In this document: positions 1 through 48,475 of the stretch, in pieces
Layout of the letters: every line of letters begins with the position of its first letter
Numbering within the stretch: position 1 is the first letter of the stretch
DNA from: Brachyspira sp. G79
Lineage (GTDB): Bacteria; Spirochaetota; Brachyspiria; Brachyspirales; Brachyspiraceae
Direction of reading: 5' to 3'
DNA length: 48,475 bases
Assembly: GCF_002379365.1 (NCBI RefSeq)
Contig: NZ_JQIU01000008.1
Coordinates: forward strand, 934,397 to 982,871
Position numbers and translations under genes: made by a program
The notes under the pieces: generated by a model
What the model was told of the DNA's origin: nothing
The model's input: the letters and a program-made list of their open reading frames with translations, nothing else
The model's database searches: none

Positions 1-211
1 ATCAAATACTGTTTGTATAATATTTTCTATATTTTACTTTAAAAATTATACATCATTATTTTCAGATACACTTATTATCGTTTTTTATATTATAATAATT
101 GCTAATTATATACATAATATAATAGCTGCAATTATAAAAAAGTACAGAAATTTCATATTTACATACAATTATATATACATTATATTTTTTATTATAATTT
201 TATTTAATTGA
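1..211 (+). CDS. C-terminal end of an integral membrane protein (5' part outside window)
   Basis: The second reading frame is open from base 2 to a TGA at 209-211, 69 codons. That is unlikely by chance in DNA this rich in TAA and TAG. The translation is strongly hydrophobic and alternates isoleucine/phenylalanine/tyrosine-rich stretches with short charged loops (for example KKYRN), as in the last two or three helices of a polytopic membrane protein. The protein begins upstream of the window. No family motif is visible, so function is unknown. The stop codon overlaps the -35 box of the promoter for the following barrel gene. A chance open frame cannot be excluded. Confidence 0.45.
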   Translation, partial: SNTVCIIFSIFYFKNYTSLFSDTLIIVFYIIIIANYIHNIIAAIIKKYRNFIFTYNYIYIIFFIIILFN

Positions 212-236
212 CTTTATATATTTTTTGTAGTATACT
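208..236 (+). promoter_or_regulatory. Sigma-70-type promoter for the tandem barrel genes
   Basis: TTGACT at 208-213 and TATACT at 231-236 are separated by exactly 17 bases. Transcription would start near 243, giving a leader of about 30 bases before the TTG start at 273. Confidence 0.75.
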
Positions 237-272
237 ATATATAGGTACAAATTATAAATGGGGGTTTATATT

Positions 273-965
273 TTGAGAAAAAGTCTACTTTTTTCAAGTT
301 TTTTCGTACTATTAGCATTTAGCTATAATTTAAATGCTATTAATTTAGCAATCGGACTTGTAAGTCAATTTGGCATTAGCGGAGCAAATACTAACTCATC
401 AAAAATATTTCCATCAAGTTTCAGAGATTTTGACAGCGGACTTTCTTTTTCAATAGGTATTAATAAAGATTTATCATCATCTATGTCTTTATCACTACTT
501 TTGGATTTAGGATACTGTCATGATGCTTATGATTTTAAATATACAATAGACGGGAAAAGAGCTACAGAGAATTATCAATTTGAAAGTTTTTTAGTTGGAG
601 GATATGGAAGATTTAATTTCAGCTTCATGTCATTAGGAGCAGGAGGAGGAGTTAAAATACCTGTTTATGCTTCTTACAAATTAGAATCATATAATAAATA
701 CAAGCGTTATAGATTTAGATTCGGAGATTTAAACGATATATTTGAAAGAGCTATAATACCATATATAAAAGTATCCATTGACTTTACTATATTTAATTAT
801 TTATTAGTAGGCGTATATGCAAATTATGATTTTCCGCTTTATTTCCAATATAATAACTATATAGAAGATACAATAATAAATAAGGATTCTATAAGTGCTT
901 TTGATATAGGAGTTCAATTTGGTTATTATTTAAACATAAATCTAAATAGAGACTATCATTATTGA
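273..965 (+). CDS. Outer-membrane beta-barrel family protein, copy 1
   Basis: A secreted protein of about 230 residues, likely an outer-membrane barrel. I place the start at TTG 273, not the in-frame ATG at 258. The ATG overlaps the GGGGG ribosome binding site at 260-264, and starting at TTG gives a clean signal peptide (RKSLLFSSFFVLLAF, cleavage probably after LNA). The mature part alternates aromatic and glycine residues. It shares FRDF, LLLDLGY, GGGVKIP, PYIKVS, ANYDFP and FDIG blocks with the next gene and, more distantly, with the minus-strand gene at 40500-41255. The first two genes are 11 bp apart and share one promoter. Exact role is unknown; surface exposure or porin function is an inference from family shape. 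Confidence 0.75.
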   Translation: MRKSLLFSSFFVLLAFSYNLNAINLAIGLVSQFGISGANTNSSKIFPSSFRDFDSGLSFSIGINKDLSSSMSLSLLLDLGYCHDAYDFKYTIDGKRATENYQFESFLVGGYGRFNFSFMSLGAGGGVKIPVYASYKLESYNKYKRYRFRFGDLNDIFERAIIPYIKVSIDFTIFNYLLVGVYANYDFPLYFQYNNYIEDTIINKDSISAFDIGVQFGYYLNINLNRDYHY

Positions 966-976
966 GGGAGATTTTT

Positions 977-1663
977 ATGAAAAAATTAATAGTTTTTTTG
1001 TTAAGTATTACATTTTTAGTACCATTAAATAATATTTACGCTGCAGATTTTGTTGCGGGTTTTGTAGGACGTTTAGGTGCAAGCAGTACTACAGCTAACA
1101 GAAATAAAGTATTTACAACTGACTTTAGGGATTTTGAAACATCTTTTTCATTTCAGCCTGGTGTATTTTGGGGATATGATGATTTTTTGTCTACAGCATT
1201 ACTTCTTGATATAGGATACAATAAAGATAAATATGAATTAAAATATAATGTAAATGGCGGAAGACTTTTAGAAAATTATGATTTCAATAGTATATCATTT
1301 GGATTATTTCCAAGACTTAATATTAGTTTTGTTTCTATAGGTGTTGGAGGAGGCATAAAAATTCCATTATCTTTAAAATATTCTAAAGAAGGAGATGCAT
1401 ACAGCTACAACAAATACTCATTAGATTTTGGAGATATAAAAGATTCATTTGAAACTTTTTATATACCTTATGTTAAAGTTTCTCTTGACTTTTTAATAAA
1501 AACAAAAGGGAAATTTATGATGTCTTTGGGAGTTTATGCAAATTATGACTTTCCTATCAATATAGATAAAAATGGACTTTTAAAAGATATAGTTGTAAAC
1601 AAAGAATCGATAGCTGCTTTTGATATAGGCTTTCAAATAGGAGCGTATTTAATAAGCAGATAA
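977..1663 (+). CDS. Outer-membrane beta-barrel family protein, copy 2
   Basis: Paralogue of the preceding gene, about 228 residues. The ATG at 977 is preceded by GAGGGAG at 964-970 and opens a typical signal peptide (KKLIVFLLSITFLVPL, cleavage near YAA). The mature sequence keeps FRDFE, LLLDIGY, GGGIKIP, IPYVKVSLDF, GVYANYDFP and AAFDIGFQIG, so the fold is shared from end to end. Divergence is spread along the length and not confined to loops. It is co-transcribed with copy 1 and closed by the hairpin at 1686-1723. No enzymatic motif is seen; an outer-membrane location is inferred from signal peptide and barrel-like alternation. Confidence 0.75.
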   Translation: MKKLIVFLLSITFLVPLNNIYAADFVAGFVGRLGASSTTANRNKVFTTDFRDFETSFSFQPGVFWGYDDFLSTALLLDIGYNKDKYELKYNVNGGRLLENYDFNSISFGLFPRLNISFVSIGVGGGIKIPLSLKYSKEGDAYSYNKYSLDFGDIKDSFETFYIPYVKVSLDFLIKTKGKFMMSLGVYANYDFPINIDKNGLLKDIVVNKESIAAFDIGFQIGAYLISR

Positions 1664-1685
1664 TTATTATTATAATATAAAATAG

Positions 1686-1723
1686 AAAATTGCATGCTTA
1701 AAAAATAGTATGCAATTTTTTTT
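1686..1723 (+). terminator. Intrinsic terminator after the barrel genes
   Basis: AAAATTGCAT at 1686-1695 pairs with ATGCAATTTT at 1710-1719 and continues into a T run. Confidence 0.8.
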
Positions 1724-1912
1724 AAGCAAAAAAATAATAGTATTATTTCAAAACTAGTTTAAATAGTGATAATAATTTTCATCAATTTATAAATATATTT
1801 TTAATAAAGATAAGCACTAATTTATAAATTTAAAATTACATGCTAAAGATATAATATTACAATTTTACAAGAAATTTAAATAAAATACTATTTAAGCATT
1901 AAAAAATATATT

Positions 1913-2257
1913 TTACTGATTAGAAGAAACAGTGTTATTAGGTAAAGTTCCAGTATTAGTAGGAGCAGACAAAGGAGTATTTTGCTGCTGAGTAGTAGCT
2001 GTATTAGTAGTTACATTTTCAAAAGCAGTTTTCTGAGTACTTATAGCAACAGATATAAGAAGAGCACCTACTACAAATATAGTAGAAAGAAAAGTAGTAG
2101 CTTTAGTTAAGGCATTTCCTCTTTGGCTTCCCAAAACATTAGCCTGTGCACTTGAAAATAAACCTTCAGCTTTACCGCCTTGTATAATAATTATTAATAT
2201 TAATAATACACAGATTATAGAATAAACAACTATTCCTAAAGTAAGCAAAGCATTCAT
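1913..2257 (-). CDS. secG: Preprotein translocase subunit SecG
   Basis: Small inner-membrane subunit of the SecYEG export channel, about 114 residues. A first hydrophobic helix (LGIVVYSIICVLLILIIIIQ) is followed by the family's GGKAEGLFSSAQ..VLGSQRGNALTKAT loop and a second helix (FLSTIFVVGALLISVAIS). The tail is rich in Thr, Gln and Asn, as is common in this family. The start is ATG at 2257, behind AAGGAAAT; an upstream in-frame extension to 2299 lacks a binding site and would add charged residues before the first helix. It is transcribed alone and divergently from the coiled-coil gene. No clear terminator follows its stop. Confidence 0.9.
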   Translation of the reverse strand: MNALLTLGIVVYSIICVLLILIIIIQGGKAEGLFSSAQANVLGSQRGNALTKATTFLSTIFVVGALLISVAISTQKTAFENVTTNTATTQQQNTPLSAPTNTGTLPNNTVSSNQ

Positions 2258-2450
2258 ATATATTTCCTTAAAAGTTTTATTTTTATAAAATAATTGCATA
2301 TAATTATATCATTTATAAAATATTTTTCAAGTGTTTAAAAGTATTAAATTTAATGTATAATATATTAAATAAAAAATATTTTTTCTTTATTAAATTTTAA
2401 TTTTTCCGTTAACAATAATAAGGATTAAAATATAATGGCAGGTACTTTAT

Positions 2451-4049
2451 ATGGCAGTAAAAAAAATAGATACAAAAAAAAATACAGCTAAAAAAACTTC
2501 TGCGGTATCAAAAACTACTAAAGCTGCAAAACCAGTAAAAAAAGCAGAATCAGAAAAAAAAGTGTCGGTAAGAATTTCATACAAAGAATTGTCTGAAGAA
2601 TTAAAATTAAAACTTAAACAGTCTGAAGAAAAAATAGCAGAACTTAATCAAAAATATAAAAAAGTAGTAGACATACAAAAAAAGAAAATAGAAGATAAAT
2701 ATAAAAAAATCATAGAGGATTTAGAAGCAAAAAAATCAATACCTGCAAAAAGTCAAAGCAGTAATGCTGAAATTAATAAACTTCAAAAAAGATTAGATAA
2801 ATTGGAAAAAACTAATCAAAAACTAGAAGAAGAAAAAAGAAAAATAGAATTAAAAAATGAAGAGCTAAAACAAAAAGCAAAAGAAGCTTTAAAATCAAAA
2901 TCTGCAACTCAATCAAAAACAGCCAAAACAGATAAAGAAACATTAAAAGAAATAAAAGCTCTAAGAGAACAATTAATTGAATCTGAACAGGAGAAAAAAG
3001 AATTAAAAGCAAAATTAAAAGAAGCAGTATCCGAATTAAAAAATGCTAAGAAAAACACTAATAAATTATCAAAAGAAGATAAAGAACAATATAAAGAAAA
3101 CTTAAAGATATTAAAACAAATAGAAAAAGAATCAAAAGCATTAGATAAGAAAAGAGAACTTCTAAAAAAAGAAGAAGAAAAATTAAAAGAAATAAGAGGA
3201 GATATAAAAAGCTCCGCAAAAGATATAGCTTCAACAATGAAAAAAAGCTATCTTGCTGATGATGAAGAGGATAATGAAGAAAACGGCAATTTACTTTCTA
3301 ATATGGACGCCAAAACAGAAGAAGGCATAACAAAATTAGCTACTCTATTATGTGCTGCTATGGACGATTACAGAGAGCAGAAAGAAAAAGAAAGAGAAGA
3401 GCTTGAAAAAGAAAGTTCAGAGCCTATAATGTCGGAAGGAGAAGAGAGATTAAATAAAGCCTCTGAAGAGTTAGAAAATCTAGTTGAAAACAGACTTGAA
3501 GATTCTGACAGCAGCAAAGATGAAAATTTAAGCAAAAGACCTTTTACTATTATAGATAAAATAGAAAACAGCCGTGTAGAAATTAATGAGGGATACACTC
3601 CTCCTTCAGGTGGACAGACTATAGTTGCAGCTCCTCAGGATGCATCACAAGCACCTCAAACACCAGCTCAGCAGCCTAATATTACAGTAAAAGTAGAAGC
3701 TCCTAAAGAAAGTGCTAAATTGGCAAAACCAGAAACTCAGCTTAAACCTGCAAGCGAAACTCCTACTATGAGAATGAAGCTTTTAGATGATATAGATGAT
3801 TATGAGAAAAAACTTGTAATTACTTATGGTTTTGATAATATGCCAGAAAATACATACTATTCTAAATATAAAAGAATATTAAGAAATGCTGCTAGAATAA
3901 GTTTATTCGGCAATCTGCAGGAAGGTCTCGAAATGTTCAAACTTATAAGAGATCAAAATATACCTGATGAATATAAACAAATGATAGATAAAAATATACA
4001 AGATATTACTTACTATTTAAGAGGTCTTCATAGAGTAAGAATGGAATAG
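2451..4049 (+). CDS. Large lysine/glutamate-rich coiled-coil protein
   Basis: A 532-residue cytoplasmic protein of unknown function. Residues 1-40 are a basic Lys/Ala/Thr tail resembling histone-H1-like tails. Residues about 45-265 form long heptad-type coiled coil dominated by Lys, Glu and Leu. An acidic stretch follows (DDEEDNEENG), then a Pro/Gln/Ala linker near 385-440. The last ~90 residues (MRMKLLDDIDDYEKK to the end) look like a small folded helical domain. There is no signal peptide or membrane segment. The ATG at 2451 has only a weak AGG upstream; the ATG at 2435 is out of frame. The heparinase-like gene follows after 34 bp, so the two may share a transcript. A structural or DNA-associated role is possible, but nothing proves it. 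Confidence 0.7.
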   Translation: MAVKKIDTKKNTAKKTSAVSKTTKAAKPVKKAESEKKVSVRISYKELSEELKLKLKQSEEKIAELNQKYKKVVDIQKKKIEDKYKKIIEDLEAKKSIPAKSQSSNAEINKLQKRLDKLEKTNQKLEEEKRKIELKNEELKQKAKEALKSKSATQSKTAKTDKETLKEIKALREQLIESEQEKKELKAKLKEAVSELKNAKKNTNKLSKEDKEQYKENLKILKQIEKESKALDKKRELLKKEEEKLKEIRGDIKSSAKDIASTMKKSYLADDEEDNEENGNLLSNMDAKTEEGITKLATLLCAAMDDYREQKEKEREELEKESSEPIMSEGEERLNKASEELENLVENRLEDSDSSKDENLSKRPFTIIDKIENSRVEINEGYTPPSGGQTIVAAPQDASQAPQTPAQQPNITVKVEAPKESAKLAKPETQLKPASETPTMRMKLLDDIDDYEKKLVITYGFDNMPENTYYSKYKRILRNAARISLFGNLQEGLEMFKLIRDQNIPDEYKQMIDKNIQDITYYLRGLHRVRME

Positions 4050-4083
4050 TGTACAAAAAATATTTGGGATATAAAAAATAGTA

Positions 4084-6837
4084 ATGAAAAAAATTATAAA
4101 AATTGTATTAATAATATTGATAATACCTATTATCTTTTCCTGTTCTAAAAAGAAAATATATGACAGAGAAATAGAAGCCGTTTACGATAAAAGAGATAAT
4201 TCATATACTATTATTTACCCAGAATATAATAAACAATACCCTAAATATATATCATTAAAATATGGTAAATCAGTAAAAATACAAAATGGTATAATATTAA
4301 CTTACAATATAGACACAGATAATATACCCATACAATTAAATATAGAAGTAAATGAAAATAATATCAAAAAAACATTTAATATAGAAAATCCTTTAGTTAA
4401 TAGAAATATAAACCTTACAATATACGCCACCAATTTTAATCCTCCTTTAGAAAGAGATAAAATTGATGAGCTTTCTGTAAGTATAAAAAGTATAGGAAGT
4501 ACTGACACTAAAGACACAGTAAAGATAGCAATAGCAGAAAATGAAGATAAAAGAGTTTCAAGAGAAAATATTGCCTTAATACTTCCAGAAAGCGGACATA
4601 TAGCTAAAAGCAATCCTCCTTTTATAATGGTGAATAAAAGAACTACTTTTACAAGAATATCGGTATCAAAGGAACTTTCTTTTTCTTCAAGATATGAATA
4701 CACATTAAGAAATAATAGTTTCTTTTCTATGACAAATCAATTAGAAAACGGTAAATGGTATATAGCATTTGACGAAAACGGAGATACAAATTTAAGAAGA
4801 GTTTATCATTTCTTTATAGATGATAGCAGTACAAAGATTATACCAATAACAAATAAAACATTTAATATAAAAAGACCATTTGTATTTATAGATAAACAGA
4901 CATTTGATGTTTTATACAATTTACTATACAGGCAAAACCGTCTTCAAGCATCTACCCTACTTAGAAATATAAATGCATTCAAATTATACACATCTGCCAG
5001 TATGGGAAAATGGTCGGTTAATAATATATCGTACACAAATACTGATGATACTAATAAATTACACTTTGAAGACCTTCCTTCTCATACTATGCTTATGTCA
5101 TTAAAAGCTGCATTTGAACCTAATAATAATTTATTAAAATATGAAATTAAACAGATGATAAGGGATATAGTAAACCTAGATGAAGCAAATATACCAAATT
5201 ATAAAGAAACAGATGCTGTTACTATATTGGCTAATTCTCTTCTTATGCCTTTTGATTTAATGTATGATGAGTTCTCTCCAGAAGAAATAGTTTTGATGAA
5301 GCAGAAGTTTATTAAATACGGAGAGACTCTTTATAATTATATAGCTGAAAATCCTGCAGAGTATAGGAAAAAAGACACCATAAAATACGCTTCAGCATTA
5401 GGATTAATAGCTATAAATATGCTTAATGAAAATGTTAATCAGGATCAAATTAGAAATTGGCATTATTTTTCAATGAATTATATTAACGGAATGATATTTT
5501 CTATGTTTGAAAAAGACGGCAGTTTTAAATCTTCTATAAGCGAGGCATTTGACACTATTCTTCCGATACTTACATATGCATTATCATTAAAAAATGTTGG
5601 AATATTTGATGCTTTCAGTTTAGAATCTTTTAAAAATATAGGAAAATATTTATCTATAGTAGGATATCCTTCAGGATACACATTACCTATAGGATACACT
5701 GCCATAGATAACAGAAGCAAATTAAGATTTGATACTGGTGCTAGAAGTGCTGTTATGGAGCTTTTAAGTAAAATGAGTGCAAATCCATTATATAAAAATT
5801 ATGCAGTATTTGCACAAAGCGAGGCTGTAAATTTAAGATATCTGCCTTATGTATTAATGTGGAATAATTATTATCTTAGAGACAATGTTCCTTCTAATCC
5901 AGAATTTCAATATGAAACATTGCTATTAAAAAAAATACAAACTGCTATATATAATGAAAATATAAAAACTCTTAATGCTCCTTATTTAGCCGTATATGCA
6001 AAGGGCAGAAATGCTGACACATCTTTTGGGCTTAATCATAATGACAGAATGAGCTTTGTTTATTATAATTATGGTGATTCTATAATTGATGAGTTAGGAT
6101 ATAATTTTGATACTAATAATTATGAATTATTTAAAGATGCGGATTTTCATAATGGTATATCTATAGATAATGAAAAAATAGAAGAAAATACTGGAAGCTA
6201 TTCATATATAGAAAGCATAACAAATTATTACAAAATGTTTTATGCACATGCTAAAGCAAATCAGCAGTATACTTATTCTGTAAATCTCAAAAATTATGAC
6301 AGAAGATTTTATTATTTAAAACCTAATATTCTAATAATAAAAGAAGATATTGAAGCTTTGCCTGACATCACTAGAGAGTACCATGTTTATGGTTATAAAT
6401 ATAAATGGGCGTTTAACTCAAAACTTCCTATGGTGCTTGAAAATAATAAATTTATCATAGAAGGTAATTATTCATCTACATACGTAGAAATATTATCTCA
6501 AAATGAATTAGAATATAAAGTTATTCAAACTAATATAGGAAATAATATATTATACAGAGCCGAAGTTTTTACAAAAGAAAACATAAAAAAATTTGAGCCT
6601 TGGGTAATAGTAAAGACAATGCCTAAAAATAATGTTCCTATAGCTATGAGAAGAAATATTATTAATACTAATATTACTATAAACAGCTTTACAAGCACAA
6701 ATTTAAACTTTAAAGCAGGATATAAAGATTATAATATAAACATAGCAAACTACAAAAATACATCAGATAATACAAATAAAATAAACAATATAGTATATAC
6801 AGAAAATAGGGAAAGTGTTATAATAAGTTCATATTAA
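4084..6837 (+). CDS. Heparinase II/III-like lipoprotein
   Basis: A 917-residue lipoprotein. The N-terminus is a lipoprotein signal peptide with the lipobox IFSC at residues 17-20. A beta-rich region to about residue 270 is followed by a helical region (about 270-620), as in the alpha/alpha toroid of alginate and heparinase-type polysaccharide lyases. The C-terminal part carries the heparinase II/III pattern: an Asn-His-Asn-Asp-Arg stretch, SFVYYNYGDSIIDELGY, then DADFHNGISIDN with the family's HN, and later YDRRFYYLKPNILIIKEDIE. This suggests cleavage of uronic-acid-containing polysaccharide at the cell surface, releasing amino sugars. The two NagB-like genes follow 14 and 12 bp downstream of their neighbours, consistent with one pathway. 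Substrate is not predictable from sequence; assignment rests on motif resemblance. Confidence 0.6.
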   Translation: MKKIIKIVLIILIIPIIFSCSKKKIYDREIEAVYDKRDNSYTIIYPEYNKQYPKYISLKYGKSVKIQNGIILTYNIDTDNIPIQLNIEVNENNIKKTFNIENPLVNRNINLTIYATNFNPPLERDKIDELSVSIKSIGSTDTKDTVKIAIAENEDKRVSRENIALILPESGHIAKSNPPFIMVNKRTTFTRISVSKELSFSSRYEYTLRNNSFFSMTNQLENGKWYIAFDENGDTNLRRVYHFFIDDSSTKIIPITNKTFNIKRPFVFIDKQTFDVLYNLLYRQNRLQASTLLRNINAFKLYTSASMGKWSVNNISYTNTDDTNKLHFEDLPSHTMLMSLKAAFEPNNNLLKYEIKQMIRDIVNLDEANIPNYKETDAVTILANSLLMPFDLMYDEFSPEEIVLMKQKFIKYGETLYNYIAENPAEYRKKDTIKYASALGLIAINMLNENVNQDQIRNWHYFSMNYINGMIFSMFEKDGSFKSSISEAFDTILPILTYALSLKNVGIFDAFSLESFKNIGKYLSIVGYPSGYTLPIGYTAIDNRSKLRFDTGARSAVMELLSKMSANPLYKNYAVFAQSEAVNLRYLPYVLMWNNYYLRDNVPSNPEFQYETLLLKKIQTAIYNENIKTLNAPYLAVYAKGRNADTSFGLNHNDRMSFVYYNYGDSIIDELGYNFDTNNYELFKDADFHNGISIDNEKIEENTGSYSYIESITNYYKMFYAHAKANQQYTYSVNLKNYDRRFYYLKPNILIIKEDIEALPDITREYHVYGYKYKWAFNSKLPMVLENNKFIIEGNYSSTYVEILSQNELEYKVIQTNIGNNILYRAEVFTKENIKKFEPWVIVKTMPKNNVPIAMRRNIINTNITINSFTSTNLNFKAGYKDYNINIANYKNTSDNTNKINNIVYTENRESVIISSY

Positions 6838-6851
6838 TGAAGGACTTATTA

Positions 6852-7626
6852 ATGAATATATATATTGCTAATTCATATAAAGACTATATTGATTTTACAG
6901 CTAAACATATTCTCAATTTTTTTAGAAAAGAAACAGGAAAAAAAGAAAAATTAATATATATCCGTTTCAAGCGAATATGATACAAAAGATATTTATAAAT
7001 CTATAATAGAAAATATTAAATCTTATAAAATAAATTTCAAAAATATATTTATATTTCAGCAATCTGAATATATAGGGCTTTCCCCTACTGACAAAAACAG
7101 CAAAGCATATTTTTTAAGAGAAAATCTTATATCAAAATTAGATATACCAGAAGAAAATGTTTTTTTATTTGATGGAAAGGGTGATGAATCTCAAATGGAC
7201 AAACAGCTTGAAATTATAAAAAAAATAGGCAGATTTGATGTTATATGGTATTCTCTTACAGCAGATTCTACTTCTGCAGGCAATGAAAGAATGTCGTCAT
7301 TATCCTCACTATTTAGAATTAAAACTTTAAGCGAACATTCTATAAGTGAAATAAAAAAAAGATTTTCAGAAGATGAGGAAGTACCTACAACGGTATTTAG
7401 TATGGGTATGGGTTTTATAAATATTGTTGATACAGTTTTGCTTACATCATCTGGTATAGAAAAATCATGTTCTTTGAGAGATTGTTTGGAATATGGAATA
7501 AGTAATTCTTCTCCTCTAAGCAAACTTCAAAAACACAGCGATGTTACTGTAATAGCTGATTATGAATCTTCTTTAAGACTTTCAAGCCAAACTGTATTTA
7601 TGAAAATAGAAAAGAATATAAAATAA
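6852..7626 (+). pseudogene. Frameshifted NagB-like (glucosamine-6-phosphate deaminase family) gene
   Basis: ATG at 6852 behind AAGGAC opens a frame that stops at TGA 6978-6980. The homologous frame opens at 6955 and runs to 7626. Joining them across 6951-6963 gives a NagB-sized protein (~258 residues). Dropping one C at 6962-6963 would restore LIYIVSSEYD. NagB landmarks can be aligned (FIFQQSEYIGL with FNMDEYVGL; DIPEENVFLFDG with DIPAENINLLNG; FSMGMGFINIVDTVLL), but the DEY aspartate is Ser and the GNDGHIAFNEP active-site segment reads like TADSTSAGNER, with no His. So even if the frame is intact, deaminase activity is doubtful. It sits between the heparinase-like gene and the NagB/NagA fusion in one apparent operon. 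A sequencing error could explain the frame break but not the changed residues. Confidence 0.7.
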
Positions 7627-7638
7627 TAAGGAGAATAT

Positions 7639-9603
7639 ATGAGAATCATTATTACAAATGAAAGCGTTTATGAATGGGCTGCTTACTACACAGTAAAATG
7701 CATATTAGATTATTCGGAAACTGATAAGCCTTTCGTATTATCTTTTCCTTTAAGATATGTTAATAAATCATACTATCAAAAACTATTATCTTTTTATAAT
7801 GACAATATAGTATCATTTAAAAATATACATATAGTTTCATCTGGAGAATATATAGACTCCGACATATCGCAAAAGTATTTAGAGGATAATTTCTTAAAGT
7901 TTATAGATATACCTAGAGAGAATGTCCATTTATTTGAAAGCAATGTGGCAAACAGAAAAGAAGAAGCTAAAAGAATGGCTAATTTGATAAAAGAATTAGG
8001 AAATATAACATTATTAATAGATACATTAGCAGAAGACGGAAGTTTTCTTCTTAATACTCCAAGCTCCTCACTAGAAGGAAGTGTTAGAGATAAAAAAATA
8101 AGCGAAATAATAAGAAGCTATGAATCAAAAAAGTTTGGTATGCCGATAGAGATGTTTCCTAGAGAAGGATTTACTTTAGGTTTTGAAGAGGCTTTTAATG
8201 CTAAATATGTACTTGTAATGGCTAGCGGTTATGAAGTGTCCGATGCTTTGGCTCATTGTGTAGAGGGGGCTATTACTCAGTTCTACCCTACTTCTGTACT
8301 TCAGGAACATAAAAAACTTATAATCGTTGCTGATGAAGAGTCAAGCAGCGATTTGAAAGTAAAAACTTATAAATATGCTAAAAGTTTGGAAAGTAAAAGT
8401 CTTCACCCTAAAGAACTTATTAAAGGGCTTTATAAATCTTATTATGCTCTTACAAACATTAAAATATTTGACGGCGAAAAGTTTATAGACGGACATTGTA
8501 TTGTTATAGAAAATAATGTTATAAAAAGCGTTGAAAAAGAAATAGATGTTGATGCTGTTATTACCAGAATAGATTTAGGAGGAAAAATAGTTGCTCCAGG
8601 ATATATAGACTTGCAGGTTAATGGTATAGGCGGATATGATATTAATGCCTCTCCTACTGTTGAAACATTAAAAAATATGAATGAAGTTTGTCAAAGATAC
8701 GGCTGTACTTCATATTTGCCTACAGTAATTACTAACAGTGATGAATATATGATAAAAATTATAGACTTATTCAATAATATAGAGGATCTATCTGTAATGG
8801 GGGTATTAGGAATACATTTTGAAGGTCCTTATATATCGCATGAGAAAAGAGGTATACACAATGAGAAGTTTATAAGAGAGCCTAATATTGAAATGATAAA
8901 AAAAATCAATGCATCAAAATGTGTAATGGTTACTGTAGCTCCAGAAATGGTAAAAGGAGAAGTTATAGAAGCATTTGCTATGGGAGGAAAAGTAGTATCT
9001 GTAGGACATACAAACGGCACATACAATGAAATAAAAGAAAAAATACCTTATGGAATAACTTTTGCCACACATTTATTTAATGCTATGCGTCCTTGGGGTT
9101 CAAGAGAGCCCGGTGCTGTAGGAGCGGTACTTGAAACTAAAGACATGTACGCTGGTTTAATATGCGATGGTGTGCATTGTGATTTTGCTTCAGTAGAGCT
9201 TGCATACAAATTAAAAACAGGTCATATATGTATAGTTACTGATGCTATAGCTCCTGCTGCTGCTCCAGAGATAAAAGAATATATTTGGGCTGGTAAAAAA
9301 ATACATAGAGACGGCAACAGGCTTATTGATGATAACGGTACTTTGGGAGGCTCTTCTATTACTATGAGTCAATCTGTAAGAAATGTAGTTAATCATGTAG
9401 GTGCTGCTGTAGAAGAGGCTTTGAAAATGGCTTCGCTTTATCCTGCTAAAGTTATGGGCATAGATGACAAATACGGCAGAATAAAAGAAGGTTATATTGC
9501 CGACTTAGTGATACTAGATGAAAACCTAATAGTAAAAGGTGTGGTATTTAAAGGAAACTACAAAGAGTATAATTATGACCATGAATGGGTGACACATGCT
9601 TAA
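7639..9603 (+). CDS. nagA: NagB-like domain fused to N-acetylglucosamine-6-phosphate deacetylase (NagA)
   Basis: A 654-residue two-domain protein. Residues 1-265 align with NagB (SSGEY, DIPRENVHLF, AEDGSFLLNTPSSSL, then CVEGAITQFYPTSVLQEHKKLIIVADEESS.DLKVKTYKYAK). The catalytic Asp72, His143 and Glu148 of E. coli NagB correspond to Gly69, Ser135 and Thr140, and only Asp133 is kept, so this half is probably not a deaminase. Residues about 270-654 are a complete NagA: PGYIDLQVNGIGG, HFEGP (Glu395), VGHTNGTY (His457), FATHLFNAM (His478), CDGVHCD, VTDAIAPA (Asp535) and GTLGGSS. This half should remove acetate from GlcNAc-6-phosphate in the cytoplasm. AAGGAG precedes the ATG. It is the last gene of the run and is closed by a terminator. 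Confidence 0.88.
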   Translation: MRIIITNESVYEWAAYYTVKCILDYSETDKPFVLSFPLRYVNKSYYQKLLSFYNDNIVSFKNIHIVSSGEYIDSDISQKYLEDNFLKFIDIPRENVHLFESNVANRKEEAKRMANLIKELGNITLLIDTLAEDGSFLLNTPSSSLEGSVRDKKISEIIRSYESKKFGMPIEMFPREGFTLGFEEAFNAKYVLVMASGYEVSDALAHCVEGAITQFYPTSVLQEHKKLIIVADEESSSDLKVKTYKYAKSLESKSLHPKELIKGLYKSYYALTNIKIFDGEKFIDGHCIVIENNVIKSVEKEIDVDAVITRIDLGGKIVAPGYIDLQVNGIGGYDINASPTVETLKNMNEVCQRYGCTSYLPTVITNSDEYMIKIIDLFNNIEDLSVMGVLGIHFEGPYISHEKRGIHNEKFIREPNIEMIKKINASKCVMVTVAPEMVKGEVIEAFAMGGKVVSVGHTNGTYNEIKEKIPYGITFATHLFNAMRPWGSREPGAVGAVLETKDMYAGLICDGVHCDFASVELAYKLKTGHICIVTDAIAPAAAPEIKEYIWAGKKIHRDGNRLIDDNGTLGGSSITMSQSVRNVVNHVGAAVEEALKMASLYPAKVMGIDDKYGRIKEGYIADLVILDENLIVKGVVFKGNYKEYNYDHEWVTHA

Positions 9604-9629
9604 ATAAAAAATTAATATAAATATTTATA

Positions 9630-9669
9630 AAAAGGCTTTGATTAAATATATTTTAGTTAAAGCCTTTTA
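9630..9669 (+). terminator. Intrinsic terminator after the Nag genes
   Basis: AAAAGGCTTT at 9630-9639 pairs with AAAGCCTTTT at 9659-9668; the loop is AT-rich and may extend the stem. Confidence 0.75.
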
Positions 9670-9698
9670 TAAATTTAAAAAAATGATATAATGACAAA

Positions 9699-11011
9699 AT
9701 GAAATTAACAATAAATAATTTTTCCAAAATAAAAAAGGCTGATATACAACTAAAAGGTATAACAGTAATATGCGGTGAAAATAATACAGGAAAAAGTACT
9801 GTAGGAAAGATTTTATTCTCTATTTTTGATTCTAATAAAGATAAATATCTTAAAATAGAAGAAGAATTATTATTTGAATTTCAATTAATATTTTTAAAAA
9901 ACTCTATAGATATTACAGCACATAATAAGTATTTATATAATAGAATTATTGAAAAATTAGATCTTATTCTAAAAGAAATAAATTATTTTAAAGATACAAA
10001 AAATATATCTATTGAATTTATAAAAAAATATTTTCAAAGAAATATTTGACCATAATTTTTATGATTTTTTTAGAAAAAACTTCGGAAAATAAAAATATAG
10101 AAACTTATGATAATATTATAAATAATATTTCAAATGATGCAGAAAAAACATTAAAAAATTCATATAGAAAAATAATGCAGGAAGTAAGTAAAAGATATTT
10201 TAATGAAATATTTAAAAATCAAATAAACAATTTGTACCATAGAGAAAGTACAGCATCATTAGAACTAGAAATAAAAAACAAAAAAATGAATATAGACTTT
10301 AAAAATAATGAATGTATAAAATTTGAAGAGGAATTTGATATTATTAACAATATTTACTATATGGATAATCCGTTTATATTAGATAAAATTAACGGTACAG
10401 AAAATAAATACAGCCTTATAGATAAAAAATTAATTGCTTCTCTTACAAAAGATTATACTGAAAACATGTATGAAAATATTTTCAGTGCTGTAAAAAATAA
10501 TGATATAATGAAAAATTTAGAAAAATTATTAAAAAATATAACTATTGGAGAAATAATAAAAAATAATGGAGTTTACTATCTAAAAGAAGATAATATTGAT
10601 ATAGTATTTGAAAATTTATCCGCAGGATTAAAATCATTTATAATTATAAAAATGCTTCTATCAAATACATCTCTAAAAGAAAATGATATTCTAATATTAG
10701 ACGAGCCTGAAATACATCTACACCCAAAATGGCAATTAATATACGCTGAGTTAATAGTATTACTTAATAAGTATTTAAATCTAATTGTTATAATAACAAG
10801 CCATAGCCCTTATTTTGTAGATGCTATAAACAGATATGCTAAACTACATGAAATAAATAATAATACTAATTTTTACTTATCAGAATTAGAAAAAGATAAT
10901 AAGAATACAATTATTAGTAATGTAAATGAAAACATTGATTTAATATATAAAAAAATGTATGAACCTATAGAAATATTAAACAATATGAAATACGACGAAG
11001 ATATAGAATAA
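9699..11011 (+). pseudogene. Frameshifted AAA/OLD-type ATPase
   Basis: Three reading frames together give one ATPase of about 437 residues. Frame one (9699-10049) has a RecF/OLD-like start and Walker A GENNTGKST. A middle frame (KEIFDHNFYDFFRKNF, about 10036-10086) joins it to frame three, which reads to 11011 and has the ABC-type signature LSAG, Walker B ILILDEPEIHLHP and the switch histidine ITSHSPYF. Each join needs removal of one base: a T in the run at 10031-10034 and an A in the run at 10074-10079. Such ATPases drive several nuclease-linked defence systems, but no TOPRIM domain is present. The partner gene at 11011 overlaps the stop by one base. A TATAAT at 9687-9692 lies only 6 bases before the ATG, and no ribosome binding site is visible. 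Confidence 0.75.
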
Positions 11012-11607
11012 TGAAAAATGAAATTATAAAAGATATAAAACAGATAATATCTAATTTTATACAAAGCAGAGAAATAAATAATTTAGAAAATACTATCAAT
11101 ATAACTTCGTATTCGCCTTCAAATGATGAATATATGACAGATGCTGATAATATTGTAATTAATGGTGATATTTTGAAAGATATTTATAACAGTAAATATA
11201 ATTTTAATAACAGACCAAAATCTGCAGATGCTGTTTATAAATTTGAAAATGGAAATATATACATAATAGAATTTAAAAATGGTAAAATAAATAATAAAGA
11301 AAAATTAGATATTTTTAAAAAAGCTTATGATACATTTTTAATGCTGCTTGATATAGGAATAATAAAAAATTTAAATTATTCAAGAAACTATCTGACATAT
11401 ATAGTTGTTTATAATAAATTAAAAAATGATGAGCCTAACAAAGATAATATTTATAAATATTTTGCTAAAAATGCTTTGACTTATAAGGAATATAAATTTA
11501 AAGATTTAAATACTTTGCAAGAAATATTATTTAAAGAGTCATTTGCCTGTACAAAAGAGAATTTTAATGAATATATAATACCTGAACTTAATAAAGAACA
11601 AAATTAA
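11011..11607 (+). CDS. Possible PD-(D/E)XK-type nuclease-fold protein, partner of the ATPase
   Basis: A 198-residue cytoplasmic protein I do not recognise as a named family. Around residues 71-91 it reads SADAVYKF..GNIYIIEFKNGK. The spacing of Asp73, Glu87 and Lys89 on what looks like a beta-hairpin resembles the D...ExK active site of PD-(D/E)XK nucleases, followed by a helix (KEKLDIFKKAYDTFLMLLDI) and another strand (LTYIVVYNK). That is a motif-level suggestion only. Its ATG overlaps the TAA of the ATPase gene (TAATG), indicating translational coupling. With the ATPase it would form a two-gene unit like many anti-phage modules. If the ATPase is truly broken, this gene may be an orphan remnant. 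Confidence 0.6.
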   Translation: MKNEIIKDIKQIISNFIQSREINNLENTINITSYSPSNDEYMTDADNIVINGDILKDIYNSKYNFNNRPKSADAVYKFENGNIYIIEFKNGKINNKEKLDIFKKAYDTFLMLLDIGIIKNLNYSRNYLTYIVVYNKLKNDEPNKDNIYKYFAKNALTYKEYKFKDLNTLQEILFKESFACTKENFNEYIIPELNKEQN

Positions 11608-11636
11608 TAAAAAATAAACTTTAATTAAATATAAAC

Positions 11637-11665
11637 TTGACTAAAAATTATATTTATGTTATGAT
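11637..11665 (+). promoter_or_regulatory. Promoter for tRNA-Ser and probably fliO
   Basis: TTGACT at 11637-11642 and TATGAT at 11660-11665 with a 17-base spacer, about 30 bases upstream of the tRNA. Confidence 0.7.
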
Positions 11666-11696
11666 AACAAAACTATTTGAGAAAATATATAGTTAT

Positions 11697-11782
11697 GGAG
11701 AGATGCCCGAGAGGCCGAAGGGAGCAGTTTGCTAAACTGTCGTAGGCAACCCCTACCGCGGGTTCGAATCCCGCTCTCTCCG
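11697..11782 (+). tRNA. tRNA-Ser, anticodon GCU
   Basis: GGAGAGA (11697-11703) pairs with TCTCTCC (11775-11781), followed by discriminator G. The anticodon arm GCAGT-TTGCTAA-ACTGT gives anticodon GCT, reading AGC/AGU serine codons. A long variable arm (CGTAGG..CCCTACC) typical of serine tRNAs and the T-arm GCGGGTTCGAATCCCGC are clear. The 3' CCA is not encoded. It lies 13 bp before fliO, so the two may be co-transcribed and separated by tRNA processing. Confidence 0.97.
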
Positions 11783-11795
11783 CATCGGTTTATAT

Positions 11796-12473
11796 ATGAT
11801 TAAAAAAATTTCTATTATATTCCTAGCTGTTTTTATGGCAGCACTTTCTCAGGAAACAAATGATAACACAATAACTAATCAAATAATTACTAATGAAAAT
11901 ATACAAAATACAGAAACAAACTTTTTCAATGCTCAGCTAAACAATACAAACAATATTAATGAACCTGCTATACTTCAGGATATTAGAAATATAGAAAACA
12001 GAGCCCAAGTAAGTAATGGCTGGATGTTTTTTAAAGCTATTATTGGTTTTATAGTTACTTTAGTTGGAATATATTTAGTATTTATGTATATGAAAAATAA
12101 ATCGAAAAAAGTTTCTGGTTCCTCTGAAATCATAAAAGTACTTGCCACTACTCCATTAGCACCTAACAGATATGTTTCTATAATAGAAATTGTTGATGAT
12201 ATGTATTTAGTTTCTATATCAGATCATAATATTAATATGCTTTCAAAAATTGAAGATAAAGAAACTAAAGATCAAATTAAAATGATGTATATTAACTCTA
12301 AAAATAATATTGTAGATGACAGCTTTAAAAATATTTTAAATCAAACACTTTCTGTATTCAAGCAACCAAAGATGAAAGAAAAAGACCCACTTAAAACTAC
12401 TTCTGAAATAAGAGAAAGACTTCATGATCTTAACTCGAATAATCCTACCAATAAAGAAGATACTCAGAAATAA
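11796..12473 (+). CDS. fliO: FliO-like flagellar biosynthesis protein
   Basis: A 225-residue membrane protein. A possible N-terminal signal or membrane segment (IKKISIIFLAVFMAAL) is followed by a polar Asn/Thr linker, a single transmembrane helix around residues 72-96 (WMFFKAIIGFIVTLVGIYLVFMYM) and a compact domain: IKVLATTPLAPNRYVSIIEIVDDMYLVSISDHNINMLSKI. That short beta-rich domain, with its xxYVxIIEIVDxMYLVxISD pattern, matches FliO, which helps assemble FliP in the flagellar type III export gate. It stands apart from other flagellar genes here, whereas fliO usually precedes fliP. No good ribosome binding site precedes the ATG, which lies just after a tRNA. Confidence 0.7.
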   Translation: MIKKISIIFLAVFMAALSQETNDNTITNQIITNENIQNTETNFFNAQLNNTNNINEPAILQDIRNIENRAQVSNGWMFFKAIIGFIVTLVGIYLVFMYMKNKSKKVSGSSEIIKVLATTPLAPNRYVSIIEIVDDMYLVSISDHNINMLSKIEDKETKDQIKMMYINSKNNIVDDSFKNILNQTLSVFKQPKMKEKDPLKTTSEIRERLHDLNSNNPTNKEDTQK

Positions 12474-12579
12474 AAATTAATACACAATATATATAATAAT
12501 AAAACCTAAATTATTAATTGATATTTTATTCAAATGATTTATTATATTTGCAATTAAATATTTTGATAAAGGAATATTC

Positions 12580-13647
12580 ATGGATGATATTTTGAATTTA
12601 ATGAAAGATTTAACTAATGCATTCGGACCTTCTGGTTTTGAAGATGATGTTATAAAAGTGATAATAAAAAACACAGCATTTATAGATAATGAAAGAGATT
12701 CTATTAATAATCTTTATTTAGGATTAAACAAAATAGATAAAAATAAACCTATAGTAGGTTTAGACTGTCATATAGATGAATTAGGATTTATGGCAGAACA
12801 TATTAATGATAATGGCACAATATCTTTTATACCATTAGGAGGCTGGCATATACCTAATATAGTATCAAACTCTGTAGTAATAAAATCTTCAAGCGGAGAA
12901 TATGTAAAAGGAGTGATAGGTTCAAAACCTCCGCATTTTATGAGTGAAGAAGATAAAAGAAAACTTCCTTCATTAAAAGATATGTATATTGATGTTGGAA
13001 CTAGAAGTAAAAATGAAACTGAAGAAGTATTTGGTATACAAATAGGAGACCCTATAGCTCCTGATGTTGATTTCAGATATGATGACAGAACAAAAAGTAT
13101 ATGTGCTAAGGCAATAGACAACAGAGTTGGAGCTTTATGTGTAATAGAAACTTTAAGAGCTTTAAAAGATGAAAAACTAGATGTTAATTTGGTTGGAATG
13201 ATGACAGCTCAGGAAGAAGTAGGTGCTAGAGGTGCTGCTGTAGCTTCTAATAAAGTAAAGCCAGACTTAGTTATAGTATTTGAAGGCTCTCCAGCAGATG
13301 ATACATTTTATTACGGAGATAGAGCTCATGGTGCTATAGGAAAAGGCTCTCAGCTTAGAGTAATTGACGGCGGTATGATTACCAATCCTAGATTAAATAA
13401 ATACACAATAGATATAGCTAAAAAAAATAATATATCTCATCAAATTATTGTACGTGAAAAAGGTTCTACCAATGGAGCTGTTTATCATAAAACTAATTTA
13501 GGTGCACCAAGTGTGGTGTTAGGTGTAGCAACAAGATATGCTCATAGTCATTACTGCTATGCTTCTTATGATGATATAATAGCCTCTATTAACATTGCTA
13601 AAGAATTGATAAAAACTCTAAACAAAGAAAAGATAAAAGAATTTTAA
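12580..13647 (+). CDS. M42 family metallo-aminopeptidase
   Basis: A 355-residue cytoplasmic dinuclear-metal peptidase of the M42 group (glutamyl aminopeptidase/CelM-like). Visible features in order: GPSGFED near residue 16, DCHIDELGF (His64), AIDNRVG (Asp180), the catalytic pair AQEEVGARGA (Glu212-Glu213), VFEGSPADD (Glu235) and the C-terminal metal histidine in RYAHSHYCY. Full length and all expected ligands are present. It probably trims peptides or glycosidic peptides to free amino acids, useful to an amino-acid-fermenting gut bacterium. AAGGAA precedes the ATG at 12580. It is transcribed alone and ends at a hairpin shared with the convergent gene. Confidence 0.88.
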   Translation: MDDILNLMKDLTNAFGPSGFEDDVIKVIIKNTAFIDNERDSINNLYLGLNKIDKNKPIVGLDCHIDELGFMAEHINDNGTISFIPLGGWHIPNIVSNSVVIKSSSGEYVKGVIGSKPPHFMSEEDKRKLPSLKDMYIDVGTRSKNETEEVFGIQIGDPIAPDVDFRYDDRTKSICAKAIDNRVGALCVIETLRALKDEKLDVNLVGMMTAQEEVGARGAAVASNKVKPDLVIVFEGSPADDTFYYGDRAHGAIGKGSQLRVIDGGMITNPRLNKYTIDIAKKNNISHQIIVREKGSTNGAVYHKTNLGAPSVVLGVATRYAHSHYCYASYDDIIASINIAKELIKTLNKEKIKEF

Positions 13648-13666
13648 TAAAATGTAATTAAATAAT

Positions 13667-13706
13667 AAAATGGTATTATGCTGTAAAAAACATAGTACCA
13701 TTTTTT
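13667..13706 (+). terminator. Bidirectional terminator between convergent genes
   Basis: AATGGTATTATG (13669-13680) pairs with CATAGTACCATT (13691-13702) with one G-U pair. A and T runs flank both sides, so it can serve both strands. Confidence 0.8.
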
Positions 13707-13712
13707 ATATAT

Positions 13713-14141
13713 TTATTTTTTTACTATATCTCTAAACTTCGAAACATCAAACATTCTTGTAGTTTTGCTTTTTTCTAAAGAAGCACGTACTATTAGCATA
13801 TCAGCATCAAGTAAATTATCATAAACATAATCTGGTTTTAAAACTATTGAGCTCAATCTGTCTTCACTAGCTTTGCAGTCTAAATTATCAGGCAAATCAT
13901 TATCAAATCTAAAAAATGTTTTATGATGAGCAAATACAAAATCTTTACTGTTCCAATATATTATTATTTCTTTATTTTGATTTTCTTTATTTATTTTTAT
14001 AATTAAGTATGTATCCTCACTCCAAGATGATAATTTGTATGCTAATAATTTATAAATATAGTAATTATCATCTTCTAAAACTTCCCAGTCATTTTTTTTT
14101 ATTTGATATACATTAGGATCCATTATATCTTTATCGTCCAT
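13713..14141 (-). CDS. Uncharacterised 142-residue protein
   Basis: No family recognised. I place the start at ATG 14141 because GGAGGG lies five bases upstream of it on the minus strand; a longer frame to 14159 would include that binding site within the coding sequence. The protein is soluble-looking, acidic and tyrosine-rich at the N-terminus, with no signal peptide or membrane helix. The middle alternates strands (DTYLIIKINKE.., KEIIIYWNSKDFVF) and the C-terminus ends MFDVSKFRDIVKK, resembling small beta-sheet domains whose last segment is an amphipathic helix. It lies downstream of the BNR-repeat gene on the same strand, about 65 bp away, and may share its transcript. Confidence 0.65.
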   Translation of the reverse strand: MDDKDIMDPNVYQIKKNDWEVLEDDNYYIYKLLAYKLSSWSEDTYLIIKINKENQNKEIIIYWNSKDFVFAHHKTFFRFDNDLPDNLDCKASEDRLSSIVLKPDYVYDNLLDADMLIVRASLEKSKTTRMFDVSKFRDIVKK

Positions 14142-14206
14142 ATAAACCCTCCGATACACTATTAATATTTATTATCATATAGTTATATTTACTTTATACT
14201 ATATTT

Positions 14207-15333
14207 TTAATTAAAAGTAAACCTTTTCATATATATTTTTCTTATTTTATTTTTATCTTTATATCCGTAATATACGCATGATATAATACCATTATCTTCA
14301 ACACACCAAGGATATCCGCAGTCTGTACTTTTCATAGAAGAATCTATTATAATCTCTTCATTTAAGGCTTTATAATTAATTTTTTCTATTATATCATCTA
14401 TATCATCAGTATTATCAAGTAAAATAGCTCTTATACCATACAGCTTTAATCTGTATCCGTAAGTAAGAAGAAGTTTACCATTACTTAAAATTAGAGGATT
14501 TAACGGGTAGCCTTTTATATTAGTCGATATTGGGTTTGAAAAAGTTTTCCCTTCATCTTTTGAATAGCTTATAGATGTAAAAGCATATTCATTATTAATA
14601 TGCGTTCTTATGAAAGCTATAACATTATTTTTATAATTGAAAAGAGAAGGTTCAACATATTCTATTTTTGACTTTTTTCTATTTATTTTTCTTAAATCAG
14701 TTTCAGCTAAAAAAGTTTTAAGTTTCCAATTAATTAAATCTTTACTAGAAATAATATAACACTGATATTTAAAATTATTTTTATTTATATTTTTTTTGTA
14801 TGCGTATATTGGAGCAAGTACTTCATTGTTATTTAATTTACACATACTGCCTCTAACCGCAAAGTTTTTCATTATATCATTCTCATTATTTATTTTTATA
14901 ATATAAGGACTCGAAAAAGTTTCTCCATTATCATAGCTTATACATACACCTATTCCAGAAAGTAATGCTATAGTGCTGTCATATTCTATAAAAGTATAAT
15001 CTTTGAATAATTCTTTTTCATTAATTGGGTGAAATGTATATCTGAAATAGTATGCCATTATAGTTTTATCATCTATTCTAAAAAGCTGGGCATCTTGTTT
15101 TGCAGCTTCATCATCTTTAGCAAATTCAAATATTCTCTCTACCCTATTTTTATTAATAACAGCAAGCATTGATTTGCTTAATGAATGAAGATGAGAATAA
15201 TGTTTTTTATTTTTGGTGCTAGTCTAAAACTTACTAAATATTTATTATTATCAAGTTTGATAATACTAGGAAAAGCAGGATATAAATTTCTATCTTCAAA
15301 AATTATAATTTCATCTAAAATATTTATTTTCAT
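14207..15333 (-). pseudogene. Frameshifted BNR-repeat / sialidase-like protein
   Basis: The long open frame starts at ATG 15169, but homologous sequence continues upstream in another frame to ATG 15333, which has GAGG before it. The upstream piece reads MKINILDEI..NLYPAFPSIIKLDNNKYLVSFRLAP, the usual opening of sialidase-type propellers, and then runs into a stop. Adding one A in the A-run at about 15210-15215 (minus-strand CCAAAAATAAAAAACAT) joins the parts through PKNKKHYSHLHSLSKS. The body has two Asp boxes, SYDNGETF and SKDEGKTF, typical of BNR six-bladed propellers. There is no signal peptide, so a cytoplasmic glycan-handling role is more likely than secreted sialidase. A 5'-truncated but translated product from 15169 is possible. 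Confidence 0.75.
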
Positions 15334-15669
15334 AATAAAGCCTCAAATTTATATATAATAATTTTCGGTATAAGAATAGACTTGCTATAAAACTAAATCA
15401 ATAAAGATTTATAATGTTTTAAACTTAAGATTTTGATAGTTCATAATATATACTTAAGCAAAAGTACATATAACATCTTTTATAAAACTGTAAAATTTCT
15501 ATGCTGCACAAATATTATATAAACAAAAAATTAATAATTACATACTAAAATATTTTTTAAAACATAGTATTCTTTAACAAATTTTTTATTAAGTATATTG
15601 ACAATTTTTATAATTTGATATATCTTGTTTTTTTAGATTACTATATATAATAATTATTGGAGAAGTGTT
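15334..15669. other. Gene-free spacer between BNR gene and aminotransferase
   Basis: 336 bases without a supported gene. It holds the divergent upstream regions of both genes. Near 15373-15415 there is a stretch (AGAATAGACTTGCTATAA...) resembling one at 31763-31805. The aminotransferase promoter is at 15598-15626. Nothing else is recognisable. Confidence 0.6.
15598..15626 (+). promoter_or_regulatory. Promoter of the aminotransferase gene
   Basis: TTGACA at 15598-15603 and TATCTT at 15621-15626, spacer 17 bases. Confidence 0.65.
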
Positions 15670-16866
15670 ATGGATATATCTAAAAGAATTCAAAGATTAA
15701 AAGTTTCGCCTGTTAGAAAATTGAACCCTTATGCAGAAGATGCTGTAAAAAGAGGAATTAAGATTTACCATCTTAATATTGGTCAGCCAGATATAGAAAC
15801 TCCTAAGATATTTTTTGAAGCAATTTCTAAATATAACGGTACAACTCTCAGATATGAGCATTCAAGAGGATTGGCTTTGCTTATTGATAGAATACAAAAA
15901 TATTATGAAAAATTAGGTATTCATTATGATGTAGAGGATATAGTTATCACTAGCGGAGGTTCTGAAGCTATATCTTTTGCTATGCTTGCTATATTTGATG
16001 AGGGAGATGAGATATTAGTTTCTGAGCCTTTGTATGCTAATTACAAAAGTTTCTATGATGTATTTGATATTAAATACAATGCTGTTAGAACTTATGCTGA
16101 AGACGGTTTCCATTTGCCTAGCCGCGAGGAAATAGAAAAACATATAACTCCTAAAACTAAAGCATTTATGCTTGCAAATCCTTCTAATCCTACAGGTGTT
16201 GTGTACACTAAAAGAGAGATGGACGATATAGCATACATAGTAAAAAAATATGATTTGTTTTTGATAAGCGATGAAGTTTACAGAGAGTTTGTTTATGGAG
16301 ACAGAACAGCAATTAGTTTTGGTACTTACAAAGATATAGAAGAAAATGTTGTTATAATAGACTCCATATCAAAAAGATTCTCTGCATGTGGAGCTAGAAT
16401 AGGCTGTCTTATAAGTAAAAATAAAAAATTAATGACTGCAGTATTCAGAGAATGTCAAGCAAGACTTTCTCTTCCTACTTTGGATATGCTTGGAGCTGTT
16501 GCTTTGTATGAACTTCCAGATCATTATTTTGACGCAGCTTTAAAAGAGTATGATTACAGAAGAAGAATTATATTTGAAGAGCTTAATAAAATGGAAGGTG
16601 TTATTGCAAGAGAACCTGAAGGAGCTTTTTATGTACTTGCAAAACTTCCTGTTAAAAATGCTGAAGATTTCATAATATGGCTTTTGAAAGATTTTAATAT
16701 TAATGGAGAAACTGTTATGTTTGCTCCTGCTGAAGGTTTCTATGCAACTGAAGGCTTGGGTAAAGATGAAGTTAGAATTTCTTATGCTTTAGATTCTAAT
16801 GATTTGAAAAAAGCTATGAATATATTAAAAGAAGCATTGATTAAATATAAAGAAGTAGAAAAATAA
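15670..16866 (+). CDS. Class I/II pyridoxal-phosphate aminotransferase (aspartate aminotransferase-like)
   Basis: A 398-residue PLP enzyme of the AspC/AlaT/PatA fold. The N-terminal arm and LNIGQPDIETP are followed by ITSGGSEA (cofactor phosphate loop), ANPSNPTGVVY with the Asn that contacts the ring, ISDEVYREFVY (Asp201 and Tyr204), SISKRFSACGARIG with the Schiff-base Lys235, and a C-terminal EVRISYAL with the substrate-carboxylate Arg. All catalytic residues are present. It transfers amino groups between an amino acid and 2-oxoglutarate or pyruvate; the exact amino acid cannot be read from sequence. GGAGAAG precedes the ATG, with its own promoter upstream and a strong terminator downstream, so it is a single-gene unit. 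Confidence 0.88.
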   Translation: MDISKRIQRLKVSPVRKLNPYAEDAVKRGIKIYHLNIGQPDIETPKIFFEAISKYNGTTLRYEHSRGLALLIDRIQKYYEKLGIHYDVEDIVITSGGSEAISFAMLAIFDEGDEILVSEPLYANYKSFYDVFDIKYNAVRTYAEDGFHLPSREEIEKHITPKTKAFMLANPSNPTGVVYTKREMDDIAYIVKKYDLFLISDEVYREFVYGDRTAISFGTYKDIEENVVIIDSISKRFSACGARIGCLISKNKKLMTAVFRECQARLSLPTLDMLGAVALYELPDHYFDAALKEYDYRRRIIFEELNKMEGVIAREPEGAFYVLAKLPVKNAEDFIIWLLKDFNINGETVMFAPAEGFYATEGLGKDEVRISYALDSNDLKKAMNILKEALIKYKEVEK

Positions 16867-16908
16867 GTATTATTTACTTTTTTATAATAAAATATTAATA
16901 ATCTTAAT

Positions 16909-16945
16909 AAAAAGAGAGCTGTTTTTTATGGCTCTCTTTTATTAT
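16909..16945 (+). terminator. Terminator of the aminotransferase gene
   Basis: AAAGAGAGC at 16911-16919 pairs with GCTCTCTTT at 16931-16939, followed by TATT. Confidence 0.85.
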
Positions 16946-16970
16946 ATCTTTTATTATTTTATAAAATAAA

Positions 16971-17002
16971 AGCTAATACCTTTATTAAAAAAGATATTAG
17001 CT
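16971..17002 (-). terminator. Terminator of the catalase gene
   Basis: AGCTAATA at 16971-16978 pairs with TATTAGCT at 16995-17002. On the minus strand the stem is followed by TTTTATTTTAT. Confidence 0.7.
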
Positions 17003-17059
17003 GTAATAATAGTTTGATTGTTTTTATATTTTTTTCAAAATCATTATACTAAAAAATTA

Positions 17060-18511
17060 TCATATATCTTTCTCATCAATGCCCAAAGCTTTAAGTACAC
17101 CTAATCCGTAGGCTTTGTCCACATTCATACAATTTTTAACATGTCTTAATTTTACTTCTTTAGTAACGCCGTTCATATCTCTTGCCGTGTTTTCAAATAA
17201 TACTTTTTTCTGCTCATCAGTCATAAGATTAAATAAAGCTCTTGCATCAGTATAGTAATCATCATCATCTTCTCTGTAATCATATCTGAAAGCATCACCA
17301 TAAAGTTTTAGAGGAGGCTCAGCATACTCTTTTTGCTCTTTCCATTCACCCTGAGAGTTTGGTTCATATTCTACTTTAGAGCCATTATTAGAATCTACTT
17401 TCATATATCCGTCTCTATGATAAGTATTAGCTTTAAACTTAGGAGCATTTACTGGTATGCTTGAATAATTAACGCCAAGTCTATATCTTTGAGTATCAGT
17501 ATATGAGAATAATCTTCCTTGAAGCATTCTGTCTGGAGAAAAACCAATTCCCGGAATTATTGTAGAAGGACTGAATGCTGACTGTTCTACTTCTGCAAAA
17601 TAATTTTCAGGATTTCTATTTAATTCTAAAACTCCTACATCAATTAAAGGATATTCTTTCTGAGACCAAGTTTTAGTTAGATCGAATGGATTTCTTTTGC
17701 TTGCATTAGCTTGTTCTTCTGTCATTATCTGAATCTTCATATTCCATCTTGGATAATCTCCTCTTTCTATAGCTTCAAATAAATCTTTTTGAGAGCTTTC
17801 TCTGTCTTTTGCTATTACTGCTGCTGCTTCTTCATCAGTAAGATTTTTAATGCCCTGCTGAGTTTTGAAATGGAATTTTACCCAAAATCTTTTATTATCT
17901 TTATTTATAAAACTATAAGCATGACTGCTGAAACCATGCATATATCTGTAGCTATAAGGTATTCCTCTGTCACTCATATCTATTGTTATTTGATGAATAG
18001 CTTCAGGCAAAGAAGTTAAAAAATCCCATTTATTCTGAGCACTTCTCATATTTGTTTTAGGGTCTCTTTTTACAGCATGATTTAAATCTGGGAATTTTAA
18101 AGGGTCTCTAAAATAAAATACTGGAGTATTATTCCCTACCAAATCCCAGTTTCCTTCTTCTGTATAGAATTTAATTGCAAATCCTCTGATATCTCTCTCG
18201 GCATCTGCAGCTCCCCTCTCTCCAGCTACTGTAGAAAATCTTACAAATAAATCAGTTTTCTTTCCTATTTCAGAAAATATTTTTGCTTTGGTATACTGTG
18301 TTATATCATGTGTAACTGTAAATGTACCGTATGCCCCAGAACCTTTTGCATGCATTCTTCTTTCTGGTATTACCTCTCTATCAAAATGTGCCATCTTCTC
18401 CATAAACCATACATCTTGAAGAAGCATAGGTCCTCTAGGTCCTGCTGTAATTGAGTTTTGATTGTTTTCAACTGGAGCCCCAAATTCAGTTGTTAATTTT
18501 TTATCAGACAT
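17060..18511 (-). CDS. katA: Heme catalase (small-subunit type)
   Basis: A 483-residue monofunctional heme catalase that dismutates hydrogen peroxide in the cytoplasm. Conserved parts are the N-terminal [22 protein letters not shown], catalytic His54 in [27 protein letters not shown], the distal Asn127 in [17 protein letters not shown], and the proximal heme-tyrosine motif [14 protein letters not shown]. Length fits the short clade-3 bacterial enzymes, which lack the C-terminal flavodoxin-like domain. AAGGAG precedes the ATG. The promoter region carries an 18-bp perfect palindrome overlapping its -35 box and spacer, suggesting repression by a Fur/PerR-like protein. The gene is transcribed alone. 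Confidence 0.97.
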
Positions 18512-18550
18512 ATTAAAATCTCCTTATTGATATTAATTACTAATAAATAT

Positions 18551-18579
18551 ATTATACTAAATAATATATATTATTTCAA
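18551..18579 (-). promoter_or_regulatory. katA promoter with embedded palindromic operator
   Basis: On the minus strand TTGAAA (18579-18574) and TATAAT (18556-18551) are separated by 17 bases. The sequence AAATAATATATATTATTT at 18559-18576 is a perfect 18-bp palindrome filling the spacer and touching the -35 box. It resembles AT-rich PerR/Fur boxes (TTATAATnATTATAA type) only loosely. Peroxide- or metal-responsive control is an inference. Confidence 0.55.
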
Positions 18580-18618
18580 GACTTAATCATAATTTTTTTA
18601 TTATTTTATATTTTAATA

Positions 18619-18824
18619 TGAAACTTTTTTAATATTTATACGTCTAATATATCAAACAGATATATGATTATATATTTTGGAGGTTTGTGTTAAATTAAAA
18701 GCATATTTATTTTAATATGCCTTCGCTTAAAACTTTTGAATGACATATTTATAAAAGTTTTACAGTGTTGTACAATATTAAAACGGATAAAACTGCTTTA
18801 TAGTAGTATACTGCAGTTTTATCC
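18619..18824 (+). repeat. Structured intergenic element, copy A (possible small RNA)
   Basis: About 205 bases without a coding frame, in a 700-bp gene-free stretch between katA and moxR. The copy opens with a block containing TTTATACGTCTAATAT (18635-18650), then TTTTGGAGGTTTGTGTTAAA (18676-18694 area) and GCTTAAAACTTTT. It ends in a perfect 12-bp hairpin, GGATAAAACTGC (18785-18796) with GCAGTTTTATCC (18813-18824). Inner hairpins are GCATATT/AATATGC (18701-18720) and a 10-bp TAAAACTTTT/AAAAGTTTTA stem (18728-18762). The order of blocks matches copy B. Plus-strand sense is suggested by the end hairpin followed by AT-rich sequence. Confidence 0.55.
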
Positions 18825-18910
18825 AAAATTATTATTTAATTTTTAATGACGCTGTTTGAAAATATTTCAATAAATAATTATATAAATTTTATTTTTAGCA
18901 ATTTTTTATA

Positions 18911-19118
18911 GGGAACTTTTTATAGATTTATACGTCTAATATGTTAAATAAAGCTGATTTATAAAATTAAATCGTTTTAGAGGTTTATGTTAAATTTTTA
19001 AAGGAGGTTATTTTTGCTTAATACTTTTAATGATGTAAACTAAATTTCATGATTTTAAAGTGTTATGCATATAAAGCTGCTTTGAACATTTTGGAGGTTT
19101 ATGCGGTTCAAAGCAGCT
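18911..19118 (+). repeat. Structured intergenic element, copy B (possible small RNA)
   Basis: Diverged duplicate of copy A, offset by 292 bases. It shares GAACTTTTT, TTTATACGTCTAATAT (18927-18942), TTTTAGAGGTTTATGTTAAA, GCTTAATACTTTT and AAAGTGTTATGCATA. It ends in a perfect 15-bp hairpin, AAAGCTGCTTTGAAC with GTTCAAAGCAGCTTT. The loop of that hairpin contains GGAGGTTTATG, a third copy of the GGAGGTTT block. The terminal hairpins of the two copies differ in sequence but both pair perfectly, which favours conserved structure. It is followed by a T-rich tract (GTTTGTTTTTATTT). No known RNA family is recognised. Confidence 0.55.
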
Positions 19119-19157
19119 TTAGTTTGTTTTTATTTGATTAATAAATGCTTACCTTAT

Positions 19158-19195
19158 AAAAAAGCCTATATAAAATTATTATATAGGCTTTTTAT
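19158..19195 (-). terminator. Terminator downstream of moxR
   Basis: AAGCCTATATA pairs with TATATAGGCTT across a short AT loop. T runs flank both sides, so it may stop transcription from either strand. Confidence 0.8.
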
Positions 19196-19212
19196 TTTTC
19201 AAGTATATTTTT

Positions 19213-20202
19213 TTAAGGCACATTTATACTAGCAAGCAAGTTTTCTATTATCATATCGCTATTAATATTTTCTGCCTGTGCTTCATAGCTTATGCTTATT
19301 CTATGCCTTAATATTTCATAAGCAACTGCTCTTATATCTTCTGGCATAACAAATCCCCTTCCCTGCATCATAGCATTAGCTTTTGCTGCTTTTGTAAGGT
19401 ATATTCCAGCCCTTGGAGAAGCACCGTATTCTATATATTCACTTTGAAGTTTATATTCTTTTGGATTTCTAGTGGCGTCTATAATATTAACTATATAATC
19501 AATTAATCTTTCTTCTATATGTATTTGATTAGCCAATTTTCTTAATTTTTCTATAGTTTCTATAGTAGTTATTGATTTTAATTCTTCTGGTTTTGAAGAA
19601 GACATATTTTTTATAATAGTTTTCTCTTCGCTTTTAGTAGGGTATTTTACTATTACTTTGAGCATAAATCTGTCAACTTGTGCTTCTGGTAATGGATAAG
19701 TACCTTCCTGTTCTATAGGGTTTTGAGTTGCAAGTACCAAAAATACATCGGGCAGCTGATAAGTAGTATCTCCTATAGTAACCTGATGTTCACCCATAGC
19801 CTCTAAAAGAGCAGACTGTACTTTAGCAGGCGAACGGTTTATTTCATCTGCCAATATTATATTTGAAAATATTGGTCCTTGTTTTGGTACAAATGCCGAG
19901 TTTTTTATATCGTAAATTTCTGTTCCCACAATATCAGCAGGAAGTAAATCGGGTGTAAACTGTATTCTTTTGTAGCTTGCATCTATAGTACTTGCCAATG
20001 ATTTTACAGTTAAAGTTTTAGCAAGCCCAGGTACTCCTTCTAATAATACATGCCCATCACATATAATACCCAAAAGAAGTTTGTCTATCATATTTTCCTG
20101 ACCAATTATTACTTTTTTTATTTCGCTTTTTATAGCCTGCACAACATCAAGTGCCATTTTTGAGGCTTCAGAAATAGCCTGCAAAGAATTATTTTCTGTC
20201 AT
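19213..20202 (-). CDS. MoxR-family AAA+ ATPase
   Basis: A 329-residue AAA+ chaperone-like ATPase. Motifs in order: Walker A GVPGLAKT, the VKSLASTIDASYKRIQFTPDLLPADIVGTEIY segment typical of MoxR, Walker B NIILADEINRSPAKVQSALLEAM, sensor 1 LATQNPIEQEGTYPLPEAQVDRF and sensor 2 YGASPRAGIYL. Length and motifs are complete. MoxR proteins usually act with von Willebrand factor A proteins to mature enzymes or envelope complexes. Here the start lies one base after the stop of a BatD-like membrane gene, so they are surely co-translated. The usual DUF58 and VWA (BatA/BatB) partners are absent from the neighbourhood. Confidence 0.93.
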   Translation of the reverse strand: MTENNSLQAISEASKMALDVVQAIKSEIKKVIIGQENMIDKLLLGIICDGHVLLEGVPGLAKTLTVKSLASTIDASYKRIQFTPDLLPADIVGTEIYDIKNSAFVPKQGPIFSNIILADEINRSPAKVQSALLEAMGEHQVTIGDTTYQLPDVFLVLATQNPIEQEGTYPLPEAQVDRFMLKVIVKYPTKSEEKTIIKNMSSSKPEELKSITTIETIEKLRKLANQIHIEERLIDYIVNIIDATRNPKEYKLQSEYIEYGASPRAGIYLTKAAKANAMMQGRGFVMPEDIRAVAYEILRHRISISYEAQAENINSDMIIENLLASINVP

Positions 20203-20203
20203 G

Positions 20204-20749
20204 TCAACTTCCTATTTTATAGTTTTTTTTATTTTCAAATGCTTTTTTATTAAAATTATGCTGTTCTTTTATAAACTTAAATATTAAAAAAGCTATAAGA
20301 ATTATAACAACCCATTGCCCTATCATAATTAATATAAACCAAGAACTGAAGACCCTTATATTATATTCTTTAATTAATTGTTCCTGAGGCACTAAACTAT
20401 TTCCTCTTTCTACGTTATAGTATGCAGCTTCTAGTTCAGGTATTTTTAATTTTCCTTTTCTAATGGGTTTAAGTGTATAAGTTATTTTATAATTCATAGT
20501 AGGAACTTCATTATCTTTATGTATAGTTTCCATTTCTATTTCTTTATTAATAACTTCAAAATCACTTATAGCATTTTCATTAATGCCAGACGGTTTGAAC
20601 TTACCAGCATCTCCAGTATAAAGGAGAGAATATTCTATATTTTCCCATTCATACATACTTTTTTTATTAACTTTATCCTCCACTATTACTATAGAATATA
20701 ATAGTGCATTTGCTGTTATCATTATTAAAAAAATATAGTATTTAATCAT
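20204..20749 (-). CDS. BatD-like membrane protein, short form
   Basis: A 181-residue membrane protein with an N-terminal hydrophobic segment (YYIFLIMITANALLYSIV) and a C-terminal helix (WFILIMIGQWVVIILIAFLIF) followed by a basic tail. The extracytoplasmic part reads VNKKSMYEWENIEYSLLYTGDAGKFKPS..FEVIN and NYKITYTLKPIRKGKLKIPELEAAYYN, which resembles the repeated immunoglobulin-like domain of BatD, but only one such domain is present. Pairing with MoxR supports the call. On the minus strand a TATAAT ends only 8 bases before the ATG and no ribosome binding site is seen, so the message may be nearly leaderless. Confidence 0.6.
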   Translation of the reverse strand: MIKYYIFLIMITANALLYSIVIVEDKVNKKSMYEWENIEYSLLYTGDAGKFKPSGINENAISDFEVINKEIEMETIHKDNEVPTMNYKITYTLKPIRKGKLKIPELEAAYYNVERGNSLVPQEQLIKEYNIRVFSSWFILIMIGQWVVIILIAFLIFKFIKEQHNFNKKAFENKKNYKIGS

Positions 20750-20757
20750 TGAAGTAG

Positions 20758-20784
20758 ATTATATAAAAATGTAAAAAAAGTCAA
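20758..20784 (-). promoter_or_regulatory. Putative promoter for the BatD-like/moxR pair
   Basis: Minus-strand TTGACT (20784-20779) and TATAAT (20763-20758) with a 15-base spacer, directly after the stop of the upstream barrel gene. The spacer is short, so activity is uncertain. If used, transcription would start at or next to the ATG. Confidence 0.45.
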
Positions 20785-20787
20785 TAG

Positions 20788-21534
20788 TTATCTTCTAAAC
20801 TTATTAAAATCCAAAGTGTATGACAATGATACACCTATACCAAAATAAAATCCGCTTGCAAGCTGTTCCAAATAAGGAGTAAAGTTTAATGAAAGACTTG
20901 CATCGCTGTTAAGTACAAGATAAAGTCCTAATCCCAAATGATTAAGATATAAAAATGCACTATTATAGAAATCATAGGCTATATGATACTCTAAATATAT
21001 ACCAGCAAGAGAAAATCCGAATAAAGCTCCAGGGTATACTCCTAAAGCCATTTTAAGCCTTAAAGATTCTACTACGCCTCTAGGATCATTAAAATACATA
21101 GGAACTTCTAAGTTGGCATACATAGTTAAAAAATCTCCTAATCCTATTAAATAATGTATTTGAGGATTAAGACCAAATTTTTGTTTTGATGAGCCTGGGA
21201 ATAATACTTCAACAGCTCCTATAAAGCCATTAAAAAACTGAAATCTAGGCATTATTGAAAACTGGGGCTCTCCTTCTACACCAACACCTAATTCTGGAAG
21301 ATACGTCATAGGAAGTACTCTTGCAAATATATCAAAGTTTCTAAGTATTCCGAAGTTAATCATAATAGGACTTGATAATGTATATTTTTTAGTACCTATT
21401 CTATCATTATTAACATAAATAGTACCGCCCAAACGCAATGCACCTGTCATTCCAGTGTACATCTTATATGGAAAAGAATAAGCCAATGCTGATAATACAG
21501 ACATTAAAATAAATGTAAAAATTAATCTTCTCAT
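20788..21534 (-). CDS. Predicted outer-membrane barrel protein
   Basis: A 248-residue secreted protein. The signal peptide is RRLIFTFILMSVLSALAYSF. The mature part is made of alternating amphipathic strands with many glycine and aromatic residues, such as FGILRNFDIFARVLP, FSIMPRFQFFNGFIGAVEVLFPGS, GLGLYLVLNSDASLSLNFTPYL and FYFGIGVSLSYTLDF. The C-terminus ends in KFRR and not in a classical terminal aromatic. It is not closely similar to the three-member barrel family elsewhere in the window. The BatD-like gene starts 38 bp downstream. No specific function can be assigned; the barrel is inferred from pattern alone. Confidence 0.7.
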   Translation of the reverse strand: MRRLIFTFILMSVLSALAYSFPYKMYTGMTGALRLGGTIYVNNDRIGTKKYTLSSPIMINFGILRNFDIFARVLPMTYLPELGVGVEGEPQFSIMPRFQFFNGFIGAVEVLFPGSSKQKFGLNPQIHYLIGLGDFLTMYANLEVPMYFNDPRGVVESLRLKMALGVYPGALFGFSLAGIYLEYHIAYDFYNSAFLYLNHLGLGLYLVLNSDASLSLNFTPYLEQLASGFYFGIGVSLSYTLDFNKFRR

Positions 21535-21660
21535 ATATTAAAAATCTTCCATAGTATTTATATACTTATAATACACTTAATACAAAAAAATATCAATAAA
21601 TAATATTAATAAATAAATTATTATAACTATTAGAAATATAGTATGTTATTAGTCCTAAAT

Positions 21661-21688
21661 TTGACTTTTAAAAAGTATATGGTATAAT
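21661..21688 (+). promoter_or_regulatory. Promoter of the MATE leader
   Basis: TTGACT at 21661-21666 and TATAAT at 21683-21688, spacer 16. Transcription would start near 21695, exactly where the first leader hairpin begins. Confidence 0.8.
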
Positions 21689-21713
21689 GTAATTAAGTTC
21701 ATCGGAGGACTTA

Positions 21714-21791
21714 TTGGAAATAGAAAATACCAAAGGTTGGATAAGATGTCTAATTATTAGATTTCTTTTCCAGCCTTTTATTTTTTTGTAA
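21714..21791 (+). CDS. Putative 25-codon leader peptide of the MATE gene
   Basis: GGAGG at 21704-21708 lies five bases before TTG 21714, which opens 25 codons to TAA 21789-21791. The product begins MEIENTKGWIRC and ends hydrophobic (PFIFL). The frame covers both arms of the terminator hairpin, so a translating or stalled ribosome would decide whether the terminator forms. The layout resembles attenuators of antibiotic-response genes. Whether it is translated is unproven. Confidence 0.5.
   Translation: MEIENTKGWIRCLIIRFLFQPFIFL
21732..21787 (+). terminator. Attenuator terminator in the MATE leader
   Basis: A ten-pair outer stem (one G-U) plus inner TCTAA/TTAGA pairing, then a T-rich tract at 21776-21787, all upstream of the MATE start codon. 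Confidence 0.75.
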
Positions 21792-21802
21792 GGGTTTATT
21801 TT

Positions 21803-23116
21803 ATGGATATTCTAAAAACGGATGTGAAAAAAATATTTTTTAAGTATTTGTATGCAAGTTTCGGAAGTGCTTTAATAGCTGCTATTTATTCTATAGTAGA
21901 TGTTGCTATGGTTGGTCAGTACGAAGGTGATAATGGAGCTGCTGCTTTGGCGGTATTTGCTCCTATATGGAATATAATATACAGCATAGGAATGTTATTT
22001 GGTATAGGAGGTTCTGTTCTTTTTAGTAAGGCAAGAGGCTCTGGAGAACATGAAAAATCAAATATTTTCTTTACTTCTTCATTCATTGCTCTATCAATAG
22101 TCATATTTATAATTTGGGTTTTATCAATAGTATTTGAAGATAATATACTTTATTTTTTCGGTGCTGATGATGTGCTTTTAAGATTGGCTAAAATATATTT
22201 TCTTCCTATAAAAATAATCCTTCCTTTATTTGCTTTCAGTCAATTTTTTGCTGCGTATCTTAGAAATGATAATGCCCCTATGAAAGCTACTATTGCTGTT
22301 ATGGCTGGCGGAATATTTAATATATTTGGTGATTACTTTTTTGTATTTGTATGCGATATGGGTATATTCGGTGCTGGTCTTGCCACCGCTATAGGACAGG
22401 TTATTACTGCTTTAATTTTAATATCTCATCTATTTACAAAAAAGAATACTTTAAAATTTGTAAAAGTAAATAAATTATTTTCATTATCAAAGAATATAGT
22501 ATCAATTGGTTTTTCTACGTTTTTTATAGATATAGCAATGGGAATACTTGCTTTAATGTTTAATAATCAGATAATGAAATATTTTAACTCTTCAGCATTG
22601 GCAGTGTACTCTGTAATAATTAATATTAATATATTAGTTCAGTCATCAGCTTATGCAATAGGACAAGCAGCACAGCCTATAATATCTGCTAATCTTGGAG
22701 CAGGCAATATGAACAGAATAAAATCTGCAGTGAAATATGGTATATTTACAGCTTTAATATTGGCAATAGTTTCTACTTTATTTACATACTTTAATACTGA
22801 CTTCTTAATGAAAGCATTTATGAAGCCTTCAGATGAAGCTTTGAGTATATCAAAAAATATTATGAGAGCTTATTTTATATCATTCTTAATACTCCCATTT
22901 AATATATATGCCACATACTATTTTCAGGCTATAATGAAACCAGCTTATTCATTTATAATTGCAATATTGAGAGGTCTTATAATAAGCGGTATTTTAATAT
23001 TTGTAATGCCTTTAATATTTGCAAAAGAGAGTATATGGTATGTTATGCCTATTACAGAAGTTTTAACTTTTATAGTAACAGCAGTATTTTTTATAAAATA
23101 TAGAACTTTAAAATAA
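21803..23116 (+). CDS. MATE family multidrug efflux transporter
   Basis: A 437-residue inner-membrane protein with about twelve hydrophobic helices in two similar halves. The first half has IAAIYSIVDVAMVGQY..GAAALAVFAPIWNI, GIGGSVLFSKARGSGE and PLFAFSQFFAAYLRNDNAP, typical of the MepA/DinF-like branch. The second half repeats the pattern with NIVSIGFSTFFIDIAMG and AYAIGQAAQPIISANLGAGN. Such proteins expel cationic drugs or metabolites in exchange for Na+ or H+. AAGGG precedes the ATG. Expression is probably gated by the leader attenuator directly upstream. The bile-acid dehydrogenase gene follows 78 bp downstream, so export of toxic bile compounds is one possible role. Confidence 0.93.
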   Translation: MDILKTDVKKIFFKYLYASFGSALIAAIYSIVDVAMVGQYEGDNGAAALAVFAPIWNIIYSIGMLFGIGGSVLFSKARGSGEHEKSNIFFTSSFIALSIVIFIIWVLSIVFEDNILYFFGADDVLLRLAKIYFLPIKIILPLFAFSQFFAAYLRNDNAPMKATIAVMAGGIFNIFGDYFFVFVCDMGIFGAGLATAIGQVITALILISHLFTKKNTLKFVKVNKLFSLSKNIVSIGFSTFFIDIAMGILALMFNNQIMKYFNSSALAVYSVIININILVQSSAYAIGQAAQPIISANLGAGNMNRIKSAVKYGIFTALILAIVSTLFTYFNTDFLMKAFMKPSDEALSISKNIMRAYFISFLILPFNIYATYYFQAIMKPAYSFIIAILRGLIISGILIFVMPLIFAKESIWYVMPITEVLTFIVTAVFFIKYRTLK

Positions 23117-23194
23117 TTATATATTTTATAGAAATAATTATTAAATAGAATATAATTATTTAATATAAACATTGTAAAAAGGAGATTTAAGTAA

Positions 23195-23998
23195 ATGAAA
23201 CTTTTAGATAAAAAAATAGCACTAGTAACATCAGCAACCAGAGGTATAGGTTTAGCATGTTCAAAAAAACTAGCTGAAAATGGAGCAAAGGTTTATTTAG
23301 CTGTAAGAAGACTTGATGCAGGTAAGAAAATAGTCGATGAAATTATAAAAAATGGCGGAGAGGCTGACACGGTATATTTTGATGCTTCTAAAGAAGAAAC
23401 TTTTACTTCTATGATTGAAGAGACAGTAAAAAAAGAAAATAGAATAGATATACTAGTTAATAATTTCGGTACTACTGATACTAATAAAGATTTTGATTTA
23501 ATTAACGGTGATACTGATGCATTTTTTAATATAGTTAATGAAAACTTAAAAAGTGTTTATCTTCCTTCAAAGGCTGCTGTTAAGCATATGATTAATACTG
23601 GCGGAGGAAGTATAATTAATATTTCTTCAGTAGGCGGCATATTTCCAGATATGTCAAGACTAGCATACGGCATATCAAAATCGGCAATCAATTTTCTTAC
23701 AAAAAATATTGCTGTTCAGTATGCAAGACAAAATATAAGATGCAATGCTGTACTTCCTGGCTTTGTTGCAACTGATGCTGCTATGGAAAATATGTCAGAA
23801 GATTTTTTGAAATTGTTTTTAAAAAATGTTCCATTAAACAGACCAGCAGAGCCTGAAGATATTGCTAATGCAGTACTTTTCTTTGCAAGCGATTATTCAT
23901 CATTTATAACAGGTGAAACTATGCCCGTAGCAGGAGGATTTGGTCTTCCTTCACCTATGTATAGTCAGTATATGGATATGGGCGGAAAGAAAGGATAA
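23195..23998 (+). CDS. 7-alpha-hydroxysteroid dehydrogenase-like SDR
   Basis: A 267-residue classical short-chain dehydrogenase. Features: cofactor loop TSATRGIG (residues 12-19), LVNNFG near 87-92, catalytic Asn117, Ser145 in NISSVGG, and Tyr158 with Lys162 in LAYGISKSA. Beyond the generic fold, it matches remembered clostridial 7-alpha-HSDH along the whole length: the YFDASKEETFTSM segment, NGDTDAFFNI, SVYLPSKAAVKHM, QYARQNIRCNAVLPG, NVPLNRPAEPEDIANAVLFFASD and VAGGFGL. It would oxidise the 7-alpha hydroxyl of bile acids such as cholate with NAD(P). AAGGAG lies before the ATG. The MATE gene upstream may form a functional pair. Substrate is inferred from similarity only. Confidence 0.8.
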   Translation: MKLLDKKIALVTSATRGIGLACSKKLAENGAKVYLAVRRLDAGKKIVDEIIKNGGEADTVYFDASKEETFTSMIEETVKKENRIDILVNNFGTTDTNKDFDLINGDTDAFFNIVNENLKSVYLPSKAAVKHMINTGGGSIINISSVGGIFPDMSRLAYGISKSAINFLTKNIAVQYARQNIRCNAVLPGFVATDAAMENMSEDFLKLFLKNVPLNRPAEPEDIANAVLFFASDYSSFITGETMPVAGGFGLPSPMYSQYMDMGGKKG

Positions 23999-24093
23999 TA
24001 TTTTTTTACATTATGAACTTATTTACATTTTTACTTATTAAAGTATAATAATTTTTTAATATTTAGTAATTTAGTAAAAAGGCAAATCAATTT

Positions 24094-25554
24094 ATGAGTA
24101 ATAAGATAAATAAGATATACATAGGCTATCCGCCATTTGAAAGCGACAGAGGAGTAGCATTATTATCTCAAAATAGACAATTTCAATGGTTTAAAAGCCC
24201 TACATATATTTACCCAGTAGTACCAGCTACTGCAGCAACTATGATAAAAAATGCGGGTTATGATGTGGACTTTGTTGATGCCATTGCTAGAAATATGACA
24301 ACTGAACAATGGTATAAATATTTAGATGAGAAAACTCCAGATTTATTATTTTTTGAGGTAAAAACCCCTGTTATATATAAGGCTTGGAAAATAGTTAATG
24401 ACTTGAAAGCTAAATACCCAAATATGATAGTGGTTATTGCTGGAGACCATGTTACCGCTATGCCAGAAGAGACTATGAATAACTGCAAAGTTGATTATTT
24501 ATTAATGGGCGGGGATTATGATTTTCTTCTTTTAAACTTAATAGAGCATCTTAATGGAAAAACTCAGTTAGAAAAAGGTATATATTATAGAGAAAATAAT
24601 AGTATAAAAAATACAGGATTTTTTGAATTAAGACATGATTTAAAAAGCCTTCCATTTATAGACAGAGATTTAACTCAGTGGCAGAGATACGCATATGATA
24701 ATGGCAACTTCAAAAGAATACCAGGTACTTATATAATGGCTGGAAGAGACTGCTGGCATCATAGATGTACTTTCTGCTCTTGGACTGGTATATATACAAA
24801 TTTCCGTGCAAGAACTGCTGAAAATGTGGTTGATGAGGTGGAGTTTCTTTATAATAAATATAATATTAAAGAGATAATGGACGATACAGGCTGTTTTCCA
24901 GTAAAAAAATGGCTTAATGATTTTTGTAATTTTATGATAGATAAAAAGCTAAATAAAAAAGTTAATATAGACTGCAATATGCGTTTTGGGGCATGTAATG
25001 AAGATGAGTACAGACTTATGAAAAAAGCTGGATTTAGATTTTTATTATTTGGTTTGGAATCGGCAAGTCAGAATACATTGGACAAACTTAAAAAAGGAAA
25101 TAAGGTTGAAGAGATACTTCCATCTTGTAAGGCAGCATCAAATGCAGGACTTTCTCCTCATGTAACTGTAATGCTTGGCTATCCTTGGGAAACTGAAGAG
25201 GATATTGAGAAAACTTATGAGCTTACTAAAAAACTTCTTCTTAAAGGTTATGCTAAAACTATGCAGGCTACAATTATAATACCTTATCCTGGAACAGAGT
25301 TATTTAATCAATGTAAAAAAGAAAATTGGCTTACTACAGAAAATTGGGAAGATTATGATATGCGTAAAGCTATAATGAAAACTGATGTAGGCGAAGAGGA
25401 AATAAAAGAATGGGTACAAAAACTTTATAATCTAAGTTTTACTCCGCAGTTTTTAATGCATAAAGTATTATCTATAAGAGATTTGGACGATATTAAATAT
25501 TATTTAAGGGCTTTCAAAAAAGTATCATCTGGACACTTAAAAGATTTTGCCTAA
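24094..25554 (+). CDS. B12-binding-type radical SAM protein
   Basis: A 486-residue iron-sulfur enzyme. The N-terminal ~150 residues form a Rossmann-type domain like the cobalamin-binding part of BchE-class enzymes (PVVPATAATMIKNAGYDVDFVDA, GDHVTAMPEETM), but without a clear DxHxxG cobalamin motif. The radical SAM core starts at about residue 210. Its cluster cysteines are Cys220, Cys225 and Cys228, spaced CX4CX2C in GRDCWHHRCTFCSW, not the common CX3CX2C. Later core motifs are EIMDDTGCFP, NCNMRFGACNEDEYRLMKKAGFRFLLFGLESASQNTLDKL, and TVMLGYPWETEEDIEKT. It is likely a methyltransferase or other radical enzyme of unknown substrate. It ends at a strong terminator and stands alone. Confidence 0.85.
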   Translation: MSNKINKIYIGYPPFESDRGVALLSQNRQFQWFKSPTYIYPVVPATAATMIKNAGYDVDFVDAIARNMTTEQWYKYLDEKTPDLLFFEVKTPVIYKAWKIVNDLKAKYPNMIVVIAGDHVTAMPEETMNNCKVDYLLMGGDYDFLLLNLIEHLNGKTQLEKGIYYRENNSIKNTGFFELRHDLKSLPFIDRDLTQWQRYAYDNGNFKRIPGTYIMAGRDCWHHRCTFCSWTGIYTNFRARTAENVVDEVEFLYNKYNIKEIMDDTGCFPVKKWLNDFCNFMIDKKLNKKVNIDCNMRFGACNEDEYRLMKKAGFRFLLFGLESASQNTLDKLKKGNKVEEILPSCKAASNAGLSPHVTVMLGYPWETEEDIEKTYELTKKLLLKGYAKTMQATIIIPYPGTELFNQCKKENWLTTENWEDYDMRKAIMKTDVGEEEIKEWVQKLYNLSFTPQFLMHKVLSIRDLDDIKYYLRAFKKVSSGHLKDFA

Positions 25555-25582
25555 TAGTATTTTTATTTTTATAAAATAAATA

Positions 25583-25610
25583 AACCTGCAGTATTAAACT
25601 GCAGGTTTTT
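25583..25610 (+). terminator. Terminator of the radical SAM gene
   Basis: AAACCTGCAGT pairs with ACTGCAGGTTT, followed by a T run; one of the strongest hairpins in the window. Confidence 0.9.
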
Positions 25611-25646
25611 GTGTTATGTAGTATCTAAAAAATATGGAACTTGTTT

Positions 25647-26636
25647 TTAATTCATATATATATCACTAGGTATAGTAAGTCCCAATCTATTTATCATATT
25701 TGTATTTACAACAAAATTGTAGCTGTCAACTGTTTCAATAGGTATGTTTTTTATATCTTTGATGCCTTCCAAAACTTCTATTGCTTTTTTAGCAGTAAGA
25801 ACTCCCATATCATAATAATTAACAGAATATGTTACAGTGCCTCCTATTTTTGTCATACTAGCATCAGCACATATAACTGGAAGTTTTTCGCTTTCTTCTA
25901 TCATAGCAACATTTGCCATACTGTTTGCTATTATATTATCAGTAGGTGAAAATATAGCATCAACTTTATCTGCTGCACTTATCATCATCTGCTGTATTTC
26001 ATTTGCATTTGCAACTGTTAGATCTATATATTCAAGTCCTAGTGAATCCAATTTCTCTTTTGCTAATTTTATCTGATATAATGAATTAATTTCGCTTGAA
26101 CAGTATAAAAGTCCTATTTTTTTGGCATTAGGAAGTAATGTATGCATGAGTTCTATTTGTTTTTCTATAGGAGGGAGATTTATGGTGCCTGTTACATTTA
26201 CATTAGGTTTATTGAGATTGGTGACTAATTTTGCCCCTATTGGATCTCCTATTCCCGAAGCTATTATTGGTATGTCTTTGGTGAGATTTACAGCCGACTG
26301 AGCTGCAGGAGTACCTATTGCTATTATGATATCGCTTTTATCATTAACAAATTTTTGTGCTATAGTATTACAGTTTGCGGTGTCCCCCTGAGCATTTTTA
26401 TAGTCTATTACTATTTTTTTATTGCTGTTATTATAGTATTTATTAAGTTCATCTTCTATTCCCTTATATATCAAATCTAATGCCTCATGTTCTATCATCT
26501 GGCTTACACCTATCTTTATTACCTTATCATTTGAGGCGTTTGTCTTTTTATCATTTTCATGCCTGCTTATACCAAATGCTCCTACTAATACAAATACTGC
26601 TATTAATATAAAAATTATAATATGATTTTTTTTCAT
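25647..26636 (-). CDS. ABC transporter substrate-binding protein (TrpX-like)
   Basis: A 329-residue exported binding protein of the ABC_sub_bind/TrpX type. An N-terminal membrane segment (HIIIFILIAVFVLVGAFGI) is followed by the two-lobed periplasmic fold: IGVSQMIEHEALDLIYKGIEDEL, DYKNAQGDTANCNTIAQKFVND, DIIIAIGTPAAQSAVNLTKDIPIIASGIGDPIGAKLV, then PNAKKIGLLYCSSEINS and SVNYYDMGVLTAKKAIEVL. Related proteins bind tryptophan or similar amino acids. No lipobox cysteine is present, so it would be anchored by an uncleaved helix or released. No permease or ATPase gene is adjacent. AAGGAAA precedes the ATG, and a perfect palindrome overlies its promoter. Confidence 0.88.
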   Translation of the reverse strand: MKKNHIIIFILIAVFVLVGAFGISRHENDKKTNASNDKVIKIGVSQMIEHEALDLIYKGIEDELNKYYNNSNKKIVIDYKNAQGDTANCNTIAQKFVNDKSDIIIAIGTPAAQSAVNLTKDIPIIASGIGDPIGAKLVTNLNKPNVNVTGTINLPPIEKQIELMHTLLPNAKKIGLLYCSSEINSLYQIKLAKEKLDSLGLEYIDLTVANANEIQQMMISAADKVDAIFSPTDNIIANSMANVAMIEESEKLPVICADASMTKIGGTVTYSVNYYDMGVLTAKKAIEVLEGIKDIKNIPIETVDSYNFVVNTNMINRLGLTIPSDIYMN

Positions 26637-26672
26637 TGTTATTTCCTTTATTAAAATATTTAAGTATATATA

Positions 26673-26717
26673 ATTACTTTATATAGTAATATTACTATAT
26701 AAAGTAATATTTGTCAA
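26673..26717 (-). promoter_or_regulatory. Promoter with 36-bp perfect palindrome (operator) for the substrate-binding protein
   Basis: ATTACTTTATATAGTAAT at 26673-26690 is followed directly by its exact reverse complement at 26691-26708. On the minus strand a consensus TTGACA (26717-26712) and TAATAT (26694-26689), spacer 17, drive the gene at 26636, so the palindrome covers the -10 box and the likely start point. This is a strong candidate repressor-binding site. The ligand is unknown; an amino-acid- or metal-responsive repressor is conceivable. Confidence 0.75.
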
Positions 26718-26820
26718 TACTGTTTGTAGTAATTTTTTTTATTTTTATTCATTTTTTATTGATATATTATAAAATTATTATATGATTATGATATTATAAT
26801 AAAGCAGGCTATATAATTTT

Positions 26821-27858
26821 ATGAAAATACTATTAATAAAACAAACTTCTTTAGGCGATGTTCTACATATGACACCTGTTATAAGGGCATTAAAGAAATG
26901 GAAGGCTGACTGTCAAATAGATGTAGTAACAGATAAAAGAGCATTAGGTATATTAGAGAACAATCCTTATATAAACAGATTATATGTTTTGGATATATAC
27001 AGATATGAAAATGAGATATTTAAATCTCCTTTATTATTTTTTTCTACTATAAGAGAGTTTATTTCTCATATAGCAGAAGTAAGAAAAGAGAGTTATGATA
27101 TAGCTATGGATTTGCAGGGACTTGAAAGAAGCATAATATTTTTATATTTATGTCATGCTAAAAAGAAATATGCTAAGGGAAAATGGTTTGGAGTAAAAAG
27201 TAATTATTATAAGGATATAAATGCTATAGAAGGACTTATATCTTTTTTGAAGTTTATTGATTGCCCTGATGACGGTACTGACTTGGACTATTTTTTACCT
27301 GACACTATAGAAGCTGATTTTAATAAAAAAACAGAACATATAAAATACAGCATAAATAGTAATTTTAATATAGATAATGAGTATATAGTTTTCTCTCCAT
27401 TTTCAAGATGGGATACTAAAGATTTATCAGTAAATAAATCAAGAGAAATAATAAAAGAGATACAAAAATTAAAGGATATACAAATAATAGTTTCAGCTAC
27501 ATCCGATTATGATAAAGAATGTTTAGAAATAGTAAAGGGATTTAATAATGTTTTAAATAGTTCTGGACTTTTTAATCTGCCAGAACTAGCGTATTTAATA
27601 AAAAAATCAAAGGGAATGGTTACAGTAGATTCATTTCCAATGCATACAGGATGTGCATTTCAAAAACCATTAATAGCAGTATTCGGTCCTACAAGCGAGG
27701 TACGTGTTGGACCTATAGCAAAAAACTCCGAGACTATAAGAGTTGAAAATTTAGAATGTGCTAGATGCTATAAAAGAAAAAATTGTCCTAATAATCATAT
27801 ATGTATAGAAAATATAGATGCAAAACTTCTTGCTGAAAGATTAATAAAAAAAATATAG
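26821..27858 (+). CDS. Glycosyltransferase family 9 (heptosyltransferase-like)
   Basis: A 345-residue GT-B fold enzyme of the LPS heptosyltransferase family. The N-terminus KILLIKQTSLGDVLHMTPVIRALKKW holds the Gly-Asp loop and general base typical of WaaC/WaaF. ALDLQGLERS-like text appears as MDLQGLERSIIF, and the C-terminal donor-binding region reads TVDSFPMHTGCAFQKPLIAVFGPTSEVRVGPI, followed by a cysteine-rich CARCYKRKNCPNNHIC tail common in this family. It probably adds a sugar to the lipooligosaccharide core at the cytoplasmic face of the membrane. It is monocistronic, converging with the phosphoesterase gene only 8 bp away. Confidence 0.9.
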   Translation: MKILLIKQTSLGDVLHMTPVIRALKKWKADCQIDVVTDKRALGILENNPYINRLYVLDIYRYENEIFKSPLLFFSTIREFISHIAEVRKESYDIAMDLQGLERSIIFLYLCHAKKKYAKGKWFGVKSNYYKDINAIEGLISFLKFIDCPDDGTDLDYFLPDTIEADFNKKTEHIKYSINSNFNIDNEYIVFSPFSRWDTKDLSVNKSREIIKEIQKLKDIQIIVSATSDYDKECLEIVKGFNNVLNSSGLFNLPELAYLIKKSKGMVTVDSFPMHTGCAFQKPLIAVFGPTSEVRVGPIAKNSETIRVENLECARCYKRKNCPNNHICIENIDAKLLAERLIKKI

Positions 27859-27866
27859 AGTTTATA

Positions 27867-28934
27867 TTATCTTTTATTTTGCAAAGCAGAATATATTTTT
27901 TCTATTCCTATGCGTTTGGCAATTTCTACTATCTCTAGGTCTTCTTCATTATTAGTAGCAAATTCATGTTCTTCTGCTATAGCTAAAAACTCTTTTATTA
28001 TGCTTTCATTGTGGGCATTTTCAAGCAGGAATAATTCTTTAGTTTTTATATTAATATCACGTACATATTTTGAATATTTATTTTTTATGCTGTTTATTTT
28101 TTCTTCAAGCTCATTTTCATCTTCAGCTATTCCATAAATATTAATATCTATAATATCATTTATATTCCATTCAGAGGCTTTTTGTTCTAAATTTGATATA
28201 TTATAAATATTACTTTCATATACTCTGTATTCACCTGCATTTTTTATATTGATAAAACTTTTATTTATAGAGTTATTTTGTATATCAATAGCCAAATATC
28301 TTCTTTCACCCATTTCTGATTTTGTTCTTCTCCATACTCTTGCAGAACCTGTATATATTATTTCTATATTTTCAATATTAACTTCCATTTGTTTGTGAAT
28401 ATGCCCTACTACAGCAATATTAGGCTCTATTTTTTTTATTATATCTATTGGTATGCTTGCCGCCTCTTCATTTTCTTCTATAGCCCATAATGTGCCTTCT
28501 ACTATACCATGTGCTATTACTATCCTGTTGTCAGCATTTAGATTTTCTATTTTTTTATTTAATTCATTATCTATAATATATTTTTCACTATATGGAAGTG
28601 CTATAATATCTAAATTATCTATATTAAAAAAACTTATATCTTCTATTACTATTAAATTATCAGGAAACTTCAATTTATTTAATGTTATGCCTTTTGATTT
28701 TAGGTTTTCATGGTTTCCTTTAAGTAAGTATACATTTTTATCATAGCTTTCTATTTTTTTTGAGAATGTATCTTTTAGTTCTTGTAAATCCTCAAATGTA
28801 TTAAAAGTGTCTCCAAGTAAAAGAAGAGCATCATAATTTTTTGCTTGTTCTAATATTTCATCTAATACTGAAAGCGAGTATTCTTTTTCCTGAAGGCTTA
28901 AATGCAGGTCGCTTGATATTAATAATTTAGGCAT
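27867..28934 (-). CDS. Calcineurin-like metallophosphoesterase
   Basis: About 355 residues. Metal motifs are clear: LISSDLHLS (D-x-H), LLLGDTFNTF (GDxx), LLKGNHEN (GNH[E/D]), VIAHGIVEG (H) and VVGHIHKQ (GHxH), then TGSARVWRRTKSEMGERRYLAIDI as in SbcD/DNA-repair-type and YkuE-like phosphatases. The C-terminal 120 residues are helical and without known motifs. I chose ATG 28934, behind AGAGAAAG, because the longer frame to 28979 adds a Lys-rich tail before the beta-strand. It could act on nucleic acids or phosphodiesters; no SbcC partner is in the window, so an SbcD role is not supported. Confidence 0.85.
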   Translation of the reverse strand: MPKLLISSDLHLSLQEKEYSLSVLDEILEQAKNYDALLLLGDTFNTFEDLQELKDTFSKKIESYDKNVYLLKGNHENLKSKGITLNKLKFPDNLIVIEDISFFNIDNLDIIALPYSEKYIIDNELNKKIENLNADNRIVIAHGIVEGTLWAIEENEEAASIPIDIIKKIEPNIAVVGHIHKQMEVNIENIEIIYTGSARVWRRTKSEMGERRYLAIDIQNNSINKSFINIKNAGEYRVYESNIYNISNLEQKASEWNINDIIDINIYGIAEDENELEEKINSIKNKYSKYVRDINIKTKELFLLENAHNESIIKEFLAIAEEHEFATNNEEDLEIVEIAKRIGIEKIYSALQNKR

Positions 28935-29090
28935 AATAAACTTTCTCTTTTTTAATTTAATATATTTAAAAATTTTCAAAACTGTATTTTTGTATTATAA
29001 ATTAAATATATCAATTAATCAATATACTTAATTTCAAAACTATTTTTTATTTATTTTAAAAAATTAATAATCAAAAAAATACAAAATTTT

Positions 29091-29116
29091 TACGTATATT
29101 TTTTTATTTATACGTA
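29091..29116. promoter_or_regulatory. Inverted repeat in the spacer before the lipoprotein gene
   Basis: TACGTATA (29091-29098) and TATACGTA (29109-29116) form an 8-bp inverted repeat in an AT-only spacer about 100 bases upstream of the lipoprotein start. It may be an operator; the ATACGT core is also found in the 18.6-19.1 kb elements. Confidence 0.35.
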
Positions 29117-29216
29117 TTAATAATTGAAGTAATGATTTTATCATATAAAAGTCATTTATATATAGAATATGTTTATTAAAGAATTTTACTATTTTTTAAA
29201 AATAGGGGCCATACTT

Positions 29217-30914
29217 ATGAAAAATAGATTGTATTTAATATTGTTTTTACTAATTTTTATAATAGTTTTAATAGTTTCATGTAAGGGGATTAATCTTTTA
29301 AGCCCTATACATATACCGCCGCCAACTGATTTTAGATTGCCTGAAGACACAATACCAAGTCATGTTGATGTTAATCCAGTGCCTGCTAAAGACGGCGAAG
29401 TATTCGGAGGTTTTCAGAGGAAGTTTAAATATCAAGGTAAATGGTATATATTAGCTGACTATATGTATGATTATGACCCTAAAAGCAAAACATTAAATAA
29501 AAAAGCTGAAGACATAATACTTCAAATAGATGAGAGCGGAAATATAGTAGTTTATGATAAAGACAGTAAAGGATATGATGATTTATTAAGAATGAATGTA
29601 ATAGAAGAAAACAGAGTTTTATATGAAGATTATTATTATGGAAAGTATTCATATTCTTCAAGTTCTTTTTATACTACAGACTGTAAAGGTGAAGAAGGTT
29701 ATCATTCATTTCGTACAGGCATAACTTTTAATAATGAGATAAGAACATCATCAGATTTAATAAATTGGACAACAGAAGGTTCTGATGATAATATTTATAA
29801 AACTTTTCCTTCAGTAAGTACAGACCCTAATGCTAGTTTTCAAGGAAGATTTGGTGTTAGCAGTTATAAAATTGTAGAGTTTAAAAATTATATATATGTA
29901 ATTGGTTTAAAAGAAGATTTTGATGAGCAAAATCCAAGCGGATGCAGAAATACATCTTTAGGAACATTTACTGTAAGTAAGAACGTTTATTATAGAATAG
30001 ATAAAAATAAAGATACTTCTATAGGTGCTAATTGGGAGAAGATTAATACTCCTTGGGGACAAAGAAGTTATCCTAATATTCGCTATGATAAAGATAAAAT
30101 ATATGTTGCAAAAGGCGAAAGAGAATATTGGGAATGGATAAGCCCTCCTTATTGGACTTCTAAAAAAGAATCTTTTGAAAATGATAATACTATATGGTCA
30201 ACTACTGACGGCGTAAATTGGCAAGTAGAGCCTAATTCCTCAGCTTATAATAATGCAAAATATTTATCAACTACTGGAGGAGATTTGCCATATATACAAA
30301 AAAAGATAAGAACTCCTGAAGAGCCTAATTGGATAAAACTTGATAATGGGAGATATTATAAATCTGACAACTCTCCTTATGGAACTTATAGAATAAATAA
30401 TAAATATTATTATGTTCCTATACCTCCTTATGAAGAAATAGAAGCTGCTTATGACAGCGGGCAGGAATATTTTACTATCACAGAAGCTCATATAAAGAGT
30501 GCAGGGCTTAATCAGTTTTTAACCAAAGATAAAGAGCCGAATAAAGATGAAGATTGGACAGTTATCACTCCTATAGATTATACAGATAAATTAATGGTAT
30601 GGCAGAGCGGAGGCGAAAAAGTTATGCTTAATATTGATAATAAGGCAGTACAGCTTGTGGACTATGAACAAATAGAAGTTATGTACAATACTATTAAAGA
30701 ATATTCTATTGTAATAAATTATTTGAGAAAAACAGCAAAAGAATTTAGAGATGGAACTTATTGGAGTGATGTTGCCAATAGTTATATAAAAGATGTACGT
30801 GTTGGTATGGAGTATGATGCTAGGGCTGATATGCTTGAGCTTTTAATGAATAACAGAGAATACATTATGCCCAATGAGGCTGTTACGCATTATACTGTGG
30901 AGTTTAAATATTAA
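29217..30914 (+). CDS. Large lipoprotein with Asp-box-like repeats
   Basis: About 565 residues. The start is ATG 29217 behind AGGGG; this gives a lipoprotein signal peptide with lipobox IVSC. The mature part is rich in Trp, Tyr and charged residues. It has motifs such as RTSSDLINWTTEGSDD and STTDGVNWQVEP, which resemble the S-x-D-x-x-x-W turns of BNR/sialidase-type or PA14-like propellers, and YSSSSFYTTDC. A conserved strand pattern (GGFQRKFKYQGKWYILADYMYDY) opens the domain. No catalytic set is visible. It is probably anchored to the outer or inner membrane and may bind carbohydrate. It is transcribed alone. Confidence 0.7.
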   Translation: MKNRLYLILFLLIFIIVLIVSCKGINLLSPIHIPPPTDFRLPEDTIPSHVDVNPVPAKDGEVFGGFQRKFKYQGKWYILADYMYDYDPKSKTLNKKAEDIILQIDESGNIVVYDKDSKGYDDLLRMNVIEENRVLYEDYYYGKYSYSSSSFYTTDCKGEEGYHSFRTGITFNNEIRTSSDLINWTTEGSDDNIYKTFPSVSTDPNASFQGRFGVSSYKIVEFKNYIYVIGLKEDFDEQNPSGCRNTSLGTFTVSKNVYYRIDKNKDTSIGANWEKINTPWGQRSYPNIRYDKDKIYVAKGEREYWEWISPPYWTSKKESFENDNTIWSTTDGVNWQVEPNSSAYNNAKYLSTTGGDLPYIQKKIRTPEEPNWIKLDNGRYYKSDNSPYGTYRINNKYYYVPIPPYEEIEAAYDSGQEYFTITEAHIKSAGLNQFLTKDKEPNKDEDWTVITPIDYTDKLMVWQSGGEKVMLNIDNKAVQLVDYEQIEVMYNTIKEYSIVINYLRKTAKEFRDGTYWSDVANSYIKDVRVGMEYDARADMLELLMNNREYIMPNEAVTHYTVEFKY

Positions 30915-30994
30915 TAAAGTATTTTATATATTGAAATTTAATTTATATAGTAGTATCATCACTCTAATAATATTTTAGTTTTTAGAGGCTAATT

Positions 30995-31672
30995 ATGGAT
31001 AAAGAATATGCTAAACATTTAATGGGAATATATAAAGATAAAGTTCTTCATGAGAGAATGAAAAGAAGACTTGAATATTTTGAGAGGGTTTTTAAAAGAG
31101 ATAATGATAAAAGACTTTTTGCTGAACTTGCATTTTGTATATGTACGCCTCAGACAAAGGCTAGAAGCGGGGCGGCTGCTATAATTGATTTGTATAATAA
31201 TAATTTGCTTTTCAAAGGAAGTGCTGAAAAAGTAGCTAATATACTTATTAAGCATGTAAGATTTCATAATATGAAGGCTGAAAATATAGTGCTTGCTAGA
31301 AAGATTTATTTTCCTAATGAGAAGTTTGTATTAAAAGACAGAATCAATGAAGCTTTAAAAAATGATACTATGGTAGAATTAAGAAATGAGCTTGCTAAAG
31401 AAGTTAAAGGCTACGGACTTAAAGAGGCTAGTCATTTTCTTAGAAATATAGGGTTCGGACAAAAAATTGCCATACTTGACAGACATATAATGCGTGTAAT
31501 GGATAAGCTGAGCATTCTGCCTGAAGGTATGACACCTAAAACAAGCCTTACAAAAAATAATTATCTAAGCTGCGAATCAAATCTAGTTGAATATTCAAAA
31601 AGCGAAAAAATACCTATGGAATATTTGGACTTTGTATTTTGGTATGATGCCACTAATGATATTTTTAAATAA
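30995..31672 (+). CDS. ogg: N-glycosylase/DNA lyase, Ogg2-type
   Basis: A 225-residue base-excision-repair enzyme of the archaeal-type OGG2 family, also found in some anaerobic bacteria. It reads LAFCICTPQTKARSGAAAI near the N-terminus, RFHNMKAENI, and a helix-hairpin-helix region KGYGLKEASHFLRNIGFGQKIAILDRHIMRVM carrying the expected Lys/Asp catalytic pair (the Asp in ILDRHI). It ends FVFWYDATNDIFK, the usual C-terminus with the terminal lysine. It removes 8-oxoguanine and nicks the abasic strand. Together with the catalase it indicates exposure to oxidative damage. The start is ATG 30995 after a weak GAGG-like sequence (TTAGAGGCTAATT). Confidence 0.88.
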   Translation: MDKEYAKHLMGIYKDKVLHERMKRRLEYFERVFKRDNDKRLFAELAFCICTPQTKARSGAAAIIDLYNNNLLFKGSAEKVANILIKHVRFHNMKAENIVLARKIYFPNEKFVLKDRINEALKNDTMVELRNELAKEVKGYGLKEASHFLRNIGFGQKIAILDRHIMRVMDKLSILPEGMTPKTSLTKNNYLSCESNLVEYSKSEKIPMEYLDFVFWYDATNDIFK

Positions 31673-31873
31673 TTGTATTTTATCAAGATGAATTTTTATT
31701 TTGATATATGCAGTTTTAAAAAGCTAATTTATAAACTATATTTAATTACTAAAATAATCAGTAGAATAGCCTTGCTGTAAGTCTAATCTATTGATATTTA
31801 TAGAGCCAAATTATAAAATAACTGCTATTGATAAAAGATATTTTTTAATATAGAATTAATAATAAAAACAAAA

Positions 31874-33481
31874 ATGGAATATATGTATAGAAAAGAAATT
31901 ATCAAATTATTATTAATATTATTATTTGCCTCAGTACCGCTCTACCCATTTGGAGGAAAACCAATAAAACTAGAGGAAGTAAGACCGTACTATACAACTT
32001 CAGAAACTGCAAAAATAGACATCTATATATATACAAATATAAGCGATAATACAAACTATAATTATATTACATTTGCTGTAGCAGATGCAATAGCCAATCA
32101 GTTAGAATATAATAAAACAATAAGGCTTCAGTCTGAAACAAATTATACAATTACCCCCGTAGACTTTGAAAGAGCATATGATTATAAAGTATTCCAATTT
32201 ACAAATATAACATACACAAGCAGACAAAATGGAACAAATATTACGATAATAACAAATTATGAATATACAACTTATACCAACTGGGGAGATGTACGAAGCA
32301 ATGTAAAATTAATAACTCCTGAAACTAAAGGATTTGTACTTCAGACTAACGAAATGATATTTGACTATAACGGAACTAATGTAATACTAAAAGGTACTAA
32401 TGATTTTATTCAAAAAGTAGATATAGGAAAAAACTATTATGAATATTTCGGAGATGACATAAAAAAATATGTATTTACCAGAAACTCTGATATAGCAATA
32501 TTCGGAACTGTTGAATATAAAAGACCAAATATTAATGTAGTAACATATGTAGCATATATCAAAGATAGAAAAATAACTTCATATTCTATGACAGTACCTG
32601 AAGCTAGAATAGATGAACAAGTTCCAAATTATGCCCTAGAAATAGCAAATAGAATAAGCTATTTAGATAAAACAGGAATTATAGCAATAGATGTAAGCCC
32701 TCCAGACTCTTTTGTTTATGTTGATGACATATTTGTAGGAAAAAGCGGCGATACATTATATGTTCCAGCACTTACAACTAACAGCCATAGGTTTACTATC
32801 AAAAAAGAATCTTATGAAACTATAGATACTATGCTTTCATTTGAAAATCCTAATGAAAATATACTCCTTCAATTCACATTAGATAAACTTACAAATGCTG
32901 CTAGGGTGCAGATAAATATACCGGGAGAAGAAGAAAGTTCAGTGGTTATAAATGGTGTAAAAGAAACACCAACTAATGTAATAAATAGATATTTTGGTTT
33001 TGGTACATATTCTCTAAAAATAACAAATACAAATTATATAGATTATTACGGTACATTTACTGTAGACAGTACCAATTCTCTTAATCTTACACCAAATATG
33101 AAAAAATTTAAAGAACCTACATTAGCTGATAAAATATTTAAAAATTATGAAAGAAACACAAAAATATTTTTCGGACTAACTATAGCCAGTGCTATATTTT
33201 CAATAGGTACTTATGTATATGCAGGTGAAATATTAGATTCTACAATGGTAAAATATTATAATCAATATCAAAATGTTGCTAACCGACCAGAGGTAGATTT
33301 AAGAACATATAATACTGCTATGAATATATATATAGCAGGAATGGTACTTACTGGAGCATTTGCACTAACTACTGGTATATATTATATGCTTTGGATAAAT
33401 GAAAGCAACTTTGCTGTAGAGGAATTATCCTTTAACGCAGGATATAGCGGAGCAAATATAATGTATTCATGGCGGTGGTAA
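31874..33481 (+). CDS. PEGA-domain envelope protein
   Basis: A 535-residue exported protein. An N-terminal signal or membrane segment (IIKLLLILLFASVPLYPFG) is followed by a long Thr/Asn/Tyr-rich extracytoplasmic region. A PEGA-type repeat lies near residues 270-340: GIIAIDVSPPDSFVYVDDIFVGKSGDTLYVPALTTNSHRFTIKKESYE, and a second, weaker one follows (VQINIPGEEESSVVINGVKETPTN). Two hydrophobic helices near the C-terminus (FFGLTIASAIFSIGTYVYAG and IYIAGMVLTGAFALTTGIYYML) anchor it. Similar PEGA proteins are frequent in spirochaete envelopes. ATG 31874 has no binding site; ATG 31883 has GGA six bases upstream, so the true start may be nine bases later. Confidence 0.75.
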   Translation: MEYMYRKEIIKLLLILLFASVPLYPFGGKPIKLEEVRPYYTTSETAKIDIYIYTNISDNTNYNYITFAVADAIANQLEYNKTIRLQSETNYTITPVDFERAYDYKVFQFTNITYTSRQNGTNITIITNYEYTTYTNWGDVRSNVKLITPETKGFVLQTNEMIFDYNGTNVILKGTNDFIQKVDIGKNYYEYFGDDIKKYVFTRNSDIAIFGTVEYKRPNINVVTYVAYIKDRKITSYSMTVPEARIDEQVPNYALEIANRISYLDKTGIIAIDVSPPDSFVYVDDIFVGKSGDTLYVPALTTNSHRFTIKKESYETIDTMLSFENPNENILLQFTLDKLTNAARVQINIPGEEESSVVINGVKETPTNVINRYFGFGTYSLKITNTNYIDYYGTFTVDSTNSLNLTPNMKKFKEPTLADKIFKNYERNTKIFFGLTIASAIFSIGTYVYAGEILDSTMVKYYNQYQNVANRPEVDLRTYNTAMNIYIAGMVLTGAFALTTGIYYMLWINESNFAVEELSFNAGYSGANIMYSWRW

Positions 33482-33533
33482 CAATATTCACAATATAAAA
33501 AATAAATAAATAACATTATTTTTTAAAATAAAT

Positions 33534-33561
33534 TTGACAAAAATGTATTATTTACTATACT
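33534..33561 (+). promoter_or_regulatory. Promoter of adk
   Basis: TTGACA at 33534-33539 and TATACT at 33556-33561, spacer 16, about 25 bases before the adk start. Confidence 0.75.
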
Positions 33562-33592
33562 ACTAATAATAATGCTTTTTAGGAGTTGTAAT

Positions 33593-34150
33593 ATGCTTAA
33601 TATAATTTTTATAGGAGCTCCTGGTGTAGGTAAAGGAACTCAATCTGCTTTAATAGAAAAAGATTATTCTATAGCACATATTGCTACAGGTGATATGCTA
33701 AGAGAAAATATTTCTAATGGTACAGAATTAGGTAAAACTGCAAAATCTTATATGGATAAAGGTGAATTAGTACCAGATAGTTTAGTTATTGATATGCTTA
33801 AAGCAAGAATAACCAAAGATGATTGTAAAAACGGTTTTATGCTTGATGGATTCCCTAGAACTATGGAGCAAGCAAAAGAATTATCATCTATACTTGACAG
33901 CCTAAATTATAAAATTAGTGCTGTTATAGATATATTTGCTTCTGAAAAGATAATAATAGAGAGACTTTTAAAAAGAGGCCGTGCCGATGATAATGAAGAA
34001 ACTATAAAAAATAGATTAAAAGTGTTTGAGAGTCAGAGTAAACCTGTGCTTGATTATTATAACGGCAAAGCAAAAATAATAAAAATAGAAAGTGTGGGAA
34101 CACCAGAAGAAGTGTATGCTAGAATAAAAAAAGAATTAGATTCACTATAA
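33593..34150 (+). CDS. adk: Adenylate kinase
   Basis: About 185 residues from ATG 33593, behind TAGGAG; the in-frame extension to 33572 is discarded because it precedes the binding site. It interconverts ATP, ADP and AMP. P-loop GAPGVGKGT, the AMP-binding [20 protein letters not shown] and the short [18 protein letters not shown] are present. Its LID is the short type without zinc cysteines. Length is normal for such enzymes. It has its own promoter and a terminator and so is a single-gene unit. Confidence 0.95.
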
Positions 34151-34174
34151 TTAATATATAATTATTTGATTGTT

Positions 34175-34208
34175 AAGGCTATAGTTTTTTATACTATAGT
34201 CTTTTTTA
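34175..34208 (+). terminator. Terminator of adk
   Basis: AAGGCTATAG pairs with CTATAGTCTT (one G-U pair) followed by TTTTT. Confidence 0.85.
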
Positions 34209-34348
34209 TTATGAAAAATATTCATTATTGAATAAAATTTTTTAATAAATAAAAATATTAGGTAAAATCATTTTTATAATATATATTCCGAAAATCTTTA
34301 AAAAGATTAAAAATATAGAAGAAAATTATTAATTTATAGGTTTATAAT

Positions 34349-34912
34349 ATGTCTGAAGAAAAAGAGATAAAAAATATTGACAACACAGAAAATACAAACG
34401 AAGAAGCGGTTTCAGATAATGCTCCTAGAAAAGTAGTAAAAAAGAAAATGATAGTTAAATCCAAAAACAAAGAAAATATTAAAGACTTGGATTTATCTTC
34501 CTATGGAGCCAGAAGACAGGCAAGAATATATGCTGTAATGTCTTTATATTCTTATGAAATTAATGAAAGAAAAATAAGTATAAATGATATTTTAGATTTT
34601 GATTATGATAAAAAAATACCTGAAAATATATTTGCATTTACAAGAAATCTAGTGGAAGGAACTATAAAAAATTTAGAGAGAATAGACAGCTTAATAGAAA
34701 AATATTCTAATAACTGGGACATAAAAAGAATACAATATGTAGACAAATCTATTATCAGAATGTCTATATATTCTTTAATATTTTTAAAAGACATACCTAA
34801 ATCTGTAGTTATAGATGAGGCAGTCGAAATCGCTAAAATGTTTAGTGATAAAGATTCTTATAAATTTGTTAATGGGATTTTAGATGGTATACAGGAAGAA
34901 GACATACAATAG
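34349..34912 (+). CDS. nusB: Transcription antitermination factor NusB with N-terminal extension
   Basis: 187 residues; NusB proper begins near residue 50 at SSYGARRQARIYAVMSLYSYEI and includes TRNLVEGTIKNLERIDSLIEKYSNNWDIKRIQYVDKSIIRMSIYSLIFLKDIPKSVVIDEAVEIAKMFSDKDSYKFVNGILDGI, the complete helical fold that binds boxA RNA with NusE. The first ~50 residues are acidic/basic, Asn-rich and disordered (VSDNAPRKVVKKKMIVKSKNKEN), an addition absent from E. coli NusB. The TPR gene's start overlaps its last 29 bases, so the two are translationally coupled. Binding-site sequence upstream of ATG 34349 is weak (ATAGG). Confidence 0.92.
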   Translation: MSEEKEIKNIDNTENTNEEAVSDNAPRKVVKKKMIVKSKNKENIKDLDLSSYGARRQARIYAVMSLYSYEINERKISINDILDFDYDKKIPENIFAFTRNLVEGTIKNLERIDSLIEKYSNNWDIKRIQYVDKSIIRMSIYSLIFLKDIPKSVVIDEAVEIAKMFSDKDSYKFVNGILDGIQEEDIQ

Positions 34913-36779
34913 AAGACTAGCCAAATATAAAAATCTTCAAATGGTGGTTTTTATATTATGTATAGGTGCTTTGGGTTTTATAGCTATAATATCATTAAAT
35001 GTGGCAATAATGCAAGGTAAAGTAAGATTAAACTCTCAGGCCGCTGATGATTACACTTTGGCAAAAGAATACTATAAAAATAAAGACTACAACAAAGCTA
35101 AATCTATATTAAAAAAAGAAATAAGCACAACTATAGATCCTAAAAAACAGTATGAAGCAAATATACTGCTTGGTCAAATATATAATGAAACTGAAGATTA
35201 TGATAATGCTATAAAAATATTTAATACTATGACAAATTCATTATATTTAGATGAAAAACTTAAACATAATTTAGGAATATCATATTTGGAAAAAGAGATG
35301 TATGATGAAGCTTTAACTTCATTAGAAACTTCTTTATCCATAAATAGCAATTATATACCTAGCCTTCTTACTTTGGGACGTTTTTATATGGAAAGAAACT
35401 TACCTCGTTTGGCAAAGGGATATTATGAGAGAGTATTATCTTTAGAAGAGAGTGATGAAGCATTATTCTATGTTGGTTTAATAGCACTTAATGAAGGTTT
35501 CCAAAGTGTTGCTTATGATACTTTAAGTAAATTAGTAAGAAGAAGCAAAGGTGAATATGCTGACAAAGCTGCTACAATACTTGGAGATATTTATGTAATA
35601 TCTGGAGATACTGATAGTGCTATAGAAATGTATTTAAAAAGTTTAGTTAATTCTGATACCAAACCAGACTCTATAAGAAGACTTGTAAAAATATACGAGC
35701 AGGTTGAAGACTATGACGGTATAAAAAAAGTATATGAACAAATACTTGAGCAAAACCCTAATGATATTGATACTATACTTGCTTTGGGTGAATTATACGA
35801 AAAAGAAAATGCCTATGACAGAGCTATTAAGTATTATTTGAAATTAACAAAAATGAAAGAGTATACCAATACTTATGAAGCTATAGGACTTCTTGCTAAT
35901 TCCTACTATAAAGGAAGTATGCTTAAAGAGGCAGAGGCTAATTATAAAAAAATTCTAATGGCTGACAATAAAGATGATCTCTATAAAACTGCATTGGAAA
36001 GACTTGGCGATATAACATACAGACAAAAAGATTTTTTACCTTCTCTTAAATATTATCAGGAGATATACAAAATAGAAACTAATAATGCTATATTTATGCC
36101 TAGACTTGGAGAATTGGAATTATATTACGGTAATTCTGACAGGGGAATCAAATTATTAAAAGATTCTATTGCTGAAGATGTAGGTAATGCCTTTCCAAGC
36201 AGAACGCTTGCTATTTACTATGAAAGCATAGGAAATAATAATGAGGCATTAAATTATTATAATTATACACTTTCAAAATATCCTAAAGATAGAGAGAGTA
36301 TATACAGAGCTGGAATGCTTTATTATAAAACTAAAGATTACGAAAAATCAAAAGAATCTTTACTTATAGCAGCAAACGATGAAAACAATACAACATTAGT
36401 AAGAGAAAATGCTTGGATAACATTAGCTACTATGATGGAAGAGATACGTTCTTATAATGATGCTGCCGATTATTACAGACAGCTTGTAGAAATGTCTCCT
36501 AGTGTAGAAAATTACATGCTTTATGGGGCTTTCTCTTATAGGAGACTCCAGTATAATGATGCCATATATGCTTATAATGAAGCTTTAAACTTGGCGTCAT
36601 CTAAAAGAGATTTATTTGATATTAATTTAGCTTTAGGTAAATGCTATTATAGAATGAATGAGCTTGATAATGCTGAAGAAAGCTACAGAAATGCATTAAG
36701 CTATAACGGTAGCGATTCTCAGGCTAAAGATGGTTTAAGACAGGTTTTGACAAAAAAAGAACTTATGTACAATAATTGA
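34884..36779 (+). CDS. Membrane-anchored TPR protein
   Basis: 631 residues. After a basic N-terminus (YRKKTYNRRLAKYKN) comes one membrane helix (MVVFILCIGALGFIAIISLNVAIM), then a long array of tetratricopeptide repeats from about residue 50 to the end: examples are ADDYTLAKEYYKNKDYNKAKSIL, ANILLGQIYNETEDYDNAIKIF, LHNLGISYLEKEMYDEAL-like units and DINLALGKCYYRMNELDNAEESYRNAL. Topology puts the repeats outside the cytoplasm, as a scaffold for envelope complexes. The start is ATG 34884, inside nusB, with GGGAT upstream; an internal ATG at 34941 would remove the basic tail. A terminator follows at 36832. Confidence 0.85.
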   Translation: MVYRKKTYNRRLAKYKNLQMVVFILCIGALGFIAIISLNVAIMQGKVRLNSQAADDYTLAKEYYKNKDYNKAKSILKKEISTTIDPKKQYEANILLGQIYNETEDYDNAIKIFNTMTNSLYLDEKLKHNLGISYLEKEMYDEALTSLETSLSINSNYIPSLLTLGRFYMERNLPRLAKGYYERVLSLEESDEALFYVGLIALNEGFQSVAYDTLSKLVRRSKGEYADKAATILGDIYVISGDTDSAIEMYLKSLVNSDTKPDSIRRLVKIYEQVEDYDGIKKVYEQILEQNPNDIDTILALGELYEKENAYDRAIKYYLKLTKMKEYTNTYEAIGLLANSYYKGSMLKEAEANYKKILMADNKDDLYKTALERLGDITYRQKDFLPSLKYYQEIYKIETNNAIFMPRLGELELYYGNSDRGIKLLKDSIAEDVGNAFPSRTLAIYYESIGNNNEALNYYNYTLSKYPKDRESIYRAGMLYYKTKDYEKSKESLLIAANDENNTTLVRENAWITLATMMEEIRSYNDAADYYRQLVEMSPSVENYMLYGAFSYRRLQYNDAIYAYNEALNLASSKRDLFDINLALGKCYYRMNELDNAEESYRNALSYNGSDSQAKDGLRQVLTKKELMYNN

Positions 36780-36831
36780 TTCTAAGATAATTAGTTTTAG
36801 AATATTAAATATTTTAATCCTACAATCTTTT

Positions 36832-36878
36832 AATAAGGGGCTTTAGTAATTATTTCATATTAAAGCCTCTTATTTTTT
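36832..36878 (+). terminator. Terminator after the TPR gene
   Basis: AATAAGGGGCTTTA (36832-36845) pairs with TAAAGCCTCTTATT (36861-36874), one G-U, followed by TTTT. Confidence 0.85.
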
Positions 36879-37021
36879 CAATAATAAAAATCATAATATT
36901 ACTTAATAATATAAATTTCAGTATTTTTACTAAATAAAGTATTTATATTATTACAATTTATGTTATACTAGATTAAACATTATTTAAATTTAGTGTTAAT
37001 TTTAAAACGGAGTATTGATTT

Positions 37022-37579
37022 ATGGCTAGAGTTAAATTTATGGAATATGAAGAAGCCCAAGGTAAAGTAAAAGAGGCTTTCGATTATCAATTAAAAAAAA
37101 GCGGCAATGTTACAAATATGAAAAAAGCATTATTAAATGACTATGCAACTTATGAAGCATTTATGGGTTGGTACACTTCTTTTGACAGATTGGTAGAAGT
37201 AGTTGGTAAAAGAGCAGCTATGATATTAGCACATTCTGTTTCTACTACTAATGGCTGTATGCTTTGTTCTTTATTCTTTATAAGAGATTTAAAAGCTATA
37301 GGAGAAGACCCTAAAAATCTTAAACTAGATGAAAAAGAACAATTATTATCACAATTAGGTATGCAGATGGTAAAAGACCCTAACGGCGTAACTGATGAAT
37401 TAATTAACAATCTTAAAAAACATTTTAATGATTCTGAAATAGTTACTATAGTAGGTTTTGCAGCTCAGATGATGGCTACTAATAATTTTAATGCTGTATT
37501 AAAAATAGATTTAGATGAATCTTTAGTACCTATACAGGGCGAGTTTGAAAAAGAAACTTGGAGATCTAAAAATAATTAA
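37022..37579 (+). CDS. AhpD-like / carboxymuconolactone decarboxylase family protein
   Basis: 185 residues with the all-helical AhpD fold. The active-site helix reads ILAHSVSTTNGCMLCSLFFIRDLKAIG: the two cysteines of the CxxC redox pair are present, but the following histidine of the classic ExxCxxCxxxH pattern is not (Phe-Phe-Ile-Arg). Redox activity is therefore possible but not of the standard alkylhydroperoxidase kind. Other helices (VVGKRAAMILAHSVS, DSEIVTIVGFAAQMMATNNFNAVLKI) fit the family. It stands alone, between a terminator and its own terminator, with GGAG just before the ATG at 37022. Confidence 0.82.
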   Translation: MARVKFMEYEEAQGKVKEAFDYQLKKSGNVTNMKKALLNDYATYEAFMGWYTSFDRLVEVVGKRAAMILAHSVSTTNGCMLCSLFFIRDLKAIGEDPKNLKLDEKEQLLSQLGMQMVKDPNGVTDELINNLKKHFNDSEIVTIVGFAAQMMATNNFNAVLKIDLDESLVPIQGEFEKETWRSKNN

Positions 37580-37601
37580 TCATTAATAATCATTAATAAT
37601 T

Positions 37602-37638
37602 AAAAACAAGGGGCATACAAAACCTCTTGTTTTTTTAT
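37602..37638 (+). terminator. Terminator of the AhpD-like gene
   Basis: AACAAGGGG pairs with CCTCTTGTT (one G-U) followed by TTTTTT. Just upstream, CATTAATAAT is repeated twice in tandem. Confidence 0.8.
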
Positions 37639-37709
37639 TTATTAAATAGCATTGTTATTTTTTTATTATTAATATAATATAAAAACACTAAAATATTGGT
37701 AAGTAATAA

Positions 37710-38552
37710 ATGGTAAGCATTATAATCACAACAAAAAACTCTGAAAACTTTATTGCTGACTGTATCAATGCGGTAAAAAACTCAAACTATAAAGATACAG
37801 AAATAATATTAGTAGATAATAGCTCATCAGATAAAACAGTAGAAATAGCAAAGTCATTAGGAGCAAAAACTTTTATAAAAGGACCAGAACGTTCAGCACA
37901 GAGAAATTATGGAGCAGAAATGTCAAGCGGCGAAATAATAGGTTTTTTAGATGTAGATATGACTTTATCAGAAAATGTTATTACAGAGTGCCTAGAGATT
38001 TTTGAAAATAATAAAAATGTTAATGCTCTATATATACCAGAAAAAATATACGGAAAAAACTTTTTTAATAGAGTAAGAAGTTTTGAACGTTCTTTTTATG
38101 ATGCTACTGTAATAGATGCTGTACGTTTCTTTAGAAGAGAGGCTTTTATAAAAATAGGAGGCTTTGATCTAAACTTAAACGGTACTGAAGATTGGGATAT
38201 CGACAGACGTATAAAACAAATAGGAGAAGTATCCATAATAAAATCTCCTCTATATCATCATGAAAATCATACATTAAAACAATATATAATTAAAAAAAGC
38301 TACTATGCATCAAACTTTGATAACTACTTCAAAAAATGGGGGTATGATAAAACCACTAAAAAACAGTTTGGTATGTTCTACCGTTATATTGGTGTGTACA
38401 TAGAAAATGGAAAATGGGAAAAACTATTAGCCCACCCTATTTACTCAATATCTATGTATTTTTTAAGATTTTTAATCGGAATTGTTTATATACTTTCAAA
38501 ATTTAACATTTCAAAAAAAGAAAATGTTTATAAGGATAAAAATGATAGTTAA
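37710..38552 (+). CDS. Family 2 glycosyltransferase
   Basis: 280 residues, GT-A fold. The N-terminus VSIIITTKNSENFIADCINAV and the nucleotide-binding EIILVDNSSSDKT are followed by the metal-binding segment GFLDVDM (DxD-like), the acceptor region GGFDLNLNGTEDWDIDRRIKQIG with the catalytic ED pair, and HHENHTLKQYIIKKSYYASN. A hydrophobic C-terminus (MYFFLRFLIGIVYIL-like) may associate it with the membrane. It likely transfers a sugar to a lipid carrier. The next gene starts inside its last ten bases, so the two are coupled. Confidence 0.9.
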   Translation: MVSIIITTKNSENFIADCINAVKNSNYKDTEIILVDNSSSDKTVEIAKSLGAKTFIKGPERSAQRNYGAEMSSGEIIGFLDVDMTLSENVITECLEIFENNKNVNALYIPEKIYGKNFFNRVRSFERSFYDATVIDAVRFFRREAFIKIGGFDLNLNGTEDWDIDRRIKQIGEVSIIKSPLYHHENHTLKQYIIKKSYYASNFDNYFKKWGYDKTTKKQFGMFYRYIGVYIENGKWEKLLAHPIYSISMYFLRFLIGIVYILSKFNISKKENVYKDKNDS

Positions 38553-39806
38553 TAACAAAAAATTATTAATAATACTTTCTATAGCTGCAGTTATAATAGG
38601 AATAGTTTTAAGATTTTATATATACAATAAAACAATTATAGGCAAACCGCCAAGACTAGATGAACAGTACCAATTTTATCAAACAGAAAAACATATAAAA
38701 GAAAAAAGATTCCCTATAGAAGGTGTTTTTCTTAATACTCCTAAAAATTATGATAATGAAGAAAATGCTAGGGTACCAGGCGGATATTTTTATTTAGCAT
38801 ATATAGTAAAATATTTAATTGGAGGGCAAACTTATGAAGGAGCAAGACTTGTTAATTTAATTACATCTATATTAGTAAGCATTATATTTTTTGTTTGGAT
38901 TTATAAAAGATTTTCATTGACTACATTTAGCATAATGATTCTCCTTATGTCTGTAAATGTTTATTTTCTAAATGCTGGAAATAATATATATAATCCTCAT
39001 AATCCTTTAATATTATCTTTTATATTCTTACCTGTGTTATATGAATATTTATATAATGATAAAAAGTTTATATATGCTGTATTATTATTTCCAATATTAG
39101 CTCTATCAGCACAATGCCATTTTTCAAATTTCTTTTCTATGATACCATCTTTAATAGTGTTTTTAATAATAAGATGGAAAAAAGATACTAGAAAAAATAT
39201 ACTGCCTTTAACTATAGGAGTATTTATATCATTTCTAACATATCTGCCTTACTTAATATATCAATTTCAAAATCACTTTGAAAGTTTATCAAAAATATTG
39301 GGAAGAAAATCTGAGTTAAGCACTAATTATGTAATACAGCCTCCGCAAATATATTCTATAATTCTTTTTACTACAAATGAAGGAGGAGATAAATATGTAA
39401 ATGGATTAAAAGACATTATAAATTCATACTTTGGTAAAAATCCATTATATACTTTTACATTTATATTCTATATACTTTCATTTATATTTGCATTAATAGC
39501 ATTAATCTATGCATATAAACATTTCTTTACTAAAAAAATGATAACTAATAATGATAAAGAAACAAAAACTTTAAAAGAACTTTTATTTTTTATATGGTTT
39601 ACATAATTTCAACAATAGCATTTTATATGATTTGTGGTATTGCTGGAGGAGGACGTCCGCATTATTTTTATTCATCATTTACACTTGGATTTGTACCAAT
39701 AATATACTTTATAGAAAATATAAAATATACAAAACCTAAATATATTAATTATATTTGCTTATACGCTGTTTTAAATATGATAGCAATTATAATTTATAGA
39801 ATATAA
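38542..39806 (+). pseudogene. Frameshifted GT39-like membrane glycosyltransferase
   Basis: An integral membrane protein of about 420 residues split by a frame break. ATG 38542 lies behind AAGGATAAAA and starts a membrane helix (LLIILSIAAVIIGIVLRFYIYN), then the loop PRLDEQYQ carrying the Asp-Glu characteristic of PMT/ArnT-like family 39 enzymes. Many helices follow. The frame ends at TAA 39604-39606; the homologous continuation (IISTIAFYMICGIAGGGRPHYFYSSFTLGF) lies in another frame to 39806. Restoring one base in the T-run near 39586-39591 joins them as LLFFYMVYIISTIAFYM. It would transfer a sugar from a lipid carrier, fed by the GT2 enzyme. A truncated but active product is unlikely. Confidence 0.7.
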
Positions 39807-40403
39807 TTAAAACTCTATTATGCCGCTAAATGACTGTTTGTCTCTCCATTTTATAAACTCTTCAAATGTTTGAACATTATATTTAAGTACAGCCTTATAA
39901 TATTCTATACCTATTATTTTTATATCATCTGGAGTTTCATATTTTATCTTAAGTATTGTATTTCTTTTATCCTCTGTAAGCATATTTATTACATCATCAG
40001 AAACTTTTTCAAAATAACCATCATAATAGGATCCTTCTAATATATGAATAATATCTATCTTCCAAATTTCTATATTATCTGCATTACAATCATCTCTATA
40101 AGATAAATGCCATTCTATACAATGCTCATCTGTATCTATTAAATTAGTATATGTTACTTTCTCTATTTTTTTATTTTTTGCTATTTTTGATATGGCAAGG
40201 AAACTTTTTTCTATATCAAGCGAATAAGTATACACATGAAAATCTATATCTTTATTTTTCATTAAAAGCCCCATCTTTAAAGAACCTACTAAATTTACCC
40301 TTGCACCGATAGCTTCAAAAGCATCTTCTATATCAAGCTCTTTTATAATATTAAAAGCCTTCTTTTGATTATTTAATGAAATATCTATAATATTATCATT
40401 CAT
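39807..40403 (-). CDS. Nucleotidyltransferase-fold protein
   Basis: 198 residues. The pattern VNLVGSLKMGLLMKNKDIDFHVYT (GSL plus D-I-D) and later IWKIDIIHI with a third Asp match the minimal nucleotidyltransferase fold (G-S-x(n)-D-x-D...D). The remainder is helical with no recognised domain. Such proteins modify small molecules, RNA or partner proteins; some pair with HEPN partners as antitoxins, but none is adjacent. Its stop codon abuts the stop of the GT39-like gene with no gap, so the two genes converge exactly. The start is ATG 40403 behind AGGA on the minus strand. Confidence 0.65.
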   Translation of the reverse strand: MNDNIIDISLNNQKKAFNIIKELDIEDAFEAIGARVNLVGSLKMGLLMKNKDIDFHVYTYSLDIEKSFLAISKIAKNKKIEKVTYTNLIDTDEHCIEWHLSYRDDCNADNIEIWKIDIIHILEGSYYDGYFEKVSDDVINMLTEDKRNTILKIKYETPDDIKIIGIEYYKAVLKYNVQTFEEFIKWRDKQSFSGIIEF

Positions 40404-40434
40404 ATATTAATCCTAAATAAATTTTATATAATAA

Positions 40435-40474
40435 AAAACAGCCTATTATAAAAATATATAAATAAGCTGTTTAT
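40435..40474 (-). terminator. Terminator of the third barrel gene
   Basis: AAACAGCCTATT pairs with AATAAGCTGTTT; on the minus strand the hairpin is followed by TTTTATT. Confidence 0.65.
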
Positions 40475-40499
40475 TTTTATACAAGCAATTAAAACAAAT

Positions 40500-41255
40500 C
40501 TATTTTGTGCTAGGTCCGAATTTTAATCCCACATGAAGTCCTATATCAAAACTAGAATATGATACCTCATCAACAACCAATCTGTTTCCATCAATAGCTC
40601 CGTCTACAGTATATATATTAGGCTCTAAACCAAAATCATATCCTAAATATAATCCTATATTAAATGCTGTTTTCTGAGTAAAAAATATAGAATAATCAAA
40701 AGTAACTTTAATATAAGGCATTAAAGCTTTTTCATATAATCTTTTTATATCATCTGAAGTTAATTTAGTATTGCTTTCAAATAATGAAGTTTTTGTGTTA
40801 ATATTTCCAGCTAAAGGAATCTTTACTCCTCCTCCAATACCTATAGCAAAGTTTTTAATATTAAACTTAGGTATAACACCCAACTGCAAACTTTCAAAAG
40901 AGTATGAATAAGAATTATTTTTATCTAATCTGCTTATATAAGAATAAGTATCATGACTATATCCTGCTTCTGCGAGTATACTTAGCCCCATAGTATCTGT
41001 AAACTTAATCATATATCCAAGCTGCAGAGAAGCTCCTATATCAAAACCAATCCCTCCATTTCTAGCAAATTGACTGCGTATAGATCCACCGTTAATGGCA
41101 TCCATTCTCTCAGCATAATCAGTAAGCTCATAATCGTAAACACCTACACTCATACCAACAGGTACATTTAATATAAACTCAAATCCTTCGCTAACTGCAA
41201 ATGATGCAGATGATGTAAATACAAATATCATAATAGAAAGTATTATCTTTTTCAT
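40500..41255 (-). CDS. Outer-membrane beta-barrel family protein, copy 3
   Basis: 251 residues, a distant paralogue of the two genes at 273-1663. Signal peptide KKIILSIMIFVFTSSASFA. Shared blocks are LAEAGYSHDTYSY (for LLDLGYCHDAYDF), SFESLQLG, GIGGGVKIPL, MPYIKVTFDYSIF, LYLGYDF and SSFDIGLHVG, in the same order and spacing. It is more diverged than the tandem pair are from one another. GGAG precedes the ATG at 41255. It is transcribed alone and closed by the hairpin at 40435-40474. The function is unknown; an adhesin or porin role is inference. Confidence 0.75.
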   Translation of the reverse strand: MKKIILSIMIFVFTSSASFAVSEGFEFILNVPVGMSVGVYDYELTDYAERMDAINGGSIRSQFARNGGIGFDIGASLQLGYMIKFTDTMGLSILAEAGYSHDTYSYISRLDKNNSYSYSFESLQLGVIPKFNIKNFAIGIGGGVKIPLAGNINTKTSLFESNTKLTSDDIKRLYEKALMPYIKVTFDYSIFFTQKTAFNIGLYLGYDFGLEPNIYTVDGAIDGNRLVVDEVSYSSFDIGLHVGLKFGPSTK

Positions 41256-41415
41256 AAATTGAACTCCAACTGTATTTTATATGATATTAAAAATTTAACA
41301 TTAAAAGTAAAATTATCAATAAAAAAATCTTATATTTATAATATTTTTTTACAAATATATATTATTTATATAAAAAAAACTTACTTTTTATATAAAAATA
41401 TAAATTATATAATTC

Positions 41416-41443
41416 TTGACAAATTAAAATTTTATTGTATAAA
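41416..41443 (+). promoter_or_regulatory. Promoter of the methyltransferase gene
   Basis: TTGACA at 41416-41421 and TATAAA at 41438-41443, spacer 16. Confidence 0.7.
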
Positions 41444-41471
41444 ATTACGGATACAAATAAAAGGAATAAAA

Positions 41472-42305
41472 ATGAAAAAAGGCAAAAAGTCTGAAATAAA
41501 AAAATTGAGAGTAAAAACGCATAAAAACCTACTATTAGTAAAAAGCGACAGCGAAGAAGATAAAAAAAAACTTGAAATAATAAGAGATATACTAATAAAT
41601 GAAGATAATAAAGATAAAGCAGACTTGCATAACTATTTTCTTAATAATAAAGGAGAAGCAATATTTAAACATCTTCCTTTTTTTGATATATACGAAAGAC
41701 ATTTTTCCAAATACAGAGGTAAAGATATTAACATGATGGAAATAGGTGTCGGAAGCGGAGGAGCTGTGAAGATGTGGAGAGAATATTTCAAAAATAACAA
41801 CGATAAGGCCAATGTCAATATATACTCAATAGATAAAAATCCAAAATGCAAACAATTTGAACAGGATAATATAAAAATATTTATAGGCTCTCAAGATGAC
41901 AGAGATTTTTTAAATGAAGTAAAGAATCAAATACCAAAGCTGGACATACTAATAGACGACGGCGGACATAGAATGAATCAGCAGATAGTAACATTTGAAG
42001 AGATGTACGGACATATAAAAGATGACGGTATTTATTTATGCGAAGATGTTTATACTTCATACTGGCCTAATTTCGGAGGCGGTTATAAAAATCCTAATTC
42101 ATTTATAGAATATACCAAAAACTTAATAGACTATTTAAATGCATATTGGGCCACTGAAGAAGATGATTTATACCCCAATAGTTTTACTGACAGTGCATAT
42201 TCTATACATTATTATGACGGAATTGTTATCATAGAAAAAAGAAAAAGAGACACAAGATATAACGATATATGTCAGCAGGCAATTATTGGAAAGACTAAAG
42301 AATAG
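41472..42305 (+). CDS. Class I SAM-dependent methyltransferase (CmcI/antibiotic-O-methyltransferase-like)
   Basis: 277 residues from ATG 41472, behind AAGGA; an open frame to 41259 upstream lacks any binding site and includes the promoter. SAM-binding motif NMMEIGVGSGGAVKMWREYF, the acidic strand IYSIDKNPKC, GSQDDRDFL, and motif LDILIDDGGHRMNQQIVTFEEM with its metal-binding-type DDGGH, then YLCEDVYTSYW. These fit the O-methyltransferases that modify sugars or macrolide-type acceptors (mycinosyl/rhamnosyl type). Methylation of a surface sugar is a reasonable inference given nearby glycosyltransferases. It has its own promoter and is followed by a hairpin. Confidence 0.85.
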   Translation: MKKGKKSEIKKLRVKTHKNLLLVKSDSEEDKKKLEIIRDILINEDNKDKADLHNYFLNNKGEAIFKHLPFFDIYERHFSKYRGKDINMMEIGVGSGGAVKMWREYFKNNNDKANVNIYSIDKNPKCKQFEQDNIKIFIGSQDDRDFLNEVKNQIPKLDILIDDGGHRMNQQIVTFEEMYGHIKDDGIYLCEDVYTSYWPNFGGGYKNPNSFIEYTKNLIDYLNAYWATEEDDLYPNSFTDSAYSIHYYDGIVIIEKRKRDTRYNDICQQAIIGKTKE

Positions 42306-42402
42306 ATAATAATACTAAATCGTACTAATTATATTTTAAGCTATATTATAACATTAATTGCATATATACAAAAATAGAAAATATAATACTCTAATTTTAA
42401 TT

Positions 42403-42438
42403 GGCTCTGTATATTACAAAAAATTAATATACAAAGCC
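42403..42438. terminator. Hairpin between convergent methyltransferase and vsp genes
   Basis: GGCTCTGTATATTA (42403-42416) pairs with TAATATACAAAGCC (42425-42438), with one mismatch. T-runs are weak on both sides, so its efficiency is uncertain. Confidence 0.55.
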
Positions 42439-42452
42439 TATAAAATATAATA

Positions 42453-43490
42453 TTATAATTGAGGCAAATACCAATTTATGCCTGTTGCTGACCTAAAATT
42501 AACAGGTATAGGATTATTTGATGAGTTTATACCCATTTCAAAATACCATTCCAAATCACTTACAGGATATATTCTCACCTCAGAATAAGCTCCCCAAGTA
42601 AGCGTATGATTAAGCTCTCCGACTTTTTTACCATCATATATTATTTTATAGCCTATACTAGGTTCAAAATATAAACTAACAAAATCAGAATTAGCATACA
42701 ATGACAATGCAGGAGTTATTCTCACAATATAAGGATTAGATTCATATATTTCACTTACCCTATTTGAAGTATACTGTATTCTGTCATGAGACTGTATATT
42801 TACTAAAGTATCAGTATTTTCATTAATGATATCTTTACCCTTTGCATCCAATGATGAAGAATATAACACTTTTATAAAAGGATTAATCCAAACACTATTA
42901 ATAGTAGTAGGAAGAAAATAAAATCTTAACTCAAATCCAAAAGAAGAAGCACTATTACCATTATAACTATTTTTACCATAATTAATATAAAGTCTTACAG
43001 CATTGATAGAATCAAACCCAGTATAATATCTTATTTCAGAAGTCGTACTAAAAGCAGAATAATCGGAATTGTCTTTAGAATCAGCTATTTGAAAAGGCAC
43101 GCATATTCTCAAACTGTCATTCATAGCATTAATCATTAAAACAGGAGTGTGAACATCTAAAGAAGAATCTATATAAGTATAATTATATCCAAGTCCTACA
43201 CTTATAATCTCTGAAGTGTATGCCAAACCCAAAGAAACAGTTGCATCTAATGATAGTTTTCCATTACCAATATAGCTCATTATATTACCAAAAGAGAGAG
43301 TATCTGCCTTAAAGCCGAAAGTACCTTTAACTCCCCTATTACCCAATACAAAACCTAATTGATCTGTCCTAGCTCTAAGATGACTGCTGTCTGTGAGAAA
43401 ATCCATCCAATCATTACTAAAACCATACATACCAAATACCGATGCAGACGATACTGCAAAACAAAAGATTGTTTTTAATAAAGTTTTCAT
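42453..43490 (-). CDS. Brachyspira variable surface protein (Vsp family)
   Basis: 345 residues. Signal peptide KTLLKTIFCFAVSSASVFG, followed by the Vsp hallmark MYGFSNDWMDFLTDSSHLRARTDQLGFVLGNRGVKGTFGF. Later strands LDATVSLGLAYTSEIISVGLGYNYTYIDSS, VHTPVLMINAMNDSLRI and the C-terminal INWYLPQL also fit the family. B. hyodysenteriae Vsp proteins are abundant outer-membrane surface antigens, encoded in paralogous clusters. This copy is alone in the window. AAGGAAA precedes the ATG. The match is from memory of the family; the exact Vsp subtype is not determinable. Confidence 0.85.
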   Translation of the reverse strand: MKTLLKTIFCFAVSSASVFGMYGFSNDWMDFLTDSSHLRARTDQLGFVLGNRGVKGTFGFKADTLSFGNIMSYIGNGKLSLDATVSLGLAYTSEIISVGLGYNYTYIDSSLDVHTPVLMINAMNDSLRICVPFQIADSKDNSDYSAFSTTSEIRYYTGFDSINAVRLYINYGKNSYNGNSASSFGFELRFYFLPTTINSVWINPFIKVLYSSSLDAKGKDIINENTDTLVNIQSHDRIQYTSNRVSEIYESNPYIVRITPALSLYANSDFVSLYFEPSIGYKIIYDGKKVGELNHTLTWGAYSEVRIYPVSDLEWYFEMGINSSNNPIPVNFRSATGINWYLPQL

Positions 43491-43695
43491 TTATGTTTCC
43501 TTAAAAATTGATATTTTAATAGAGAGCGATTATAACAAATATAAAAATAAAGTAAATAGATACATAGCATAGAATAAAATAATACAGTATACAATAATAA
43601 TTCTGTTTATATACTTTAGAAAAAGCTTAGAAATTTCTTAATAAAAGATTAATTATAAAATTTATATGATTGATATTTGAATTTTTTATTAGGTA

Positions 43696-43741
43696 TAAAA
43701 AAACCTGACCTACATTTTATAAAAAACATAAGCCAAGTTTT
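43696..43741 (-). terminator. Terminator of valS
   Basis: AACCTGACCTACAT (43702-43715) pairs with ACATAAGCCAAGTT (43726-43739) through several G-U pairs. On the minus strand it is followed by a T run (plus-strand A run at 43697-43703). Confidence 0.8.
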
Positions 43742-43781
43742 TAATTTTACTTCTATTAAAAATATTATTTAAGCATTAAAA

Positions 43782-46436
43782 TTATAAAGAAGATAAAACT
43801 TCCTCTATACCTTTTAATTTATCCTCAAACTCTTTTTTCTTTCTGTTCTCTGTGTCAATAGCTTCCTGTTTAGCTTTATTAATGAAATTTTCATTGGAAA
43901 GTTTTTTGTTTACTGCTTCCAAATCTTTTTTATATTTAGATGCCTCTTTTTCTAATCTTTTTTTCTCAGCTTCTAAATCTATTATTCCTACAAGATTAAC
44001 ATTTACCTCACCGCCTTCAAATACTTTAACAAATGAACCTTTATTTCTTTGAGTATCTTTTGATGAAACTATATTTAATGATTCAGCAAGCGAAAGTGAT
44101 GATATAATATCTTTATAGCTTTCTGTAGTATTTTTAAAATAGTCTGAAGTATATCTTATTATAACATCAAGTTTTTTATTAGGAGGCAAATTAAATGATG
44201 AACGTGAGTTTCTTATTCCAGATACTATATCCTGAATTAAGTTAAAATCTTTTTCTATATCTTCAAATATATATTTACTATTAGCTTTAGGGTATTCTCT
44301 AATCATCAATGCTTTTGAATCAATATTATGCTTTGGTAAATTAGAATAAATCTCTTCTGTGATAAAAGGCATAAATGGGTGAATCATAGCCATTGACTCT
44401 TCAAGCACATACAATAATACAGCAATAGTTTTTTCTTTTTTACTTTCGTCTTTTAAATCAAACTTACTTATCTCTATATACCAATCGCAAAACTCATTCC
44501 AATAGAATTTATAAATAGTCTGAGAAGCCTCATCAAATCTATACTCTTTTAATTTTTTAGCAGTATCATCAACAGCTTTCTGAAGTCTTGATAATATCCA
44601 TTTATCTTTATTTTCAAGTTCAAAACTGTCTAAATCTTTTATATCAGCATTATCTTCAATATTACCAAAAATATATTTAGCACTGTTGTATATTTTATTA
44701 GCAAACTTTCCGCCCATTTTGAAAAGCTCTCTGTCAAGCCAAATATCCTGACCGCCTAATGAAGTTATAAATGATAAAGTAAATCTAAAAGCATCAGCTC
44801 CATGCTCATCAATAATTTCTATAGGGTCAATACCATTTCCCAAACTCTTAGACATTTTTCTTCCGATTTTATCTCTTATAAGTCCATTAAGATAAACATC
44901 TTTAAAAGGTACATCATTCATAAAATGAGTTCCAGCCATAATCATTCTAGCAACCCAGAAAAATAATATATCATAACCAGTAACAAGTGCCGTAGTAGGA
45001 TAAAAATATTTTAATTCTTCATTAATCTCAGGCCAGCCGAAAGTAGAAAAAGGCCATAGCCAAGAAGAAAACCAAGTATCAAGCACATCTTCATCTTGAT
45101 GAATATTTTTACTTTTACATTTACTACATTCTGCGATATCAGTTTTTGACACCATCATCTCTCCGCAGTCATCACAGTACCATACTGGAATCCTATGTCC
45201 CCACCATAATTGTCTGCTTATACACCAATCTCTAATATCAGTCATCCAGTGATTATAAGTATTAATCCATCTTTCTGGATATATTTTTGTATTGCCGTCA
45301 TTAACTGCCTTGTATGCTTTTTCTGCCAAAGGCTTCATTTTTACAAACCATTGATCACTGTAATAAGGCTCTACAACATTATGACATCTGTAGCAGTGTC
45401 CTACTTGGTGCTTAATATTATCCTTTCCGACAAATGCTCCCAACTCTTCAAGCTCTTTTATAATCATACTTCTAGCTTCTTTTACTGTTTTACCTTGATA
45501 ATTAGAAGGAGTATTTTCATTGAATGTGCCGTCTGGATTTAATATATTGATAATCTCTAAATTATGTCTTTGAGCTATAGCAAAGTCATTAGGGTCATGT
45601 GCTGGTGTGATTTTTAAAGCTCCAGTACCAAAATCTTTATCAACATAAGTATCTTTTACAAGTCTTAATTTTCTGCCTCCTATAGGAAGTATCAAAACAT
45701 TCTCCTCTGTAAGATGTGCATATCTTTCATCATCTGGGTGAACAGCAATAGCAACGTCTGCCAAAATAGTTTCTGGTCTTGTAGTAGCTATTTCAATATA
45801 ATCATTAGTGCCATCTATTTGGTATTTAACATGATACAAAGCTCCTGCCGTCTCTTCATGTTCTACCTCATCATTAGCCAAAGCAGTGCCGCAGCTAGGA
45901 CAATAGTTAATAAGATATTTTCCCCTATATATTAATCCCTGATTATAAAGCTCAACAAATACTTCTCTTACAGCATTGCTTAAGCCTTCATCAAGAGTAA
46001 ATCTTTCTCTCTCCCAATCGCAAGAGCAGCCTATTTTTTCTAATTGTTTTACTATTATAGAGTGATGTTCATTAGCCACTTCCCAAGTTTTTTTAACAAA
46101 TGCCTCTCTTCCTAAATCATATTTATTTTTACCTTCGGCTTTTAATCTTCTCTCAACAACATTCTGTGTAGCAATACCTGCATGGTCAGTACCCGGCATC
46201 CATAAAGTGCATTTGCCTAGCATTCTATGAAATCTTATAAGTATATCCTGAAGTGTATTATTAAGTCCATGTCCCATATGAAGTACGCCTGTAACATTTG
46301 GAGGAGGTATGACTATAGAATATGGTTCTTTATTTTTATCCATAACTGCATGAAAAAATCCGTTTTCCTTCCAGAAATTATATAATTTGTCTTCAATATT
46401 TTTAGGAGTGTATGCTCCTTCTAAAGTGTGTTTCAT
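43782..46436 (-). CDS. valS: Valyl-tRNA synthetase
   Basis: 884 residues, class I synthetase charging tRNA-Val. The HIGH signature is PPPNVTGVLHMGHGLN, the KMSKS loop is GRKMSKSLGNGIDP, and the editing domain includes TTRPETILADVAIAVHPDD. The zinc-like cysteine pairs YCPSCGTAL and CDDCGEMM..CSKCKS are present. The C-terminal coiled-coil arm (EAEKKRLEKEASKYKKDLEAV) is the valine-specific one. Length is complete. GGAGGAAAA precedes the ATG. I see no T-box leader in the 370-base upstream spacer. It is transcribed alone. Confidence 0.98.
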   Translation of the reverse strand: MKHTLEGAYTPKNIEDKLYNFWKENGFFHAVMDKNKEPYSIVIPPPNVTGVLHMGHGLNNTLQDILIRFHRMLGKCTLWMPGTDHAGIATQNVVERRLKAEGKNKYDLGREAFVKKTWEVANEHHSIIVKQLEKIGCSCDWERERFTLDEGLSNAVREVFVELYNQGLIYRGKYLINYCPSCGTALANDEVEHEETAGALYHVKYQIDGTNDYIEIATTRPETILADVAIAVHPDDERYAHLTEENVLILPIGGRKLRLVKDTYVDKDFGTGALKITPAHDPNDFAIAQRHNLEIINILNPDGTFNENTPSNYQGKTVKEARSMIIKELEELGAFVGKDNIKHQVGHCYRCHNVVEPYYSDQWFVKMKPLAEKAYKAVNDGNTKIYPERWINTYNHWMTDIRDWCISRQLWWGHRIPVWYCDDCGEMMVSKTDIAECSKCKSKNIHQDEDVLDTWFSSWLWPFSTFGWPEINEELKYFYPTTALVTGYDILFFWVARMIMAGTHFMNDVPFKDVYLNGLIRDKIGRKMSKSLGNGIDPIEIIDEHGADAFRFTLSFITSLGGQDIWLDRELFKMGGKFANKIYNSAKYIFGNIEDNADIKDLDSFELENKDKWILSRLQKAVDDTAKKLKEYRFDEASQTIYKFYWNEFCDWYIEISKFDLKDESKKEKTIAVLLYVLEESMAMIHPFMPFITEEIYSNLPKHNIDSKALMIREYPKANSKYIFEDIEKDFNLIQDIVSGIRNSRSSFNLPPNKKLDVIIRYTSDYFKNTTESYKDIISSLSLAESLNIVSSKDTQRNKGSFVKVFEGGEVNVNLVGIIDLEAEKKRLEKEASKYKKDLEAVNKKLSNENFINKAKQEAIDTENRKKKEFEDKLKGIEEVLSSL

Positions 46437-46808
46437 ATTCTTTTTTCCTCCGATAAAATCGCAAATTAATACTAAAAATTGATATGATATTTTATACTAT
46501 ATACAATATTTTTCAATTATTAATTTTTCTTAAATTATAATTTTACAAAAAATATATATTAAATTTGTTTTAAAAATATTTTATTAAAAAAGGTTTAAAT
46601 CACAACATAACAGAAATTAAAAAGAATTTTATAACCTTTGTAATAAGGAATACTTAAATGCAATATCTATGGCTCTTAAACAATTTTATCATATAGTTTA
46701 TATTGCCTAAATTTACAATTATGATATAATTAAATTAATTCTATACACTCATATTATCATATTACTAATTTTATATTATTAAATATTATATTTGATTAGG
46801 ATACATTA
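46437..46808. other. Divergent spacer between valS and the TIR gene
   Basis: 372 bases. It holds the upstream regions of both genes. A TTGCCT (46703-46708)/TATAAT (46725-46730) promoter, spacer 16, serves the TIR gene. A 12-codon open frame at 46658-46696 follows AAGGA, but it is too short to support. Nothing else is recognisable. Confidence 0.55.
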
Positions 46809-48475
46809 ATGATTGATGAAGAAGCGATATATAACTATGATGTCTTTATAAGCTCTAGAAATACAGATTTAGACAGTAAATGGGCTAATTGGCTGATTAG
46901 AGAATTTGAGACTTGGAGCGTGCCTAAAGAATTAATAAAAAAAGGTTTTCCAAAAAGAATAGGGAGGGTATTTAAAGACAGCGAAGAATCTTCAGAAAAT
47001 ATCAATATAAATACAGAAAAAGCATTAATACATTCAAAATATTTAGTAGTAATATGTTCAAAGAATAGCAAACAATCTGAAAGAATAGAAAAAGAAATAA
47101 AGATATTTAAAGAATTAGGACGTTCTGAAAGAATAGTTGCTCTATTAATAGACGGAGAGCCTTATGAAGCTTTTCCTAATGAATTAACATTTATAGAAGA
47201 AAACGGTATAATAAAAAAAATAGAACCGCTTGCTGCTGATGTAAGAAATAAAACTGATCAAAAAGAAAAAGAAACTAAAAAAATAGCATTATTAAAAATA
47301 TTATCATGTATATTGGCATGCAATTTTGATGATTTAAGACAAAGAGAAAAAAGAAGAGAAAATAGAAAATTTAGGAATAAATTTATAATCTCATTATGTT
47401 TTTTAGCCGCATTATCTTTAGCTGCCATTTTAATATGGGATTATAATAGATTAAAAATCACTTACTATAATAATTTTGTATATCAATACGGACTTCCTAA
47501 AGGCATAGGAAAATTAAAAAAGTCTATGTATTTAAAAAGAGCTGTTACATACATATTTGAAGAGCAAAGGCGTGTTTTAAAACAGGTAAGAAGAGTTAAT
47601 AGTTTTGGAAGATTAAGAGATGATGAAAATAATTTTAATATAAGCGTATGGATTCCAGAAGCCGATGTGTCTGGAAATGTAAAAAGAATAATATGCAAAG
47701 ATCATAACAATAAAATAGTAATGATTAGAGAATATAGCTCTGATTTAAAAATAATAGAGTTTCAAAATGAATTTAATCTTCCATTTGTATCTGACGGAAG
47801 TTCTATAGTAAGGTATGAGGTTGAATATAATAATGAAGGATATATTACCAATGAGGTTTATTACAGAGATTCTTGGAATACATTTGTATCAGATAAAAAC
47901 GGTTTTTACGGAAAAAGATACGAAGTTGATAAAAATGGTATGATAGTAACAGAATACGGCATTAATATGGAAGGAGAAAATATAATAAACAGAAATGGCG
48001 TATTTAAAATAAAATTTCACTATGACAAACTATACAGTATTATAAAAGAAGAGTTTTTGGATAGTGAAAATAATTTGTTTTTTAATACACATAAAGATTA
48101 TGGATATTCATATATAAAAAAAGAATATGATAAATACGGTAATTTAATAAAAAAATCCTTTTTTGACAATAATCATAATAGAATAATACCTTTAAATAAT
48201 TTTTATTCTTCTGTATATTATGAATTAGACAGTTTTGGAAATATATCTTGTGCTAATTATTTGGATACTAAAGATGAATATATACGTTTCTCATACTCAA
48301 AATGTTATTTCAAATATGATGAATTAGGTAATAATATATATACATATTTTCAGAATATGAGTAATCAAAATGCATATCATACAAACGGTTATTCAATATG
48401 TTCTATAAAATATGATAATAATGATAATATAATAGAAAAAATATATTATGATGCCAACACAAATATTTCTTTTAT
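46809..48475 (+). CDS. TIR-domain membrane receptor with YD-like repeats (3' end outside window)
   Basis: 555 codons visible, no stop before the window ends. Residues 1-115 form a TIR domain: YDVFISSRNTDLDSKWANWLIREFETWSVPKEL, GRVFKDSEESSENI, YLVVICSKNSKQSERIEKEIKIFKELGRSERIVALLIDGEP. A juxtamembrane EPLAADVR..KKIALLKILSCILACNFDDLRQREKRR follows, as in a known TIR/SEFIR-type bacterial family. One transmembrane helix spans about 192-210 (FIISLCFLAALSLAAILIW). The rest (>340 residues) lies on the other side and shows repeats of the form YDxxGNxxxxxYxD (YDKYGNLIKKSFFD, YELDSFGNIS, KYDELGNNIY, KYDNNDNIIEK). AGGA precedes the ATG. TIR domains often hydrolyse NAD+; Glu96 could be the catalytic residue, but this is inference. 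Confidence 0.85.
   Translation, partial: MIDEEAIYNYDVFISSRNTDLDSKWANWLIREFETWSVPKELIKKGFPKRIGRVFKDSEESSENININTEKALIHSKYLVVICSKNSKQSERIEKEIKIFKELGRSERIVALLIDGEPYEAFPNELTFIEENGIIKKIEPLAADVRNKTDQKEKETKKIALLKILSCILACNFDDLRQREKRRENRKFRNKFIISLCFLAALSLAAILIWDYNRLKITYYNNFVYQYGLPKGIGKLKKSMYLKRAVTYIFEEQRRVLKQVRRVNSFGRLRDDENNFNISVWIPEADVSGNVKRIICKDHNNKIVMIREYSSDLKIIEFQNEFNLPFVSDGSSIVRYEVEYNNEGYITNEVYYRDSWNTFVSDKNGFYGKRYEVDKNGMIVTEYGINMEGENIINRNGVFKIKFHYDKLYSIIKEEFLDSENNLFFNTHKDYGYSYIKKEYDKYGNLIKKSFFDNNHNRIIPLNNFYSSVYYELDSFGNISCANYLDTKDEYIRFSYSKCYFKYDELGNNIYTYFQNMSNQNAYHTNGYSICSIKYDNNDNIIEKIYYDANTNISF

Follow-up and report, generated by a model that had tools for sequence, protein, structure and literature searches.

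The window analysed here, a stretch of 48,475 nucleotides from Brachyspira sp. G79 (contig NZ_JQIU01000008.1, positions 934,397–982,871), contains a gene, nagB*-nagA, whose product joins a NagB-like domain stripped of its deaminase residues to a complete GlcNAc6P deacetylase (NagA) domain, and in which residues that bind the allosteric activator GlcNAc6P in hexameric NagBs have been kept. We put at roughly one-half the probability that a hexameric-type NagB has here been turned into a GlcNAc6P-binding regulatory module of NagA; such a module would probably also be oligomerising. Beyond the original prediction of a dead deaminase domain with a regulatory role, the analysis brings in a second pseudo-NagB gene (NagB2), a normal NagB encoded elsewhere in the genome, the allosteric pattern, a near-invariant linker and less eroded relatives in a second spirochaete family (f35). 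No description of this fusion was found in the open-access literature. The features are collected in Table 1.

Table 1. Position of NagB2, the fusion gene and its parts in the window (E. coli NagB numbering in parentheses)
Feature	Position	Strand	Basis or remark
NagB2, second pseudo-NagB gene	6852..7626	+	directly upstream of the fusion; frameshifted near the 5' end in G79
Fusion gene nagB*-nagA	7639..9603	+	654 aa, ATG start; ORF list, TIGR00502 and TIGR00221 matches, conserved in Brachyspira
Pseudo-NagB domain, aa 1–250	7639..8388	+	profile match, alignment, Foldseek
Former phosphate loop, now PLRYVNKSYY, aa 37–46	7747..7776	+	aligned to NagB PTGGTP
G69 (counterpart of catalytic D72)	7843..7845	+	G in 29/29 fusion proteins, second family included
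Remains of ring-opening triad: D133 (D141) kept; S135 (H143) and T140 (E148) lost	8035..8058	+	
Kept allosteric face A: S143, S144, R150, K152 (S151, S152, R158, K160)	8065..8094	+	invariant in all fusions
Y246 (Y254), allosteric face NC	8374..8376	+	29/29 fusion proteins
Interdomain linker HPKELIKGLYKSYYA, aa 256–270	8404..8448	+	most conserved 15-residue stretch of the fusion protein
Complete NagA (GlcNAc6P deacetylase) domain	8440..9558	+	TIGR00221 above cut-off; metal and catalytic residues 29/29

The proposed architecture, a full-length NagB-like domain joined to a complete NagA, was borne out by profile matches. The nagB model TIGR00502 (NCBIfam) is covered over its full length by aa 1–251 with 150.9 bits, which leaves the Brachyspira fusion domain below the equivalog cut-off of 236.9 bits, and the nagA model TIGR00221 matches aa 268–640 with 368 bits against a cut-off of 225.65; Pfam recognises the NagA part alone. 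Residues E131, H143, H195, H216, H251 and D273 of NagA are present in 29/29 fusion proteins, in agreement with the claim that this half retains all catalytic residues, and by score and catalytic residues it is assigned to the GlcNAc6P deacetylase (NagA) family. The NagB fold of the N-terminal half is supported by a model that superimposes on E. coli NagB (PDB code 1dea) with a Foldseek TMt of 0.86 over 251 columns. Its nearest matches in the PDB are the hexameric NagBs of Vibrio, Borrelia, Haemophilus and E. coli together with the dimeric Pasteurella NagB, and the monomeric NagBs of Bacillus and Streptococcus match far more weakly. In the AlphaFold model of the full fusion the NagB half is usable and the NagA half is poor (mean pLDDT 58, 13 sequences), and no interdomain geometry is therefore claimed.

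The N-terminal half was aligned with PDB NagB chains and with E. coli K-12 NagB (L078), which provides the residue numbering, using phmmer and MAFFT. The losses claimed earlier, D72 to Gly69, H143 to Ser135 and E148 to Thr140, are all correct, and so is the replacement of the phosphate loop, where PTGGTP aligns with PLRYVN. Further active-site changes in the Brachyspira fusion are K208 to V, G137 to N/T and, in most sequences, R172 to K. As judged by the marks of an active NagB, the Brachyspira fusion lacks D72 and the phosphate loop with K208/R172, falls below the TIGR00502 cut-off and retains only D141 of the ring-opening residues D141, H143 and E148. None of the lost residues reappears at a shifted position nearby in either alignment, and misalignment was rejected, as phmmer and MAFFT concur with anchors on both sides. 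Loss of deaminase activity in the Brachyspira fusion is thus nearly certain as far as residues alone can tell, and the absence of active-site residues rules out an ordinary deaminase, as originally predicted.

The four f35 genomes with the fusion (G095, G100, G116 and G132) exhibit a less eroded form of the domain. Here the glycine-rich loop (PGGGT or PGGLT), D141, H143, E148 and K208 are retained, D72 is lost and R172 is replaced by K, and the domains pass the TIGR00502 cut-off with 291–303 bits. D72 is missing from every fusion and every NagB2 of both lineages, and the simplest reading of these sequences is that it was lost first, with the remainder of the active site following later in the Brachyspira line. 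A domain that is still catalytic, carrying out residual deamination, ring opening or another reaction, would fit the retention of D141 and of E73, the neighbour of the lost D72 that ordinary NagBs share, and it would fit the f35 sequences, which keep the loop, D141, H143 and E148 and score above the equivalog cut-off. We nevertheless regard it as improbable, because G replaces the proton-transfer base D72 in 29/29 fusions, and the Brachyspira proteins have in addition lost H143, E148, K208 and the phosphate loop with no shifted replacement to be seen. Both dead NagBs of f35 (L098–L101) lie above the equivalog cut-off with D72 gone in all; they are consequently likely to be annotated as active deaminases, a case in which automatic annotation errs.

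In E. coli NagB, the activator GlcNAc6P is bound by Y121, D141, E148, S151, R158, K160 and Y254 (PMC4281351), which line a cleft between subunits formed by an A face and an N/C-terminal face, Y254 having a role in the allosteric face (PMC4008608). Counterparts of S151, R158, K160 and Y254 are kept in 29/29 fusions. All Brachyspira fusions keep these four and D141 without exception and have lost Y121 and E148; the f35 fusions keep all seven published residues, Y121 and E148 included. At positions invariant in four hexameric-type NagBs (class-invariant positions), the 25 Brachyspira-lineage fusions retain 0/7 in the active site versus 5/5 in the allosteric site (S151, S152, R158, K160 and Y254; Fisher p = 0.0013), S152 having been placed in this set post hoc by the analyst. 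With the published allosteric-only set (Y121, S151, R158, K160 and Y254), the comparison is 4/5 versus 0/7 (p = 0.010); these counts are small and the residue sets partly post hoc. In f35, 4/7 active-site and 5/5 allosteric positions are kept, a pattern that is consistent with sensing and does not discriminate for it, since the active site there is largely intact. Agreement comes from two paralogues, the fusion domain and NagB2, and from the reverse pattern in the true NagB. The hexosamine-phosphate-sensing role first proposed is therefore favoured in that the allosteric residues have outlived the active site, while ligand binding and regulation of NagA are predictions.

The kept residues sit at the cleft between subunits and could have been kept for packing alone. 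This is the main rival and a serious alternative, which we rate as unlikely but well ahead of the others: the dead domain would act only as a scaffold holding a NagA oligomer together, alone or with NagB2, and would sense no ligand. It would agree with the partial retention of the other class-invariant, structural positions (44/122 in the Brachyspira fusion), and the absence from the Brachyspira fusion of Y121 and E148, two further effector contacts of the E. coli enzyme, counts against sensing. On the other hand, a scaffold has no need to keep exact effector contacts, and yet neither of two paralogues varies at the charged, phosphate-binding R158 and K160 or at the small S151, while most of the domain does. 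The linker between the halves suits either reading. Across 13 fusions down to 46% identity, 13 of its 15 positions are invariant, compared with 23% of the NagB part and 33% of the NagA part, and little in E. coli NagB or NagA corresponds to it. Its conservation points to a fixed coupling of the two halves, and a rigid scaffold would be served by it equally.

The in-depth search covered 393 genomes of Spirochaetota; a scan of all GTDB genomes with a single query sequence reached Brachyspira only, and a search for the fusion junction in plasmids returned ordinary NagA matches only. All 26 genomes of Brachyspira species carry the fusion with an open reading frame, truncated by a contig end in two; in the 24 with a complete gene, no other NagA exceeds the family cut-off. 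Within this genome set the closest fusion protein is 99% identical. Outside the genus it was found in one sister genus (G027, 68% identity) and in the four f35 genomes (46–47% identity); a stand-alone NagA accompanies it in G027 and in three of the f35 genomes (G095, G116 and G132) and in no Brachyspira. An apparent independent fusion in G299, a 31% match with an internal stop, was rejected as adjacent separate nagB and nagA genes (L102). NagA, NagB and NagE products have been reported in the Brachyspira proteome, in a passage that is silent on a fusion (PMC4955376), so the fusion gene is probably expressed.

Among Brachyspira species, dN/dS of the NagB domain is 0.029–0.065 and that of the NagA domain equally low. 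G69 and T140 are identical in 25/25 Brachyspira-lineage fusions, of which 24 have S at position 135 and the remaining one has T; together with dN/dS of 0.03–0.065, these fixed substitutions exclude chance, artefact or sequencing error as the source of the lost residues. The same values mean that the domain is not decaying, and its conservation at full length throughout the genus and in f35, as had been claimed for the NagB half, bears the mark of strong purifying selection. That the domain has lost a function might suggest that it is a neutral leftover of an ancient fusion, retained solely through the need for NagA, but with full length maintained in two families and a dN/dS as low as in the NagA half, this is largely refuted and scarcely credible, and a decaying relic is ruled out.

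NagB2 is intact in most other Brachyspira genomes (∼257 aa). Its reading frame is split in G79 by small indels at a T7 run (6917–6923) and an A7 run (6938–6944) and by an extra base near TATATAT, and the gene of G009 (L014) is out of frame at the same poly-A tract, which is A7 in G79 and G009 and A8 in most relatives. The frameshift may reflect decay, slippage-mediated phase variation or a sequencing error. Orthologues are confined to Brachyspira, G027 and f35 (29 genomes, at least 368 bits; the next NagB scores 264 bits). The NagB2 model has a confident NagB fold (pLDDT 85), with Borrelia NagB (PDB code 3hn6) as best match (TMq 0.89). In Brachyspira, NagB2 has lost D72, H143 and the phosphate loop and is without Y121 and Y254; every sequence has S151, R158 and K160, and all but one have D141 and E148. 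At the D72 position, NagB2 proteins carry S/T/F or G. Across both lineages (26–28% identity) there are 26 invariant columns, S151, R158, K160 and T161 included, and face A is kept at 3/3 positions (p = 0.0009). In two genomes, G001 and G003 (B. catarrhinii), no NagB2 lies beside the fusion (L058 and L059), which occupies a different gene neighbourhood there. Because it is missing in two species and broken in G79, NagB2 is not essential to the proposed mechanism, and an obligatory complex with the fusion is unlikely.

The same genome encodes a separate true NagB elsewhere (L001, 253 aa) with the catalytic motif kept (NLDEY, GVGPNGHIAFNEP). The true NagBs of these genomes retain 5/7 active-site and 0/5 allosteric positions, the reverse of the fusion, and group with the monomeric class in the tree, whereas the fusion domains fall in a single clade (100/99) within the hexameric NagBs. 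Tree position and the presence of S151, R158, K160 and Y254 argue for descent of the fusion NagB half from hexameric-type ancestry. The NagB2 sequences also make up a single, weakly supported clade (87/56); its possible sister relation to the fusion domain, as expected from tandem duplication, is neither supported nor rejected (AU p = 0.34). NagA yields the compound that NagB consumes, and one genome encodes both; the domain might instead be a docking or channelling platform that binds the true NagB or NagB2 and hands on the GlcN6P released by NagA. We hold this to be quite improbable: the true NagB belongs to the short monomeric class, without allosteric-site residues, and encoded elsewhere, and NagB2 is itself dead and lost in two species.

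In Brachyspira the NagB2/fusion pair comes after a conserved lipoprotein gene, which in the window (4084–6837) encodes a predicted 917-aa lipoprotein with no Pfam match, possibly a polysaccharide-active enzyme. It lies directly upstream of the pair in Brachyspira and G027, and its end adjoins or overlaps the NagB2 start. Preceding it, at 2451–4049, is a 532-aa protein with no Pfam match that is likewise conserved at this location in other Brachyspira. Downstream of the fusion (9699–11607) is an AAA ATPase (AAA_15/AAA_21) similar to PADLOC defence ATPases such as PtuA and AriA; it is split over two frames at ∼10046, followed by a 198-aa ORF without matches, is probably a broken defence gene and was not seen at the same place in G010 or G007. 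A gene for PTS enzyme I comes after the pair in f35, with an EIIA gene nearby, a context that would make GlcNAc6P.

Collectively, the preferred reading of a GlcNAc6P-responsive NagA can be set out as follows, with loss of activity, ligand binding, oligomerisation, coupling to NagA and partnership with NagB2 all being steps that we infer. The NagB half would be a pseudoenzyme from a hexameric, GlcNAc6P-activated NagB that no longer deaminates GlcN6P, and its retained intersubunit pocket would take GlcNAc6P, on which the attached NagA acts. The NagB domains would assemble via the old trimer interface, with GlcNAc6P between neighbouring domains, contacted by S143, R150 and K152 of face A and by the N terminus and Y246 of face NC. 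The resulting change in packing could be relayed via the linker to NagA, whose activity would thereby be tuned to GlcNAc6P supply. Where present, NagB2 might be part of that ring too, a second subunit able to bind the effector, and deamination would be left to the separate short, non-allosteric-type NagB. More tentatively, and at somewhat less than even odds, the pair may represent a spirochaete two-gene module of two NagBs stripped of catalysis and serving as GlcNAc6P receptors, one of them fused to NagA, with sensing moved to the preceding enzyme and f35 as an intermediate. If so, effector sensing would have been split from deamination, with the catalytic NagB of the short non-allosteric type; a regulatory pocket would have outlived its catalytic site and been reused covalently on a neighbouring enzyme of the same pathway; and graded stages of erosion would persist in living lineages. 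The sensor reading predicts binding of GlcNAc6P without deamination, and bears on how gut spirochaetes handle mucin-type amino sugars.

Compared with known systems, the fusion domain is closest to the hexameric GlcNAc6P-activated NagBs of E. coli, Vibrio cholerae and Borrelia burgdorferi (TIGR00502), its best PDB matches by sequence and structure, with which it shares fold, length, N terminus and the residues D141, S151, R158, K160 and Y254. Unlike these, the Brachyspira domain lacks D72, H143, E148, K208 and the phosphate loop, is fused to NagA and falls below the family cut-off. With NagA (TIGR00221) the fusion shares the whole domain and all catalytic residues, but ordinary NagA stands alone, whereas here it bears a 265-residue N-terminal pseudo-NagB. 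The PRK02122-type NagB-like proteins (NF002557, 653 aa) also carry a NagB-like domain within a longer protein; their match to the fusion is weak and limited to the NagB part of the model. The sensor domains of CggR/SorC and DeoR have a related NagB fold and would be alike in non-catalytic sugar-phosphate sensing, the CggR effector domain being a weak Foldseek match; they control transcription, whereas the fusion domain sits on a metabolic enzyme and descends directly from a true NagB. In the trypanosome AdoMetDC prozyme, a catalytically dead relative is thought to control the active enzyme (PMC5201418). The prozyme is a dead paralogue of the enzyme that it controls, whereas the dead domain of the fusion comes from the enzyme that acts next in the pathway and is attached covalently.

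Follow-up and report, generated by a model that had tools for sequence, protein, structure and literature searches.

Two related non-coding units lie in tandem between a catalase gene and the gene of a MoxR-type AAA ATPase in the gut spirochaete Brachyspira sp. G79. In our reading, to which we give a probability of about 0.6, the two copies specify decoy (sponge) RNAs that are induced by an ECF sigma factor and titrate an anti-Shine-Dalgarno small RNA (here called S), thereby reinforcing the envelope-stress response. The window, meaning the whole stretch of 48,475 nt that was analysed, and the S and sigma loci elsewhere in the same genome contain the features listed in Table 1.

Table 1. Coordinates of the two units, their flanks and the associated loci (window positions unless a locus is named; energies of predicted pairing with S in kcal/mol).
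Feature	Position	Strand	Remarks
Catalase gene	17060..18511	-	flank, outside the element
Copy 1 unit	18611-18838	+	contains promoter block, GGAGG block, terminal hairpin
Copy 1 ECF-sigma promoter	18620..18650	+	GAAACTT (18620-18626), spacer, CGTCTAA (18641-18647)
Copy 1 RNA (predicted)	18651..18838	+	approximate ends; kept in G008, decayed in G010
Copy 1 S site (predicted)	18678..18697	+	UGGAGGUUUGUGUUAAAUUA; -20.4, best in the 48-kb window
Copy 1 terminal hairpin	18785..18824	+	GGATAAAACTGC...GCAGTTTTATCC; arms of 18 nt with 89% complementarity and a perfect 12-bp core
Copy 2 unit	18903-19131	+	contains promoter block, GGAGG block, terminal hairpin
Copy 2 ECF-sigma promoter	18911..18942	+	GGGAACTT (18911-18918), spacer, CGTCTAA (18933-18939); G000:C8:953309-953335
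Copy 2 RNA (predicted)	18943..19131	+	approximate ends; may extend as far as the 19193 terminator
Copy 2 S site 1 (predicted)	18979..18997	+	AGAGGUUUAUGUUAAAUUU; -16.3
Copy 2 S site 2 (predicted)	19000..19010	+	AAAGGAGGUUA; -14.1
Copy 2 S site 3 (predicted)	19092..19104	+	UGGAGGUUUAUGC; apical loop of terminal hairpin; -17.2; opening cost small
Copy 2 terminal hairpin	19072..19121	+	16 perfect bp; GGAGGTTTATG in the 18-nt loop
Bidirectional terminator	19159..19193		common to moxR; homologous terminator ends Spy-like gene in G002
MoxR-type AAA ATPase gene	19213..20202	-	flank, outside the element; syntenic anchor
S candidate sRNA	L098:1462-1535 (G000:C8, downstream of dnaA)	-	own promoter and terminator
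Sigma operon: two Spy-like proteins, ECF sigma factor, zf-HC2 anti-sigma factor	L212:1019-3009 (G000:C8)	-

Two related units and their hairpins

Repeat searches found the copies at 18611 and 18903, in register with a spacing of 292 nt and 83% identity across 46 nt. A 22-nt block (TTTTGGAGGTTTGTGTTAAATT / TTTTAGAGGTTTATGTTAAATT) was 91% identical between them, and GGAGGTTTATG-like copies were found at three positions (18674, 18974 and 19088). Local alignment of the whole units on the + strand scored 74, as compared to 24.0 (sd 3.3) for shuffled sequences, and none of 500 shuffles scored as well; with the promoter removed the score was 39 as compared to 22.5 (sd 3.3), again with 0/500. The pair of copies reported by a sequence-only reading of this DNA is thus real. 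Most of the similarity came from the first 46 nt (TTTATACGTCTAATAT etc.) and a second block, GAGGTTTRTGTTAAATT. Two occurrences of TTTATACGTCTAATAT were present in the window against 0.17 expected, even when two mismatches were allowed. The region 3' of the GGAGG block was only weakly similar (27 vs 19.1, sd 2.9, a score that 11/500 shuffles reached), so of the ordered shared blocks in that reading the first block and the GGAGG block held, while GCTTAA.ACTTTT and AGTGTT carry little weight.

Both + strand units folded better than their shuffles (z = -5.2 for copy 1 and -4.3 for copy 2), and likewise the - strand of copy 2 (z = -5.4). The sequence-only reading had also described a hairpin at the end of each unit and a third GGAGG-type copy within the loop of the last one, and these were found. 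Its argument that changed sequence with kept pairing points to selection on RNA structure was discarded, since the terminal hairpins of the two copies could not be aligned with each other and homology between them was not demonstrable. Among species the copy 2 stem differed by G-U changes only, on the + strand; the copy 1 stem was invariant in G008 and absent from G010. The hairpins are stable and their U tracts weak, with the only strong terminator at 19159-19193. The end given for copy 1 RNA is approximate, as its hairpin lacks a good U tract; this transcript could continue into copy 2, and copy 2 RNA possibly ends at 19193. An Rfam search of the window and the S locus gave nothing above gathering score other than the tRNA-Ser of the window. 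One trpB-motif match (19068-19200, 31 bits with a gathering score of 59) was rejected, as it corresponds to the copy 2 hairpin plus the adjoining terminator. Phage and plasmid collections gave no match.

No ORF of more than 60 aa spans either unit. After the GGAGG of the shared block come only frames of 3-4 codons, in copy 1 never more than three. Judged at the sequence level, both RNAs would be untranslated, as is expected of an sRNA sponge or decoy. An AUG follows the SD-like sequence of copy 2, and GUG/AUG that of copy 1, and the units might be read as ribosome decoys sequestering 30S subunits or as mini-ORFs giving tiny peptides (MLNF, MIN) from GGAGGUUUAUG. However, the 3-nt distance from SD to start is short, the peptides would be minute, and the frames after the loop site vary between species; this explanation was placed low and is very improbable.

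Both copies carry an ECF-sigma promoter

The first shared block, which had been taken for RNA structure, is a promoter instead (GGAACTT-N-CGTCTAAT), matching that of an autoregulated sigma operon of the ECF (RpoE) type and of the regulon in 26/26 Brachyspira genomes searched. The RpoE/sigma-E consensus consists of GGAACTT, about 16 nt and TCTAA, and the first block of copy 2, which reads GGGAACTTTTTATAGATTTATACGTCTAATAT, is very close to it. The -35 variant of copy 1, GAAACTT (AAACTT), was also found in G003 (L021), upstream of an exported-protein gene. Across the 26 genomes the pattern GAACTT-N13-16-CGTCTAA gave 194 matches as compared to 22 for the reversed pattern, and every genome had matches. 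Nearly all of those inspected were located 25-60 nt upstream of secreted-protein genes, and BLAST matches of the first block in other genomes mostly lay immediately upstream of such genes.

Two of the promoter matches in the window's genome are upstream of the operon encoding two Spy-like proteins, the ECF sigma factor (Sigma70_r2, r4_2) and a zf-HC2 anti-sigma factor. Autoregulation of the sigma factor is hence very probable, and copies 1 and 2 would fall within its regulon. By their promoters both copies look like ECF-sigma (RpoE-type) regulated sRNA genes, and they appear to be switched on by the envelope-stress sigma factor. A regulon of small exported proteins and lipoproteins, with the autoregulated sigma operon (L212), was conserved across Brachyspira. 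The operon resembles CnrH/CnrX and Spy/CpxP-type systems in combining an ECF sigma factor, a zinc-finger anti-sigma factor and an LTxxQ-type periplasmic protein under autoregulation, a likeness of gene content, with the Spy-like protein scoring just under the curated cut-off of PF13801 (Metal_resist).

Candidate small RNA S and its predicted sites in the copies

The exact 11-mer GGAGGTTTATG occurs at only two sites in the window's genome, namely the terminal loop of copy 2 and, in antisense, S. We consider S a candidate, previously undescribed sRNA gene of ~75 nt downstream of dnaA. From its sigma-70 promoter (TTGACA-TATAAT) it would run through a 5' hairpin (GTATTGTTAAATTAATAC) and the unpaired AATTTTTCATAAACCTCCTTA to a terminator (ATCACCCTG...CAGGGTGAT, then T). 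Its predicted single-stranded seed, AAUUUUUCAUAAACCUCCUUAUC, is complementary to the second shared block of the copies, GAGGTTTRTGTTAAATT. Exported proteins that begin with MKK have the start region AAGGAGG-UUU-AUG-AAAAA, to which the seed is also complementary. S was found in 23/26 Brachyspira genomes and was missing from G001, G003 and G019. Its 46-nt core is essentially invariant (one 1-base deletion and one substitution, both in the 5' hairpin), unlike the sequences on the promoter side and in the terminator loop, which diverge. A search of 84,980 species genomes for a 22-mer of S gave exact matches in Brachyspira records only, and the best Rfam match of S was far below threshold, giving no known family. 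Anti-Shine-Dalgarno sRNAs are exemplified by RsaE/RoxS. Like them, S has an unpaired, C-rich stretch that is the complement of SD and start codon; it differs in lacking a known-family match and in being confined to Brachyspira in the collections searched.

In two of the genomes without S, paired ECF-sigma promoters were observed on the - strand, 157-169 nt apart (L210 in G001, L211 in G003). Each is followed by an RNA of ~90 nt with a terminator-like hairpin and with TTTTTTCATATGAGACTCCTC, or a variant of it, antisense to a ribosome-binding site plus ATGAAAAAA. As both genomes are without S, these anti-RBS sRNAs look sigma-dependent, in the manner of RybB/MicA.

When duplex energies of the S seed were ranked over the 48 kb (9,684 windows, both strands), the copy 1 site came first and the copy 2 sites took ranks 2, 6 and 15, the loop site (site 3) being the second-best partner. 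At most 1/500 shuffles of either target or seed reached the best energy observed for either copy. Net of the opening cost, pairing was about -15 to -16 at the best sites; sites 1 and 2 of copy 2 are in part folded against each other. The GGAGGTTTATG of the copy 2 loop is invariant in three species. In both copies the predicted complementarity to an sRNA seed is thus beyond chance, as expected of a sponge RNA. The GGAGG share of the pairing is expected for any ribosome-binding site, S being anti-SD by nature, and the claim rests on the match being longer (extension UUUAUG..AAAUU), on the units having no ORF and on S sites having been kept repeatedly.

The sequence-only reading had proposed two homologous small RNAs, possibly displaying GGAGG. 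Their own ECF-sigma promoters, the lack of an ORF, the conserved GGAGGUUUAUG site and the conservation of copy 2 above that of synonymous sites support this proposal well. The displayed motif stood; its display as a free Shine-Dalgarno sequence did not, since pairing sites for a second sRNA explain it best.

GGAGG in an apical loop, found once here, together with a genome that encodes CsrA, brings to mind RNAs of the CsrB/RsmZ kind, which titrate CsrA through GGA motifs in loops. The GGA sites are few, however, and mostly follow UU rather than A-N (A-N-GGA occurs at copy 2 site 2 only), and the conserved UUUAUG(UU)AAAUU extension would be left unexplained. CsrA titration was accordingly ranked low, as a remote alternative.

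A trans-acting role of the RybB/MicA kind would have the sigma-dependent copies pair with envelope mRNAs directly, S binding and destabilising them instead of being titrated. Such a role would suit the predicted ORF-less transcripts from a sigma promoter, and the tandem anti-RBS-seed sRNAs behind the same promoter type in G001 and G003 speak for it. The conserved unpaired motif of the copies is, however, RBS-like (sense), no anti-RBS seed was found in them, and the fit to S is far above chance; we regard this role as unlikely.

Targets of S and the proposed loop

Gene starts of the window paired with S at -9.9 on average (sd 2.9). The lowest value, -16.6 kcal/mol, belonged to the ribosome-binding site GAGGGAGATTTTTATGAAAAAATTAAT of an exported protein (946-995, + strand), the mRNA start that suits S best within the window. 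The background consisted of sampled gene starts, and part of the locus set had been picked by the motif itself. Outside these motif-picked loci the strongest candidate target was spy2, the second Spy-like gene of the sigma operon (GATAAGGAGARTTTATGAAAAA): -21.3 in the window's genome, -26.0 in G010, -23.7 in G015 (L054) and -22.9 in G005 (L196), with a range of -22.8 to -23.7 across L045, L196 and L054. The pairing was less strong in G018 (-17.0) and weak in G002 (-12.9).

The strong computed pairing at the spy2 ribosome-binding site suggests a loop between S, the sigma operon and the decoys, of which we infer both the direction of regulation and the outcome. In this model the envelope-stress ECF sigma factor would start both + strand non-coding RNA genes, each from its own promoter, and the resulting RNAs would imitate a ribosome-binding site plus start codon through GGAGGUUUAUG. 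These mimic sites would pair with the single-stranded seed of S, a predicted anti-Shine-Dalgarno repressor of envelope-protein mRNAs that start with ATGAAAAA, including the spy2-sigma-antisigma operon. With the sigma factor active, copies 1 and 2 would be made and S would become occupied by one site on copy 1 and three on copy 2, one of them displayed in a loop. The mRNAs repressed by S, and with them the sigma operon, would then be freed and the stress response reinforced.

Hfq (PF17209) gave no match in seven Brachyspira genomes, while control genomes were positive. A more specific formulation, which we put forward tentatively and at somewhat less than even odds, is a two-RNA envelope-stress switch in a genus without detectable Hfq, in which a constitutive, essentially invariant anti-RBS sRNA acts against the ECF sigma operon and sigma-induced decoys without an ORF, evolved at least twice from the leader of a sigma-regulated chaperone gene, titrate this sRNA and so provide positive feedback.

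Conservation and origin of the units

The syntenic region of the two units was found in two further Brachyspira genomes, G008 (91%) and G010 (76%), the exact copy pair being confined to three species. Both changes in the copy 1 site of G008 preserve or improve the pairing with S. In G010 copy 1 has lost its promoter match, S site and hairpin, and copy 2 retains three S sites, with a 4-base insertion near site 2. Over 189 aligned bases, without gaps, copy 2 RNA is 91.5% identical to that of G010. Third codon positions reach 82.9% in catalase and 86.7% in moxR, and the spacer that separates the two copies has 71% identity plus gaps.

Beside moxR, G002 and G020 carry the promoter, then a structured leader in which GAGGTTTATG/GGAGGTTCAT motifs recur, then an ORF of the Spy-like (Metal_resist-like) type. 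The ribosome-binding site of this ORF, UAAGGAGGUUUAUGAA, is a perfect 16-nt complement of S, and the gene terminates in the same bidirectional terminator. The locus consists of promoter, short leader and ORF in G009, G021 and G024, and in G018 of promoter and three S sites (-24.4, -16.6, -15.8) with no ORF. This synteny supports the view that the units began as leader sequence of a Spy-like gene beside moxR, whose ORF has since been lost. In the moxR tree G018 is sister to G002 and G020 (support 1.0), and the window's genome (G000), G008 and G010 form a separate clade. This topology implies two ORF losses; the Spy-like ORF was probably lost at least twice, with S sites retained.

With promoter, leader and Spy-like ORF at the locus in relatives, and with copy 1 decayed in G010, the units could also be a transcribed but functionless vestige, the leader of the lost gene. 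Against this, copy 2 is conserved above the third codon positions of both neighbours and keeps its three S sites, and S sites survived two separate ORF losses, which makes a mere vestige quite improbable.

Other leaders with matches to S were observed as well. The G011/G013/G014/G016 clade (L147, L148, L150, L171) has a conserved doublet, AGGAGGTTTATTAATTATTAGGAGGTTTATGAAACGAGA, right after ribBA, followed by an ORF of 8-13 codons only; it may be a further S decoy within an mRNA. In G004-G006 (L164, L165, L167) an ECF-sigma promoter precedes a long leader with AAGGAGGTTTATGAAAA, up to 19 nt of which are complementary to S, and an apparent small-ORF remnant, upstream of the gene for a GYR-rich exported protein.

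Relation to known systems and significance

Known sponge or decoy RNAs include the chbBC mRNA for ChiX, SroC for GcvB and 3'ETS-leuZ (summarised or cited in PMC6191717). The decoy RNAs proposed here share with them sites complementary to an sRNA seed, an origin from an mRNA or remnant and a predicted titration; unlike them they would be stand-alone ECF-sigma genes with 1-3 RBS-mimic sites per RNA, in genomes where Hfq was not found. RybB, MicA and MicL, which depend on RpoE (PMC8103513), are likewise small RNAs with an RpoE-type promoter in an envelope-stress regulon. The Brachyspira RNAs differ from these three in their RBS-like motif, in their proposed target, which is another sRNA, and in that Hfq was not found.

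A literature search on Brachyspira sRNAs, regulatory RNAs, transcription start sites and sponges returned no report. If our reading is true, Brachyspira gains a core sRNA (S) and a sigma regulon for envelope stress whose promoter is defined. The finding also hints at base-pairing regulation without a recognisable Hfq. The two units would then represent a decoy RNA in the course of evolving from an mRNA leader, and as the relatives display the locus in its ancestral coding form, as a leader of intermediate stage with several S sites, and as decoys without an ORF, the origin of a sponge RNA would be directly testable in this genus.

Follow-up and report, generated by a model that had tools for sequence, protein, structure and literature searches.

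The window, a 48,475-nucleotide stretch (C8:934397-982871) of a 3.29 Mb Brachyspira-like genome (G000), ends within a gene for a divergent, solitary paralog in a family of TIR receptors. With low or no catalytic activity of its own, the product probably serves as a partner to active receptors and tunes them, a reading to which we give about even odds (0.5). Near-invariant TIR residues are lost, the catalytic glutamate position E96 is kept and the gene is under purifying selection, a combination that makes a low-activity or non-catalytic partner the most likely role. The features of the gene are collected in Table 1.

Table 1. Features of the TIR gene with their positions in the window
Feature	Residues	Position	Strand	Remarks
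Whole gene, 5' part (TIR-juxtamembrane-TM-repeat protein)		46809..48475	+	555 of expected ~780 codons or more; runs into assembly gap
TIR domain	9-122	46833..47174	+	Both boxes divergent: box 1 reads FISS in place of FISY, box 2 KDSEE-- in place of RDEEL
E96 codon	96	47094..47096	+	Catalytic glutamate position (W+4 in SxWxxxE); preceding near-invariant Trp is R92 here
Juxtamembrane segment	123-191	47175..47381	+	EPLAADVR ... LLKILSCILACNFDDLRQREKRR; common to family
Single membrane helix	192-210	47382..47438	+	Cytosolic N side by positive-inside rule
Membrane-proximal outer segment	211-334	47439..47810	+	Low model confidence; conserved WDYxRxKxxYY...YGxPKG motif
YD-type repeat ladder	335-555	47811..48473	+	Seven beta-hairpins, period ~32 residues; extends beyond window

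Gene setting and domain architecture

The reading frame opens with an ATG at 46809 and stays open for 555 codons to the window end, where it is truncated because a 385-bp N run inside the gene (G000:C8:982872-983256) begins 2 bp farther on. Beyond the gap the reading of the TIR gene resumes, with a one-base difference from Brachyspira innocens ATCC 29796 (G008 in the genus set) at an A-run; the shifted frame stops at L004:4856. With this frameshift, which may be either real or a sequencing error beside the gap, the gene may be decaying in the window genome. The B. innocens ortholog (L025:5758-8103) is intact, with 781 aa and 93% identity to the window protein. An earlier sequence-only reading of this stretch had proposed extending the contig to the full gene and looking for effector genes downstream. 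The full gene was found to extend as described; no effector gene lay immediately downstream, where a GAF protein, a subtilase and a TsaD-like protein are encoded. On the other side, a valyl-tRNA-synthetase-like gene (43782-46436, minus strand; named by eye) is oriented divergently from the TIR gene. Two further minus-strand ORFs of the window (40500-41255 and 42453-43490) have signal-peptide-like starts and look, by eye, like outer-membrane proteins.

An AF2 model of the window protein, built from nine sequences (mean pLDDT 74.7), contained a TIR fold over residues 9-170. VIA-align ranked the human SARM1 TIR first (Z 12.8 with an rmsd of 2.1 A over 117 residues); SPARTA TIRs also matched, at Z 12.6. 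The ThsB_TIR profile scored 25.5 bits, exceeding its cut-off of 21.2, and Pfam TIR_2 scored 26.9 bits on the window protein (gathering cut-off 28) and 28.1 bits when the genome was searched with neighbours included in the frame.

The membrane helix had a KD value of 2.62, compared with 1.31 or less for all 19-residue stretches starting at residues 1-170 or 231-555. In the model one long helix (173-214) ran through the juxtamembrane segment and across the membrane, and residues ~223-331 were weakly modelled. The motif of the membrane-proximal outer segment was also found in YD-type relatives from other phyla. Nine K/R residues occurred in the 15 residues preceding the helix versus two after it, a bias that places the TIR inside the cell; 91 of 92 relatives were likewise biased towards N-in. 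In L139, L142, L145 and L157, from other spirochaetes, related repeats are preceded (by eye) by a signal peptide or a lipobox-like sequence, and their occurrence in secreted proteins or lipoproteins supports a far-side placement of the YD ladder. The PDZ domain at the C-terminus of the TIR-YD relative in L059 independently favours the same placement. A topology with the TIR inside and the repeats outside is thus strongly indicated.

The repeat region was modelled as repeated beta-hairpins with YDxxGN turns, as in YD/RHS-type repeats. The seven hairpins spanned residues 335-547, and the ladder was confident over ~380-555 (blocks of pLDDT 72-95). Their mean pairwise BLOSUM62 score was 14.7, versus -13.7 +/- 2.4 for shuffled sequences (5000 shuffles, maximum -3.2). 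In Foldseek the ladder matched RHS cores at 4.9e-10 and teneurins at 1.5e-7 with low global TM-scores of about 0.05-0.20, so the likeness is one of the hairpin ladder rather than of a proven closed shell (cocoon). Pfam RHS_repeat and NCBIfam YD_repeat gave no match in the window protein, and the part after the gap scored 13.3 bits (cut-off 15.8). When plasmids and phages were searched with the repeats of a relative, all matches were weak (23-26% identity); one carried a colicin/pyocin-type toxin annotation. The sequence-only reading had named a TIR domain, a juxtamembrane segment typical of a bacterial TIR family, one membrane helix in a receptor-like layout and YD-like repeats on the far side; each agrees with the fold matches, the motif common to the compared relatives, the charge bias and the predicted hairpin ladder.

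Related repeats were seen in other spirochaete proteins. A signal-peptide protein of ~550 aa with YD-type repeats (L145:1480-3144 and L147:1102-2805, from small-genome spirochaetes that are probably Borrelia) adjoins an alanine-racemase-like gene, at a similar chromosome position in many genomes. By eye, L152:895-3507 has a caspase-like domain followed by YD-type repeats, and L141:1477-2733 has a zinc-ribbon, a membrane helix and YD-type repeats, i.e., another cytosolic domain on a similar outer module.

Family membership and distribution

On sequence features (juxtamembrane motif, one TM near residue ~180-220, N-in bias) the window protein is a member of a widespread TIR-juxtamembrane-TM family. 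A profile search of the genome collection with the TIR part recovered 485 relatives among candidate stretches, of which 80 were kept, mostly from Lachnospiraceae. Most of the kept relatives had one TM near residue 180-220 and ~800 residues beyond it. Pfam revealed a clear beta-propeller in the outer regions of eight of nine relatives and weak matches in the ninth (L050). YD ladders were found in only Brachyspira, L058, L059 and L062 among the sampled family. Within the genus the TIR gene was present in 4 of 26 genomes, a patchy distribution.

Bacterial TIR-TM proteins with a beta-propeller (WD40), which belong to Pfam TIR_2 and occur in Lachnospiraceae and other groups, share with the window protein the TIR, the juxtamembrane segment, the TM position, a long outer repeat domain and the N-in charge bias; they differ in having canonical TIR boxes and an outer beta-propeller instead of a YD ladder. 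The TIR-TM-YD proteins of a Gammaproteobacteria MAG (L058), Bacterium MnTg02 (L059) and a Chitinispirillaceae MAG (L062) have the layout of the window protein, including YD repeats and a WDYxRxK...WGxPxG motif after the TM. Their identity to the window protein is 31-32%, and they differ in their regular repeats, canonical TIR and, in L059 and L062, a C-terminal PDZ domain and a PDZ-like tail (by eye), respectively.

Divergence and selection in the window copy

The window copy is solitary and lies outside the operon described below, the channel partner being with paralogs elsewhere in the genome. Residues 421-550 matched the second TIR gene of G022 at 60%, versus 42-45% for other paralogs, and both genes adjoin a GAF and subtilase pair. 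N-terminal trees placed the window copy without firm resolution.

Residue conservation was counted over 93 proteins of the family. Y16 was invariant, H18, R56 and W92 were each present in 91-92 of the 93, and the catalytic glutamate position, with which E96 of the window protein aligns, was kept in 93 of 93. All four of the other residues and a two-residue stretch of box 2 are missing from the window protein as well as from the B. innocens ortholog, and both keep E96. The changes in the window TIR include Y16S, R56K, W92R and a two-residue deletion in the box-2 loop. Between the window genome and B. innocens (one genome pair), dN/dS was 0.13 over the 555 codons; the TIR part alone gave 0.16, and the GAF gene next to it a similar value of 0.17. 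The TIR gene evolves under purifying selection. Being divergent yet maintained by selection, the TIR is most simply read as having a tuning or weakened role, and the window copy is more likely to be a paralog with a regulatory or weakened function than an NADase of the standard kind. The NAD+-cleaving TIR proposed in the sequence-only reading agrees with the retained glutamate; with the FISY Tyr, RDEEL Arg and SxW Trp lost and the box-2 loop shortened, cleavage by this copy is doubtful.

An active membrane-sensing NADase, with repeats that sense an envelope ligand or phage and a window TIR that cleaves NAD+ alone, would be consistent with the TIR fold, E96, the receptor layout and purifying selection. 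We regard it as unlikely, given that Y16, R56, W92 and the box-2 loop are changed here although invariant or nearly so in the 93 relatives. The gene could instead be a TIR gene of the operon that a rearrangement has left stranded and that is turning into a pseudogene, as its solitary position, its divergent boxes and the length of the intact ortholog (781 aa, shorter than the 957-1030 aa of paralogs) would suggest, together with the frameshift after the gap, a frameshifted paralog in B. innocens and a relic operon in G002. Such decay is improbable in view of a dN/dS like that of the GAF gene and the intact ortholog in B. innocens. A purely scaffolding TIR, as in TLR or MyD88 signalling, with an enzymatic role nowhere in the family, would accord with the good alignment of the MyD88 and TLR2 TIRs to the model (Z 10.8-12.4), but the invariant glutamate position of the relatives makes it very unlikely.

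Operon paralogs and the RCK channel

Close paralogs in Brachyspira sit in an operon with the gene order unknown ORF, RCK/TrkA-N ion channel, sigma-like factor and TIR-YD. Paralogs in G022, G015, G008 and G000 lie downstream of a channel of ~830 aa and a 214-aa sigma-like protein, in which sigma-70 region 2 scored 29.0 bits (cut-off 24). The first ORF (~200 aa, of unassigned family) precedes the channel in G022, G015 and G008, and an N run is found there in G000. The operon of G002 is a relic (L054:8906-10643), with the channel collapsed to two ends, the sigma-like gene kept and the TIR gene gone. The channel ORF of G015 (L028:4677-7175) is interrupted by a stop, and in B. innocens the second operon TIR gene (L025:13499-16585) is split into several frames. 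A 2120-aa paralog ORF (L005:2704-9066), considered as a TIR-methyl-accepting chemotaxis fusion, was rejected as an artefact because it contains a 3975-bp N gap.

Among 392 Spirochaetota genomes, the channel was present in eight (the G002 relic included), the TIR in six and both in five. Related channels, in other phyla too, adjoin TIR-TM genes or lie at most 10 kb from them, as in G315, L058, L061 and L062; in G315, from a different spirochaete family, the two genes are directly adjacent. In Brachyspira the channel and the TIR gene are strongly linked, and the association recurs elsewhere. A channel of this kind was absent from the 10 kb around most sampled TIR-TM relatives (Lachnospiraceae), so it does not accompany the family in general.

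The closest solved folds to the channel model (weak, pLDDT 50) were GsuK and CASTOR, both RCK channels that differ from it in the pore and N-terminal domain. Neither GsuK nor CASTOR is known to be encoded alongside a TIR receptor. GsuK opens in response to NAD+ and ADP (PMC3510474), and by this resemblance TIR chemistry might gate the Brachyspira channel. A SLOG domain suspected by eye at the channel N-terminus was supported by neither Pfam nor the model (pLDDT ~25-50 there).

In the proposed mechanism, the YD ladder on the far side would bind or monitor a periplasmic or envelope component. Probably through clustering, the signal would then reach the cytosolic TIR by way of the single helix and the juxtamembrane helix. 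In the operon paralogs, which have a canonical TIR beside the channel, ligand-induced clustering would lead to NAD+ cleavage, and the resulting change in an NAD-derived ligand would gate the channel and evoke a membrane response. These active receptors would be tuned by the window copy, a partner of low or absent catalytic activity. The most specific form of the proposal is speculative and rather unlikely to hold in full: the NAD-derived product of an envelope-sensing TIR receptor gates the co-encoded channel, and the window gene encodes a co-receptor with weakened catalysis, which sets the threshold.

The proposed logic resembles that of Thoeris, in which an NAD+-derived signal made by the TIR protein ThsB feeds a separate effector, ThsA (PMC10022894); Thoeris differs in its soluble ThsB and in having a SIR2-SLOG enzyme as effector. 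PADLOC assigned the window gene to no defence family, Thoeris included, and no defence genes were seen around it, leaving the defence role raised in the sequence-only reading without direct support. In TIR and SLATT 2TM neighbourhoods, a TIR adjoins a predicted ADPr-regulated membrane effector (PMC9503650), an arrangement like that described here except that the Brachyspira partner is an RCK/TrkA-N channel. None of the papers found in a literature search described a TIR receptor combined with a YD ladder and a channel. The survey of Burroughs et al. 2015 is likely the nearest earlier one.

If the mechanism is correct, these proteins would be bacterial counterparts of Toll-like receptors in layout (outer repeats, one helix, inner TIR). 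They would connect the NAD+ chemistry of TIR domains with membrane conductance and have a testable output in an RCK channel whose nearest solved relative opens with NAD+ and ADP, and the window copy would show that a divergent TIR can be retained as a regulator.

Outside Brachyspira, RyR passed Pfam in the channels of L058 and L062, and not in the Brachyspira channels. The cluster of the L062 TIR-YD gene also contains a RelA/SpoT-SLOG(LSDAT)-RyR fusion (L062:5279-7978).
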